From a virus, in the IMG/VR virus record IMGVR_UViG_3300032173_000014, positions 1 to 42,116 of that record: a stretch of 42,116 bases of DNA, one strand, 5' to 3'. The notes under the pieces are model-generated. The model saw nothing but the letters and a program-made list of their open reading frames with translations, was not told where the DNA came from and made no database searches. The stretch's first letter is position 1; each line of letters starts with the position of its first letter. Of the stretch, positions 1 to 42,116 are shown piece after piece. A program made the position numbers and the translations under genes.

Positions 1-489
1 GTGCGCCGGGAGGCGGCCCGGGCCGACCGCAAGGCCGGGCGCGACCTAACTTGGGTGAGGGCGGACGGCTCCGCCGAGGTGCGCCGGGTGGCGGCCTGGG
101 CCGACCGCGATGCGGGGCATGACCTGTCCTGTGCGCGGGCCGACCGCGACGCCGAGGTGCGGCGGGAGGCGGCCTGGGCCGACCGCGAAGCGGGGCGCGA
201 TATATCCTGGGCGCGGGCGGACGGCGACGCCGGGGTGCGGCGGGCGGCGGCGTACGCCGACCGCAAGGCGGGGCGCGACCTGGCCTGGGCGCGGGCGGAC
301 GGCGACGCCGAGGTGCGGCGGGTGGCGGCCTGGGCCGACCGCTTGGCGGGCCGCGATATGTCCTGGGCGCGGGCGGACGGCGACGCCACTGTGCGCCGGG
401 AGGCTGCCTACGCCGACCGCGTGGCCGGGCGCGACCTGACCTGGGCGCGGGCGGACGCCGACGCCGAGGTGCGTTGGGCGGCGGCGTAA
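1..489 (+). CDS. LRV/HEAT-like 26-residue repeat protein (5' end cut by window)
   Basis: The frame is open from the first base, so the true start lies outside the window. The 162 visible residues are about six tandem 26-residue units with the pattern VRxxAAxADRxAGRD followed by LSWARADxDAx. The spacing of conserved VR, Ala, Asp and Trp suits a two-helix solenoid unit, and the LxxLAxDxDxxVRxxVA flavour recalls leucine-rich-repeat-variant (LRV) or HEAT-type repeats; that kinship is inference. Four relatives lie at 589, 38155, 39041 and 39402. The gene is followed by the structured leader that also precedes its relatives. Function unknown; a binding or scaffold role is plausible. Confidence 0.8.
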   Translation: MRREAARADRKAGRDLTWVRADGSAEVRRVAAWADRDAGHDLSCARADRDAEVRREAAWADREAGRDISWARADGDAGVRRAAAYADRKAGRDLAWARADGDAEVRRVAAWADRLAGRDMSWARADGDATVRREAAYADRVAGRDLTWARADADAEVRWAAA

Positions 490-588
490 TGATTTTCATC
501 CCGCGCCGCGCAACGGCGACGTGGGGATTTTCGCGGGATTTTCCCGCACCGCGGCCCCGGCGGATCGGGGCACAAAAAGGAGTCAAAC
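490..588 (+). promoter_or_regulatory. Repeated structured leader, copy A
   Basis: This non-coding spacer carries three successive hairpins and then a Shine-Dalgarno (AAAAAGGAG) before the ATG at 589. Hairpin 1 is an imperfect stem beginning CCCGCGCCG with loop CGCAA. Hairpin 2 is GCGGGA-TTTT-CCCGC. Hairpin 3 is CCCCG-GCGGAT-CGGGG. Copy H (39308) is nearly the same sequence. Copies B, D and E keep the three-hairpin plan with a different first stem. A role in transcript processing, stability or translation is inference. Confidence 0.7.
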
Positions 589-978
589 ATGAAAACCACT
601 ACCAAAACCCAGGCCGCGGCGCGGGCGGACAGCGACGCCTTGGTGCGCTGGGAGGCGGCCCGGGTCGACCGCAAGGCGGGGCGCGATATGTCCTGGGCGC
701 GGGCGGACAGCGCCGCCGAGGTGCGCCGGGAGGCGGCCCGGGCCGACCGCAAGGCCGGGCGCGATGTGACCTGGGCGCGGACGGACGGTGCCGCCGAGGT
801 GCGCTGGGAGGCAGCCCGGGCCGACCGCAAGGCGGGGCGCGACCTGTCCTGGGCGCGGGCGGACAGTGAAGCTATGGTGCGCTGGGTGGCGGCCTACGCC
901 GACCTAGAGGCCCGGCTTGATGTGTCCTGGGCGCGGGCGGAGGCCGACGCCGAGGTGCGGCGGGCGGCGGAGGATTGA
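589..978 (+). CDS. LRV/HEAT-like 26-residue repeat protein
   Basis: 129 residues. The short N-terminus MKTTTKTQAAARADSDA is shared almost exactly with the proteins starting at 38155 and 39041. About four and a half 26-residue repeats follow (VRWEAARVDRKAGRD-type first half, MSWARADSAAE-type second half). The ATG is preceded by AAAAAGGAG at good spacing, directly after leader copy A. There is no signal peptide or membrane segment, so it is probably a soluble cytoplasmic protein. Repeat number differs between paralogues, as expected when 78-bp units are gained or lost by recombination. No enzyme motif is seen; function unknown. Confidence 0.85.
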   Translation: MKTTTKTQAAARADSDALVRWEAARVDRKAGRDMSWARADSAAEVRREAARADRKAGRDVTWARTDGAAEVRWEAARADRKAGRDLSWARADSEAMVRWVAAYADLEARLDVSWARAEADAEVRRAAED

Positions 979-1075
979 CTTTCATCCCGCGTCCGGGAAA
1001 CCGGGCACGGGGATTTTGCGGGCTGTCGCCCGCGCCGCGGCCCCGGAGGATCGGGGCACAAAAAAGGAGCCAAGC
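979..1075 (+). promoter_or_regulatory. Repeated structured leader, copy B (clearest copy)
   Basis: Hairpin 1 spans 986-1011: an 11-position stem (one C-A mismatch, one T-G wobble) capped by a GAAA tetraloop at 997-1000. Hairpin 2 spans 1018-1033: perfect GCGGGC/GCCCGC with loop TGTC. Hairpin 3 spans 1040-1057: GCCCCG/CGGGGC with loop GAGGAT, which resembles a Shine-Dalgarno. The real ribosome-binding site AAAAAAGGAG follows, then the ATG at 1076. Here the downstream gene is not a repeat protein, so the leader is not tied to one coding family. Confidence 0.75.
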
Positions 1076-1627
1076 ATGAAAACCGTGGCGCTCAAAAAAA
1101 TCCTCAAATTGAAATCCTACTACGGTGCGGCCCGAATGCGGGAGATTTACGCCGGGCGAAAGACCTGGACGATAGTCCAGATCATCCAGGAAATCGGCCC
1201 GAAATATGCCATTCCGCCTAAAGACCTCATCTGGACGGCCTTGCGCAAAGACTTTTTTACACCGCGGGCGTTGCGTTTGCTGGCCTGTAAGTTTGCCACG
1301 CGGGCGTTGTCCCGGGTGGCTAATCCCGACCCCCGCAGCGTGCGGGCCGTCGAGGTAGCCCGCCGCTACGCGGTTGGGATGGCCACGGATGCCGAGCTGG
1401 ACTCGGCCCGTGTGGAGGCTGAGGCGGCATGGGAGGCGGCGGCGGGGATGTTTAATAATACAACGGGGCCGACCCGGGCAGCTTGTGCGGTGGTGGATGT
1501 GGATGCGGACGCGGCGGCGACGGCGACGGGGACCTATGCGACGGAGGAGGAGGAGGTGGCGGAGTGCGCGAACCAAATCTCGGACATTATGGCGGCGGCT
1601 CTCGAAGACGAAGAGGCCGGGAGATAG
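1076..1627 (+). CDS. Alanine-rich helical hypothetical protein
   Basis: 183 residues from the ATG at 1076, chosen because AAAAAAGGAG lies just upstream; the frame is also open further upstream through the leader. The N-terminal half is basic and helical. Residues about 80-120 (DPRSVRAVEVARRYAVGMAT, then DAELDSARVEAEAAWEAAAG) resemble the Ala-rich tail common in small phage proteins of unknown function. The C-terminus is acidic, with a run of glutamates, and the 3' end contains GGA/GCG-rich low-complexity DNA. The stop lies 8 nt before the methyltransferase start, so the two are probably co-transcribed. Function unknown. Confidence 0.75.
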   Translation: MKTVALKKILKLKSYYGAARMREIYAGRKTWTIVQIIQEIGPKYAIPPKDLIWTALRKDFFTPRALRLLACKFATRALSRVANPDPRSVRAVEVARRYAVGMATDAELDSARVEAEAAWEAAAGMFNNTTGPTRAACAVVDVDADAAATATGTYATEEEEVAECANQISDIMAAALEDEEAGR

Positions 1628-1635
1628 GCATAAAT

Positions 1636-2688
1636 GTGGCTATTCCTACCTTCAACATACTCTCCATCTGCACCGGTCTTGGAATGCTCTACACCGGAGT
1701 CCTGCTCGCCCTTGAACGGCGCGGCATCGCCGGTCGCGTTGTGGGTTGCGTTGAAAGGGAAGCATGTGCAGCGTCCGCTCTCGTGGCCCGGATGGAAGCG
1801 GAGGCCGCGGGTGCGGCTCCTGTCTGGGACGACATTGCCACGTTCGACGGCAGACCATGGCGCGGATGTGTGGATTGCCTCACTGCGGGCCTCCCGTGCC
1901 AGCCTTACTCCCTTGCCGGGAAACGTGCCGGCAACACCGACAATCGAAGCTGGGGAGCGTCCGGGGGTGAGGACGGCCCCGTGTTCCACACCGTCCGCAT
2001 CATCGACGAAGTGCGCCCCGCCGTGGTGTTCTTCGAGAACGTTCCAGCCTGGGTTACCGGGGGACACTTCCGACGATTTGGCGAGGCGCTATGCGGACTG
2101 GGTTATGAGATCAAAGACCCGATCTTCCTGGCTGCGGAAGACACTGGCGCGCCGCATCGGCGCGAGCGGGTCTTCGTCTTGGCCGTCAACCAGGGCGGTA
2201 GATTCGCAGCGTGGCGGGAATCATCCAGGTGCAACCGACAGCTTAACGGGGGCTACGAAGGCTTGGCCCACGAGCAACGCCAGAGACGCCAAGGGGATCG
2301 ACCAGCACCACCACGAGGGGGCAGCGGGGAACAGCCTACCCAATGCGGTAGTCAATTGGGCGACGGCCCAAGCGCACGACATTCGCAAACGGGGGGCGGG
2401 AAACCGCTTAAATCCGTTGGGCGGTGGGGCGTGTCTGGCGACGGAGGTGTGCGAATTACCCTTTATCCGCCCGGGCGCGGCGACGAATCCAACCCCGACC
2501 ACCCCGACTTCCGCGCTTGGGCTGCTATTGCAGAGCTGGGCCCGACCCGAATGCCCGCGATTGAATCCCGTGTTCCAGTGGTGGTTGATGGGCTGGCCTT
2601 CGCCAACGCTGATCTTCTCCGCATCGGCGGCAACGGAGTGGTTCCGCTGGCGGCAGCAATCGCTTTCGATGCTCTGTTTTTTGCTTGA
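1636..2688 (+). CDS. DNA (cytosine-5-)-methyltransferase
   Basis: Transfers methyl from S-adenosylmethionine to C5 of cytosine in DNA, probably protecting phage DNA from restriction. From GTG 1636 (GGGAG upstream) the protein is 350 residues. Motif I is NILSICTGLG (7-16). Motif IV is GLPCQPYSLAG with catalytic Cys88. Motif VI is FFENV (132-136). Motif VIII is APHRRERVFVLA (172-183). Motif X is RIGGNGVVPLAAA (about 329-341). The region between VIII and X, the expected target-recognition domain, is low in recognisable structure in this frame. The next frame over, open from 1634 to 2695, shows methyltransferase-like C-terminal sequence there (see findings). No partner endonuclease is visible, so it is likely an orphan methylase. 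The start is uncertain because the frame is open further upstream. Confidence 0.9.
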   Translation: MAIPTFNILSICTGLGMLYTGVLLALERRGIAGRVVGCVEREACAASALVARMEAEAAGAAPVWDDIATFDGRPWRGCVDCLTAGLPCQPYSLAGKRAGNTDNRSWGASGGEDGPVFHTVRIIDEVRPAVVFFENVPAWVTGGHFRRFGEALCGLGYEIKDPIFLAAEDTGAPHRRERVFVLAVNQGGRFAAWRESSRCNRQLNGGYEGLAHEQRQRRQGDRPAPPRGGSGEQPTQCGSQLGDGPSARHSQTGGGKPLKSVGRWGVSGDGGVRITLYPPGRGDESNPDHPDFRAWAAIAELGPTRMPAIESRVPVVVDGLAFANADLLRIGGNGVVPLAAAIAFDALFFA

Positions 2689-2756
2689 CGATTGAGTATT
2701 TTTTCATGGGTTACGACAAGCACCCCAGCCAACTCGCCGCCGAGCCGCAGCTACAG

Positions 2757-2778
2757 CCCCACTATATTGGGGTGTTTT
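2757..2778 (+). terminator. Possible weak terminator after the methyltransferase
   Basis: CCCCA/TGGGG (2757-2761 with 2768-2772) with a 6-nt loop, followed by TGTTTT. It would end + strand transcripts entering the convergent - strand late operon. The stem is short and overlaps the end of the - strand gene, so support is modest. Confidence 0.35.
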
Positions 2779-3295
2779 CCCACGCCCGACGCAGCAGCCA
2801 GCGGAAGGCGGATTCCATGCCCAATACTCCCGCCAGGGCCAGACCGGGCATGGTGATGCAGGCGGTGATTCCGACCCGCAGCTTTACCGCCCAGCCGCGC
2901 GTATCAGCTTCCCGCCCCAGGTGGGCGATAATCTCGTCCGCGTGTTCCTGACACCCGGCGACGCCCCAGGCGTCCATCTGGGCGGCCAGCGTTTGGCAAC
3001 GGCAGGATGGTTTGCCGGTGGTGGGGTCGATGGCTTCATTTACGCCCAGGGTTGCGAGCAGTTTTTTTAGTTCGGTTCCGGGGCCGGTCTTGGGCACGGC
3101 GGCTTCGGTGCCGGTTGCCGCCGCACGGTGGGCGATATTTCGGTGGGGCGTCGGAGCGGTCTTCCACGCGGCCCCTTGGCCGCCGCCATCCGCACAATGC
3201 CAGCATACGCCGTGCGAGCAGGTGGTTTCCGACCCGCCGTTCTTACGACAGCGGACGCCGTTGGGGAGTAGTTCGATGAGGTGGGGGCAGGTCAT
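2762..3295 (-). CDS. Cys-rich hypothetical protein with C-terminal membrane segment
   Basis: 177 residues, the last gene of the late operon. The N-terminus has a zinc-ribbon-like set of cysteines (MTCPHL, VRCRK, TTCSHGVCWHC). The middle carries GPGTELKKLLATLG, then CRCQTLAAQMDAWGVAGC and HADEIIAHL. I recall this Cys-containing block from uncharacterised phage and prophage proteins, sometimes beside glycosyltransferases, with no known function. Residues about 142-160 are hydrophobic (CITMPGLALAGVLGM), suggesting one membrane helix. Its start overlaps the upstream stop as TAATG, so translation is probably coupled. Could be a lysis or tail-assembly accessory; unproven. Confidence 0.75.
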   Translation of the reverse strand: MTCPHLIELLPNGVRCRKNGGSETTCSHGVCWHCADGGGQGAAWKTAPTPHRNIAHRAAATGTEAAVPKTGPGTELKKLLATLGVNEAIDPTTGKPSCRCQTLAAQMDAWGVAGCQEHADEIIAHLGREADTRGWAVKLRVGITACITMPGLALAGVLGMESAFRWLLRRAWENTPI

Positions 3296-5583
3296 TAGGA
3301 CACCACCACGTTAGATACTGTAATATTAAAAGACTCAGTTATATCGCAGTTAGATGACTTACCCACATAGTCACCTACGGGGGATTGCCCGGATGATTTT
3401 ATGGCAAGCGGAAAAAAATTAGGGTCAACAGGCAGCATTACCTGCCACCGACATGGCGGTGTAGTCGCCAGGTTTAGAAAGATAGGGTAATATCTATCTG
3501 TACCGCACTGAGCATCGTAAACACCCCACTCGCAGTCGCTTATTTTTGGGAGTGTGGCGCTAAAATCGCAATCCGCAAGTACCGTGGGTGTGCCCGTGCA
3601 ACCCAAATTGGACCAATTAGTCGCCAGTATGTGCCCACTCACCTGATACTGATCGAGCAGCGGCCCTGGCGGGGTGTCGCTGACATAGCCGGTACAGTTG
3701 CAGGGGGCCGCATCGCAAGCAGCATCCGCACAGCTTGCCAGCGCCGTGAAACTGCCGGTTATCTCCGCACCCGTGGGCGTGGCGTCCATGCGCCGAAACT
3801 TCCAGCATTTACCGGAACCATCCTGGATTGCCCCCGTGGTGGGGCTGCCCATCGTCGCGTCCCACGTTGACTTGAGCATCCAGCCGTCGGAACCCACACC
3901 GTCGCAGGGCTGCAAAATAATCAGCGAACACGCCGCACAGGACGCCGCGGCCGTCCATGTGCCCGAAGCCATGTTCATCCACGCCGCCCGAAATGTAAGC
4001 GGATCGAGCACCTTAAAGCACCAACCAGCCGGGGATTTAATCACACTACCAGGGCTGACCGCCGGAGTCACGGAGTAACTATCGTTCGTGCCCGCCGCCA
4101 CAACCCAAATACCAGGCTTCCAGGTTTCCGCCGTACCGTCGGCCGTGTAGCAGCGCACGAGCTCGTACACGCTCTGGCCGGGAGTGCCGCCCGGTGGGGG
4201 GGGCCACTTCCCGATGCTGACTGCGCCGCCACCCCCGGCATTAAATCCACCCCCACCGTTGTCGCCCGTGCCCGTGCCGCCGCGACACGCGCCGCAATTA
4301 GGGTACATGACCTGGGGCATGGTGGTAACCGCGCCCTTGGGAATCTTCGATCTTGTGCATGCAATGTTGACAAACCAGCAATCGTCCCGGAAATAAAAGT
4401 ACCCCGATGCGGAAATATCCGCACACTTGATCCAGAGATCAAGGCTCGCAGGCGTGGAGTTGCCCGCGCAGCGAAACGCCTTATACCCACACGCTGAATC
4501 CGGCATGGGGCCGCACTTGCACGTGGCACAATCATCCCAGGATTCAACCATCGTAACGATCAATGCGCCCACGGGAATACGCACCGGAGTCGTGGCCGGA
4601 TCAATCGTGTAACACCAGCCCATCTGATTAAAAGCCTTGCGCGTGGCGGGCAACCGATCCGTCTCGACCCACAACGCCGGGGCTTGGGCGATGTTGATCT
4701 GATCCGGGCACAATACCGCCGGTACCCCCGTCAGGCACGCCCCGCAGCCGGAATAGATATTGGGCGGGTTGGGATAGATAAACGCCCCCGCGGGCATGGT
4801 GGTTTGCGCCCCCGCCGGGTCCAGCGTGTAGCAGATGCCGTCCAACGGGAATGTCCGCGTGGAGGTGGGTAGAAATATCCGGGGACACCAGACATCCTTG
4901 CGCGTGGCCCAGCCCGGCAAACCGTCCTGACCGGTACACGGCACCGCCTGTACCCCATCGGTGCAGTCCGCACAGGAAGCGAACGAGCCGGATACCAGGA
5001 TAATGATCGCATCCGGCGGGAGCGTGGTCACCTGTGTGCCACTGGAGGAAACGTGGTAGCACCGCTGGCCATATGTGTGAATCGTCGTGCCGGTCGGAAG
5101 ATGGTTGCACGGAACAAACACGCGGCGTCCACCGGTGTGCCCGGCGCAAAGCGTCGCCTCGATGTAACACGGGGCCGGGGGATTCACCGGCGGCGGAGGA
5201 TCGGGCGGATGAGGTACGCCACCCCCACCGGGGCCCCAGCCGCCACCATCGCTATTTCCTCCGCCGCCGTGGGCATTCGGGTCACCACCGCCACCCTCAC
5301 CCACCGCGGCCGCATTGATACAAGTTGTGCAATCCGGGTATTGCGTGCCTGTGGCGGTAGCCGTAAGCGCTCCCTTGGGCAGATAGTTACGCGCCCCGGA
5401 CGGATCAATAGTATAGCACCACGTCTGCACGGGGATTACTTTGGTGGCCGGGGGCAGGTCGTTTTCATGCACCCAGACATCCGGGGCGCTGCTCGCGTTC
5501 GCCTGTCCGGGGCATAGTACAGCGTGAACATATTTGCACAGCCCGCCGCGAAAACACTTGAAAATCCACCAGCTCACGGGCAT
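3295..5583 (-). CDS. Large Cys-rich repeat virion protein (tail tip or adhesin candidate)
   Basis: 762 residues. Roughly seven diverged units of 65-80 residues each have the pattern LCPGQ or similar, then W, a WCYTIDP-like central Cys, then LPxGA, and a closing CxxC. Early units are separated by a Gly/Pro-rich linker (about residues 95-135) and later ones by a GGGGFNAGGGG linker. The paired cysteines suggest disulphide-stabilised or metal-binding beads. Position at the distal end of the tail operon suggests a tail-tip, fibre or receptor-binding protein. It starts inside the previous gene (10-nt overlap) after GGAGGG. No known family recognised. Confidence 0.75.
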   Translation of the reverse strand: MPVSWWIFKCFRGGLCKYVHAVLCPGQANASSAPDVWVHENDLPPATKVIPVQTWCYTIDPSGARNYLPKGALTATATGTQYPDCTTCINAAAVGEGGGGDPNAHGGGGNSDGGGWGPGGGGVPHPPDPPPPVNPPAPCYIEATLCAGHTGGRRVFVPCNHLPTGTTIHTYGQRCYHVSSSGTQVTTLPPDAIIILVSGSFASCADCTDGVQAVPCTGQDGLPGWATRKDVWCPRIFLPTSTRTFPLDGICYTLDPAGAQTTMPAGAFIYPNPPNIYSGCGACLTGVPAVLCPDQINIAQAPALWVETDRLPATRKAFNQMGWCYTIDPATTPVRIPVGALIVTMVESWDDCATCKCGPMPDSACGYKAFRCAGNSTPASLDLWIKCADISASGYFYFRDDCWFVNIACTRSKIPKGAVTTMPQVMYPNCGACRGGTGTGDNGGGGFNAGGGGAVSIGKWPPPPGGTPGQSVYELVRCYTADGTAETWKPGIWVVAAGTNDSYSVTPAVSPGSVIKSPAGWCFKVLDPLTFRAAWMNMASGTWTAAASCAACSLIILQPCDGVGSDGWMLKSTWDATMGSPTTGAIQDGSGKCWKFRRMDATPTGAEITGSFTALASCADAACDAAPCNCTGYVSDTPPGPLLDQYQVSGHILATNWSNLGCTGTPTVLADCDFSATLPKISDCEWGVYDAQCGTDRYYPIFLNLATTPPCRWQVMLPVDPNFFPLAIKSSGQSPVGDYVGKSSNCDITESFNITVSNVVVS

Positions 5584-7172
5584 GACCCTCCGGGATTATT
5601 CGGGGCCTGAAAATCATAGAGCGTATTCGGGGGTGTGGCACAGTCCAAATACGCCCGGATTTCCACCACCGCGCCGCTGCCTATGGGAAGCAGCGTGATA
5701 GTCGGCGGAAGATTACTTTGATTGTCGCCGCTACCCTGGATTCCCGCCGCGGAGTTGTTAGCTTCCATCGTGTTGTAGGCGGTGCCGGTGCGCCCGCCGG
5801 GCAACGTCTGCCATGCTCCCGCCAGGCCCGGCATCGCCTCCTCAAACGTGTAGCTCCAGCGATTTGACCCGGCCGCGCCTATCTGCGCGCTGCCGGTGAT
5901 TTTCGACCAAAAGCGCGGACTGGCATACTCAAAATTAACCGTACCGTCATCGCCAGGCATGGGCACAGCCCCACCATCAAGCAGATTATATTCGCTGAAC
6001 CGCGCGGCATCGGGCCAGAATTGCAGGGATTCCTGGTCGGCCCGCAGGGGCAGAGCCAAGCCATGACGCTGAACCACCGTAAACCAACCATCCCGATCCA
6101 TCGCCACGCGGACGCGGCGGATCGTTGCCCCCGGTACAAACGGGTAGCCGCCAATGAATGTCCACGTGTCATGCGGGATGTTTACCCGCCGGAAAAAATT
6201 GGTTGTCCGTTCGGAGGCGATGTTTGCGATCTCGGTGGCGTTGTCCGACCGGGAGTAATAGTCGTTCACGTTCAGCCGGGCGGTGCCATTGCCTCCAGGG
6301 ATCGGGTTGGCTGCCGAGTTTGACAGCATGTACCGATCCGTATCGCCCAGGGGGATCGGATATTGGAGAAATCGGCAAACCGCCGCCGCCGGGCACAAGG
6401 CCGCCGAAGTAATATCCCGTGCCACATTACATCCCTCATGTCCGGCCTTGGCCGCAAGATTCGCCAGGATGGTCAATTGATAGTCATCGGTGTAATTAAG
6501 CTGGCTGATCGCATAGGCCCATCCTCCCCACGGGTTGCACACCAGCCGCAGGCCCAGAGGCCGCAACAGGCGGTCTAACATATTTCCTGGGGAACTATCG
6601 GCATAAACGTTCTGGGGTTTCCAGACCGGCGTATAGGGCAGCTCGGCGGTGATGCCGAGCTGTGCCGTCAACGCCGATATAATCGTCGCAAAACTGGTGC
6701 CGTTCGTGGCGTTACCGGCGAAACCCATAGAATAGGTTTTACGATCCACCCCCAAGACGTTGTAGTATTTTGCGGTATATGCTCCCCGTGCCCAAAACCA
6801 TTGCTCGCCACGCAGCAAGACCTCATAAATCGAATCGCTCAGGCCGTGTTGCACTACGGATGCCTTGATAACATATAGCTTGGTTCCGGTTGCCAGCGTG
6901 CGCCCATCCGCGGTGGTGGGATTGTAAAGGTCCATGGTCTGCCCGCTCATGGAGATGCCTACGGGTGACGCTCCCGAACGGGTTTCGGACGGCAGGGCCT
7001 GGAATTGCGTCGCGCTCATCCACACGCGGGCCTTAACCGGCTCGGAACCTTCGCCGATTTCGATATAGGCTTCCCGCTGATCCGGGGGCAGGCACAAATC
7101 CACGGGTAAATGGCAACACGGATAAGTTTTGCCGCCGCTGACAAGGCCAAGCGTGTTGACACCGAAAGCCAA
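5574..7172 (-). CDS. Tail-tip/baseplate-region structural protein
   Basis: The frame is open from 7415, but the upstream part would overlap the preceding gene by about 240 nt. TTG 7172 has GGGAG seven bases upstream and sits 2 nt after the previous stop, so I use it (532 residues). The N-terminal region has cysteines (KTYPCCHLPVDLCLPPDQ). The centre contains TTNFFRRVNIPHDTW and PGATIRRVRVAMD, beta-rich as in phage minor tail proteins. Place in the operon (after the tape measure and two tail proteins) suggests the tail tip. No specific family recognised. Confidence 0.7.
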   Translation of the reverse strand: MAFGVNTLGLVSGGKTYPCCHLPVDLCLPPDQREAYIEIGEGSEPVKARVWMSATQFQALPSETRSGASPVGISMSGQTMDLYNPTTADGRTLATGTKLYVIKASVVQHGLSDSIYEVLLRGEQWFWARGAYTAKYYNVLGVDRKTYSMGFAGNATNGTSFATIISALTAQLGITAELPYTPVWKPQNVYADSSPGNMLDRLLRPLGLRLVCNPWGGWAYAISQLNYTDDYQLTILANLAAKAGHEGCNVARDITSAALCPAAAVCRFLQYPIPLGDTDRYMLSNSAANPIPGGNGTARLNVNDYYSRSDNATEIANIASERTTNFFRRVNIPHDTWTFIGGYPFVPGATIRRVRVAMDRDGWFTVVQRHGLALPLRADQESLQFWPDAARFSEYNLLDGGAVPMPGDDGTVNFEYASPRFWSKITGSAQIGAAGSNRWSYTFEEAMPGLAGAWQTLPGGRTGTAYNTMEANNSAAGIQGSGDNQSNLPPTITLLPIGSGAVVEIRAYLDCATPPNTLYDFQAPNNPGGSCP

Positions 7173-7174
7173 TA

Positions 7175-7753
7175 TCAAACTCCCAAAAGGATAACCGCAT
7201 ATTTCAGGGCAGGAATCACCGCCGCCACGCCGCCAGAAGATGATGAGGAAGAACTTGAACTCGAAGAGCTTGATCCTATGGGCAGCACGATACTTCCCGT
7301 CAGCCGCAGAATCTTGTGCGTGCCGTCCACGATGAATCCGGTCGCGTCGGGTTGATTTGCGTTCAGCCAACCACCGGCGGCAAGCAACAGTTGATTGGCG
7401 GGGGAACCCAACCACGTATCGAACGGGTTGGCTCCGCCGCCCAGCTTCAATGTGTAGTCGATGGTTTGCGTCTGATTGACCACGGCAATAAAGTTGATAC
7501 GGCTGAAGGATACGATGCCGGTCGGGGCTGGGGCACCATCCGTAACCAGATTAGTCAGGTCATAATCCACAATCTGCCCATCGGTCAAAGTGCCCGTAAG
7601 AGACAAGATTTGCTGCCCTTGGAACCGGTCCGTGCCATCGGTATATTGCGTCTGCGGATTGGTTGTAATGTCATACCGCGCGGGCTGACCGCCCGCCGTG
7701 CGGCCCATAGACATATTCATAATCAAACGTGTCAAGGAGGATTCCAGAGCCAT
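7175..7753 (-). CDS. Tail-region structural protein with poly-serine tract
   Basis: 192 residues, predicted beta-rich (repeated IVDYDLTNL and TQTIDYTLKLGG-like strands). Residues about 160-172 are thirteen consecutive serines between a structured domain and a hydrophobic C-terminal tail (GGVAAVIPALKYAVILLGV). Poly-Ser also ends the protein encoded at 12253-12801 and nearly ends the capsid protein. The start ATG is 3 nt after the preceding stop. Probably a virion component, but family unknown; the serines could be a flexible linker or a glycosylation target, which is speculation. Confidence 0.75.
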   Translation of the reverse strand: MALESSLTRLIMNMSMGRTAGGQPARYDITTNPQTQYTDGTDRFQGQQILSLTGTLTDGQIVDYDLTNLVTDGAPAPTGIVSFSRINFIAVVNQTQTIDYTLKLGGGANPFDTWLGSPANQLLLAAGGWLNANQPDATGFIVDGTHKILRLTGSIVLPIGSSSSSSSSSSSSSGGVAAVIPALKYAVILLGV

Positions 7754-7756
7754 AAA

Positions 7757-9625
7757 TCACTCTTCGGTTATCCCGGCCAAATCTCCGGGGCGGTTGTTGG
7801 ATAGCGGCATTTGCACGATGCCGTTCGGGATCACAGGTAGCCCGTCCGAGTTGTTGGGGTATTGCATGGCGGCTTTCACCTGATACGCATTGACCGTGGC
7901 ATTACTAAGTGCGGGATGCACGGGAATGGCTAAGTCCGCCATGTTAATCAGCGGCCACGTCGCGATGTACTTGAAGCACCATGCGGTTGAAAACTCCAGC
8001 GTAGCACCGTCGGCCATGACGCGGGGCGCGTGTTCCGTGACTTCCTCGTAACCCCGCGACAGCGTGCGCGTGCTTTCTGTGGTCAGAACATTATTCGGCG
8101 GGTAGGGCACCACGGGGGCCGCCCCCAAGCGCCGGGCAGAGCCCATCTGGATAATCATCATCGACGGCGAGCAGGTTTGCTGGATTATATCCCGCGGCGC
8201 GGCCGTGGGAAACGTGTCCGCCGTCACCTTGAGCAGCTCAAGATTGCGGTTGAGGATGTACCGCCAACTTTCGACGTAAGTAACATATGGGTATGCGCTT
8301 TGCCCATTGCTCCAAAACGATGATTGCTTTTCTTGCAGGGAGGTTCCGTCACCCGCCGGGTTCGTTCCATTGCTGGCGGGCGTCACCCCGCCCTTGTTTT
8401 CCGTACCCGCCGCCGATGCTCCGGTGTTCATCGCAATCGGCCCGTTGGTCTGCGGGATCAAACCCGCCGAACCACCGACGCCTTCCAGGTAAGAGGTGCC
8501 ATTGCTGGGGGTGTATGGGACATCATCCCCCGCCGCGTTCTTGATTGACTTGGGATCGGCGTTGGGCATATCTTTTACGTCACGAAACAGCCCGGCCATG
8601 ACGTTTAGTTTAATTTTCGTAGGCCCGTTGGCGGCGGAACCGGTATCCTTGTCGGCGGCACTGATAGCCTGCGTAAGAGTCGATATCGTCATCGACATAG
8701 TGTTGTCGAATAGGCTGTCATCAAGCGTAAAGTTGGTCAGAAACTCCGCGGGTGCCTGGTTGGTTTGCGGCTTGCCTTGATTTGCTTGCGTGGATGCGGC
8801 CAAGATCGGAAAATAATAATTTCCCAGCGCAATCAGATAGTCGTAAATAGCCTTCTTGGGAATGTCCGGCGGCGCGGAAAATTGGCATTGCAGGGTTTTA
8901 GTCAGATTAAGATTCGACCGGGCTACATGAAAAGTTGCATGTCCCGCGGTCAACGGTGCCGGCAACGTCCGCCACATCTGCCGATCCACCACCTGAAAAT
9001 CAAACGTCTGCCCGTCCGGGGATAGACGGTAGTTCGTCCGTGCCCGCTTGAAGCCCTTGGGCAGCGTCGGCCAGAACAGCGGCGCAGCCATGACCGTGCC
9101 GGCTAAATCGACCGTGGAGCGGGCGTGTACCCGTCCCGTGATCGTGCGGATGGTCTTGAAGTCTTCATCCTGGTCGTAGCTGAAAGCCCACCAGAACTCA
9201 TCTATATCGGAAGCATTCGACCCGTAGTAGTTGACGACCGTGGAAAACTCCATCGTAATCTTAGCTGAACGCCCATTGAGAATCTCGGTAAACGTGAGAT
9301 TCATCGGTTTCGGCCCCCAGTTGCGGTCGATGAGCGTGGCCCCGCTGCCGGGTGCGCCCACCTGCCATAAGACCGTGCTGTCGTTCATAATCGTCAGTAG
9401 TCCGCGCGGTTCCACCAGGGCGGTACGAATCTCGCCCAAGGTGTAATGCGTGAGGTTTGGCGTGGGTGTTAACGGCACCACGGCGGAGACGGCGAATATC
9501 AGGTTGTACCCCTGCAACGTCCGGCCTGTGCCGTCATAGACCGCCTGCCCGCGATAGGCGACATGGGCCAGCGGGAATACCACCGATCCGCCAGCGAGCG
9601 TTGTATAGGTGACCGAAAATCCCAT
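7757..9625 (-). CDS. Minor tail protein candidate (distal tail-like)
   Basis: 622 residues directly after the tape measure gene, the position of distal-tail or tail-tip genes in siphoviruses. The sequence is beta-rich in its first two-thirds with many aromatic residues (DIDEFWWAFSYDQDEDF). A Gly/Asn/Thr-rich, less ordered segment covers about 370-450, followed by an ordered C-terminal domain. The ATG has GAGGA 8 nt upstream. Function is inferred from position only; I do not recognise the family. Confidence 0.75.
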   Translation of the reverse strand: MGFSVTYTTLAGGSVVFPLAHVAYRGQAVYDGTGRTLQGYNLIFAVSAVVPLTPTPNLTHYTLGEIRTALVEPRGLLTIMNDSTVLWQVGAPGSGATLIDRNWGPKPMNLTFTEILNGRSAKITMEFSTVVNYYGSNASDIDEFWWAFSYDQDEDFKTIRTITGRVHARSTVDLAGTVMAAPLFWPTLPKGFKRARTNYRLSPDGQTFDFQVVDRQMWRTLPAPLTAGHATFHVARSNLNLTKTLQCQFSAPPDIPKKAIYDYLIALGNYYFPILAASTQANQGKPQTNQAPAEFLTNFTLDDSLFDNTMSMTISTLTQAISAADKDTGSAANGPTKIKLNVMAGLFRDVKDMPNADPKSIKNAAGDDVPYTPSNGTSYLEGVGGSAGLIPQTNGPIAMNTGASAAGTENKGGVTPASNGTNPAGDGTSLQEKQSSFWSNGQSAYPYVTYVESWRYILNRNLELLKVTADTFPTAAPRDIIQQTCSPSMMIIQMGSARRLGAAPVVPYPPNNVLTTESTRTLSRGYEEVTEHAPRVMADGATLEFSTAWCFKYIATWPLINMADLAIPVHPALSNATVNAYQVKAAMQYPNNSDGLPVIPNGIVQMPLSNNRPGDLAGITEE

Positions 9626-9628
9626 AGC

Positions 9629-11020
9629 TTAAATCCTCGAAGTCGCCAGTTGCCGGGACATAAACGTTCGCCACCAGCGGGCGTTGTGGATGTTCGCCAT
9701 AGAAGACCGTACTTCATCGGTGAATTGCATCAATTCCATCGACAGTCGTTCTTCGTCCGCCGCCTGAATCTTCATGTTTTCGCCCCAGTGCATGTTGATC
9801 GTGCCCGCTGAAGGTCTGGGAATCACCCGCCCAGCTTGGGCCGCTTGTTCGATGGTGGAAAGCCCCGATACCCCGCGCATGGTCGGGGTGACATCGCGTG
9901 CCCCCCTCGGCCCGCCCTGATATCCCCTGCCCTCAAACCCCTTCCCCGTGTCTTTGCTGGCAAAATCCCGCCAGACTTGGAGAAACGCTTCCTGGCCCTG
10001 ATGCTCAATTTCGCTGGGGTCTTTGCCCTGCTTCTTGGCCTCAAAACGAACCTTATTTGTAAATTTTTCCCATTCTTTGTCTGATAACGTACCCGCCTCT
10101 CCCGCGTCAATCAGCTGTCTTAACTCAGAGTTCTCCTCCGTTGGATCACCAAATATATCCACAAGAGGACTTAACAAACCAGGATGTCTGTACATACCCA
10201 AGTTTCGCGCCGTGGCGAGAATGTTAGCGCGGGTGTCTTTGACCACCTCGGGAGTTCCGGAGGTAAGTGTTGCCATCTGCTGCCATCGTTGGCGTTCGGA
10301 TAATGGCCCGGACAACTGCTGCCCCTGCATCACGCCGTACCCCGCCTGAAAATACTGCTTCTGGAAGTTCAGCCCCGCAATCGTGGGGTTGTATTGGCCA
10401 AGGTTCTGCTGCAAGGTGTCCAGCCCGGCACTGTATTGTGCCGTGTTGTTAAACTCCGCATTCGAGTATTGCGCGAACCAATTGAGAATCGGTATGCCGG
10501 TCAAGATCGACTGATTCTGCGCGGCGTAAGCCGCCAGGGGATTGCCGCCCATCGCGGTATTGATTGACGCCATGCTGATCCCCTGCGCGCGGGCCTGGGC
10601 CTGCAGCATCAGCGACGGAATGGTCTGAATTAACGCTCCCGCAATCTCCGACACCGCTACGCCCAGAGCACCCCCAGCCGCCGCCATGCCCGCCACGCCC
10701 AGGGAGCCGCCCAACCCGGATGCCACGGTGGACAATAATCCCGACACGATGCCCGATCCGCCCGTACCGCCGCCCTTGGGGATGGGACTCGCCTCCGCCA
10801 GTGAAGCACTCCCAAACCCCACCGCGCCGGGGATACCGGAAATATACGAAAAGTTGGGTATCGCCCCGGACGTGATTCCCGATCCGCCAACGCCTGTGCC
10901 GCGTGGAATATTCTGCGGAGCTGAACTGGAGGTGCTGGAGTTGCCCGCAAAAGCCCCAGCCACCGCGGCCTGGGCCGCCGTGGTATCGACTTCCACCTTA
11001 TATTTGATCGTGCGTTCCAT
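9629..11020 (-). CDS. Tape measure protein (short)
   Basis: 463 residues. The N-terminal 30 residues (MERTIKYKVEVDTTAAQAAV) resemble the start of many tape measure proteins. A Gly/Ser-rich stretch follows, then a hydrophobic Ala/Gly segment at about 110-160 and a long helical charged C-terminal half. It lies immediately after the frameshifted tail chaperone gene, the standard order. Using the usual rough 1.5 angstrom per residue relation, the tail would be about 70 nm, short for a siphovirus. The start overlaps the chaperone end by 23 nt. Confidence 0.75.
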   Translation of the reverse strand: MERTIKYKVEVDTTAAQAAVAGAFAGNSSTSSSAPQNIPRGTGVGGSGITSGAIPNFSYISGIPGAVGFGSASLAEASPIPKGGGTGGSGIVSGLLSTVASGLGGSLGVAGMAAAGGALGVAVSEIAGALIQTIPSLMLQAQARAQGISMASINTAMGGNPLAAYAAQNQSILTGIPILNWFAQYSNAEFNNTAQYSAGLDTLQQNLGQYNPTIAGLNFQKQYFQAGYGVMQGQQLSGPLSERQRWQQMATLTSGTPEVVKDTRANILATARNLGMYRHPGLLSPLVDIFGDPTEENSELRQLIDAGEAGTLSDKEWEKFTNKVRFEAKKQGKDPSEIEHQGQEAFLQVWRDFASKDTGKGFEGRGYQGGPRGARDVTPTMRGVSGLSTIEQAAQAGRVIPRPSAGTINMHWGENMKIQAADEERLSMELMQFTDEVRSSMANIHNARWWRTFMSRQLATSRI

Positions 11021-11755
11021 CGTCGGTATTCGGTAGAGCGTTGCCCTGATATGGTCGTGAGGTTCGGGCCAGTTCCCGCAGCATATCGCGCGTCAACTTG
11101 GCCGTGTCCGCACGCTTCCACGTCAGGCATTCGTATAAATCCCGGATGCGTTCCAAGCCGGATTCCCCGCCAAACGCGGCCCCCATATCGTAGATCATCC
11201 GCAGGCTGGCTTCAGCATCCATAGCGGAAACGTTCAGCATCAAGCCCTCCAGAATCATCTCCATATCCAACGGTTCGCCTCCGTCGCCGTCAATCACTAC
11301 GCTGTCCAGGGGGATCAGGCCGGGGTATTGGTGGAAGAGTCCGGCGACGGAGGCGAGTTTTTTTTTAGATCATTTTTACGCTTGACCTCGGCAAAGAATA
11401 CGTCGGACAATATTTTCCAGCTGGTTGACGGCACACAGAACGTCGGAACCCGCAGGGCCGTGCGAATCGCCGCCTCCACGTGTTCGGGCGTCGGTATGTC
11501 CACCGGCCATTGCGGATCACCCGCTTGCACACCCGAATCCAAAAGCTCAAAAAACTTTGTCCAACCGTTCTTTTCCGATCCGTCCTGGTTGTTTTCGCCG
11601 CACGGCTTGAACAGCGTCGGCACCACGCGGTTGAACGCCAGGTACACGCTGTCCAGGTCAAGGACGACCTCCACAGACTTGCCCGCATCATCCGTGACTT
11701 CATAGCTGAAGACGGAATTGTCCAGATTGGTCAGGTTATAGGTGCGCTTGGCCAT
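10998..11755 (-). CDS. Tail assembly chaperone fusion made by -1 ribosomal frameshifting (gpGT-like)
   Basis: The upstream frame (11755-11315) and the frame ending at 10998 join by a -1 slip at the heptamer A AAA AAC (11363-11357), giving about 252 residues. The second frame is open from the slip through VVIDGDGGEPLDMEM to the stop at 10998 and has no good independent start. This matches the lambda G/GT arrangement, where the fusion recruits the tape measure protein and is absent from mature tails. The tape measure gene follows at once. Listed separately from the unshifted product. Confidence 0.85.
11315..11755 (-). CDS. Tail assembly chaperone, unshifted form (gpG-like)
   Basis: 146 residues from ATG 11755 with AAAGGAA just upstream. 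The C-terminus becomes polar and disordered after the slippery site (KKNSPPSPDSSTNTPA), typical for the short form. It follows the putative tail tube gene and precedes the tape measure, the conserved position of this chaperone. The assignment rests on synteny plus the frameshift signal rather than a recognised domain. Confidence 0.8.
   Translation of the reverse strand: MAKRTYNLTNLDNSVFSYEVTDDAGKSVEVVLDLDSVYLAFNRVVPTLFKPCGENNQDGSEKNGWTKFFELLDSGVQAGDPQWPVDIPTPEHVEAAIRTALRVPTFCVPSTSWKILSDVFFAEVKRKNDLKKNSPPSPDSSTNTPA
11357..11363 (-). promoter_or_regulatory. -1 programmed frameshift site A AAA AAC
   Basis: On the - strand the zero-frame codons read CTA AAA AAA AAC TCG. The heptamer A AAA AAC is in the correct phase (X XXY YYZ) for simultaneous -1 slippage. 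It sits in a run of nine adenines. After the slip the reading continues CTC GCC TCC into the gpT-like frame. I did not identify a defined downstream pseudoknot by eye. Confidence 0.85.
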
Positions 11756-11770
11756 GATTTCCTTTCGGGT

Positions 11771-12238
11771 TTAGGTTTCAGTGTACGCTTTACCGGTGCT
11801 ATCGACCAGCACCAACCAACGGTTGATCGGGGTGTTGATCCGGTTATTCAAGTTGAACGCCCCGCTATCGAGTTCGGGAATGCACAGCGGGAAAGTGAAA
11901 GTTACCAGCCCGGGCTTGGCAACTAGCGGAGTCAAGACAATCGGCACCGCCAAGTTATCCACCACCACAAGCTGACCAATTTTATCCATCGTGCCGATAA
12001 CGGACTCAAATAGATTGGTCATTTTGCTCCGTGCCGAATTGTTCCACTCGGCGGCCTGAAACTCAATGCGCCAGTTGCCGCCCCGGACGGTCGCGTCAAC
12101 AATGGAATCGCCGAACTTGTCGGTGCGCACATAATCAAACCCGTTGGTAGGCCGCAAACTGAAGCCTGCGAACGTCATGCCCGCGTCCACGCCGCCGATT
12201 TTGATGCTGTACCCGCCCGAACGAAAATTATTAGCCAT
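11771..12238 (-). CDS. Major tail tube protein candidate
   Basis: 155 residues from ATG 12238 (GAGG 8 nt upstream); an upstream in-frame start at 12292 would overlap the previous gene and lacks a good ribosome-binding site. The sequence is a compact beta-rich domain (YSIKIGGVDAGMTFAGFSL at the N-terminus, RWLVLVDSTGKAY at the end). Position between the tail terminator candidate and the tail chaperones is the standard place for the tail tube gene. Assigned by synteny, not by motif. Confidence 0.7.
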   Translation of the reverse strand: MANNFRSGGYSIKIGGVDAGMTFAGFSLRPTNGFDYVRTDKFGDSIVDATVRGGNWRIEFQAAEWNNSARSKMTNLFESVIGTMDKIGQLVVVDNLAVPIVLTPLVAKPGLVTFTFPLCIPELDSGAFNLNNRINTPINRWLVLVDSTGKAYTET

Positions 12239-12252
12239 GATGCGTACCTCAG

Positions 12253-12801
12253 TTAACTGGAGGAGGAACTTGACGATTCGGGATTGATCCACGTCGGCAG
12301 ATTGACGGTCTGCGTGCGCGGCAATTCCATAGCAAAAACAACATCGTGCATAAGTGTCCGCTGTAATACGCCTGATTCAGCGTCAAACCACACGGTCGGG
12401 GTTTCCCCGGCGTAAAACGGAATGCCCTCAATCAGTCCGCCCAGATCGGTAAAGGCAAACAGCGCACGCACGAGATCGGTGTAGTCGAGGATGCCGTCCG
12501 ACGCTTCCGTCAAAGCAATCTCGGACATGCCGTGCAGATCCAGCTTGAGCCGCTGCCAAAGAACGGTTTCGATGCGTAGTTGTTGCATCAATGCCCCGCC
12601 CTCTTGCGCGCCGACGCCTTCGCCGTAGGGCGTGATCGAACCAGCCACCACTTGCAATACCCGCCAATCCTGGCCTTCGATATAGGCGGCTTGCGCCGAC
12701 GGATAACATTGCGCCTCGGATAACAGCAGGCTCACGCGCAGAGCTTCCACCCAACGTGCAATTATCAGGCGCGGCGTGTTGTCGTAAGTTGTCCACGTCA
12801 T
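12253..12801 (-). CDS. Tail terminator/completion candidate with poly-serine C-terminus
   Basis: 182 residues starting with ATGA overlap on the gpG-like gene. The body is mixed alpha/beta, and the protein ends in six serines. In siphoviruses the gene between the HK97-gp10/gpG-like connector and the tail tube usually encodes the tail terminator, and length and context fit. No diagnostic motif. The terminal serine run links it to the protein at 7175-7753 and to the capsid protein tail. Confidence 0.65.
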   Translation of the reverse strand: MTWTTYDNTPRLIIARWVEALRVSLLLSEAQCYPSAQAAYIEGQDWRVLQVVAGSITPYGEGVGAQEGGALMQQLRIETVLWQRLKLDLHGMSEIALTEASDGILDYTDLVRALFAFTDLGGLIEGIPFYAGETPTVWFDAESGVLQRTLMHDVVFAMELPRTQTVNLPTWINPESSSSSSS

Positions 12802-13508
12802 CGCGTGATTCCGAAAATCTCGTCCAACGCCTCAACCTGGGCGTCCTGTTCGCCCGGCGAATCGGGCAACATGGGTCGGGGCAGGATGGTTACTTTCTTA
12901 AGAAAGATGAAGTCCGGCGTACCGTCTTTGTATTCGGCGCGCCGGGCATCCCAAACTTGCAATCGCCCATCCTTGAGCCGGCCTTTTTTCAATTGCTGGT
13001 ATGCTTGGGTTTCCCCGGCCTGGTTGGTGCGCGGTTTGGCGTAGGTGAATCCCGCCACCACTTTTTCTATGGTCGCTCCACGCCGGCCGCGTTGGAAAAA
13101 CTTGATGTTTCCCGTCAGCCGTTGGGAGGTCTGGGCCACGTCTGATATCGGGATGAACAGGGCCTTGGCCTTGACCGGGCGGATGGTCGCTCCGGTTTGA
13201 TGCGTGGCCGCATATGGCAACGCTGATTCGATCTCCGCGCCATTAAACGTTGGTTGGGCGTGAAACGATTTGAGCAGATTGCCCGTGGCTCCCGTCAGGG
13301 GTTGCGTTTTGGCCGTGTGGACGCCCATGCGCGTGCTGAACTTGTCCGGCCAGCGTGTCCCGCCGGACGTTCCCAACGTGATGAATCGCTGTTTAACCTG
13401 CGTGTGCAAAAGCATGGCCAGCGTTCGCTTGTGGCTCTGGGTCAACGTGATGTCCGCCGCGATTTTACGTTGCTGCTCGGGCGGTAGGATGTACTTCAAG
13501 CCGTGCAT
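12798..13508 (-). CDS. Virion morphogenesis protein, Mu gpG-like
   Basis: 236 residues from ATG 13508; an in-frame TTG at 13565 would overlap the previous gene, so the start is uncertain. The core (GGTRWPDKFSTR, LTGATGNLLKSF, then LPYAATHQTG) matches the layout of the Mu gpG / phage virion morphogenesis family: trimming of a W-P segment, TGxL, then YAxxHQxG, ending with a PRPMLP motif near the C-terminus. These proteins act at the head-tail interface or in tail assembly. A basic insertion (KFFQRGRRGATIEK) lies between core and C-terminus. Confidence 0.75.
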   Translation of the reverse strand: MHGLKYILPPEQQRKIAADITLTQSHKRTLAMLLHTQVKQRFITLGTSGGTRWPDKFSTRMGVHTAKTQPLTGATGNLLKSFHAQPTFNGAEIESALPYAATHQTGATIRPVKAKALFIPISDVAQTSQRLTGNIKFFQRGRRGATIEKVVAGFTYAKPRTNQAGETQAYQQLKKGRLKDGRLQVWDARRAEYKDGTPDFIFLKKVTILPRPMLPDSPGEQDAQVEALDEIFGITR

Positions 13509-13533
13509 TTGCGGGGGTTTCCGGGGGTTTTCC

Positions 13534-14007
13534 TCACGGGCCGAGCTTGCCTTTGCTGGTCTCAAAGAGGGTGTTTATCCCGCCATAACCGGCGGGGAGA
13601 TTGTCAAACTGGCTCGTGCCCTTGTCCGTCCAGGAACTATCCAGCATGATGGTCAACGCGCGGGGGCTGCCGGGTAGAACCACCCGCCCATCCATAAGCA
13701 TGTCGATCCAACGATCCGACCATTCCAAGTCCGCCTTGACGCCTTGCGGGGTATCCGACCGCCGCTGATAAAGAAACTTCAATGCCCGTGTCGCCACCCA
13801 GCGGGTCAAAATCGCATCCACCACGGGCAGGGGCAGCGCCCATCTTCCGGCCAGCGCCGAATCCAATTCCGAGGCCGCCGTATCCAAAAGTAATTGCAGG
13901 TTGTCGCTGTTGGGCGTCCGCGTGCCGACATCGTTGGATAGTTGACCACTGAGCCGATTGTCATACAGCGCGGTTAGTTGCGCCAGGGTGCAATAGTTGT
14001 TCGCCAT
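13534..14007 (-). CDS. Head-tail connector protein, Mu gp36-like (DUF1320)
   Basis: 157 residues. The N-terminus YCTLAQLTALYD followed by LLLDTAASELDSALAGRWALPL is the typical helical pattern of DUF1320 / gp6-like connectors (tL..l......A..elds.l..RY..Pl). These form the adaptor ring below the portal. It lies right after the major capsid gene and before the gpG-like gene, as in Mu-type head modules. A - strand terminator lies between it and the capsid gene. Confidence 0.75.
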   Translation of the reverse strand: MANNYCTLAQLTALYDNRLSGQLSNDVGTRTPNSDNLQLLLDTAASELDSALAGRWALPLPVVDAILTRWVATRALKFLYQRRSDTPQGVKADLEWSDRWIDMLMDGRVVLPGSPRALTIMLDSSWTDKGTSQFDNLPAGYGGINTLFETSKGKLGP

Positions 14008-14021
14008 AATCGTCAGCCCCT

Positions 14022-14059
14022 AAAAAAGCATCCCCCAGCCGATTTCAGGCCGGGGGATG
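14022..14059 (-). terminator. Rho-independent terminator downstream of the major capsid gene
   Basis: On the - strand, ATCCCCCGGCC and GGCTGGGGGAT form a long stem with one internal mismatch around a 7-nt loop, followed closely by TTTTTT. It lies 44 nt after the capsid stop. Partial termination here would make the capsid protein more abundant than the connector and tail proteins. Confidence 0.8.
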
Positions 14060-14102
14060 TCAGGTTGCCGGATATCGGCCCCACTTCAGGTGTCCCTCAC
14101 CC

Positions 14103-15323
14103 TCAGGTCGAGGAGGAGCTTGTATTGCTGGGCGTCACGCGAATCAGCGTGTACCACGGGCCGGGTACGACGTTGTAGTAGGCGCGGGCGGACACGTCGA
14201 ACTTCTCCCGCTGAATCACGCTGGCCTGGGCATTGGAGCCGATAGCGTTCAGGTTGTGGTCGATGCTGGCCGAAGCGAACATGGCAGCCGCGCCTTCGGA
14301 CAACTTGAACCCCAACGCATCGGACGCCTTGGCCGCCGCATCAATATTTTCTTGCGGATTGTACTGGTTGCCAAACATGGTCAGGTCGCCCGGCGGGGCG
14401 TAGGTCTGGTGAATGAACGGCTTGATCCCCAGCGGGTCGTTGACGATGGCGACATAGTAGTCCGTCTGCGTCACCGGGGTAACGGTTGTTCCGGCCACAT
14501 CGTCCACAACTTTTTCGGCAAACGGCGAGCAGAGGACATCCTTGACGAATTGCTGCGATACGTTGGTCGTCTGACTGATGACGCTCATTGGGGTCTGGAA
14601 GGCCAGACGCATCGCGGGCCGCATGAAGGACGGGGCGATGACGACGATATTATCCTTCGGGTCAATGTAAGGGTTTATGAATTGACCGTTGGTATTCTGG
14701 AAGGTCGAGAAAGCGTCGATGACCAACGCCAGATCATTTTGCAGTTTCTTGGCCAGAACAGCCTGATCGTTCAGGCTGTAATTCAGGAAGTCCGCACGGG
14801 TCGCGGGCAGGTTGCCGCGCACAATGTTCGACTGGTTGCCATATGCGCCGGCGGCATGCGTGTCGCTGAAGATGGGCTTACCGTCCAAAGTCATGGTATA
14901 GCTCACACCATCATTGCTGGTAAGCGTGGCACTGGAGGCCGTGGAGCCATTCAACAGGGCGGTGAACAGCGTGAGGTCGGGGGCCTGGGCGAGGATGATA
15001 CCCAGCCCCTTAAGATAGGCGGTAAACGCGCCGATCTGGTCAGTCTCGACATCCAGGCGATTCAACTCGGACCAATTCTTGAACAGGACATTCGGGATGT
15101 TCAATTGAAAACTCGGCGCGGAGGTGGAGCGCATGGTACCGGCGTAGGGCGATAAATTGGGGGGAGCGCCCAGAAAGGTATATGGCTCAACCTGACGATG
15201 TACCACCCGGTGCATGGCCAGCTTGGGATAGACCAACTCCTGGCTGCGTGGGGCGAATGTTCCAAGTAGGGCGGCGTTGGCAAGACCAACCTGGGAGACC
15301 GTGGTATTGCTGATGTAGGCCAT
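14103..15323 (-). CDS. Major capsid protein, Mu gpT-like
   Basis: 406 residues with a strong ribosome-binding site (CAGGAG, 7 nt spacing). Layout and phrases such as LKGLGIILAQAPDLTLFTAL, DGKPIFSDTHAAGAYGNQSN and IDPKDNIVVIAPSFM fit the HK97-fold gpT family (head subunit of Mu-like phages). The order protease, decoration protein, capsid protein, gp36-like, gpG-like supports this. The C-terminus ends TSSSST. A 56-nt leader holds a CCCCAC/GTGGGG hairpin, and a terminator follows the gene, consistent with individual dosage control. Confidence 0.8.
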   Translation of the reverse strand: MAYISNTTVSQVGLANAALLGTFAPRSQELVYPKLAMHRVVHRQVEPYTFLGAPPNLSPYAGTMRSTSAPSFQLNIPNVLFKNWSELNRLDVETDQIGAFTAYLKGLGIILAQAPDLTLFTALLNGSTASSATLTSNDGVSYTMTLDGKPIFSDTHAAGAYGNQSNIVRGNLPATRADFLNYSLNDQAVLAKKLQNDLALVIDAFSTFQNTNGQFINPYIDPKDNIVVIAPSFMRPAMRLAFQTPMSVISQTTNVSQQFVKDVLCSPFAEKVVDDVAGTTVTPVTQTDYYVAIVNDPLGIKPFIHQTYAPPGDLTMFGNQYNPQENIDAAAKASDALGFKLSEGAAAMFASASIDHNLNAIGSNAQASVIQREKFDVSARAYYNVVPGPWYTLIRVTPSNTSSSST

Positions 15324-15379
15324 TGTAAAACTCCTGGTTTATGTTGTGCCGGGTTGCCCCACACGGTGGGGATTTTGGT

Positions 15380-15796
15380 TTAGGCCGCGGTGCGGTGCGG
15401 ATCAACAGCTACGGTGGTGGCGGACAGGGCGTCTACAACCACACCCGCGATTACCGCATTCCCGGCGGTGGTGGTAACGGTTTCCTCATCGGTGAAATAC
15501 ACCAGCTTGCCGCGCCAAGTCTTATCCACGCTGGAACCCTTAAGGATGAGGGTTTCAATGGCTTGCACGGATTGAATGGTGATGTTGATGGCGGCGGCCA
15601 GGCCGGCGGAGTTGTCGACGGTAGCGCTGGCCACGCCAAGGAACTTAAGGCCCGACGTGTTCGCGGCGTTGACCGCGTTGCCGGACGCATCCGCGCATAC
15701 GCAAGCCCCGGCGTAAATCTTGGTCGATGCCGCCATAGGAACTGTAATGTAGTTGGTTCTGCCGGTGGTGGTGTTTTTGCTGTTTGTAAGCGCCAT
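15380..15796 (-). CDS. Capsid decoration / head fibre-like protein (DUF2190-like)
   Basis: 138 residues. The pattern VPMAASTKIYAGACVCAD, then FLGVASATVDNSAG, followed by strands ending in VVVDALSATTVAVDP, resembles the small beta-barrel DUF2190 / lambda-D-like proteins that sit between protease and capsid genes. GGGAG lies 9 nt before the ATG. It would bind the outside of the capsid lattice. Family call is by pattern and position. Confidence 0.65.
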   Translation of the reverse strand: MALTNSKNTTTGRTNYITVPMAASTKIYAGACVCADASGNAVNAANTSGLKFLGVASATVDNSAGLAAAINITIQSVQAIETLILKGSSVDKTWRGKLVYFTDEETVTTTAGNAVIAGVVVDALSATTVAVDPHRTAA

Positions 15797-15847
15797 GATG
15801 AAAAACTCCCGTATCTATGGTTGCAAATAGTTGGACGGTTAGGGGGA

Positions 15848-17380
15848 TTACTTTTGGGTCAGGCCGAGCATGATGCGGGCCACGTCGGGGTTAATTCCGA
15901 GCCGGGCGCATTGCGCGACGGCGGCTTCGGCGGAGAAGTTCAGCGCCCCGGCGACGGCATCTTTCGGGTCGTCGCTGAGTCCTCTGGTCAGGGCGGCAGT
16001 CAGAGCGGGGGCGGTGGTTTTGGGGGTGGACAGCACCACGGCCTTGATTGCGCCAACTACGGCGGGATTGCCTTGGCAGGCGTTGAATTGGGCGTTCACT
16101 TCGTGCGCGCTGAATTGGTGCCCTTCTTTAATTGCGCCATCAACGAACTTGGTGAAGTCGGCGTGGGCGGCTTCGGAGGCAAATCTGGCGATGGCCTCGC
16201 TTTGCATCACGGTGACTTCCTCCAGACGCGCAATCTTGGCCGCATAGTTCTGTTCGTCTTCCGTCGGCTTTTCGTTCGGTAGCACAGCGTTGGATTCATC
16301 TTTGCGTTCCGGGATGTCCTTGAGGGCCTCCTCAGCATCGCCGTCATATGTGAGATGCCATTTGCCTTTCATATCCCGATTTTTGTAAATGGTCGACTTC
16401 TTTCGTGGTTTGGCGGCGTAGTCTTTGTCGCTGTGCGCATCATCGCGTTGGGCGGCAATAGCCTTGATCGCATCTCCGGTGTTTTTGCCGGACATGGGAT
16501 GCCCGGCAAAATCAGCGTCGGCTTTGTCCTCCTTGTGGGCCTCGTCCCAATCCTTGCGGGCTTCGGCGATTTTCTTTTCGCTCTCCGGCTCACCCGCCTC
16601 CGCCGCGGCGTAAGCGGCCATAAGCTTTTCGGTGGCGGCGCGTTTCTGAGGGTAGTTGTTCATGGTGGGACTCCGCAAGGGTTGCAACTGTGAAGGTTCG
16701 GTGCTGAAACACACCATTGTTTCGGACGCTGCGTAACGGACTTCCGTGTTTGGTAGGTGGGACAGAGCCGGAGCATGAGCGCCCAGGAGGGCCAGATGCC
16801 CGATGCGCTCGTTCAGGTTGCCGGCGTCGGCCACAATTCCAGGTGACAAACCGATAATTTTGGCTTGGGCCCAAGCGTCGGCGATATCGGCTTGCAGCCC
16901 CACGATATCGCATTCGTAAGTGTTTGGATCACCGCTGACGGCACGATATCTGATGGCTTTGCCAAATGCGGGCTTGAACTCGCCACCTTTGGTCGGATGA
17001 TCCAGCACCACGCCCGTGGCCCGACCGCATGTGGCATATTCGGCATTGGTGTTTTGCGCGATTTTTTGGATGCGTTTCAGGTCAAGGATGCTGTTCGGGT
17101 CGCTCCCCTTGATGGCGTTGGGATACAGCATGGGAACCCCGCGCACAACGAACGTTCCATCCGGTTGCTTTTCCAGTTTACGCACGTTGACCTTGCCGGT
17201 CAGATTCGGGCCGAGTTGTTTCCAGCCGTCGACGGTTTCGTACCATCCCGCCCGCTGGACATCGCGCCACGCCTGTTTTTCCACTTCCGCGGGTGCCAAA
17301 CCTTCATCCCGGTAACGCTTACCAGCGTCGGTATAAATGGTTTGCACAGCGTCAGGCATAGCGGCGGACGACAGATTCAT
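15848..17380 (-). CDS. Prohead protease/scaffold, Mu I-like, with ChaB-like N-terminus
   Basis: 510 residues. Residues about 8-50 (MPDAVQTIYTDAGKRYRDEG, a later AWRDVQ, then W) resemble the ChaB domain found at the front of some phage head proteases. Residues about 65-215 form the protease core: GVPMLYPNAIKG, then VLDHPT, and after GLSPG the region LNERIGHLALLGAHAPAL, which fits Mu I-type serine proteases. Residues about 240-390 are highly charged and helical, a built-in scaffold, and the C-terminal 110 residues form a helical domain. No good ribosome-binding site is seen at the ATG; a second ATG lies seven codons in. Confidence 0.8.
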   Translation of the reverse strand: MNLSSAAMPDAVQTIYTDAGKRYRDEGLAPAEVEKQAWRDVQRAGWYETVDGWKQLGPNLTGKVNVRKLEKQPDGTFVVRGVPMLYPNAIKGSDPNSILDLKRIQKIAQNTNAEYATCGRATGVVLDHPTKGGEFKPAFGKAIRYRAVSGDPNTYECDIVGLQADIADAWAQAKIIGLSPGIVADAGNLNERIGHLALLGAHAPALSHLPNTEVRYAASETMVCFSTEPSQLQPLRSPTMNNYPQKRAATEKLMAAYAAAEAGEPESEKKIAEARKDWDEAHKEDKADADFAGHPMSGKNTGDAIKAIAAQRDDAHSDKDYAAKPRKKSTIYKNRDMKGKWHLTYDGDAEEALKDIPERKDESNAVLPNEKPTEDEQNYAAKIARLEEVTVMQSEAIARFASEAAHADFTKFVDGAIKEGHQFSAHEVNAQFNACQGNPAVVGAIKAVVLSTPKTTAPALTAALTRGLSDDPKDAVAGALNFSAEAAVAQCARLGINPDVARIMLGLTQK

Positions 17381-17468
17381 AAAACTTAAACTAGACTAAG
17401 CCTAAGCGACTTACAAAAAAATGGGCTTACTAATTGACGCTGTATAATAGAAACACTAAAGTTGAATT
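17381..17468. promoter_or_regulatory. Divergent intergenic region with candidate + strand promoter
   Basis: This AT-richer 88-bp gap separates the - strand head operon from the + strand glycan cassette. A perfect TATAAT lies at 17443-17448 on the + strand, about 20 nt before the HTH gene. A TTGACG sits only 3 nt upstream of it, too close to be its -35, and nothing better is at 16-18 nt. CTAAG is directly repeated near 17397-17406, a possible operator. Confidence 0.3.
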
Positions 17469-17702
17469 ATGGAATCCATAGACATAACCTCGGTATCGTC
17501 ACCCCAGGTCGGAACCGTTCCCCAATTATTAACGGTCGGTTTAATTGCCCGGCGGTTTAATTCCACGATTGCCAAAGTGCAATATGTGATTAAATCCCGC
17601 CGTATCGTACCCACCGCGCGGGCGGGCAACATGTTTGTTTTTGACCCGGCGCAAGTGGAAAAAATCCGCCAGGCGTTGAACGCTATTGCCGCCCGGCATT
17701 GA
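17469..17702 (+). CDS. Small helix-turn-helix DNA-binding protein (excisionase/MerR-like)
   Basis: 77 residues. LLTVGLIARRFNSTIAKVQY, then VIKSRRIVPTAR and FVFDPAQVEKIRQAL, is the winged-HTH layout of MerR/excisionase-type proteins. It is the first gene of the + strand cassette, 10 nt before the first glycosyltransferase, so it is a natural candidate regulator of that cassette or of the divergent head operon. The ribosome-binding site is weak. Function beyond DNA binding is inference. Confidence 0.75.
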   Translation: MESIDITSVSSPQVGTVPQLLTVGLIARRFNSTIAKVQYVIKSRRIVPTARAGNMFVFDPAQVEKIRQALNAIAARH

Positions 17703-17712
17703 AAGGAACCAT

Positions 17713-18732
17713 ATGGATGCCATTTGTTTGATCGGCCATCCGTCGCATTTCGGCGGGGCCGACACGGAAGCGTTGGATGCGTTGAAGTTGTGGAGCCGCA
17801 TGGGGCTGCAAGTCCACATTCTCCCGACCGGGCCAATCTCGGACGGGCAGCGGGAATTGCACCTGGAAAAGCTTGGGTATGTCTATCATGCCGTTCGCGA
17901 TTGGCCGTCGCTTCAGGGGCTGCATGGGATTGCGTACTGCAACGAGAAGGCGTTGATCGACGCGGACACGATCCGGCGTCAGGCCCGGTCATTTACCTGG
18001 GTCGGTACGATGTGTTGGACGTGGCCGAAGTGCCTGCAAATGTCGAGCAATGGTTCCATCAGTCTTCATCTATACCAGACCCAGCATCAAATGGATGCCG
18101 TGCATCGGGAGATTTGTCAGGCCGCGCCCAAAGCTCGCGGCTTGGTGATCGTGCCCTATTTCGACGCGGACGATTTCCCGTTTGTCGATCCTGAATCACG
18201 CCCGCAAGACCGCTTCACTTTTGGGCGCATCAGTCGCCCCGATCCGGCCAAGTGGCACAAAGATCAATTCGAGATTTACCGACGTTTTGCTTCGCGGCGA
18301 CCCAAATCCGGCCTCGTGCTGGGCTGGGACACCAAACTGCGGGAAAAAGTCGGCGCGCCGCCGGAGTTCGTGAATTGCCTGCCGCCCAACGCCATCACCC
18401 GACAGGAGTTTTACCGCCGGGTATCGGTGTTGTGCCTGGCCGGTGACACGACCGAGAATCTGCCGCGCGTCGGCATGGAGGCCATGTCCAGCGGAACCTT
18501 GCTGGTGGTGGATAACCGGGGCGGATGGAAAGACGAGGTACCATCGAAATATACCGGATGGCTGTGTGACGGAACGGAGGATTTTGTCTTGCGGATGAGC
18601 GAGTGTGCCAATTATTCCAGCCGCGTGGCGGAAGGAATCAACCGGTCGCGCCAGATCGTGGCGTCCACCTGGGGCTTCGAGCAGGCAGCCGTATCATGGC
18701 GCAAAGCGTTTGATATCCTGGAGTCCATATGA
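17713..18732 (+). CDS. Glycosyltransferase, GT-B fold (GT4-like)
   Basis: 339 residues from ATG 17713 with AAAGGAA upstream; the frame is open a little further upstream. The N-terminus DAICLIGHPSHFGGADTEAL is a Rossmann strand and Gly-rich loop. The C-terminal half has TFGRISRPDPAKWHKDQFE and ENLPRVGMEAMSSGTLLVV, the nucleotide-sugar binding E-rich motif of GT-B enzymes. It would move a sugar from an activated donor to a phage or host glycan; donor and acceptor cannot be read. It overlaps the next gene by 4 nt (ATGA), so the cassette is an operon. Confidence 0.8.
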   Translation: MDAICLIGHPSHFGGADTEALDALKLWSRMGLQVHILPTGPISDGQRELHLEKLGYVYHAVRDWPSLQGLHGIAYCNEKALIDADTIRRQARSFTWVGTMCWTWPKCLQMSSNGSISLHLYQTQHQMDAVHREICQAAPKARGLVIVPYFDADDFPFVDPESRPQDRFTFGRISRPDPAKWHKDQFEIYRRFASRRPKSGLVLGWDTKLREKVGAPPEFVNCLPPNAITRQEFYRRVSVLCLAGDTTENLPRVGMEAMSSGTLLVVDNRGGWKDEVPSKYTGWLCDGTEDFVLRMSECANYSSRVAEGINRSRQIVASTWGFEQAAVSWRKAFDILESI

Positions 18733-19439
18733 TCCGTGCCTACAGCGTTTTGTACAACCGCCTCGACCTGATTGAAAAACAGGCGGAGCTTATGCGCCGG
18801 TTTGTTCCCGGCGCGCAATATGTCGCGGTCAACAACGGGCCGGATCGTCATGCCAATGCGCTGGCCCTGGAAAAAATGGGAATCCTTCACCTGGAGGTTT
18901 ATGAGGATGGCGACGGGATGCCGAGCATGAGCCACGGACGGGCGATGAACGCCGCGTGGCGTAACGCCGAAAAATGCGGCTGCGCGGCGTTGCTCTTGGA
19001 ACAGGACGTTTTTCCGATCAAGCCCATCGACCTGTCCGCGGAAGTTGCGGAGGCGTATATCTGCGGACACCTGCGCACATATGCCGAGCCGGAGAATCCC
19101 CAAAACACGGCCAGCTATTTTTTCCCCGGATTGATTTACCTCAGCCGGGCGGTGCCTTTGCCAGACCTGATCGACTTCCGCCCCGGCGCACAACATGGGA
19201 TAAGTTGCGATACCGGGGCCGCGATGGATGCCTATTTGTCGGCCAATCACGGGTTGCCGGTTAAAGAATGGGCTGAGCGGCAATGGCAGCCTGGCAAACA
19301 GTGGCACATTTATAATGATCAGTGGGTACATTTTTGGCACTCGTCGGGATGGATTGACAAGGGCCAAAAGTGGCATGAAGACATCAAGGAAGAACTGCAA
19401 CGCATAACGGATGGCGTTTACGCCGCTGGAAAGAATTGA
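18729..19439 (+). CDS. Glycosyltransferase-like protein (GT-A type)
   Basis: 236 residues. The N-terminus MIRAYSVLYNRLDLIEKQAE looks like the first strand and helix of a GT-A fold. AALLLEQDVFPI at about 86-97 holds an acidic ExD in the DxD position for metal and sugar-nucleotide binding. The last third is rich in Trp and His (QWHIYNDQWVHFWHSSGW). It starts on the ATGA overlap with the upstream gene. Family number cannot be assigned by eye; an atypical GT2-like enzyme is most likely. Confidence 0.65.
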   Translation: MIRAYSVLYNRLDLIEKQAELMRRFVPGAQYVAVNNGPDRHANALALEKMGILHLEVYEDGDGMPSMSHGRAMNAAWRNAEKCGCAALLLEQDVFPIKPIDLSAEVAEAYICGHLRTYAEPENPQNTASYFFPGLIYLSRAVPLPDLIDFRPGAQHGISCDTGAAMDAYLSANHGLPVKEWAERQWQPGKQWHIYNDQWVHFWHSSGWIDKGQKWHEDIKEELQRITDGVYAAGKN

Positions 19440-19446
19440 GGAACAC

Positions 19447-20148
19447 TTGAGCCTAAAGCTTAACATCGCGTTGTTCTGCGTCGCCACGGGCGGATATAGC
19501 GAGTATGTCCCGGCCTTGTGGGGATCGGCGTTGCGGAACTTTCTGCCCAGCCACAACCGTAAGTTGATTCTGGCAACGGACGATTTTCAGGTGGGAAAAC
19601 ACGAAGCGGACATTATAGCCATTCCTACCGAGCATCGGCCCTGGCCGTTAGCGACGTTGGGGCGCTATGCCCTGCTTACGCAAGAGTTCGCCGTCCTGCG
19701 GAGCTTTGATTATGTTTTTATGATCGACGCGGACATGAAGTTCAACAGTGTGGTAGGCGCGGAAGTGTTAGGCGAAATCGTCGCGGTACAACATCCGGGA
19801 TATGCGGGCAAACCCTGGGATACATTCCCGCTGGAATCCAATCAGCATTCCACCGCCTACCGCACGCCCCACAATTACACGACGTATTATGCGGGGGCGT
19901 TCCAGGGTGGGACTATGCGGACATATCTGGATGCCTGCGGGCGGATAGCGCGGGCGATTGCGGCGGATTCCGCGCGAAAAATTACCGCCCGCTGGCACGA
20001 TGAAAGCCATTGGAATGCCTACCTTGCCAACTTTCCGCCCGATATTATTCTCGGCCCGGAATACTGCTGGCCACAGCCCGCGGTTGACGCCGCTTTTGCG
20101 CCGCACGCTAAAATAGTTGCCTTATACAAAAAAAGGAAACCCCTGTGA
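19447..20148 (+). CDS. GT6-family glycosyltransferase (blood-group/alpha-1,3-Gal type)
   Basis: 233 residues from TTG 19447 (GAGGA four bases upstream); an ATG at 19411 is an alternative but overlaps the previous gene by 29 nt. FDYVFMIDADMKF carries a DxD (Asp94-Ala-Asp96). VAVQHPGYAG, then TTYYAGAFQGGT, ARWHDESHWNAYL and GPEYCWPQ match the order of conserved blocks in GT6 enzymes (HPG, YY-GGF-GG, WHDESHLN, PEY). GT6 enzymes transfer Gal or GalNAc in alpha-1,3 linkage with retention. Many bacterial members have NxN, while this one keeps DxD as in the animal enzymes. Confidence 0.85.
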   Translation: MSLKLNIALFCVATGGYSEYVPALWGSALRNFLPSHNRKLILATDDFQVGKHEADIIAIPTEHRPWPLATLGRYALLTQEFAVLRSFDYVFMIDADMKFNSVVGAEVLGEIVAVQHPGYAGKPWDTFPLESNQHSTAYRTPHNYTTYYAGAFQGGTMRTYLDACGRIARAIAADSARKITARWHDESHWNAYLANFPPDIILGPEYCWPQPAVDAAFAPHAKIVALYKKRKPL

Positions 20149-20780
20149 TTCCCAAAATATTTCATCGTATCTGGGTAGGTAACAACCCCATGCCCGCGGA
20201 GTTTGTAAGGTACGGGCAAGGTTGGATTGACCGGCATCCCGGCTGGGAAATGCGGTTATGGACGGATGCCAACCGCCCGCACCCATTGCGCAACGAAGCC
20301 CTGTACAGCGCGAATCGCCCCGCGGCGGAACGCTCCGACATTTTGCGCTGGGAGTTGATGCTGCAATTCGGCGGGGTGTATATCGACACGGATTTCGAGT
20401 GTATCCGCAATATCGAACCCCTGCTGGCGAATCATGCGGTATGTATGGCCCGCGAGAGTGATACATATCTGGCAAACGCCTTTCTTGCCGGCAAACCGTG
20501 GCAACCGTTGTTCCGCGTGGTTGTCGAAGCTCTCGCGGCCAAGTGGCGGCGCGACCGGAAGAACGTCTCCGCCAACTCCGGCCCGATGTTCCTCACCGCC
20601 CTGTTGAAAGAGCATCCCGAATTGGTATATCACACTATCGGTCATCGGGACGTATTCCCCGACCGTACCAACCCAGCCGCGGTTGCCGCGGCCTACGCCG
20701 TTCACCACTACGCCGCGTCCTGGGTGAACGCCGACACCTTCAGCGCGGAAAGCGGCTGGGAGCATCTTCATGGAAAATGA
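20145..20780 (+). CDS. Glycosyltransferase, GT32 type (DXD sugar-binding)
   Basis: 211 residues from GTG 20145 (AAAGGAAA upstream; overlaps the previous stop). IPKIFHRIWVGNNPMP at the N-terminus and AERSDILRWELMLQFGGVYI followed by DTD (81-83) are the signature of the DXD-containing Och1/GT32 group. NVSANSGPMFLTALL also fits the family. It would use UDP- or GDP-sugar with a metal ion. It sits in the same + strand operon as the other glycosyltransferases and overlaps the next gene by 11 nt. Confidence 0.85.
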   Translation: MIPKIFHRIWVGNNPMPAEFVRYGQGWIDRHPGWEMRLWTDANRPHPLRNEALYSANRPAAERSDILRWELMLQFGGVYIDTDFECIRNIEPLLANHAVCMARESDTYLANAFLAGKPWQPLFRVVVEALAAKWRRDRKNVSANSGPMFLTALLKEHPELVYHTIGHRDVFPDRTNPAAVAAAYAVHHYAASWVNADTFSAESGWEHLHGK

Positions 20781-21462
20781 ACAAGAGCGGTTGAGCTATG
20801 GTTCGCATGTACCGATGGTTCGGGCGGCGTTGAATGTCCTTACGCCCAGGCGCATCATTGAATGCGGCGGCGGTCGGTACAGCACGCCGGAGTTTTTGCG
20901 GTCGAACGCAAGCGTTATTCTGACCATCGAACATGACGAATCGTGGCGGGAGGAGGTCAGGAAGATCGGCGCCTCGGTAGAACCGCGTACTAATCAATGG
21001 GACTTGGAACTGTTGCCCATTCCCATCGACAATGCGACGGAGCGGCGACATATGACGGCCCAACAAGCTGACGGGTGCGACATCCCATATATCCGTCTGG
21101 CCCGGACGCTGCATTATGCGTCGGGCACCCTGCTTTTCGTGGACTGTGCCAGCGGCGCGCGGTGCGCGGCGTTAAAGGGGTTGGGGCATCTGGCCGACAT
21201 CGTGATCCTACACGACACGCAAGACGTTAATTATCAGTATTATCATTATCCGCAAGGCGTGGCCAGTCTGCCCGGCGCGTGGTGGCGTTTGCGCTATGAG
21301 ATACCCGGAGGGCAATACCCGGCGACGGATATTCTCCTGTCCGCCGGTTATCTATTTTTAACGCCGCAGTTGCGGACGGAACTGACCACAGCGCATCGGG
21401 CGTGGTGCAACCACGCGCCCATGACCTTCACGGAAATGGAACACGTCGACAATCCAAAATAA
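20770..21462 (+). CDS. Class I SAM-dependent methyltransferase-like protein
   Basis: 230 residues. RRIIECGGGRYSTPEFL (about 27-43) is a motif I-like E-x-G-x-G loop, and ILTIEHDESWREEV a motif II-like acidic strand end, both typical of class I methyltransferases. LLFVDCASGARC and IVILHDTQD are further strand-ends (the latter as in O-methyltransferases). Within a glycan operon it may cap or decorate a sugar. Catalytic residues cannot be confirmed by eye. Confidence 0.65.
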   Translation: MENEQERLSYGSHVPMVRAALNVLTPRRIIECGGGRYSTPEFLRSNASVILTIEHDESWREEVRKIGASVEPRTNQWDLELLPIPIDNATERRHMTAQQADGCDIPYIRLARTLHYASGTLLFVDCASGARCAALKGLGHLADIVILHDTQDVNYQYYHYPQGVASLPGAWWRLRYEIPGGQYPATDILLSAGYLFLTPQLRTELTTAHRAWCNHAPMTFTEMEHVDNPK

Positions 21463-21472
21463 AGGCCTACCA

Positions 21473-23305
21473 ATGCTTCCCAAGATTGATCTCATCGTCG
21501 GCATCCTCTCGGCGTCCGGTTATGACGCCCGGCGCAACGAATGCCGCGCTACGTGGATGAGCGCCCCATATGACCGCCAGCGGGTTTTGTGCTTGTTTCT
21601 CGTCGGTGATCCGAATATCCCGGCTCCGGTATGGGGAGGGGACACGCTCTGGCTCCCCTGCCCGGACGACTATCCGAGCCTGCCGCAAAAGACCAGGGCG
21701 TTCTGCCGCTGGGCGCTGAATACCTTCGATTTCGGGCACCTGTTTAAGTGTGATGATGATACATATGCCGTGCTCGATAGAATGCTGAAATACGACCATG
21801 ACGGTTCGGCTTACACGGGTCGGGATATTGGCGGTTACGCCTCGGGCGGGGCCGGATACTACCTCACGCCCCAAGCCGCGCGGATTGTGGCGGACCAAAT
21901 GACCGCGGCGACGGGGGCCGAAGACTTATTGGTCGGGCAACACCTGGCGCGGGCGGATATCAAACTGGTGGCGGACGCCCGGTTCGGATCGTGGTATGTC
22001 AAGGATGAGCAGCCGCGCCAGGGTAATGAGCTCATTACCGCCCATCCGTGCGCCCCCCGTGGCGGCGGCCCGCTGGGATTCTATCGGATGGCGGATATTC
22101 ACCGGGCATATGGCGGCATATACACCATCCCCGGCAAAGTGCCGGCGTCCGAGATCGCCCCGCCCGTGGAGGTTATTTCGCACAAGCTGGGGTTTGGCGA
22201 GTTGGGCCTGGGCGGTGATCGGGGGTTCGTGGTTGGCGGGGAAGGACGCAAGGTAAGCCCACCCAACGATGGCACCGACTGGCGGGGGTATTTTCTCATC
22301 TCCGCCCATGCCCCCAGCCAGATCGATGTAAGGCCCACGCGGGGGGCGGTGGAGGTGTTTGGCTTCCTCGATATGGCGTCCTACAGCAAGGACGGGCGCG
22401 CACAAAGCCCGGTATCTTTCGTCGTGAACGAACATACGCTCGCTATCCTGACCACCCCCACCCTTGGAACCCATCGCACGCCATCCATCCGCATCGACGG
22501 GGGCAGGCTGTCGACCATATGCGGAAACGACCACACGCGACGTTATGCGGTTTGGGCGGTGCGCACCATCGACCCCACGCCGCCGCGCATCGTCATTCCA
22601 ACCAGCGATAAGTATGGCGGGAAGGACGGCCCCCTTGCCGCCACGCTCAAGATGCTGGACAAATACTGGCCCAACCATCCTTCGGTGACGGTTATTCATT
22701 ATGGCAATCCGCCGCAAGTTGAAGGCGTTGAATTATTCGCCGCCGGTCGGCAGAACATGGTTTCCTGGGCGGACGGCCTGGTCGCCTACCTCCGGTCCAC
22801 CCCAGCGGAAACGTTCTACCTGCTGCTGGACGATTATGCCTTGTGCGCGCCGGTGCAAGACGGGAATCTCCGCTTTGCCGAAACCACGATGCACAACCGC
22901 CTGGATATCGGCTGCGTCTATTTGACCGGAATGCACCCCAATTGCCGGGAATCCTCCACCATTTCCGACCGGCTCCACACATATGCGGCATGGCCCTACG
23001 CGTTCCACCTGCAAGCGGCCCTCTGGCGGAGAACTTCATTGCTGCGGATACTATCCGCCTGCCCGGGAAAAAACGCCGGGGATACCGAGCTGGCCGGATC
23101 GGCCCACCACAACCGGGCGTTGCACCACGCGGAAATACTGGCGGGATTCATCGACGCCAACACGGGAAATCAATCACTGTTCCTGGATGAATCATCCAAA
23201 ACCAACTGGACGCTGCCATATCACAACCTGGTGCGCGGCGGGGCGGTCGATAAACGCCATACCGCCTATTTACAGGAGCATGGAATGACGGTGATTTTGG
23301 GTTAG
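21473..23305 (+). CDS. Two-domain glycosyltransferase (GT31-like plus second GT-A-like domain)
   Basis: 610 residues. The N-terminal domain has RRNECRATWM near 20-30, FKCDDDTYAVLDRML with DDD at 94-96, GYASGGAGYYLTPQAA (121-136) and EDLLVGQHLA (150-159), the block order of beta-1,3-galactosyltransferase-like GT31 enzymes. A beta-rich middle region (about 260-365) follows. A second domain starts near 368 (PPRIVIPTSDKYGGKDGP) and contains FYLLLDDYAL near 445-455, another acidic metal-binding loop. The gene ends convergently, overlapping the MuF gene by 36 nt. Bifunctional transfer is inference. Confidence 0.75.
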   Translation: MLPKIDLIVGILSASGYDARRNECRATWMSAPYDRQRVLCLFLVGDPNIPAPVWGGDTLWLPCPDDYPSLPQKTRAFCRWALNTFDFGHLFKCDDDTYAVLDRMLKYDHDGSAYTGRDIGGYASGGAGYYLTPQAARIVADQMTAATGAEDLLVGQHLARADIKLVADARFGSWYVKDEQPRQGNELITAHPCAPRGGGPLGFYRMADIHRAYGGIYTIPGKVPASEIAPPVEVISHKLGFGELGLGGDRGFVVGGEGRKVSPPNDGTDWRGYFLISAHAPSQIDVRPTRGAVEVFGFLDMASYSKDGRAQSPVSFVVNEHTLAILTTPTLGTHRTPSIRIDGGRLSTICGNDHTRRYAVWAVRTIDPTPPRIVIPTSDKYGGKDGPLAATLKMLDKYWPNHPSVTVIHYGNPPQVEGVELFAAGRQNMVSWADGLVAYLRSTPAETFYLLLDDYALCAPVQDGNLRFAETTMHNRLDIGCVYLTGMHPNCRESSTISDRLHTYAAWPYAFHLQAALWRRTSLLRILSACPGKNAGDTELAGSAHHNRALHHAEILAGFIDANTGNQSLFLDESSKTNWTLPYHNLVRGGAVDKRHTAYLQEHGMTVILG

Positions 23306-24208
23306 ACCACCGCCCCAACCCCGGTCGGGAAACTTGCCCGTCTCATAGTTCGTTTGGCTCGCCGTGTTGGGCCAGCGAATCTCCACCTTGAATTGCCCGT
23401 CCTTCGTCATCCAGCCCCGGCGGACGGCTTGGGCGAGCGTGTGGTATTGGGCGAAACATCGGCAGTTAAATCCTGCCGGGGGCGTCACCGCCGCCCACAC
23501 CGGATGATCCCGTCGGGCGATAAACCCCGCCATCGCCATATGCGTGGGGCGTACCGCCCGATCATCCCGGGTATGGTAACTGGCCATCGGGAACGCCGCG
23601 CCTACGACGGGATCAGCCAGCATCAATTGCTCGCTCAGGTTGGTGATTTCGGCGATGCTGTTCCGCCGGTGCATCTCCAGGCGGTAAATCGGCACCGGAA
23701 TATCGTCTTGGCGGTTGGGGGCCCGCCGGATGGCCGCCGTGGTGCGTATATCCCCGCCCGCGGGTTTGGACGTATCAACATGATACGATTGGTTCATTTT
23801 GAGCATGTCCCGGCGCAGGGCATCGTGGCGGCGGGATATAAAGTCCTGCTCCACCAGCGTAATAAGTCGGGCTTTGTCGATGATGATCGGTTGCGTAATC
23901 GCCAGGTGATCCTGCAACCACGGATTCGCGGCGACCAGCCGGGGGATATCCATATCAGTTTGTGTCCGGGCGTTGGCCGGCACCACCAGGCCCAAGGCCG
24001 TCGCTTGGTACCGCAACATCCCCGCCGCATGGATATCGACCAGGTGCAGCATCTGGAGGATGGATTTCTCGAATGATTCCCAAGCGGCGGTATGAACCCG
24101 GCCCTTGCGCCGCGCCGCGGTGTCCGCGATTTGCAGGTATAGTTTCCGCGTGGCGTTGAGGTGCCACACATACCACCATTCCAACCACGTGAGGGGGCGG
24201 CGCGGCAT
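23270..24208 (-). CDS. Phage head morphogenesis protein, MuF
   Basis: 312 residues from ATG 24208, 2 nt after the upstream stop; an upstream in-frame start at 24355 overlaps that gene by 145 nt and is unlikely. The C-terminal MuF core is clear: YHTRDDRAVRPTHMAM, then RDHPVWAAVTPPAGFNCRC, the H...HP...PPxxxxCRC motif of the gp7/MuF superfamily. These minor head proteins bind the portal and enter the capsid. The last 12 codons overlap, on the opposite strand, the end of the glycosyltransferase cassette. Confidence 0.85.
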   Translation of the reverse strand: MPRRPLTWLEWWYVWHLNATRKLYLQIADTAARRKGRVHTAAWESFEKSILQMLHLVDIHAAGMLRYQATALGLVVPANARTQTDMDIPRLVAANPWLQDHLAITQPIIIDKARLITLVEQDFISRRHDALRRDMLKMNQSYHVDTSKPAGGDIRTTAAIRRAPNRQDDIPVPIYRLEMHRRNSIAEITNLSEQLMLADPVVGAAFPMASYHTRDDRAVRPTHMAMAGFIARRDHPVWAAVTPPAGFNCRCFAQYHTLAQAVRRGWMTKDGQFKVEIRWPNTASQTNYETGKFPDRGWGGGLTQNHRHSMLL

Positions 24209-24210
24209 GG

Positions 24211-24567
24211 CTACGCTAATTCCGCCAGGCAGTGTCCCAGCCGATCCATATGTGCGGCCAGCGGCGCATAGTTTGCGGCGGTCAGCTTGTGATTCCCCGC
24301 CCAGGGAACCGTCACGGCGGTGGGCAACGCGCTCCAGGATTCCCAGACGGCGCACAGTCGCCGGGCATCACCCGCCAGAATCTCCCGCCGGTGTTCGGCC
24401 AGATCGCGGGCAACTTCGGCTTGTAACAGGCGCTCCTGCAGGCCCAGCACATTATCCGCGGTCTGCCGCAAATACGCCTGCATTTCGCGGTTTTGATCCT
24501 GGGGAAAGGCGGTATCCATAAACGTGGCTATGGCACGCAGTTTTTCCGGATCAATCAGGTTTTTCAT
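24211..24567 (-). CDS. Small helical hypothetical protein in head operon
   Basis: 118 residues, predicted mostly helical (LRAIATFMDTAFPQDQNREM at the front, later LQERLLQAEVARDLAEHRRE). The start overlaps the upstream stop as TGATG with AAGG upstream, so it is translationally coupled. Between portal and MuF genes, it may be a minor head, assembly or scaffold-like factor. No family recognised. Confidence 0.7.
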   Translation of the reverse strand: MKNLIDPEKLRAIATFMDTAFPQDQNREMQAYLRQTADNVLGLQERLLQAEVARDLAEHRREILAGDARRLCAVWESWSALPTAVTVPWAGNHKLTAANYAPLAAHMDRLGHCLAELA

Positions 24568-24863
24568 CAGGCACCTTCTTTTTCTTGGCCGGCAACTTTG
24601 GCGGCGGGGGGTTCCAAGGCGGCGTTAGTGTCGGCGGAATCATGGCGGGGATCGGGTGTATCCAGGGCGATATCAGCGGAAGATTCCGCCTCCTGGTTGA
24701 TTATTTTTACGGATTCCGCCCAAACTTCGCGTAAATAGGGATCGGCAATATCGTCCCCGCCGGGCACGGGGTAGTGCTCCACATCAATATTTCCCTCATC
24801 ATCAAGGTCCGGGGCGTTCAATTCCGCTTCGCTCATATGTCGGCTTGTAGTTTGCGTTGCCAT
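24567..24863 (-). CDS. Small acidic hypothetical protein in head operon
   Basis: 98 residues, strongly acidic and Pro/Ala-rich, probably largely disordered (DLDDEGNIDVEHYPVPGGDD). GGAG lies about 10 nt before the ATG. The start overlaps the portal/topoisomerase gene end by 31 nt and the stop overlaps the next start. An acidic disordered protein here could be an assembly or DNA-mimic factor, but nothing proves that. Confidence 0.65.
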   Translation of the reverse strand: MATQTTSRHMSEAELNAPDLDDEGNIDVEHYPVPGGDDIADPYLREVWAESVKIINQEAESSADIALDTPDPRHDSADTNAALEPPAAKVAGQEKEGA

Positions 24864-27439
24864 GATTTAAATATCTCCGGGTGAATGTAATTATCGCGCG
24901 CCTGGGTGGGCGTGTTGTTCAACACGGCGGCGACTTCGCCGCTCATTTTTAGAATCGCCGCCGCGATGGATTTGGCATCCTTGACTTTGTTTCCCGCCAG
25001 GGGCGGCGGCGGGCCGACAAATGATTTTACCACCTCGCGGGCGGTTTCGAAGGCCTTTAACGTGCGTAAATCCTTAATTTTCAGGTTGGCCGGGCCACCG
25101 ACTTTTTGGCTCACTTCCTGCAACATTTTGCCCGCGGTATGGCTGTCGGCCTGGGGGAAAATAAAGTCTTCCGCGCCGCCGCGCATGGCGTTGCGCAAGA
25201 AGGCCACGTTTTCCTTGTCCCGGATGATGGTTTGGTTGCGCACGCCCGCTTTGCCGATGAAGTCCAAATGTACCGTGTCTCCCACCATTTTGAGGTGGCG
25301 GTTCTGCAACGAGGCAATGCCAAAATGTCCATACTTCACTGAATCGCGGCCATCGGTGGGACGCAAGCCGGTTTCGCGTATAAGCGACGCGATGGCCGCG
25401 CTTTCACGTGCAACTTGGGGCGTTTTAGCGTCGGTCATCCTGTCCCGCAGGGCGGCGGATATTTTCGCGATGTGCGGTTCGATGGTTAGCACGCGGGCCA
25501 ACTTCACCGCGGCGTTGCGCTCGTGAAACGCCCGCGTGTAGCGATATTGCCGGGAAACGCGGCCTTTTTTGCTGGTCTGATTCCAGACCAGCAAGGGCTG
25601 GTAGCGCAAATCTTCCGGCGCTTGGGTAAGATCGGCCATGCGCAAATCCGTCACGGCCAGACGGGTGGACGGGAAGTTGCCAAACATGCCCAGGGCGCGG
25701 AGTTTTTTCTTGCGGGATTCGTCGATGGACGTGACGGGGGTTCCGTGGGTTCCGTGGGTGCCGGGAGTTCCGGGGGTTCCGGGGGTTCCGGGGGTTCCGG
25801 GGCCTTGGCCCTTGGGCACAAACTGGCCGGGGTTTTCCGGCTGGCCCCGGGGATGCTCCGCTTCCTTGAACTCCGCCGCAAAGTCGGACGTAAACGTGCC
25901 CCCGCCATCCGCCACGGCCCCACCGCCGGAGCCCACGGGATTAACCGCCCGGCCATCCTTGCGGGCCACGCCCGGCTGCGCCAGGCCCGCGCCGGGAATG
26001 CCGCCGAACATATCCGCGGCACCGCCCAGATCGGGCTGGCCGTTGAATACCGTGGGCTCTTCAATCCGGCCATCCTCGCCCTTCTTGGGCTCGCGCACGC
26101 CACTGGCTTTGTACACCTCATCCTCCGGCACGGGCACCAGCTGGGCCGCCTTGAGCATGACATCCATCCGCTGCGTTTGGTCTTTTTCTTCGGTGTGCTC
26201 GGTCAGGTGGCGCGGGAAGGCATAGATCGGCAAATCCCGCCACCGCGCGTTCCCACGCACAATCGCGGGAATAAGCTGTTTGTTGAGCGGCTCGTCAATC
26301 AACACCTGGGCGTCATACCGAAACGCAATCGCCGGGCCGGTGTCTTTCTGGCTGGCAATGGCTGAGTATGAGCCGTTGGCACCGACTTCCATGATATTCG
26401 CCCCGCACAGAATGATCTTTTCAATCGCCGGCTTCACAAAAGTTTGCCGCAACTCGCTGAAAGCGTCATACCCCATCTTGGGCGGGTCGGCAAAGTCCAC
26501 GTCCCAGAAGTAATCCTTGCTCTTGCCCGCCGGCTTGGGGATGCGAATCACCGATTCATTGCGGATAGACCTGGCGACCGACATTACGCTGCCGGGGTCT
26601 TGATTATCGGGATGATACAACTTGGTCATGGGCATACCGTGCTTTTCCAGCCACTTCATACGCCACCTGGTGGCGAAGGCATCCATCGTCACCGGCAACC
26701 ACAGCGCCACATCCTCGCCGATGCCGTAAAACTGATACCCCGTATCGCTGGGCCGCGTCCACGTCGGCTGCCCGCGTTTGTACACGGCATAAACGAATCG
26801 TCCCTGCGGCAACGGTGACCAAGCTTTGATACTTTTATCCTGGAACGCGCCGTTGGGTGTCGCCCCCACGTAAGAACCCCACACCGGAGTTTCCCGCGTG
26901 AGTAGCGCTATGCGATTCAGGCGGTCAAACACAAACCGCGTCTTATGCACCGGTTGCCAGTCGACAGGTTTAGTGTCGTCGCCATCCTGTACCCACAAGA
27001 ACTCCAGCCCCTGCCCGCCCATCAGGACGCCGTAATAGACCAACATGAAGAACATCTGCCGACGGTTGGGCAGAGCGGTCAGCACGTCGTTAACGTAGTC
27101 CGCCACCTCTTGCGCCAACGCCTCGTCCACCCGCTTATCCGTCGCTTTTTCTACGCGGGTGGGCAGGCTGGATACCGTCATGGCCCGCAGGTTCATGCAC
27201 GCCGCCACATCCGGATGCATCAGCAACTTCTTGTCAAAGTTGCCGTCCGCGCGCAACGCATCATCAGGATCGGTAATGGCATCCAGCCAGTTGTCGTAAA
27301 GCGTCTCCGGCGTGGCGGCAAACCCGCCCGCTTGCGCCCCGAGCTCCGGTCGCCAAACGGAACCCAGCGTGCTGTTGGCCGGGGATATGTACTGCCCCTG
27401 GGGATGGAAGTTGGCCGGAGTATTTAAGAACGCGGGCAT
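24833..27439 (-). CDS. Portal protein (Mu gp29/DUF935-like) fused to a type IB topoisomerase domain
   Basis: 868 residues, far longer than a usual DUF935 portal. Residues 1 to about 460 are portal-like: DKKLLMHPDVAACMNLR, LVYYGVLMGGQGLEFLWV, LPLPQGRF-like blocks, and KPAIEKIILCGANI with a following QKDTG. A linker follows (about 470-575) with HPRGQPENPGQFVPKG and a GTPGTPGT collagen-like run. Residues 576-868 form a complete TopIB domain with LIRETG (Arg688), NRHLKMVGDTVHLDFIGKAG (Lys730), KDLRTLKAFE (Arg792), LNNTP (Asn842, His position) and QARDNYIHPE (Tyr851). TopIB relaxes supercoils through a 3'-phosphotyrosine. AAGGA precedes the ATG. Confidence 0.88.
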   Translation of the reverse strand: MPAFLNTPANFHPQGQYISPANSTLGSVWRPELGAQAGGFAATPETLYDNWLDAITDPDDALRADGNFDKKLLMHPDVAACMNLRAMTVSSLPTRVEKATDKRVDEALAQEVADYVNDVLTALPNRRQMFFMLVYYGVLMGGQGLEFLWVQDGDDTKPVDWQPVHKTRFVFDRLNRIALLTRETPVWGSYVGATPNGAFQDKSIKAWSPLPQGRFVYAVYKRGQPTWTRPSDTGYQFYGIGEDVALWLPVTMDAFATRWRMKWLEKHGMPMTKLYHPDNQDPGSVMSVARSIRNESVIRIPKPAGKSKDYFWDVDFADPPKMGYDAFSELRQTFVKPAIEKIILCGANIMEVGANGSYSAIASQKDTGPAIAFRYDAQVLIDEPLNKQLIPAIVRGNARWRDLPIYAFPRHLTEHTEEKDQTQRMDVMLKAAQLVPVPEDEVYKASGVREPKKGEDGRIEEPTVFNGQPDLGGAADMFGGIPGAGLAQPGVARKDGRAVNPVGSGGGAVADGGGTFTSDFAAEFKEAEHPRGQPENPGQFVPKGQGPGTPGTPGTPGTPGTHGTHGTPVTSIDESRKKKLRALGMFGNFPSTRLAVTDLRMADLTQAPEDLRYQPLLVWNQTSKKGRVSRQYRYTRAFHERNAAVKLARVLTIEPHIAKISAALRDRMTDAKTPQVARESAAIASLIRETGLRPTDGRDSVKYGHFGIASLQNRHLKMVGDTVHLDFIGKAGVRNQTIIRDKENVAFLRNAMRGGAEDFIFPQADSHTAGKMLQEVSQKVGGPANLKIKDLRTLKAFETAREVVKSFVGPPPPLAGNKVKDAKSIAAAILKMSGEVAAVLNNTPTQARDNYIHPEIFKSWQRKLQADI
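25740..25802 (-). repeat. 9-bp minisatellite encoding the Gly-Thr-Pro linker
   Basis: Seven tandem 9-bp units on the + strand (three variants, then four identical copies of GTTCCGGGG). On the coding strand they give the (GTP)n and GTH linker between portal and topoisomerase domains. Copy number is likely to vary between isolates without breaking the frame. Confidence 0.85.
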
Positions 27440-27449
27440 ATGGTTATCC

Positions 27450-28727
27450 TTAAATCGTCATCGTGACGGTTTCGTATTCCAGGCCGCTGGAGGCACCGGG
27501 CGACGCTTTCCCCGCGCTCTCATAATACACCGGGGGCAACTCGCGATACAACGGACGATGTTGAACCGCTAACGCCAGAGCCATGACGCCATCATCGGTC
27601 ATGCCCGCCACGGTAGCGTACCGCACGCCGGTTTTCGTATATTCGTACCCGAAAGATTCCAGTTCCGTCGTCAGTAAACCTGCGGGAATACGCAACTCCC
27701 GCCGCTGTAGCGCCGCGGCCAAGCCTTCCATCAACCGCTGTTTGGATGGGCCGGAGAAAATATAGCCTTCAATCAACGGCGCGGCGGTTTGCAAACGTGC
27801 CACGACCGGATCACCCAGGCCGGTGGCGTCAATCAAGGCCGGGGTGTCCCTGACCGCATCCAGGATGCGCCGGTGGGACTGCTCCCAGTCCGCCTGCCAA
27901 CGGTCGGAATAGCACACGCCGCCGGACTTGTTCAGGCCGATCACCCACAGCCAATCTTGCTTGCGGGCCAAGTCGATGCCGAACACCTCAGGTGGGCCGC
28001 TGTCCAAGGCGTCGATGGTGCAAGCGCGGATGGCGTCCATACCGAACGGATTACTTCCATCATCGGACGCTTCCGCCATAAACAGCTCCTGGAAAACCGC
28101 AGGAGGCAGTTGACGTTTGGCGTCGTCAATTTCCGTGGTTTTTAGAACTCCCCCCGCGATGGCGTCCAGCGCGGTCAAGCGAAAGTACGCCATATGGGGC
28201 GCGCCGGACTCGGCTAGGCGGGCCAATTGATAGGCCCAGTTCTTGCGCCCGCGCACGTTGCCGATCACGCGTACCGAACCTTCCGTGGCGGTCAGGGTGG
28301 AGCGTACCGCATACCACGCCTCGGCTTTGGCGCGACTCGCCTCGTCGATGACCGCGGCGAACACATCCTCGCCATAAAGCAGGTCGGGACGATCCGCGCC
28401 CTTAAACCAGAGGCATGCCCGGTTTTTCAACGTGATTGTGCAATCGCTTAAATTAGCTGTCCAGAACTCTTGCCGCAAATCCGTGCGGAGCAGCATATTT
28501 TTCATGCGGCGAAAGGCGATCTTGGCCACGGGCAGCGTTGGGGCAATCCACCAGTAGTTGCGGTTGGGCTTGGGGGCCGTCCACGCCTGCGCCAGGAGCC
28601 AGCAGATACAGGAGATGGTTTTCCCGGATTTGGTGGAAGCCTCGATGATCGAGAACCGTTCCGGCGTGAACACCGCAGCTTTTTGTTTCGGATAGAGCCG
28701 CGGAAACCTGAGGGTCACCGCGGTCAT
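27450..28727 (-). CDS. Terminase large subunit
   Basis: 425 residues from ATG 28727, preceded by GGAGG; the frame is open 11 codons further up. Walker A is EASTKSGKT (29-37) and Walker B DVFAAVIDEAS (121-131), followed by the coupling region. The C-terminal nuclease domain begins near FGIDLARKQDW, whose Asp would be the first metal ligand, with ALIDATGLGDPV as the next acidic strand. It packages DNA by ATP hydrolysis and cuts concatemers. It lies just upstream of the portal gene; a degenerate IS remnant separates it from the small-subunit candidate. Confidence 0.9.
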   Translation of the reverse strand: MTAVTLRFPRLYPKQKAAVFTPERFSIIEASTKSGKTISCICWLLAQAWTAPKPNRNYWWIAPTLPVAKIAFRRMKNMLLRTDLRQEFWTANLSDCTITLKNRACLWFKGADRPDLLYGEDVFAAVIDEASRAKAEAWYAVRSTLTATEGSVRVIGNVRGRKNWAYQLARLAESGAPHMAYFRLTALDAIAGGVLKTTEIDDAKRQLPPAVFQELFMAEASDDGSNPFGMDAIRACTIDALDSGPPEVFGIDLARKQDWLWVIGLNKSGGVCYSDRWQADWEQSHRRILDAVRDTPALIDATGLGDPVVARLQTAAPLIEGYIFSGPSKQRLMEGLAAALQRRELRIPAGLLTTELESFGYEYTKTGVRYATVAGMTDDGVMALALAVQHRPLYRELPPVYYESAGKASPGASSGLEYETVTMTI

Positions 28728-28743
28728 AAAGACCTCCGGGATA

Positions 28744-28958
28744 CCCCTGCCTTTAGGCATGGGGAGGGATAAGAGTTGGCGGTATTCCGCCCAAGTATCA
28801 GCACACCGGCGTTCCCGTCGTGGCGGTTGACCCGCGCCATACGAGTCGCCTTTGTCCTGCTTGTGGGGGTATCAACAAAGCCAAGCGAAAGAGTCAAGCT
28901 AACCTCCTTTATGTGTCGTGCGGAGCCGGGGGGTTGTTTACTGGTCGAACTCGATCTT
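28744..28958 (+). pseudogene. IS200/IS605-type remnant: end hairpin plus TnpB C-terminal zinc-ribbon fragment
   Basis: CCCCTGCC-TTTA-GGCATGGGG (28744-28764) looks like an IS200/IS605 terminal hairpin. A second stem, TTGGCGG/CCGCCCAA, follows. The + strand frame from 28757 to 28958 has no start and reads YQHTGVPVVAVDPRHTSRLC, then PACGGINKAKRKSQ and a later VSCG, which is the C-terminal zinc-ribbon block of TnpB/OrfB. It then runs out of homology. The rest of tnpB and any tnpA are absent. The fragment fills the gap between the terminase genes and overlaps 21 nt of the upstream gene. Confidence 0.75.
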
Positions 28959-29333
28959 AAAAACACGCGTTTCCACTACTTCGGTTGGCCGCCCCGCGTC
29001 CATGCGCTGAAACTTGCCCAGATACATGGATACATCCACGCCCTGCTTGAGCAGGGTCGCCAGCAATTCACAGGCGCGGATTTTATCCCTGGCCGGGGTG
29101 TCGGCGTCATCCCGTACAGCGGCGGCAAAAGCAACCATTTTCGCCAATTCGTTGTCGGCGATGTCCACCCCGGCGTTCACCACGGATTGCATGAGCTTCA
29201 TGGTGGAGCGGGCCAGCTTGGGATTTACGTCCGCCAGGATGCCGACTTCTTCCAGGAGCAAAGGCCGCCGGGTAGTTTGCGTTGCCGGCGGCATATCCGC
29301 GGCGGCTTCGGGTTGGGGGGTGGAATTTTCCAT
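28938..29333 (-). CDS. Terminase small subunit candidate
   Basis: 131 residues from ATG 29333 (TAGGA upstream), starting 4 nt after the preceding stop. The N-terminus is disordered. The body is helical (NPKLARSTMKLMQSVVNAGV, then DKIRACELLATLLKQGVDV), suitable for an oligomeric DNA-binding protein. The only evidence for function is position directly upstream of the large subunit and plausible size. An HTH is not evident, so other packaging or head roles are possible. Confidence 0.6.
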   Translation of the reverse strand: MENSTPQPEAAADMPPATQTTRRPLLLEEVGILADVNPKLARSTMKLMQSVVNAGVDIADNELAKMVAFAAAVRDDADTPARDKIRACELLATLLKQGVDVSMYLGKFQRMDAGRPTEVVETRVFKIEFDQ

Positions 29334-29337
29334 GATC

Positions 29338-29429
29338 CTACCAACGTTTGGGGTCTTTGAGATTCGCCACCGGGCCGAACGCGCGAAACTCCTGGGCGCG
29401 ATTGGGTGATTCGGGATCGGCTGTTGAGG
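29338..29429. repeat. 92-bp direct repeat, copy 1 (fibre C-terminal tag)
   Basis: Matches 30679-30770 with only two visible differences. It encodes the shared C-terminal tag of the two fibre-like proteins. Same orientation, 1.34 kb apart, so recombination between copies would delete or amplify the small-gene/fibre cassette. Confidence 0.9.
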
Positions 29430-30327
29430 CCCCCACCACACCGCCGATGGTGTTTGATGTCAGCAACATCTGTGGAGTTAGGCCGATAATTGTTCCGAGG
29501 GTAAAGTAGTCCGAGCGGTACATGTCGAAGGTGCCGCTGCCGCTGTAGCATCTGGCATAAGACTGTGTTCCGGGTTGGAGTTTGAATCGCCCCGACAGCG
29601 GTAGATATCCTGCTGCACTGGCGATCAACTTATAGTTGCCCACCAGCGTACAGGTTCCATCTGTAGATGAGATGGCCATACCCCCGCCGGTGCCGCTTGA
29701 ATCATTGGCGGTAATTAACCCATCGGTAGTTAATGTACTAGTAGAGCCAGTTAGGTTCAACGCAAGGCCACCCGTGCCGGTGCCGGCGGTAGCCGATGTG
29801 AGCGTGATAGTATTAGTACCATATCCCAAGGAAATCGCTATCGCCCAAGTTGCAGACCCGCCCGTGACCGACCCTATGGTACCAGTGACAATGTTGTAAT
29901 TTCCAGTTATGCCGGAGGCGTTCAACACGCTACCACCCGCCCAGTTCCCGCCCAGTAGTAGAGATTGTGATGAGCTACTGACCGCGGAGGGGTTAGTCCC
30001 GGAGATTCCGCCGATGCCCCCGCCAAGGATGGAACACACTCGCCCCACTGCCGTACCTGTCACCGTGGCAAGCACACCACCAGTGGCGCGCAAAAAACTG
30101 TTGCACGTTATAGCCGCTGACGTATTGTTGAGTGCCAGCGTACCAGTACTGGCTGCGCCGCTACTGTTGAAGTTATTTATCTCCGCATAATTAAGTGTGG
30201 TCAATGCTCCCAAAGTACATGCGTAGCTTCCCAGCCGCAGCGTGGCGGTGTTGTCGTTGGGCGGTGCGGACGGTGACCAGTTAGCATCGTCCAAGGCACC
30301 AGACGCAGTGCGGTCGTAGTTGGACAT
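29338..30327 (-). CDS. Repeat-rich adhesin / tail-fibre-like protein B
   Basis: 329 residues, dominated by Ser, Thr, Gly and Asn with short alternating strands (TSAAITCNSFLRATGG, GTGGLALNLTGSTSTL), typical of parallel beta-helix fibres. The N-terminal NYDRTASGALDDANWSP recalls sequences preceding beta-solenoids in surface proteins. The last 30 residues, TADPESPNRAQEFRAFGPVA and the rest to KDPKRW, are nearly identical to the end of the protein encoded at 30679-32586. The start is 1 nt after the preceding small gene. Probably a virion or secreted surface protein. Confidence 0.7.
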   Translation of the reverse strand: MSNYDRTASGALDDANWSPSAPPNDNTATLRLGSYACTLGALTTLNYAEINNFNSSGAASTGTLALNNTSAAITCNSFLRATGGVLATVTGTAVGRVCSILGGGIGGISGTNPSAVSSSSQSLLLGGNWAGGSVLNASGITGNYNIVTGTIGSVTGGSATWAIAISLGYGTNTITLTSATAGTGTGGLALNLTGSTSTLTTDGLITANDSSGTGGGMAISSTDGTCTLVGNYKLIASAAGYLPLSGRFKLQPGTQSYARCYSGSGTFDMYRSDYFTLGTIIGLTPQMLLTSNTIGGVVGASTADPESPNRAQEFRAFGPVANLKDPKRW

Positions 30328-30328
30328 C

Positions 30329-30643
30329 TCACACCACCTTTAGTATTTTGTTGATTTCGTCCGTCAAATAGACAATCCCACCGCACATGTTCAGCAGGGC
30401 CGGGGCCAGCCCCACCAGCGTGGCGTCAAGATGCTCCACGTCAGGGATAGAGATAATTTTCCCATCGTCGTCGATAGTAAGCCATCTGGTTGACCCATCC
30501 CCATTGATGGTATATGTACCCAAGTGGACATAGATATTGACCGACATAATCAGTCGGCCCGTAGCCGGGTCGATATTAGACGCGGCGTTTAGCTGTTTGA
30601 CTATAACGCCCTTATCGGGCTGAAGTTGGGAGGAAATTGGCAT
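30329..30643 (-). CDS. Small cassette protein B (paralogue of 32608-32916)
   Basis: 104 residues with AAGGAA before the ATG. It starts MPIS and ends KVV like its paralogue and shares the upstream sequence AACCCTAAGGAACAAACC almost exactly. The middle is beta-rich (IYVHLGTYTINGDGSTRWLT) and the end helical. Each copy directly precedes a fibre-like gene, so it may be a fibre chaperone or a fibre subunit; inferred from pairing only. Confidence 0.65.
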   Translation of the reverse strand: MPISSQLQPDKGVIVKQLNAASNIDPATGRLIMSVNIYVHLGTYTINGDGSTRWLTIDDDGKIISIPDVEHLDATLVGLAPALLNMCGGIVYLTDEINKILKVV

Positions 30644-30678
30644 GGTTTGTTCCTTAGGGTTTGTCGTTGCTCATGACC

Positions 30679-30770
30679 CTACCAGCGTTTGGGGTCTTTG
30701 AGATTCGCCACCGGGCCGAACGCGCGCAACTCCTGGGCGCGATTGGGTGATTCGGGATCGGCTGTTGAGG
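30679..30770. repeat. 92-bp direct repeat, copy 2 (fibre C-terminal tag)
   Basis: Second copy of the element at 29338-29429, encoding the C-terminal tag of the protease-fibre protein. The two copies end both fibre genes at the same codon. Confidence 0.9.
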
Positions 30771-32586
30771 TTCCCGCCACGCCCAGATTTGAGGTTCCGG
30801 CTAGAACCTTGTTCGCCGGAGCCACATACGGCGAGTTGGGCGAATATAGCCAGGTTGTTCCGTTGTCGATGGACAACCTGTCGTTAAAAGTGCCGCCTTG
30901 GACGATATAGTTGTTCGTTACCGAGCCGTTAAAAGTGCCGCCGTAGATGTAACTGTAGTTCGTTACCGCACCGTTAAAAGTGCCGTAGTCGATGCTGCCG
31001 TTGTTCGTCACCGCGGCATTAAAAGTGCCGCCGTTTATGTCTCTGTAGTTGCTCGTCACCGCCCCGTTAAAAGTGCCGCCGTTGATGAAACCGTCGGTCG
31101 TCACCGCCCCATTAAAAGTGCCGCCGATGATGGTGCTGTTGTAGCTCCATATCGCGTCGCCGATAGCGATTCCCGACGCCGGAGCATAGCCCAATGTGGT
31201 GGCGGTGTTGATCGTATCCGCCGATGTAATACCCCCCGGTACCGTAGTGCCGCCAGCAGTGGTGGCATAGTTGTTGATGTCGGAAACATCGCCGCTGATA
31301 TTTCCCCGCCAGTAGTAGGTAGCCACAAAACCTCCCTGTTGGCTGGGGCCAACGGTTACGAGTATTCCTGCCGTAGTCGTGCTGTCTCCAACCGCGGTCA
31401 GGGTATATACTGTGTTTACACTGGGCGACACAACGTATGTGCCCGATAGACCAACCGCGCCAATACCCTGATTGAGGCTAACGGTTGTGGCGTTCGTAGT
31501 GCTCCACGCCAAAGTTACTGGCGTACCCGGAGCAACATTATAAGCTGTCGCGGTGAACGATACTGTGGGTGCAATCAGGGCGTGTAAAGTCACCGATGCC
31601 GTAACCGGTGTTCCCGACCAGGTAGCCGTCAAGGTATAGGTAGTGTCCGATATATTTACGGATAAGCTGCCGGTTGCCGCTACCGTGCCGATACCCTGGT
31701 CGAGGCTGACCGCCGTGGCACCGCTTACGTTCCAGGTCAACGTAACCTGTGTACCTATGACCGCCGTGGTAGTCGACGCGGTGAATTGTACGCTGGGAGC
31801 GATGTCGTTATATGTACCTAGATAGACATTGGTCACCTGAGCCTGCGACCCCAATAACTCGGTCATCTTGGCGTTTATATCCGCCTGATAGTATGCAATA
31901 GAAGGCCCACCCGACGCCGAGTACCAGCACGCCAGCAATACCGGTTCATTCGATACAACCAAAAAACACGGCGAACCGGAGGCATACAGTGAAGGCCATT
32001 CATTGAAAGGGTACCGAGGACTACTTGTCGATGAAGATGTGCACGCGGAAAAGGAATCTAAGCTGTACAATTCCCTGACCACCGCCCGCATAGTTGGATC
32101 GGACGAGGTGCTCATCTCGGTCAGCGCCGGAACGGTGGCGATAGATGTCGGGCGAAGTTTGGTGGCCCAGTTTGTCGGCAGCACCTTGGCCGGTATGACT
32201 TCGGCGGGTAGGGGCGAGTCCAACATCAAAATAGCAATATCGGTCGTGCCGATCCGGGCCTGCGCGGAAACTGTCCGGGTGTACAACACTCCATCTGTGC
32301 CGCGGAATCGCACAGTCCGGCCAACTACGCCCGGATCAGTGACCCAAAAGTGCCAAGCTGTGACCGCAAACCGGGGATGAATCAGGGTTGGCCCGCCCCA
32401 GCGTCCGCCCCAGGAATTATAAACGGCACGGCAGGTAAGGGCATTACGGATCGGGTACGCCCAAGAATTAGTATCCCACGTATAGGTGGGAGTAGTGTCA
32501 TCCTCAACCGAGAATAACCGCACCGCCCTCCCCGTGATGAGGAGGGCATCGAGTTCGGCGGCGATGGTGTCGGCGAGGTAGGGCAC
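30679..32586 (-). CDS. Trypsin-like serine protease fused to Ig-like domains and beta-solenoid repeats
   Basis: 635 residues from a GTG without a clear ribosome-binding site. Residues 45-250 resemble a chymotrypsin-fold protease: RFAVTAWHF (His79), TTDIAILMLDSPL (Asp116) and YASGSPCFLV (Ser203), i.e. the full His-Asp-Ser triad. Two Ig-like domains follow (about 264-335 and 340-412, each with VTLTWNVSGAT or VTLAWSTTNAT). Residues 486-572 are six 14-16-residue units of the type INGGTFNGAVTNN. The C-terminal 30 residues repeat those of protein B. It looks like a virion-associated or secreted protease/adhesin. Confidence 0.75.
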   Translation of the reverse strand: MPYLADTIAAELDALLITGRAVRLFSVEDDTTPTYTWDTNSWAYPIRNALTCRAVYNSWGGRWGGPTLIHPRFAVTAWHFWVTDPGVVGRTVRFRGTDGVLYTRTVSAQARIGTTDIAILMLDSPLPAEVIPAKVLPTNWATKLRPTSIATVPALTEMSTSSDPTMRAVVRELYSLDSFSACTSSSTSSPRYPFNEWPSLYASGSPCFLVVSNEPVLLACWYSASGGPSIAYYQADINAKMTELLGSQAQVTNVYLGTYNDIAPSVQFTASTTTAVIGTQVTLTWNVSGATAVSLDQGIGTVAATGSLSVNISDTTYTLTATWSGTPVTASVTLHALIAPTVSFTATAYNVAPGTPVTLAWSTTNATTVSLNQGIGAVGLSGTYVVSPSVNTVYTLTAVGDSTTTAGILVTVGPSQQGGFVATYYWRGNISGDVSDINNYATTAGGTTVPGGITSADTINTATTLGYAPASGIAIGDAIWSYNSTIIGGTFNGAVTTDGFINGGTFNGAVTSNYRDINGGTFNAAVTNNGSIDYGTFNGAVTNYSYIYGGTFNGSVTNNYIVQGGTFNDRLSIDNGTTWLYSPNSPYVAPANKVLAGTSNLGVAGTSTADPESPNRAQELRAFGPVANLKDPKRW

Positions 32587-32607
32587 GGCTGCGTTGCTTA
32601 GTGGGAA

Positions 32608-32916
32608 TTAGACCACCTTGCGAATGGCATTGATTTGGGCGATGGCTCCCGCCAGGGCGAGATAGGCGGCGGTCACGGCGGACTGGGCCGCCGCGATATC
32701 ACTGGGCAAGTTGAGTACGTCGCCCACCACAATCTGCTGCCCCTCTCCGGCGGCTAGCCACGTGTCGGTGGCCGCATCATGTTGCGCCGGCACCACGCGA
32801 ATATAGGCTGCCGTCTGGATGGTGCCGTCGGGCTTGATGACCGTGCTCAAGTTGATCTGGGGAATGAAAACCGCGTTGATTGTGATTGTGTTGGGATTTT
32901 GGGCAGAAATAGGCAT
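32608..32916 (-). CDS. Small cassette protein A (paralogue of 30329-30643)
   Basis: 102 residues with CCAAGGAAC before the ATG. The N-terminal half is beta-rich (TINAVFIPQINLSTVIKPDG) and the C-terminal half an Ala-rich helix (IAAAQSAVTAAYLALAGAIA). The start, the end (KVV) and the 20 bases upstream are shared with the gene at 30329-30643, so the pair small-gene plus fibre gene has been duplicated. Function unknown. Confidence 0.65.
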   Translation of the reverse strand: MPISAQNPNTITINAVFIPQINLSTVIKPDGTIQTAAYIRVVPAQHDAATDTWLAAGEGQQIVVGDVLNLPSDIAAAQSAVTAAYLALAGAIAQINAIRKVV

Positions 32917-32965
32917 GGTTTGTTCCTTGGGGTTTGTCGTTGCTGAGGTAGGGCATGACCAGGCA

Positions 32966-33172
32966 TCACTTGTGCCAGAAAACTCCCAGGGCGGCGATAG
33001 CCGAACATATCAACGCGCCCAGCACGGTGGTTTTCCACCAGGATAATTCTGCGGTTTTTTCCTCCACACTGGCCAGGCGGCCTTCGATGACCGTATGAAC
33101 CTCGGTGTGCTTGTCGAGTTTAACCTCAATGCGGTCGAGGGCCTTGAAAATCTGTTCATGCTCATCGGCCAT
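32966..33172 (-). CDS. Coiled-coil plus C-terminal membrane helix protein (XhlA/holin-accessory-like)
   Basis: 68 residues from ATG 33172 (GGAG 9 nt upstream); longer in-frame starts run across the terminator and the previous gene and are unlikely. Residues 1-43 form a charged heptad-like helix (EQIFKALDRIEVKLDKHTEV). Residues 46-64 are a hydrophobic segment (WWKTTVLGALICSAIAALGV). This layout is that of XhlA-type small lysis or membrane proteins. It lies next to the membrane lipoprotein gene, hinting at a lysis module; no endolysin is recognised nearby. Confidence 0.65.
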   Translation of the reverse strand: MADEHEQIFKALDRIEVKLDKHTEVHTVIEGRLASVEEKTAELSWWKTTVLGALICSAIAALGVFWHK

Positions 33173-33192
33173 GCGACGGTACTCCGGTGGGT

Positions 33193-33228
33193 AAAATCCC
33201 GCGCCGGTGGGGGGGCACCGGCGCGGGA
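33193..33228 (-). terminator. Strong rho-independent terminator
   Basis: On the - strand, a perfect 13-bp stem (TCCCGCGCCGGTG with CACCGGCGCGGGA) around a C6 loop is followed by TTTT. It lies 57 nt after the lipoprotein gene and, with the promoter at 34334-34362, makes that gene a separate transcription unit. Confidence 0.85.
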
Positions 33229-33284
33229 CGCAAGGTAGGAAAAACCCGCGCGCCGCTGTTACACGGCGTGGGGCATAAGGAGTT

Positions 33285-34313
33285 TCAAGCCGCGCCGCCC
33301 GTGGCCGCGGGGATGGAAGCCGTGGTCGCCGGTGGGGACTCGACGGGGGTTGAGGGAGCTTGGACGGGCGCGGACGGGGTAGGGGTGGCTCCGGGGGTGG
33401 CTCCGGGGGGGGCTCCGGGGGTGGCTGGGGGAGTCGGTACCAGCGTGTTGACGCCAGTCCTGCCGCTGACGACCGCCACGGTTGAAGAGGCAAGGTTATG
33501 GAACCCCGCCCAGAGGTAGCGCAGGGCGTCCTCACCCCACGCCACGATGGCCCAGGCCACGTTGCTAAGTGAGCCGTGCCGCCAGACCAGCCAGGCGCTA
33601 ACGCCAGCCACGGCAAACCCCAGGGCAAGGATGGGCCAATGCGCGGATACCCACGCCAACGCCAGGCCGACAACCATCAGCGTTCCGGCCCCGGCAAATG
33701 CCACCGCCGCAATTCCTATAAACAACTTGTTTCCGCTCGTCCAAAACACCCCCACCACCGCACCGGCCCCGACAAGCGACAGCAGCACAATCCAGTTGAC
33801 TATTTGCGCGTTGGCGGCGTCGGCGATGGCTTTTTGGGCGGCGGCTCTGGCCTGGGCCGCCCTTTGGAGCGCCAGCGCCTCGTTGGCCCGGGCCCGGCCA
33901 ATCTCGGTCTGAGCTTCCCCAGCCTGTTTTACCGCCAGCGTCAGATCGTCAATCCCGGCCCGCAACTGGTCGTAGAGCAAGCTCAGCACCCCCGCATAAA
34001 CCCGCAATTTATCAGTGTGGGGTTTGACTTTGACCGCCAAGTCCGATTGGGTTGTCACTACATAATCAATCGCCGCAGCTTCCGTGCGCACGCCCGCCGG
34101 CACCGGCTTAAAAACCTTTTCGGCTTGGGTGGCGTCCACCCGCAACCCGGCGACGGTGGGCACCCATGATACCGGGGGGGGCGGCTGTTCCCGCGGGTTG
34201 GATTGGCATCCGCTCAGCCCGCAGACCAACAACCAGAGCACGATGCCGCCGAGGATCGACAGCACCGCCAGGAGCCGCGCACCGTACCGATAGTTGGGGA
34301 TATTGGTGGTCAT
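33285..34313 (-). CDS. Multi-pass membrane lipoprotein
   Basis: 342 residues. The N-terminal signal has a hydrophobic stretch ending in a good lipobox LSGC (Cys36). A Pro-rich segment follows, then a coiled coil at about 100-165 (GEAQTEIGRARANEALALQR). Three or more membrane helices lie at about 168-250 (IVNWIVLLSLVGAGAVVGVF and following). The C-terminal 70 residues are low-complexity (PATPGAPPGATPGATP). It has its own promoter and terminator. A lysis (spanin/holin-like), superinfection-exclusion or envelope-modifying role is possible; none is proved. Confidence 0.7.
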   Translation of the reverse strand: MTTNIPNYRYGARLLAVLSILGGIVLWLLVCGLSGCQSNPREQPPPPVSWVPTVAGLRVDATQAEKVFKPVPAGVRTEAAAIDYVVTTQSDLAVKVKPHTDKLRVYAGVLSLLYDQLRAGIDDLTLAVKQAGEAQTEIGRARANEALALQRAAQARAAAQKAIADAANAQIVNWIVLLSLVGAGAVVGVFWTSGNKLFIGIAAVAFAGAGTLMVVGLALAWVSAHWPILALGFAVAGVSAWLVWRHGSLSNVAWAIVAWGEDALRYLWAGFHNLASSTVAVVSGRTGVNTLVPTPPATPGAPPGATPGATPTPSAPVQAPSTPVESPPATTASIPAATGGAA

Positions 34314-34333
34314 AGATGGGTTCCTTAGCGTTG

Positions 34334-34362
34334 ATTACAATCGCCCCAGGCGGCCTTGTCAA
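34334..34362 (-). promoter_or_regulatory. Sigma-70-type promoter for the membrane lipoprotein gene
   Basis: On the - strand, TTGACA (34362-34357), a 17-bp spacer, then TGTAAT (34339-34334). The predicted start is near 34327, leaving a very short leader with AAGGAA before the ATG at 34313. Upstream lie two copies of ATAGCCTGGTG (34474-34484 and 34486-34496), 12 bp apart, on the + strand. Confidence 0.75.
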
Positions 34363-34508
34363 GTTTTTATCATGTAACCCCCCCCGTCCCCCGGCGTAAT
34401 TATATTTAGAAGTGCCTCAATTTTCACGTACCGTTGGCCGATAGATCACATTATGACACCTGAACCGCTCTATATAGCCTGGTGCATAGCCTGGTGTGTG
34501 CGTCACGG

Positions 34509-35114
34509 CTACGCGGTCGAGTTGGTGGTGATCTGCCGGGCACGGGGGTGATTTCCGCGCGTCAGGTCTTGGGGGCTGCAATATCCGTTAGCCTGGAATC
34601 TCCGCGCCGCCGCTATCCAGGGGGCGTTACTGATGGCCCAGCGTCCAAACAGGTCTTGGGGCAGATAGTATTTCTGGGCGCGGATGGCGTGCGGCGCTCC
34701 GGCCGCGCAGAAAAACTTGATCCAGCCCAGTGATACGCCGAGCATCCGCGCGGCACATGGGGCGGTCAGATACGCGGGGTTAATGTCGGCGGTCAGGGGA
34801 TGGGCCTGGGGCGCGTTGCAAGGCGTGGGGCAATGGGCAATGGGCAACGGTCTGGTGCTGGGGCGAGTGCGATGGCCTCTGCCAAATGCCAACGGCGGGC
34901 AGGGTTTGGGCCTAGGAGACGTTCCAGGGCAAGGGGTGCTGGCAGGGGGCAGTTGGACGCTGGAAGGGCTAGGACGGGCAATGGCTGGGTTTGCGTCAAA
35001 GGGGGCCCGCAAGGGGTGCTGGTGGGGGGCGGGCGGGTGGGGCGAGGGGCAATGGGTAATGGGCTGGGGCCGGGCTGGGAGGCCAACGGCGGGCGGGGGA
35101 TGTTTTTTGCTCAT
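34509..35114 (-). CDS. Pro/His-rich protein with C-terminal HTH-like domain
   Basis: 201 residues. Residues 1 to about 110 are low-complexity, rich in Pro, His, Ala and Cys, with repeated phrases such as LPIAHCPTP and ITHCPSPHP. The DNA below them carries short repeats (GGGCAATGGGCAATGGGCAAC on the + strand). Residues about 114-160 (LTAPCAARMLGVSLGWIKFF, later YYLPQDLFGRWA) resemble an excisionase/AlpA-type HTH. It starts on an ATGA overlap with the helicase-loader gene. The repeat-rich front may be a recent expansion or non-essential; an internal start is possible. Confidence 0.55.
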   Translation of the reverse strand: MSKKHPPPAVGLPARPQPITHCPSPHPPAPHQHPLRAPFDANPAIARPSPSSVQLPPASTPCPGTSPRPKPCPPLAFGRGHRTRPSTRPLPIAHCPTPCNAPQAHPLTADINPAYLTAPCAARMLGVSLGWIKFFCAAGAPHAIRAQKYYLPQDLFGRWAISNAPWIAAARRFQANGYCSPQDLTRGNHPRARQITTNSTA

Positions 35115-35725
35115 CGTGCAATCCTTTTTTCCAGGCGGCGGTCTTTTCCGCCCATGACGATCACGGTACCGGCGGCCAGGCGCGAAGATATCCGGTCATC
35201 GTAGAGTTTTTCAAGCTGCGGAAGTTCCGCGTTGGAAATATAAATCGCCGGCTTGCCCGCGCGGTCGTCGATGGCCCGCTTCACATTTTCGTATTGATAG
35301 TCGCTGATTTTTTCGCGCGCGCCCAGCTCATCCAGGATGGTGATGCTCGCCTCCGACCACTCCCGCCACCAGCGCTGTACGCTGATCTTGTCGCCGCGCG
35401 AATCGCACAACTCCCCATTGCCGGCGGAAATTAAATCCGTCAGCATTTTCGCGGCGGAGGTGTACGGCGCATCGCCGTAAACGCCGTCAATGACCGCGAG
35501 CGCAGTACACGTCTTGCCCGTCCCCGCCGGGCCGATGAACACCAACGGCCAGGGTTGTTGGCCGGACAGCACGGAAATAATTTTTTCACGGGTTGGGGGC
35601 GGAACCAGCGCCCAAACTCGGACTATTTCGCGCGGCCTCCTCCGCAGCTTGTTGGGCGAGAATTGCAGTGTTTGTGTAGGCGTCGTACTTTCCAGGCTCA
35701 GCATGGATTCTGCTGATGTTTTCAT
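35111..35725 (-). CDS. DnaC-like helicase loader / AAA+ ATPase
   Basis: 204 residues. Walker A is GPAGTGKT (65-72), Walker B ITILDE (128-133), sensor 1 IYISN (161-165) and an arginine-finger candidate in DDRISSRL (177-183). The overall layout is that of DnaC/IstB-type loaders that place the host replicative helicase on phage DNA. AAGGAG lies 9 nt before ATG 35725, supporting this start even though it lies 140 nt inside the preceding gene in another frame. With that gene it forms a replication-initiation pair beside the candidate origin. Confidence 0.85.
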   Translation of the reverse strand: MKTSAESMLSLESTTPTQTLQFSPNKLRRRPREIVRVWALVPPPTREKIISVLSGQQPWPLVFIGPAGTGKTCTALAVIDGVYGDAPYTSAAKMLTDLISAGNGELCDSRGDKISVQRWWREWSEASITILDELGAREKISDYQYENVKRAIDDRAGKPAIYISNAELPQLEKLYDDRISSRLAAGTVIVMGGKDRRLEKRIAR

Positions 35726-36665
35726 CGTGATGGACTCCTTGTTGGGGGTTGGGGGTCAGGTCTTCGGGGGCGGATGCCCACGGCGCGGAATTAAGCCACG
35801 GCTCTGGGCCGGGGATGTACTGCCCGCCGTCCTTCGCCCAGTCCTGCGAGGTTTTCATCTGCACCAGCCGCGCGCACACCACATCCGCGATTTCCTCCAA
35901 GTGTTCGCGTTTCCAGATTTTCAGGCACCTCGGTTTGCCTTTTTTGCGCGGCCCCGACGGATAAGAACTCCACCAGCGAGCGAATCCGTCGGGAAAAACG
36001 TTCGTCGGCGTACTCGCCGGCAAAACTTCGGATGTACCGAGAGCTGCGCACTGCGCAGTATTATCTTCTTCTGCTTCTGCTTCTGTATAGGTACACGGCG
36101 GTACACAATGTACACTTCGCGTATTGACATGTATTGACGCGCTGCATTCTGCTTGTTTTGTGCGGTTATAGGCGCGCTTATCAGCAACGCTTATCGTTGT
36201 ACGCACCGGCAGAACTTCGGCTGTACCGAGATTTTCGCACGGCGCACTAATATCTGCTTCTGTGTGGGTACGCGGCGGTACACAATGTACACTTCGCGTA
36301 TTGACACGTCTTGACGCGCGGTATTCTGCTTGTTTAATGCGGTTATAGGCGCGCCTGTCATCTTCATCTCGCATAGTTCGATACGTGATATGATTCGGGA
36401 CGCGATATGCGAACTGTCCTTCGCGAACAAGCCGTCGCCCCTCGAAGGCGGAAGAGCGGCTGTTCGGGTCTGGATCGCATAGGTACGTAATCGCTTGCAC
36501 TATGCTGTTTTCATCAGTACCGATCACGGCGGCTAAAAGTTTGGGATTCAATTCGACCTGGCTGTCGACGGTTTTGGCAATCACGTACCCCCATACCGCG
36601 AAAACCACGGGGCCGGCCCCGAACATAGAACCATCGTACATGGAAGCGTAATGTTTACCCCACAT
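35586..36665 (-). CDS. Replication initiation protein (primosomal/DnaD-like candidate) with internal duplication
   Basis: 359 residues from ATG 36665 (AGGAAAA upstream); an in-frame start at 36755 lies inside the previous gene. Residues about 1-100 look like a winged-helix domain (FAVWGYVIAKTVDSQVELN, later LLAAVIGTDENSIVQAITYL). Residues 105-160 and 164-220 are an imperfect tandem duplication sharing RAYNR.KQAE and VNTRSVHCVPP. A C-terminal domain begins near FARWWSSYPSGPRKKGK, which resembles the end segment of phage replisome organisers. The gene sits between the origin-like region and the helicase loader. Confidence 0.7.
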   Translation of the reverse strand: MWGKHYASMYDGSMFGAGPVVFAVWGYVIAKTVDSQVELNPKLLAAVIGTDENSIVQAITYLCDPDPNSRSSAFEGRRLVREGQFAYRVPNHITYRTMRDEDDRRAYNRIKQAEYRASRRVNTRSVHCVPPRTHTEADISAPCENLGTAEVLPVRTTISVADKRAYNRTKQAECSASIHVNTRSVHCVPPCTYTEAEAEEDNTAQCAALGTSEVLPASTPTNVFPDGFARWWSSYPSGPRKKGKPRCLKIWKREHLEEIADVVCARLVQMKTSQDWAKDGGQYIPGPEPWLNSAPWASAPEDLTPNPQQGVHHDENISRIHAEPGKYDAYTNTAILAQQAAEEAARNSPSLGAGSAPNP

Positions 36666-36921
36666 TTTGATTTTCCTGTGTATTTTTGGTGGTTTTGACT
36701 CTGCCGCATTTCCGGCACTGGATAATTGGGGGTACCTCGTGCGCGCCGGAATCAAAAATCAAACCGCCGTCCCCGCGCACATCATCGCCCCCGCAGATAG
36801 CGAGGAGCCGGCCACGCACAGGGAGTTCGGCCTCGCGTCCGCATCCGCAGCGATAAGGAACAGTTTTAGCGTTGTGGTCTACGCCCCCCCAGTCGATGAT
36901 TTTCCATGTTTTCATACGCAT
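36655..36921 (-). CDS. Small zinc-ribbon protein
   Basis: 88 residues. YRCGCGREAELPVRG and IIQCRKCGRVKT place CxC and CxxC pairs for a zinc ribbon, with a further Cys at about 43. It is the first gene of the leftward unit, next to the origin-like region, and its end overlaps the initiator gene by 11 nt. The ribosome-binding site is unclear; an ATG two codons downstream is an equal choice. Probably a DNA/RNA-binding or replication accessory protein. Confidence 0.65.
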   Translation of the reverse strand: MRMKTWKIIDWGGVDHNAKTVPYRCGCGREAELPVRGRLLAICGGDDVRGDGGLIFDSGAHEVPPIIQCRKCGRVKTTKNTQENQNVG

Positions 36922-36984
36922 GGACGCAAGTTAACGGAAAAAACCAAGCAGTCAAACAAAAAACGTGGTACGACGACAGCAAAA

Positions 36985-37054
36985 AAGCGCATCCACAAGT
37001 TATCAACAAGTTATCCACAAGTTAAATAATTTAACAAAAAAAGTATAAAATCAA
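36985..37054. other. Candidate replication origin: three 11-bp iterons with DnaA-box-like sites and AT-rich tract
   Basis: ATCCACAAGTT, ATCAACAAGTT and ATCCACAAGTT lie head to tail at 36991-37001, 37002-37012 and 37013-37023. They create a perfect DnaA box TTATCCACA (37011-37019) and a one-mismatch copy TTATCAACA (37000-37008). An AT-rich tract (37021-37054) follows, a possible unwinding element. Replication genes face away on the left and recombination genes lie on the right, and the strand switch fits an origin. Confidence 0.65.
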
Positions 37055-37082
37055 TTGACAAGGGGAAGACCGCAGATATACT
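37055..37082 (+). promoter_or_regulatory. Early rightward promoter
   Basis: TTGACA (37055-37060), a 16-bp spacer, then TATACT (37077-37082). Predicted start near 37089. The palindrome CGATCAGGTGATCG (37093-37106) lies at the start of the transcript and may be an operator or a 5' hairpin. It would drive the + strand small-gene block. Confidence 0.7.
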
Positions 37083-37088
37083 ATATAT

Positions 37089-37150
37089 CAGTCGATCAGG
37101 TGATCGGCTCGCGGCCCCGGCGGTCAGGGGCAGAAAAAAAGGAAAAAAAC
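37089..37150 (+). promoter_or_regulatory. Repeated structured leader, copy C (third hairpin only)
   Basis: Contains GCCCC-(GGCGGTCA)-GGGGC and the AAAAAAAGGA ribosome-binding site before ATG 37151, matching hairpin 3 of the full leader. Hairpins 1 and 2 are missing and replaced by the CGATCAGGTGATCG palindrome. Confidence 0.6.
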
Positions 37151-37489
37151 ATGGAACCCACTTGTCCAAAAAGGCATCGTCAGCTAGGCTCGGCTTCAGT
37201 CGGCAATGAATACGGGCATGTCCCCGGCCACACCTACCACGACGTAGATGTTTTAATTAGTATTAGTGCGGCGAATAATAAAATCAGATGTTTGGTGCGC
37301 GAATCGGGGGGGAGCTCGCAGGGGAGATACGACGAAGAGCACGGGCACACCCAGGTCATAGGGCGGGGGGACAGCATCCGAGAGGCGGTGGGGGATGCGC
37401 GCCAACGCGCGCTAAACGCCGATATCGAGAGGTCGTATTTAGAGCAGGCCCTCAGCCTCGCTGAAGACGAGGCTGAAGAAGCCGAGTAA
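37151..37489 (+). CDS. Small hypothetical early protein
   Basis: 112 residues from ATG 37151 after a purine-rich ribosome-binding site. The middle is beta-rich (DVDVLISISAANNKIRCLVR) and the end an acidic helix (ALSLAEDEAEEAE). First gene after the early promoter, often the place of host-takeover or anti-defence genes; that is context only. No family recognised. Confidence 0.65.
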   Translation: MEPTCPKRHRQLGSASVGNEYGHVPGHTYHDVDVLISISAANNKIRCLVRESGGSSQGRYDEEHGHTQVIGRGDSIREAVGDARQRALNADIERSYLEQALSLAEDEAEEAE

Positions 37490-37601
37490 GCGCTCGAAGT
37501 CTGATTTTCATCCCGCGTCCGGGAAACCGGGCACGGGATATTTGCGGGCCGTCGCCCGCGCCGCGGCCCCAGCGGTCAGGGGCAAAATAAGGAGTCTCGC
37601 A
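37490..37601 (+). promoter_or_regulatory. Repeated structured leader, copy D
   Basis: Full copy of the GAAA type. Hairpin 1 is at 37512-37537 with GAAA loop 37523-37526. Hairpin 2 is at 37544-37559, GCGGGC/GCCCGC with loop CGTC. Hairpin 3 is GCCCC/GGGGC with loop AGCGGTCA. AAGGAG then precedes ATG 37602. Stems are kept while loops vary relative to copy B. Confidence 0.75.
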
Positions 37602-38057
37602 ATGGTTAATTTTGAAACAAAAACCAAGTTGATCGTCTCAATTAACACCAACCCGGAAGTCGCCGACCTTCATTGCGACAACGTGGGAGGCATGAGTAAG
37701 TCCGCAGCCGTGTTCGCGTGTGCGGATGAAGCCAGCCGGGCTATTGATCGCGCGCCCAGCAGTTTATTCGCGGAAATAGAAACACGCAACGAGTCAAACT
37801 TTTCATCTTGGCGCGGCGGCTCATGCTGCCGTGCCGCGGTGCGCTGCGGCATGGTCGTGGCTGATTTTAAAACTCGCGGAATCGAAACTGACGAAGACGG
37901 CGAACAAATCGACGAAACCCCCTGGCGGTGGACAAATAAGTCTGATGTTGCGCCGGAGATTCTGGCCCAGGCTGAAGCCATTTGCGCCGCCGGCGACGCC
38001 GCGTTTGAGGCGGAAAAAGAGCGGATTTTGGCGGAGGCACAGGCGCAGGAGGATTGA
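37602..38057 (+). CDS. Small hypothetical early protein
   Basis: 151 residues. The N-terminus (NFETKTKLIVSINTNPEVAD) looks like a beta strand lead-in. A Cys-containing segment (GGSCCRAAVRCGMVVADFKT) follows and the C-terminus is an acidic helix (AEKERILAEAQAQED). AAGGAG precedes the start, after leader copy D, and leader copy E begins at its stop. No family recognised. Confidence 0.7.
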   Translation: MVNFETKTKLIVSINTNPEVADLHCDNVGGMSKSAAVFACADEASRAIDRAPSSLFAEIETRNESNFSSWRGGSCCRAAVRCGMVVADFKTRGIETDEDGEQIDETPWRWTNKSDVAPEILAQAEAICAAGDAAFEAEKERILAEAQAQED

Positions 38058-38154
38058 CTTTCTTCCCGCGTCCGGGAAACCGGGCACGGGATATTTGCGG
38101 GCCGTCGCCCGCGCCGCGGCCCCGGAGGATCGGGGCAAAATAAGGAGTCTCGCC
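38058..38154 (+). promoter_or_regulatory. Repeated structured leader, copy E
   Basis: Full copy of the GAAA type. Hairpin 1 starts at 38065, hairpin 2 is GCGGGC-CGTC-GCCCGC, and hairpin 3 is GCCCCG-GAGGAT-CGGGGC. TAAGGAG then precedes ATG 38155. It is almost identical to copy D, except that hairpin 3 matches copy B, so segments have been exchanged between copies. Confidence 0.75.
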
Positions 38155-38628
38155 ATGAAAACTACTCGCAAAACCCAGGCCGCGGCGCGGGCCGATGCTG
38201 ACCCCGCGGTACGCCGGGCGGCGGCCTGGGCCGACCGCGTGGCCGGGCGCGATGTGTCCTGGGCTCGGACGGACAGCGACGCTATGGTGCGCTGGATGGC
38301 GGCCCGGGCCGACAGTGTGGATGGTCGTGACCTGTCTTGGGCGCGGTCGGACCCCGACGCCGTGGTGCGCTGGGTGGCGGCGCGGGCCGACCGCGATGCG
38401 GGTCGTGACCTGTCCTGGGCGCGGGTGGCCCCCGACGCCGAGGCGCGCCGGGAGGCGGCCTGGGCCGACCGCGATGCGGGGCACGATATGTCCTGGGCGC
38501 GGGCGGACGCCGACGCTGTGGTGCGCCGGATGACGGCGCGGGCTGACCGCGCCGCTAAACGTAATCTGAATTGGGCGCTCGCCGATCCCGATGTCCGCGT
38601 CCGCCAAATTGCGCGCCGCGAAGTATAA
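38155..38628 (+). CDS. LRV/HEAT-like 26-residue repeat protein
   Basis: 157 residues, N-terminus MKTTRKTQAAARADADPA shared with paralogues. About five and a half repeats follow, for example VRWVAARADRDAGRD followed by LSWARVAPDAE. The final unit diverges (NLNWALADPDVRVRQIARR) and is the one most like a canonical LRV repeat, supporting the solenoid idea. TAAGGAG precedes the ATG. Function unknown. Confidence 0.85.
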   Translation: MKTTRKTQAAARADADPAVRRAAAWADRVAGRDVSWARTDSDAMVRWMAARADSVDGRDLSWARSDPDAVVRWVAARADRDAGRDLSWARVAPDAEARREAAWADRDAGHDMSWARADADAVVRRMTARADRAAKRNLNWALADPDVRVRQIARREV

Positions 38629-38703
38629 TCATCAACCCCCGGCGGTCAGGGGCAAAACCTAAACAGCCTCATCAGATTGAGGCATAAAAAAGGGGAAACA
38701 GAA
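38629..38703 (+). promoter_or_regulatory. Repeated structured leader, copy F (partial, rearranged)
   Basis: Keeps hairpin 3 (CCCC-GGCGGTCA-GGGG), then adds a new hairpin GCCTCA-TCAGAT-TGAGGC before AAAAAGGGGA and ATG 38704. Hairpins 1 and 2 are absent. Confidence 0.55.
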
Positions 38704-38928
38704 ATGAAATGTACCATTTGTAACAGACCTGCGCGGCGGAACTCCTTTTTTTGCAACCAGTGTGTAAAATCGCACACCCCGGCGGAAATCCGCCAGATTG
38801 AGGACGCGATAAAAAATCAAACACGATGCCCTTTTTGTGGAGGCGTTGAGGTTGATGGGGAATGTGAAAATTGTCAGGACGACGGGATTCTGCTCCATTT
38901 TCACGAGCCAAATGAAGGAATTAGCTGA
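38704..38928 (+). CDS. Small double zinc-ribbon protein
   Basis: 74 residues from ATG 38704. Two metal-binding modules are visible: CTICNRPARRNSFFCNQC (CxxC...CxxC, residues 3-20) and CPFCGGVEVDGECENC (CxxC...CxxC, about 42-57). The rest is charged. Such small zinc proteins in phages often bind nucleic acid or a host protein such as RNA polymerase; the partner cannot be read. AAAAGGGGA precedes the start. Confidence 0.75.
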   Translation: MKCTICNRPARRNSFFCNQCVKSHTPAEIRQIEDAIKNQTRCPFCGGVEVDGECENCQDDGILLHFHEPNEGIS

Positions 38929-39040
38929 AGTCCATGCCCCCCCGCGCCTCTCCCCCACCGGGGCCGGGCGCGATTCGCAGTTTCAATCCACGCCCCTGAA
39001 ACCCCCGGCGGATCGGGGCAGAAAAAAAGGAGCCTGACAA
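38929..39040 (+). promoter_or_regulatory. Repeated structured leader, copy G (degenerate)
   Basis: A C-rich spacer whose end has hairpin 3 (CCCCG-GCGGAT-CGGGG) and AAAAAAAGGAG before ATG 39041. Earlier hairpins are replaced by CCCCGGGG-type sequence with weak pairing. Confidence 0.55.
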
Positions 39041-39307
39041 ATGAAAACCACTACCAAACCCCAGGCTGCGGCGCGGGTCGATGATGACGCTGAGCAGGCC
39101 GCAGCGCGGACGGACATCTCCCCGGTTGTGCGGCGGGTGGTGGCCCAGGCCGACCGCGCCGCCGGGCGCGACCTGGCTTGGGCACGGGCGGACAGCGACA
39201 CCTTGGTGCGCTGGGAGGCGGCCCTTGCCGACCGCAAGGCGGGGCGCGATATGTCCTGGGCGCGGGCGGACGCCGACGCCGATGTGCGCCTGGCGGCGGC
39301 GCAATGA
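39041..39307 (+). CDS. LRV/HEAT-like repeat protein, short form
   Basis: 88 residues, N-terminus MKTTTKPQAAAR. A diverged first unit (DDAEQAAARTDISPVVRRVV) is followed by two clear 26-residue repeats. It is the smallest paralogue, with about two and a half units, and shows how far repeat number can vary. AAAAAGGAG precedes the ATG. Confidence 0.8.
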   Translation: MKTTTKPQAAARVDDDAEQAAARTDISPVVRRVVAQADRAAGRDLAWARADSDTLVRWEAALADRKAGRDMSWARADADADVRLAAAQ

Positions 39308-39401
39308 TTTTCATCCCGCGCCGCGCAACAGCGACGCGGGGATTTTTGCGGGATTTTCCCGCGCGCAGCCCCGGCGGATCGGGGCAGAAAAGGAAAAAGC
39401 T
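39308..39401 (+). promoter_or_regulatory. Repeated structured leader, copy H
   Basis: Full copy of the GCAA type, nearly identical to copy A at the other edge of the window. It has CCCGCGCCG stem 1, GCGGGA-TTTT-CCCGC stem 2 and CCCCG-GCGGAT-CGGGG stem 3. AAAAGGAAAAA then precedes ATG 39402. Confidence 0.75.
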
Positions 39402-39845
39402 ATGACTTTTGGGAACACCAAGTCGCGGTACCCCGCTGCCGGTGCGCGTCTGAAAGCGGCCCTGGCCGATATCCGGGCTGGGCGTGACCTGTCCTGGGTG
39501 CGGGCCGATGCCGATGCCCGCGTCCGCATGGAGGCGGCCCTTGCCGACCGCAAGGCGGGGCGCGACCTGTCCTGGGCGCGGGCGGACAGTGACGCCAATG
39601 TCCGCTGGGTGGCGGCCTACGCCGACCGCGATGCGGGGCGCGACCCGTCCTGGGCGCGGGCGGACAGCGACTTCCGCGTCCGCCGGGAAGCAGTCTGTGC
39701 CGACGGTGCGGCGGGCCGTGACCTGTCATGGGCCAGGGCCGATGCCCACGACAGCGTTCGCCGGGCGGCAGCATATGCTGACAGTTACGCCCGGCGTGAT
39801 CTAGCGCGGGCCGATTCTGCGGGCAGTGAGTTATACACAAGGTGA
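39402..39845 (+). CDS. LRV/HEAT-like 26-residue repeat protein, divergent N-terminus
   Basis: 147 residues. The N-terminus (MTFGNTKSRYPAAGARLKAA) differs from the MKTT paralogues. About four and a half 26-residue units follow, and the last one decays (YADSYARRDLARADSAGSEL). It is the last repeat gene of the right-hand block and is preceded by leader copy H. Function unknown. Confidence 0.8.
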   Translation: MTFGNTKSRYPAAGARLKAALADIRAGRDLSWVRADADARVRMEAALADRKAGRDLSWARADSDANVRWVAAYADRDAGRDPSWARADSDFRVRREAVCADGAAGRDLSWARADAHDSVRRAAAYADSYARRDLARADSAGSELYTR

Positions 39846-39996
39846 TTTATTTGATAAAAAAAAACTTGCTGTAGTTGACAAGCAATAAAACAATGGTAAG
39901 GTATATGCTACGTGATCGGGGGCACCACAAAAGTGGCGTAAAATGATAATCCCAGGCAAACTTTATGTGGGCTGATGCCCGCCGAACGGAGTAAAA
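39846..39996 (+). promoter_or_regulatory. AT-rich intergenic region, possible second early promoter
   Basis: AT-rich, unlike its neighbours. TTGACA (39875-39880 approximately) is followed at a too-long 21-bp spacing by TATATG. The arrangement TTGACAAG...TATA...GATCGG resembles the promoter region at 37055-37106. A GGGC-TGAT-GCCC hairpin lies near 39968-39979, just before the ribosome-binding site of the next gene. Promoter call is weak. Confidence 0.35.
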
Positions 39997-40182
39997 ATGA
40001 CCCCGAAAAAAAAGTTCATCGTCGTTACCACGGAAACCCATTCAGAGCTGGTCGCCCATGCGGACAAAATCGGCGCGCTGGTCTCAAGGCTGGCCTCGCG
40101 TCTGATTCTGGAGGGAATCGCGCGGGAAAAACACGCGGCGGAGGCAAAAAACAAAACAACGGTATCCCGATCCGACGCGTAA
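39997..40182 (+). CDS. Small basic protein, possible ribbon-helix-helix
   Basis: 61 residues with ACGGAG upstream. MTPKKKFIVVTTETHSELVA starts with a short strand, followed by helices (LVSRLASRLILEGIAREKHA), a pattern compatible with a ribbon-helix-helix DNA-binding fold. It lies between the repeat-gene block and the recombination genes and could be a small regulator. Evidence is shape only. Confidence 0.55.
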   Translation: MTPKKKFIVVTTETHSELVAHADKIGALVSRLASRLILEGIAREKHAAEAKNKTTVSRSDA

Positions 40183-40183
40183 A

Positions 40184-40310
40184 GGGGCGGCCTGGGACGG
40201 GGACTACAGAATCATCTGACCGTGGAAGTCCGGCTGGCGGCCGCGCAGCGGAGCTACTGGAGTCCACCCTCCTCCCGTGGGAAACCACGGGAGGAGGATT
40301 AGCCGCCGAA
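40184..40310 (+). ncRNA. Candidate structured RNA / leader with GAAA-capped hairpin
   Basis: GGCGGC (40186-40191) can pair with GCCGCC (40302-40307), closing a domain of about 120 nt. Inside is a perfect 13-bp stem (40268-40280 with 40285-40297) capped by GAAA. GGACT (40201-40205) can pair with AGTCC at 40227-40231 or at 40261-40265, mutually exclusive options. No U-tract follows, so it is not a terminator. It ends 17 nt before the ATG at 40327, just ahead of AAGGAG. Confidence 0.5.
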
Positions 40311-40326
40311 CATAAGGAGATATGGC

Positions 40327-40695
40327 ATGTCTGCTACTATTTATGTAATGGGTGATTGGAGTGTGGAAGACTTGGTTGACGCTATGCTCAGCCAGGTGGA
40401 TATTATCCCGCGCCCGGACGTGTGGCAGCGCGGGCAAGGTGATCGCGAGGTCGCCTGCATGGTAATCGACGAAGCAGACTATTACTTTCAGGTTGACGTT
40501 ACGGCGTGGTGCGTCCTTAACTCAACCTGCTGCGCCAACAACGCCCTGGCCACGGCGGAATCAGTCCCGTGGGAATACCGCGAAATATGCTGCGATCTCA
40601 CCCTAAACATCGAAGCCGACGGGGATTGTCTGGTTCGCCGCGTGGGGGAAAAGTATGTGGCAAAATATCACTTGAATATCGCACCATCGCGCTAA
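40327..40695 (+). CDS. Hypothetical early protein upstream of recombination genes
   Basis: 122 residues with AAGGAG upstream. Acidic, mixed alpha/beta, with several Trp and Cys (WCVLNSTCCANNALATAESV, REICCDLTLNIEADGDCLVR). It is the first gene after the structured leader and 11 nt before the ERF gene, so it belongs to the recombination operon. No family recognised. Confidence 0.7.
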   Translation: MSATIYVMGDWSVEDLVDAMLSQVDIIPRPDVWQRGQGDREVACMVIDEADYYFQVDVTAWCVLNSTCCANNALATAESVPWEYREICCDLTLNIEADGDCLVRRVGEKYVAKYHLNIAPSR

Positions 40696-40706
40696 GGAGC
40701 AAGCTA

Positions 40707-41426
40707 ATGGAAAATGAAATTGTCCCGGCCCCCGACGAACAAATCACGCCCATGACGCTCATGGCCCGCGGCATCGAGGCTAAAATGTCGCCCGAACAAC
40801 TCGGCAAGTTCATGGACTTGCAGGAGCGCTGGGAGCGGAACCTCGCGGCTAAGCAATTCAGCGAGACCCTGGCCAGGTTTCAGGGGGTGTGCCCGCAGAT
40901 CAAAAAAAATCGTGGCGTATCCCTCACCGGCAAAGCCACGCCCGATTACATGTTCGCTTCTTACTGCGACATCATGGCTGTGATTCAGCCCCTGCTGGCG
41001 TCCTGTAAGTTGTCAGTATCGTTTTCCAGCGAGCAAACCACCAATGGAGCAATCACCGTGGTATGCACGGTGCGCTGCGGAACACATGCGGAAAAGTCAA
41101 CCATGACCATCCCCATCCCCGCCGCTATGCGGGTGAATGATTCGCAAAAAATGGGCGCGGCCATGAGTTACGCCAAGCGGTATGCCCTGTGTTCCGCGCT
41201 CAACATCGTCGTGACCGATGAGGATCGGGATGCGCAATTTCCCGACGATGTAATCACCCGCGACCAGGTGAAGATCATCGCCGATTTAATTGCCGCGTCC
41301 GGCACCGATGTGGCGAGGTTTCTGACCTGGGCCGGCGCTGACCAGTTGGCCGATTTGCCGACCCGCCAATACCAAATCGCCAAAGCCATGCTGGAAAAAA
41401 AACTTGACGCGGGAGAAGCAAAATGA
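40707..41426 (+). CDS. ERF-family single-strand annealing protein
   Basis: 239 residues from ATG 40707 (AAGGAG upstream); the frame is open further up inside the previous gene. LAAKQFSETLARFQGVCPQI, TPDYMFASYCDIMAVIQPLL, VVCTVRCGTHAEKSTM and then QKMGAAMSYAKRYALCSALN followed by EDRD match the ERF core (the strictly placed GA..SYakRYal.s.l.i..eDdD). It anneals complementary single strands for phage recombination and DNA repair. It overlaps the exonuclease gene by 4 nt, the usual SSAP-exonuclease pair. Confidence 0.9.
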   Translation: MENEIVPAPDEQITPMTLMARGIEAKMSPEQLGKFMDLQERWERNLAAKQFSETLARFQGVCPQIKKNRGVSLTGKATPDYMFASYCDIMAVIQPLLASCKLSVSFSSEQTTNGAITVVCTVRCGTHAEKSTMTIPIPAAMRVNDSQKMGAAMSYAKRYALCSALNIVVTDEDRDAQFPDDVITRDQVKIIADLIAASGTDVARFLTWAGADQLADLPTRQYQIAKAMLEKKLDAGEAK

Positions 41427-41992
41427 AGATCGTCGAGTGTGCGCAGTACACGCCGGAGTGGTGGACGGCACGGCGGGGCATACCCACGGCCAGCCGCATG
41501 GGTGATATCATTACCGCCCAAACGATGAAGCCCTCCGTGGGCATGACGCGATACATATGCGAGTTGGTCGGCGATCTGGCCGACCCGCAATATCCGCGCG
41601 TCGATGACTACCAGTCGGCAGCCATGAAAAACGGCACCATACTTGAGCCGGAAGCGCGGGCCTGGTACGAGATGGATACGAACCAAACCGTGCGGCAGGT
41701 GGGATTCATCCTTAGCGACGATGGACGCTTCGGGTGCAGCCCGGACGGTTTAATCGGCGACGCGGGGGGGCTGGAACTGAAAAGCCCGCTCCCCAAAACT
41801 CACGTGGCCTACCTGCTGGACGGCGGTTTGCCCGACGCTTACAAGGCCCAGGTACACGCCAGCCTGGTCGTCACGGGTCTTGCCTGGTGGGACTTCGTGT
41901 CATACTGCCCTGGTCTGGAGCCGCTGCGGGTGCGGGTCATTCCCGACGACTTCACGGAGGCGCTCCGCGTTTGTATGGCGCAGTTTACGTAG
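41423..41992 (+). CDS. YqaJ-type (lambda exonuclease-like) recombination nuclease
   Basis: 189 residues. QYTPEWWTARRGIPTASRMG at the N-terminus, NGTILEPEARAWYE near 70-83, FGCSPDGLIG (Asp ligand), GGLELKSPLPKTHVAYL (E-x-K catalytic) and YKAQVHASLVVTGLAWWDFV (Gln) are the ordered motifs of YqaJ/PD-(D/E)XK exonucleases. It resects 5' ends to load the ERF protein encoded just upstream. ATG overlaps the ERF stop (ATGA). Confidence 0.9.
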   Translation: MKIVECAQYTPEWWTARRGIPTASRMGDIITAQTMKPSVGMTRYICELVGDLADPQYPRVDDYQSAAMKNGTILEPEARAWYEMDTNQTVRQVGFILSDDGRFGCSPDGLIGDAGGLELKSPLPKTHVAYLLDGGLPDAYKAQVHASLVVTGLAWWDFVSYCPGLEPLRVRVIPDDFTEALRVCMAQFT

Positions 41993-41996
41993 CGTT

Positions 41997-42116
41997 ATGC
42001 CGAAATCAAAGCTAGGATCAAAATCCCAAGCGTCAGTCAACCCGGCGTATCCCCAGGCACCGAACCCGGCGTCGCCGAGTTTATACCCAGCTAAAAACGC
42101 AACCGCGCCGGCCTTG
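41997..42116 (+). CDS. Partial gene running off the right edge
   Basis: ATG 41997 opens a frame of 40 codons with no stop before the window ends. MPKSKLGSKSQASVNPAYPQ then continues Pro/Ala-rich, so it is basic and probably disordered. It starts 4 nt after the exonuclease stop. The last codon ends exactly at the window edge, in phase with the repeat gene at position 1. Too short to classify. Confidence 0.4.
   Translation, partial: MPKSKLGSKSQASVNPAYPQAPNPASPSLYPAKNATAPAL

Follow-up and report, generated by a model that had tools for sequence, protein, structure and literature searches.

Cytosine-C5 methyltransferases of the two-polypeptide kind are already known from single enzymes, M.EaeI being named alongside M.EcoHK31I as a close known system. 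In 1995 Lee, Kam and Shaw reportedly found that the gene of the large chain of M.EcoHK31I also contains, in another reading frame, the coding sequence of the small chain. M.EcoHK31I (YGGCCR) carries motifs I-VIII and X in its larger chain and motif IX in its smaller one (PMC3404938), and its predicted target-recognition region has been assigned to the larger chain. M.AquI (CYCGRG) is a split C5-methyltransferase whose second chain holds part of the variable region together with motif IX and motif X (PMC3404938). The ShiLan domain, or hidden HNH element, is an inserted homing endonuclease coded out of frame in a phage methylase gene (PMC11855218).

The window, by which we mean the whole stretch of DNA analysed (42,116 nucleotides, IMG/VR record IMGVR_UViG_3300032173_000014), is, going by its structural gene matches, a tailed-phage-like virus record. 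On its plus strand, an entire methyltransferase gene (frame A, 1636..2688, GTG start) is overlapped by an open +1 frame (frame B, 1634..2695, 353 aa), whose ATG start lies 2 nt upstream of that of A. As in M.EcoHK31I, the large chain of the window has motifs I-VIII and X and the second frame has motif IX; as is said of that enzyme too, the second chain uses another reading frame of the first gene, here the +1 frame in 188 of 188 loci. This likeness is one of motif layout. Unlike in M.EcoHK31I, the putative beta chain of the window runs the full length of the alpha gene and begins almost where alpha does, selection puts the target-recognition region in beta and not in the larger chain, and the modules switch frame between lineages. 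The window shares with M.AquI a motif IX in the second chain, but its motif X is in alpha, whereas the split relatives (L107, L124, L183, Firecracker L028 and Upyo L251) have X in the second chain. The single-chain mycobacteriophage C5-methylases of the RitaG gp71 type have a like catalytic half, an LPTPxASD-type target-recognition region, an EWMMGWPxGW motif IX and a motif X, but all in one frame; in the window the target-recognition region and IX are in B, and neither the window nor its subfamily has them between VIII and X on the same chain. Out-of-frame coding within a phage methylase gene recalls the ShiLan element, but the second frame of the window appears to belong to the methyltransferase itself, is co-extensive with its gene, and gave no HNH endonuclease match in Pfam. 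In the open-licence literature searched, we found no description of co-extensive overlap, tandem starts, partitioned selection or frame mobility.

We propose, with a probability of roughly 0.83, that this locus encodes a two-subunit cytosine-C5 methyltransferase whose complementary chains lie in co-extensive overlapping frames. Frame A would give an alpha chain in which an unordered bridge links the catalytic domain (motifs I-VIII) to motif X, and the +1 frame a beta chain, initiated at its own start 2 nt from that of A, the second half of which would supply the target-recognition region and motif IX. We infer from the sequence that both frames are translated and that alpha and beta assemble as a heterodimer into one active enzyme, with specificity residing in beta and with a probable role in shielding phage DNA from host restriction.

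The first-pass annotation had read the main frame as a methyltransferase with motifs I-VIII and X, and this reading is borne out by a Pfam match and by selection in frame A over these motifs. Indeed, frame A matches PF00145 (1.7e-22) over residues 21-188 only, i.e. its first half, and carries the catalytic PCQ, ENV and RxR motifs on a C5-methyltransferase fold. In its AF2 model the pLDDT is about 90 at residues 1-185, falls below 50 at 226-284 and 305-322 and is high again at 330-350 (the motif X helix); the best Foldseek match of this model is M.HhaI (7.7e-12). The catalytic part (1651..2181) includes PCQPYS at 1894-1911, ENV at 2035-2043 and RRERVF at about 2158-2181, and motif X (2605..2685) reads RIGGNGVVP, with its GN at 2629-2634. 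Between the two, in frame B, lie the predicted target-recognition region (2180..2560, with WPTSNARDAKG at 2264-2296) and motif IX, LNPVFQWWLMGWP (2561..2599), of the form LNPxFVEWLMGWP, which is placed by its collinear position, by the single-chain homologs L248 and L249 and by the selection, mainly in B, of the region preceding X. The +1 frame does stay open to 2695, and every phrase that had been quoted from either frame was found in the sequence. Both frames do consist of methyltransferase sequence, as the first-pass annotation proposed.

Frame B matched no Pfam family and no NCBIfam family, and its match to PHROG 1008, ‘DNA methyltransferase’, has an E-value of 2e-4. Predicted alone, it gave a poor AF2 model (mean pLDDT 54, pTM 0.26), and no fold match was obtained for this low-confidence model. 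Profile comparison (hhalign) of B with conventional enzymes aligned just 22 columns, at motif IX, with a weak E of 0.44, and when the chains were joined in silico the TIGR00675 match in an NCBIfam scan was not extended past the catalytic half, an uninformative outcome. A protein that on its own has neither a Pfam, an NCBIfam nor a fold match could be independent of the enzyme rather than a subunit, overprinted on its gene and serving, for instance, in anti-restriction or regulation. We consider this very unlikely, because single-chain methyltransferases (L248, L249) contain the modules of B in the order expected, because in the split forms it is B that carries motif X, and because the AF2 model of alpha has no ordered target-recognition region.

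The arrangement of the modules among relatives is in keeping with a subunit role for B. Four architectures were found, across which the order of the modules is constant and their frame varies. The interleaved one, which is that of the window and the commonest here, has motifs I-VIII and X in A, with B supplying the target-recognition region and IX. In the split architecture A ends shortly after motif VIII, and B comprises the target-recognition region, IX and X. Another has motifs I-VIII, IX and X in A and the target-recognition region alone in B (L248, L333-L335). Finally, 28 single-chain loci (RitaG type, e.g. L249) have all three modules in frame 0, in the order motifs I-VIII, LPTPSASDG, EWMMGWPAGW, then GNGVCPQQ. 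Motif IX of the B type is found inside the single chains L248 and L249. Since the same B modules are joined elsewhere to motifs I-VIII and X within a single chain, B would be the missing half of the enzyme; here we show it to be, as judged from module sequence and order, a homolog of the target-recognition/IX part of single-chain enzymes. If this holds, the existence of split, interleaved and single-chain forms offers a direct route to study the origin and resolution of overlapping genes.

Which frame selection follows was assessed by the codon-substitution analysis across homologues that the first-pass annotation had advised, using 98 pairs at 80-98% A identity and 63 pairs in the window-like subfamily. 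The window is without a close relative, and selection was measured in its subfamily rather than in its own lineage. In the geometry of the two frames, the third codon position of A is the second of B, and the first of A is the third of B. The pairs are not independent, so the comparison is not a formal test, and what counts in it is effect size and the reversal between segments. The shares of differences at first, second and third A positions were.25/.13/.62 (98 pairs) and.23/.12/.65 (window-like subfamily) in motifs I-VIII, against.62/.20/.18 and.57/.21/.22, respectively, in the target-recognition region. The motif IX stretch gave.49/.20/.31 and motif X.38/.06/.56 (both 98 pairs), the third-position share of motif X being.54 in the window-like subfamily. 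In the target-recognition region B-silent changes outnumber A-silent ones by about 4:1 between close relatives; 888 of the former and 263 of the latter were counted in this subfamily, where B is also the frame followed over the first 20 codons. Motifs I-VIII and X are under selection in frame A, and the target-recognition region and IX in frame B. Purifying selection acts in both frames, on complementary segments, and homologues likewise exist for both and not for one frame only.

At the WPTP motifs all four bases occur at B third positions, which argues that selection bears on the B protein and not on a DNA motif. Synonymous A codons are near-fixed where B is conserved (Gly GGG in 122/123, Arg CGA in 101/103 and GCC in 107/107). 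The main-frame phrase LAHEQRQRRQGD was rightly called the shadow of WPTSNARDAKG: the frame A residues beneath WPTP are [VLM]-A-[DNHY]-[ATSP], the last two of which vary silently in B. The opposite shadow, with B conserved merely through A and codon bias, seems to us extremely improbable. Open +1 frames are easier in GC-rich loci, and LADT with GC-ending codons does yield WPTP, but the +1 relation also holds at GC 0.46-0.50, and in the target-recognition region A varies while B is constant. Furthermore, shadowing should place differences mainly at B second (A third) positions, and this test gave the reverse; the B-HMM score lies above all 30 shuffles in 167 of 169 loci, and nothing similar is seen in conventional C5 enzymes.

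In the window as well, B exceeds chance and is a true protein family rather than a shadow. Its score against the B-family HMM is 155.4 bits; the second half alone, scored with a profile built without the window, reaches 46.3 bits (E = 1.5e-13), where the maximum among 988 shuffles is 24.8 bits. When the synonymous codons of A are shuffled in the window, a mean of 4.06 stops appears in +1, versus 0 observed (P = 0.002). An earlier zero-stop count over the B region was biased, the region having been picked inside one ORF, and counts over the catalytic half were used instead. There, +1 stops number 0 versus 25 expected in A-selected loci and 4 versus 203 expected in B-selected viral loci, the +2 control of the latter showing no stop depletion. 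A shuffle test of the catalytic half only was dropped as support for B: the B-profile gave z 7.2, but the +2 control was also high (z 5.7).

The two frames of the window begin in overlapping starts, ATGTG (ATG 1634 for B, GTG 1636 for A), preceded by GGGAG at 1619-1623, a candidate common ribosome-binding site (whole element 1619..1638). Relatives keep tandem starts, and most full-length loci have [A/G/T]TGAATGAG, with A at NTG and B at the ATG four bases on. Translation of B from near the A start is what we infer from this layout. One proposal of the first-pass annotation was that ribosomal slippage makes two products of different specificity; against it stand the openness of both frames throughout and the own start of B, and no common slip site was seen at the frame junction across loci. 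The suggested slip point, a G5 run that lies at 2248-2252 and not at 2250-2254, is one of six homopolymer runs of at least 5 in the gene, and its use as a slip site is not supported. The other proposal, that the target-recognition region was overprinted after a frameshift, fares better in one part: the selection data agree with overprinting and with the location of this region in the other frame, but a frameshift accident does not fit with frames that are both open from start to end in many loci.

A double frameshift decoding would yield one chain, by starting in A, slipping +1 after motif VIII into B for the target-recognition region and IX and slipping back for X. Such a scheme would account for the A-B-A alternation of the selected segments, and homopolymers of at least 5 are indeed more frequent around the junction, occurring in 64/158 loci versus 34/158 for a control stretch. 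We nevertheless consider it unlikely: B stays free of stops from the A start on and can initiate by itself, the A linker likewise remains open, every locus would require two shifts, no common slip site was seen, and there are split loci as well as short, nested forms of B. Two separate chains remain the reading that we prefer. In L145 (1427-2215) we noted a single stop in the A linker, with motif X open again beyond it in the same frame.

In Synechococcus and Acidovorax phages, tblastn with B led to the loci already matched by A. A search from a B seed alignment retrieved relatives from no fewer than 580 viral contigs and at least 530 bacterial or archaeal contigs, and hosts of the B family include Pseudomonas, Acinetobacter, Myxococcus, Paenibacillus, Planctomycetota, an archaeal MAG and, as a later addition, a Leptospira plasmid. 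In all 188 fetched homologous loci (167 obtained via B queries and 21 via A; GC 0.46 to 0.71), B is offset by exactly +1 from an A-type methyltransferase, and a later scan with a different, mostly A-type query found +1-frame B modules in most of 80 loci. By contrast, a PF00145 search of 143 gammaproteobacterial genomes returned mostly conventional enzymes, whose +1 frame is stop-filled and has no B match, and a handful with B; some of these carriers have a short nested B with +1 stops over the catalytic half, and others a gene-spanning B. It seems fairly likely that these loci form a large, mostly unannotated phage, prophage and plasmid family in which complementary enzyme halves share co-extensive overlapping frames and a common translation start region, the target-recognition region, IX and X moving between frames in evolution. 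L224 and L229 are methyltransferase loci without B, in which the +2 frame is nearly stop-free. The number of WPTP-like units per B protein varies from 0 to 6 (L002-L188), possibly reflecting a repeat-built recognition region.

One could also see in these loci an ordinary methyltransferase broken by indels, through decay or sequencing error, with its old frame still readable. Near relatives among mycobacteriophages do differ in this way, the target-recognition region being in or out of the frame of motifs I-VIII (RitaG-like L254 versus L268 and L272). Yet such an origin is hardly credible for the whole set, as the +1 relation is found in 188/188 loci despite low identities, both frames are intact over about 350 codons, and substitutions show current selection in both. 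Among the same mycobacteriophages, about six LPTPxAxD units lie in +1 in L272, at the place where a deletion in RitaG joins the frames, and L267 is identical to L254 apart from two single-base insertions in the methylase gene; these may be real or a sequencing error.

Database annotation usually gives one of the two genes, and depositors pick either frame. For Alfacinha, the annotated methyltransferase genes are those of frame B; CDS0044 of phPA-G (B) is ‘hypothetical’; A is what the Leptospira and Salmonella phage records give, and both frames appear for Paenibacillus phages. In PHROGs, B is scattered over ‘DNA methyltransferase’ and unknown families, pieces of it matching PHROGs 1008, 26627, 35493 and 27243. 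If our reading is right, cloning by the annotation would yield inactive protein for many phage ‘orphan’ C5-methyltransferases, since half of the enzyme lies in the frame that the database omits. The locus would also make a clear example, found in nature, of dual coding on the same strand, with selection divided between frames module by module.

Elsewhere in the window, matches to PHROGs on the minus strand (14106-15323, 24836-28760 and 30682-32586) correspond to a major head protein, portal, terminase large subunit and virion structural protein. Upstream of the methyltransferase, positions 1-970 form a tandem array of about 12 copies of a 78-bp unit (71% matches), with repeats such as AGRDLSWARADGDAEVRREAAWADR, which is open in more than one plus-strand frame.

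Follow-up and report, generated by a model that had tools for sequence, protein, structure and literature searches.

In the window (the whole stretch of 42,116 nucleotides of viral DNA analysed here), one gene encodes a protein that joins a Mu-type portal to a domain with the features of a complete minimal type IB topoisomerase (TopIB), and the existence of this portal-TopIB fusion in one protein is confirmed. The portal-borne TopIB is putatively a virion cargo that travels inside the head, is most likely cut free and leaves with the genome to relax the incoming DNA; a probability of about 0.6 is assigned to this reading. Fusions of portals to cargo domains are already known (Iyer 2017, PMC5512222), and TopIB would represent a new class of cargo. 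Related fusions in dozens of uncultured phages suggest that many phages pack a topoisomerase in their heads, and, as judged from their sequences, they probably deliver it together with the DNA.

The portal-TopIB protein

The gene is located at 24833-27439 on the minus strand (as are all the features of the protein described below) and the ORF analysis of the window showed a single unbroken frame of 868 codons, which agrees with the initial annotation, where the strand was absent. Two Pfam families were detected in the 868-aa protein, Portal_Mu (PF06074, E 1.4e-25) and Topoisom_I (PF01028, E 4.1e-15), both exceeding the gathering score. The family profile of the whole protein retrieved solved portal chains (about 1e-52) and TopIB chains (1e-16) from the PDB.

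The portal domain, of the Portal_Mu or gp29-like type, covers aa 72-447 (26099-27226), and its match spans positions 7-335 of the 336 of the profile. The portal half that had been proposed from the sequence is also supported by the PHROG match (phrog_113, E 9.7e-15), and the family profile of the portal matched the PDB portal chains 9mt4, 11bp and 9c39 with E values of about 1e-49 to 1e-52. The portal is followed by a linker with the stretch FKEAEHPRGQPENPGQFVPKGQG (aa 524-546, 25802-25870), which corresponds to an EHPR...GxF..KG motif identified by alignment and by a family-wide scan with a scrambled-motif control. Repeat analysis placed at 25735-25802 a 9-bp minisatellite of 7.6 copies encoding (G-T-P/H)n, so that the Pro/Gly linker with a repeat of this length was correctly recognised at the outset. 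The TopIB domain occupies aa 576-868 (24836-25714), with the Pfam core at aa 641-864. The AlphaFold model of the full-length protein had a pLDDT of 52.

The topoisomerase domain

Five residues, R693 (codon 25361-25363), K730 (25250-25252), R792 (25064-25066), N842 (24914-24916) and Y851 (24887-24889), are invariant in the alignment with 18 relatives and constitute the full Arg, Lys, Arg, His/Asn, Tyr set of TopIBs. The initial annotation had named Lys730, Arg792, Asn842 and Tyr851 correctly, but its first arginine, Arg688, has to be replaced by Arg693 (in TGL-R-PTD) because R693 is invariant across the 18 relatives whereas R688 varies. The bacterial TopIBs included in the same alignment also show Asn at the His position.

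The limits given earlier to the domain (residues 576-868) are consistent both with the Topoisom_I profile and with the AlphaFold model of the domain, which was built from the 18 relatives and reached a pLDDT of 91.5. When this model was compared with the PDB, the best match was the variola TopIB 2h7f (E 5.8e-12), the human, Leishmania and Deinococcus radiodurans enzymes also being among the best, and every one of the 22 matches at E<=0.001 was a TopIB. A tyrosine recombinase or integrase identity is ruled out, since recombinases appeared only at E 2.4e-3 or worse. By its fold and its intact conserved catalytic residues the domain would be a complete minimal type IB topoisomerase, and relaxation activity is predicted for it. 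Between the TopIBs of two other contigs (L068 and L069) dN was 0.043 and dS 0.458, and the resulting dN/dS of about 0.09 indicates that their TopIB is under purifying selection.

The head-gene neighbourhood

The portal gene sits between the terminase and MuF genes, all on the same strand. Directly upstream is the gene of the terminase large subunit (27450-28760, minus; phrog_2, E 2.9e-33) and downstream that of a MuF-like minor head protein (23270-24355, minus; PF04233, E 8.8e-8; phrog_220, E 1.4e-16), while a Mu gpT-like major head protein is encoded at 14103-15323 (minus; PF10124, E 4.6e-9). From these profile matches, the window carries a Mu-like head module. A 510-aa product encoded at 15848-17380 (minus), adjoining the major head gene, is a tentative candidate for the head protease or scaffold (hhalign E 0.013, probability 3%), and it gave no Pfam or PHROG match. 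Within the head module there is also an opposite-strand gene run (17686-23305, plus) with matches to Glycos_transf_1, Glyco_transf_6, Gly_transf_sug and Galactosyl_T, and an ERF-superfamily recombinase is encoded at 40569-41426 (plus; Pfam E 3.3e-19).

Relatives of the terminase, 44-56% identical to that of the window, were found in 33 contigs (L002-L034). Their portals differ from the portal of the window, and tblastn of both halves of the fusion against these contigs gave nothing significant, which indicates that this terminase and the fusion are not inherited as a unit. Several of them contain long portal-MuF or other multi-domain ORFs. One of these contigs, L024 (1339-4518, plus), encodes a 1060-aa portal-MuF-like ORF in which an intein-like insert (CLLPGTPVTAL...) ahead of a conserved HPNC...CRC end was read by eye.

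Recurrence of the fusion and other carriers of TopIB

Single-sequence scans of viral contigs with the whole protein, and then with its TopIB, gave no matches. A search of viral contigs with a DNA pattern built on the active-site tail of TopIB revealed the same portal/TopIB order in three further contigs, L066, L067 and L070 (also labelled L054, L044 and L059), with ORFs of 819-839 aa; the search for portal plus TopIB architectures that had been recommended therefore produced relatives. These proteins are collinear with that of the window over portal, linker and TopIB, and the window protein and L067 share 26% identity over 851 columns (E 7e-55). That misassembly or a frameshift fused two genes, for which the 9-bp minisatellite at the junction might be invoked as able to mislead assembly, is rejected as practically negligible because the full-length order is repeated in these three contigs without the minisatellite, and many more contigs join other portals to TopIB.

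In two further contigs TopIB is joined to a portal family unrelated to Portal_Mu (L055 being a Phage_portal_3-TopIB protein), L051 is a MuF-TopIB fusion, and the module was also found on head-protease (DUF2213), SNF2-helicase, NUDIX and methyltransferase proteins, or solo. The SNF2 helicase and TopIB form one ORF in L068 (6017-10837, plus) and L069 (6260-10837, plus), where a distinct motif, GPxGGKWAxxEHTIPx, is present twice.

A second, broader TopIB DNA pattern gave at least 65 distinct TopIB proteins, 38 of which were scanned with Pfam; among the matches listed, all 38 contained Topoisom_I. The partners among these listed matches were Phage_portal_3 (9), Phage_Mu_F (9), NUDIX (4), DUF2213 (3), Phage_portal (2), Phage_portal_2 (1) and Portal_Mu (1), counts in which different portal models may overlap on the same protein. 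Independent support came from BLAST, with at least 8 distinct portal-type N-termini among the further TopIB proteins listed. No variation was seen at the catalytic R, K and R of the 38 proteins (matches listed), the N and Y being imposed by the search pattern.

In the tree, the phage cargo TopIBs are split from the bacterial TopIBs with a support of 95/93. The TopIB of the window clusters with L064 (98/86), where the domain is fused to a non-portal polyprotein, and it is also near L055, which has another portal family, and apart from the other Mu-type portal fusions. Portal_Mu and Phage_portal_3 must each have been joined to TopIB at least twice, and a single origin appeared in 0% of the bootstrap trees. 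These repeated joins, together with the variety of carriers, indicate that TopIB moves between proteins as a cargo module, for which the portal is one carrier.

No match to the fused portal-TopIB was obtained in named phages, and the scan of bacterial genome contigs showed only 4 weak bacterial TopIB-like loci. Among 794 genomes of two phyla there were TopIB matches only, and the 20 loci inspected (G300, G219, G449 and G503 left out) were of the cellular type and unfused, so no prophage host of the fusion was found there.

The EHPR linker motif

The motif [FW]xExEHPRxxxGxFxxKG precedes TopIB in the protein of the window, where its loop is longer than in the form used for scanning, and similar stretches are found ahead of TopIB in L066, L067, L051 and L076. 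In L066 the gene after the portal-TopIB gene encodes an ADP-ribosyltransferase (Pfam E 8.7e-15) with the same linker. A DNA pattern for EHPRxxxGxFxxKG was scanned on viral contigs, using as control a pattern with P and H swapped: the EHPR pattern alone was found at 61 loci and the scrambled control at 0. Two features not imposed by the pattern accompany it, namely F, W or Y four residues ahead of the motif (54/54 distinct sites) and E two residues ahead (48/54). Pfam analysis of the 53 distinct motif proteins showed portals, MuF proteins and head proteases together with ADP-ribosyltransferase, InPase, PBECR, NUDIX and RelA/SpoT domains, all five of them known polyvalent-protein cargo, and three TopIBs; the PBECR and InPase domains are known from the fusions described in Iyer 2017 (PMC5512222). 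Only 27 of the 65 further TopIB proteins (matches listed) carry a recognisable motif, which, like the longer loop of the window version, speaks against the cargo reading.

In isolates and prophages the motif matches were weak. They correspond to HI1409-type or annotated portals in a Helicobacter prophage and in Faecalibacterium FP_Brigit, to a protein adjoining the terminase in Pseudomonas phage Orimi01, and to an EHPR-like match in gp78 of the cultured Gordonia phage Boopy (L145), beside portal, MuF and ADP-ribosyltransferase genes. A literature search for the string EHPRD returned unrelated papers only.

From this distribution we infer that the motif has a role in cargo. It is conceivable, with chances somewhat short of even, that many uncultured phages carry a virion TopIB as a mobile cargo domain and that the EHPR motif serves portals, MuF proteins, head proteases and solo effectors alike as a common signal, either to bring cargo into the head or to release it there by cleavage. 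In addition, effectors delivered by virions could be looked for simply by means of this motif.

Possible role of a putatively virion-carried topoisomerase

In the proposed mechanism, the C-terminus of the Mu-type portal would hold the EHPR-motif linker and the complete minimal TopIB as cargo. The portal domain would form its ring at the vertex of the head, which would place the TopIB domains, being C-terminal, inside the prohead on its inner surface, to be packed with the DNA in the virion. The linker would most likely be cut at head maturation, the TopIB domain would exit with the genome into the new cell, and there it would remove supercoils of either sign from the incoming DNA ahead of phage gene expression. 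That the domain is present in the virion, cleaved, ejected, enzymatically active and beneficial to the phage is a deduction, and comparison with three systems favours a TopIB that is carried, freed and ejected. First, the last 124 residues of the Mu portal gp29 are missing from the virion structure, a loss attributed to protease I (PMC11915804), and the extension of the window portal occupies the position matching this lost tail. Second, the C-termini of the P22 portal point into the capsid (PMC4992974). Third, Iyer 2017 (PMC5512222) regards the enzymes borne by portal and MuF proteins as packaged and injected.

The initial annotation had considered two roles, an enzyme carried with the DNA and a swivel at the channel, and the former is now the better supported. 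It is unlikely that TopIB stays anchored on the portal ring and relaxes torsion during packaging or ejection. The portal is the DNA channel, the P22 portal C-terminus faces inward around the DNA path (PMC4992974) and several portal families acquired TopIB independently. However, the same module is found on MuF, head-protease, SNF2, NUDIX, methyltransferase and solo proteins, so that a position at the channel is not general and its carriers do not have in common a set of twelve copies around the portal. Besides, cargo without any role in DNA topology bears the linker motif too, and in Mu virions the portal is believed to have lost its C-terminal tail to cleavage (PMC11915804).

It seems equally improbable that the domain is an injected effector against the host or its defences, acting on host chromosome topology or as a nuclease-like poison rather than as a helper of phage DNA. 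Iyer 2017 (PMC5512222) reads such domains as injected conflict factors, and the linker motif and the carriers are in common with ADP-ribosyltransferases, PBECR nucleases and RelA/SpoT domains. Nevertheless, the catalytic residues are those of a TopIB that religates normally, nothing pointing to a loss of religation, and by sequence an effector would be indistinguishable from a helper of phage DNA.

TopIBs can show sequence preference, and the fusion gene adjoins the terminase gene, which could point to a packaging element that only binds DNA or cleaves it at specific sites, for instance in the recognition or finishing of genome ends; this is very doubtful, as all five catalytic residues are conserved and many of the partners of TopIB are not packaging proteins.

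A virion-carried TopIB that relaxes incoming DNA would place DNA topology beside ADP-ribosyltransferases and nucleases in the protein cargo that phages seem to bring into cells, and it offers a testable idea on how phages handle supercoiling before their own gene expression.

Comparison with known systems

The protein resembles the polyvalent proteins and the portal- or MuF-fused effectors of Iyer 2017 (PMC5512222), where an enzymatic domain likewise comes after a head-protein domain and the partners are mosaic, and where portal fusions to PBECR, 2H and InPase are reported in addition to MuF fusions. The predicted target in the window is the topology of DNA instead of RNA, nucleotides or the modification of proteins. 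In the main text of that paper, topoisomerase is not listed as cargo and the word occurs only in the title of a reference. In the literature searched (most subscription journals and all bioRxiv preprints being outside it), 'portal protein' was not found together with 'topoisomerase IB', and neither TopIB as a cargo nor the EHPR motif was found described. The initial suggestion that no portal-TopIB fusion had been described thus holds within this literature, but the fusion is not isolated, as it recurs in uncultured phages and portal- and MuF-fused enzymes were already known.

Mu gp29 belongs to the same Pfam portal family and has a C-terminal extension past the portal core that protease I is believed to cut, whereas the extension in the window is a folded enzyme, and no TopIB is described on gp29 in the part of the source consulted (PMC11915804).

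The TopIBs of bacteria (D. radiodurans, 2f4q/3m4a, and proteobacterial homologues) likewise have a catalytic Asn and consist of an N-terminal segment and a catalytic core, but they are stand-alone chromosomal or plasmid enzymes, and the phage cargo forms constitute their own group in the tree.

The poxvirus (variola/vaccinia) enzyme is a minimal viral TopIB and the closest solved fold, although it is stand-alone and belongs to a eukaryotic virus. It has His, not Asn, at the fourth catalytic position. Poxvirus TopIB is packaged in the virion, and poxviruses are an independent parallel for a virion-borne TopIB.

Jumbo-phage TopIBs (PaBG, RHEph12, LR745208; PMC7824862) are of the same Pfam family, with about 20-26% identity, but are encoded by ordinary separate genes, which indicates that virion carriage is not necessary for every phage TopIB. 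In LR745208, a 485-kb uncultured phage (L037), the TopIB gene lies directly after the portal gene (phrog_16240, E 5.3e-21), and in Rhizobium phage RHEph12 (L038, 514-2923, plus) it is found two genes ahead of a PAAR-repeat gene.
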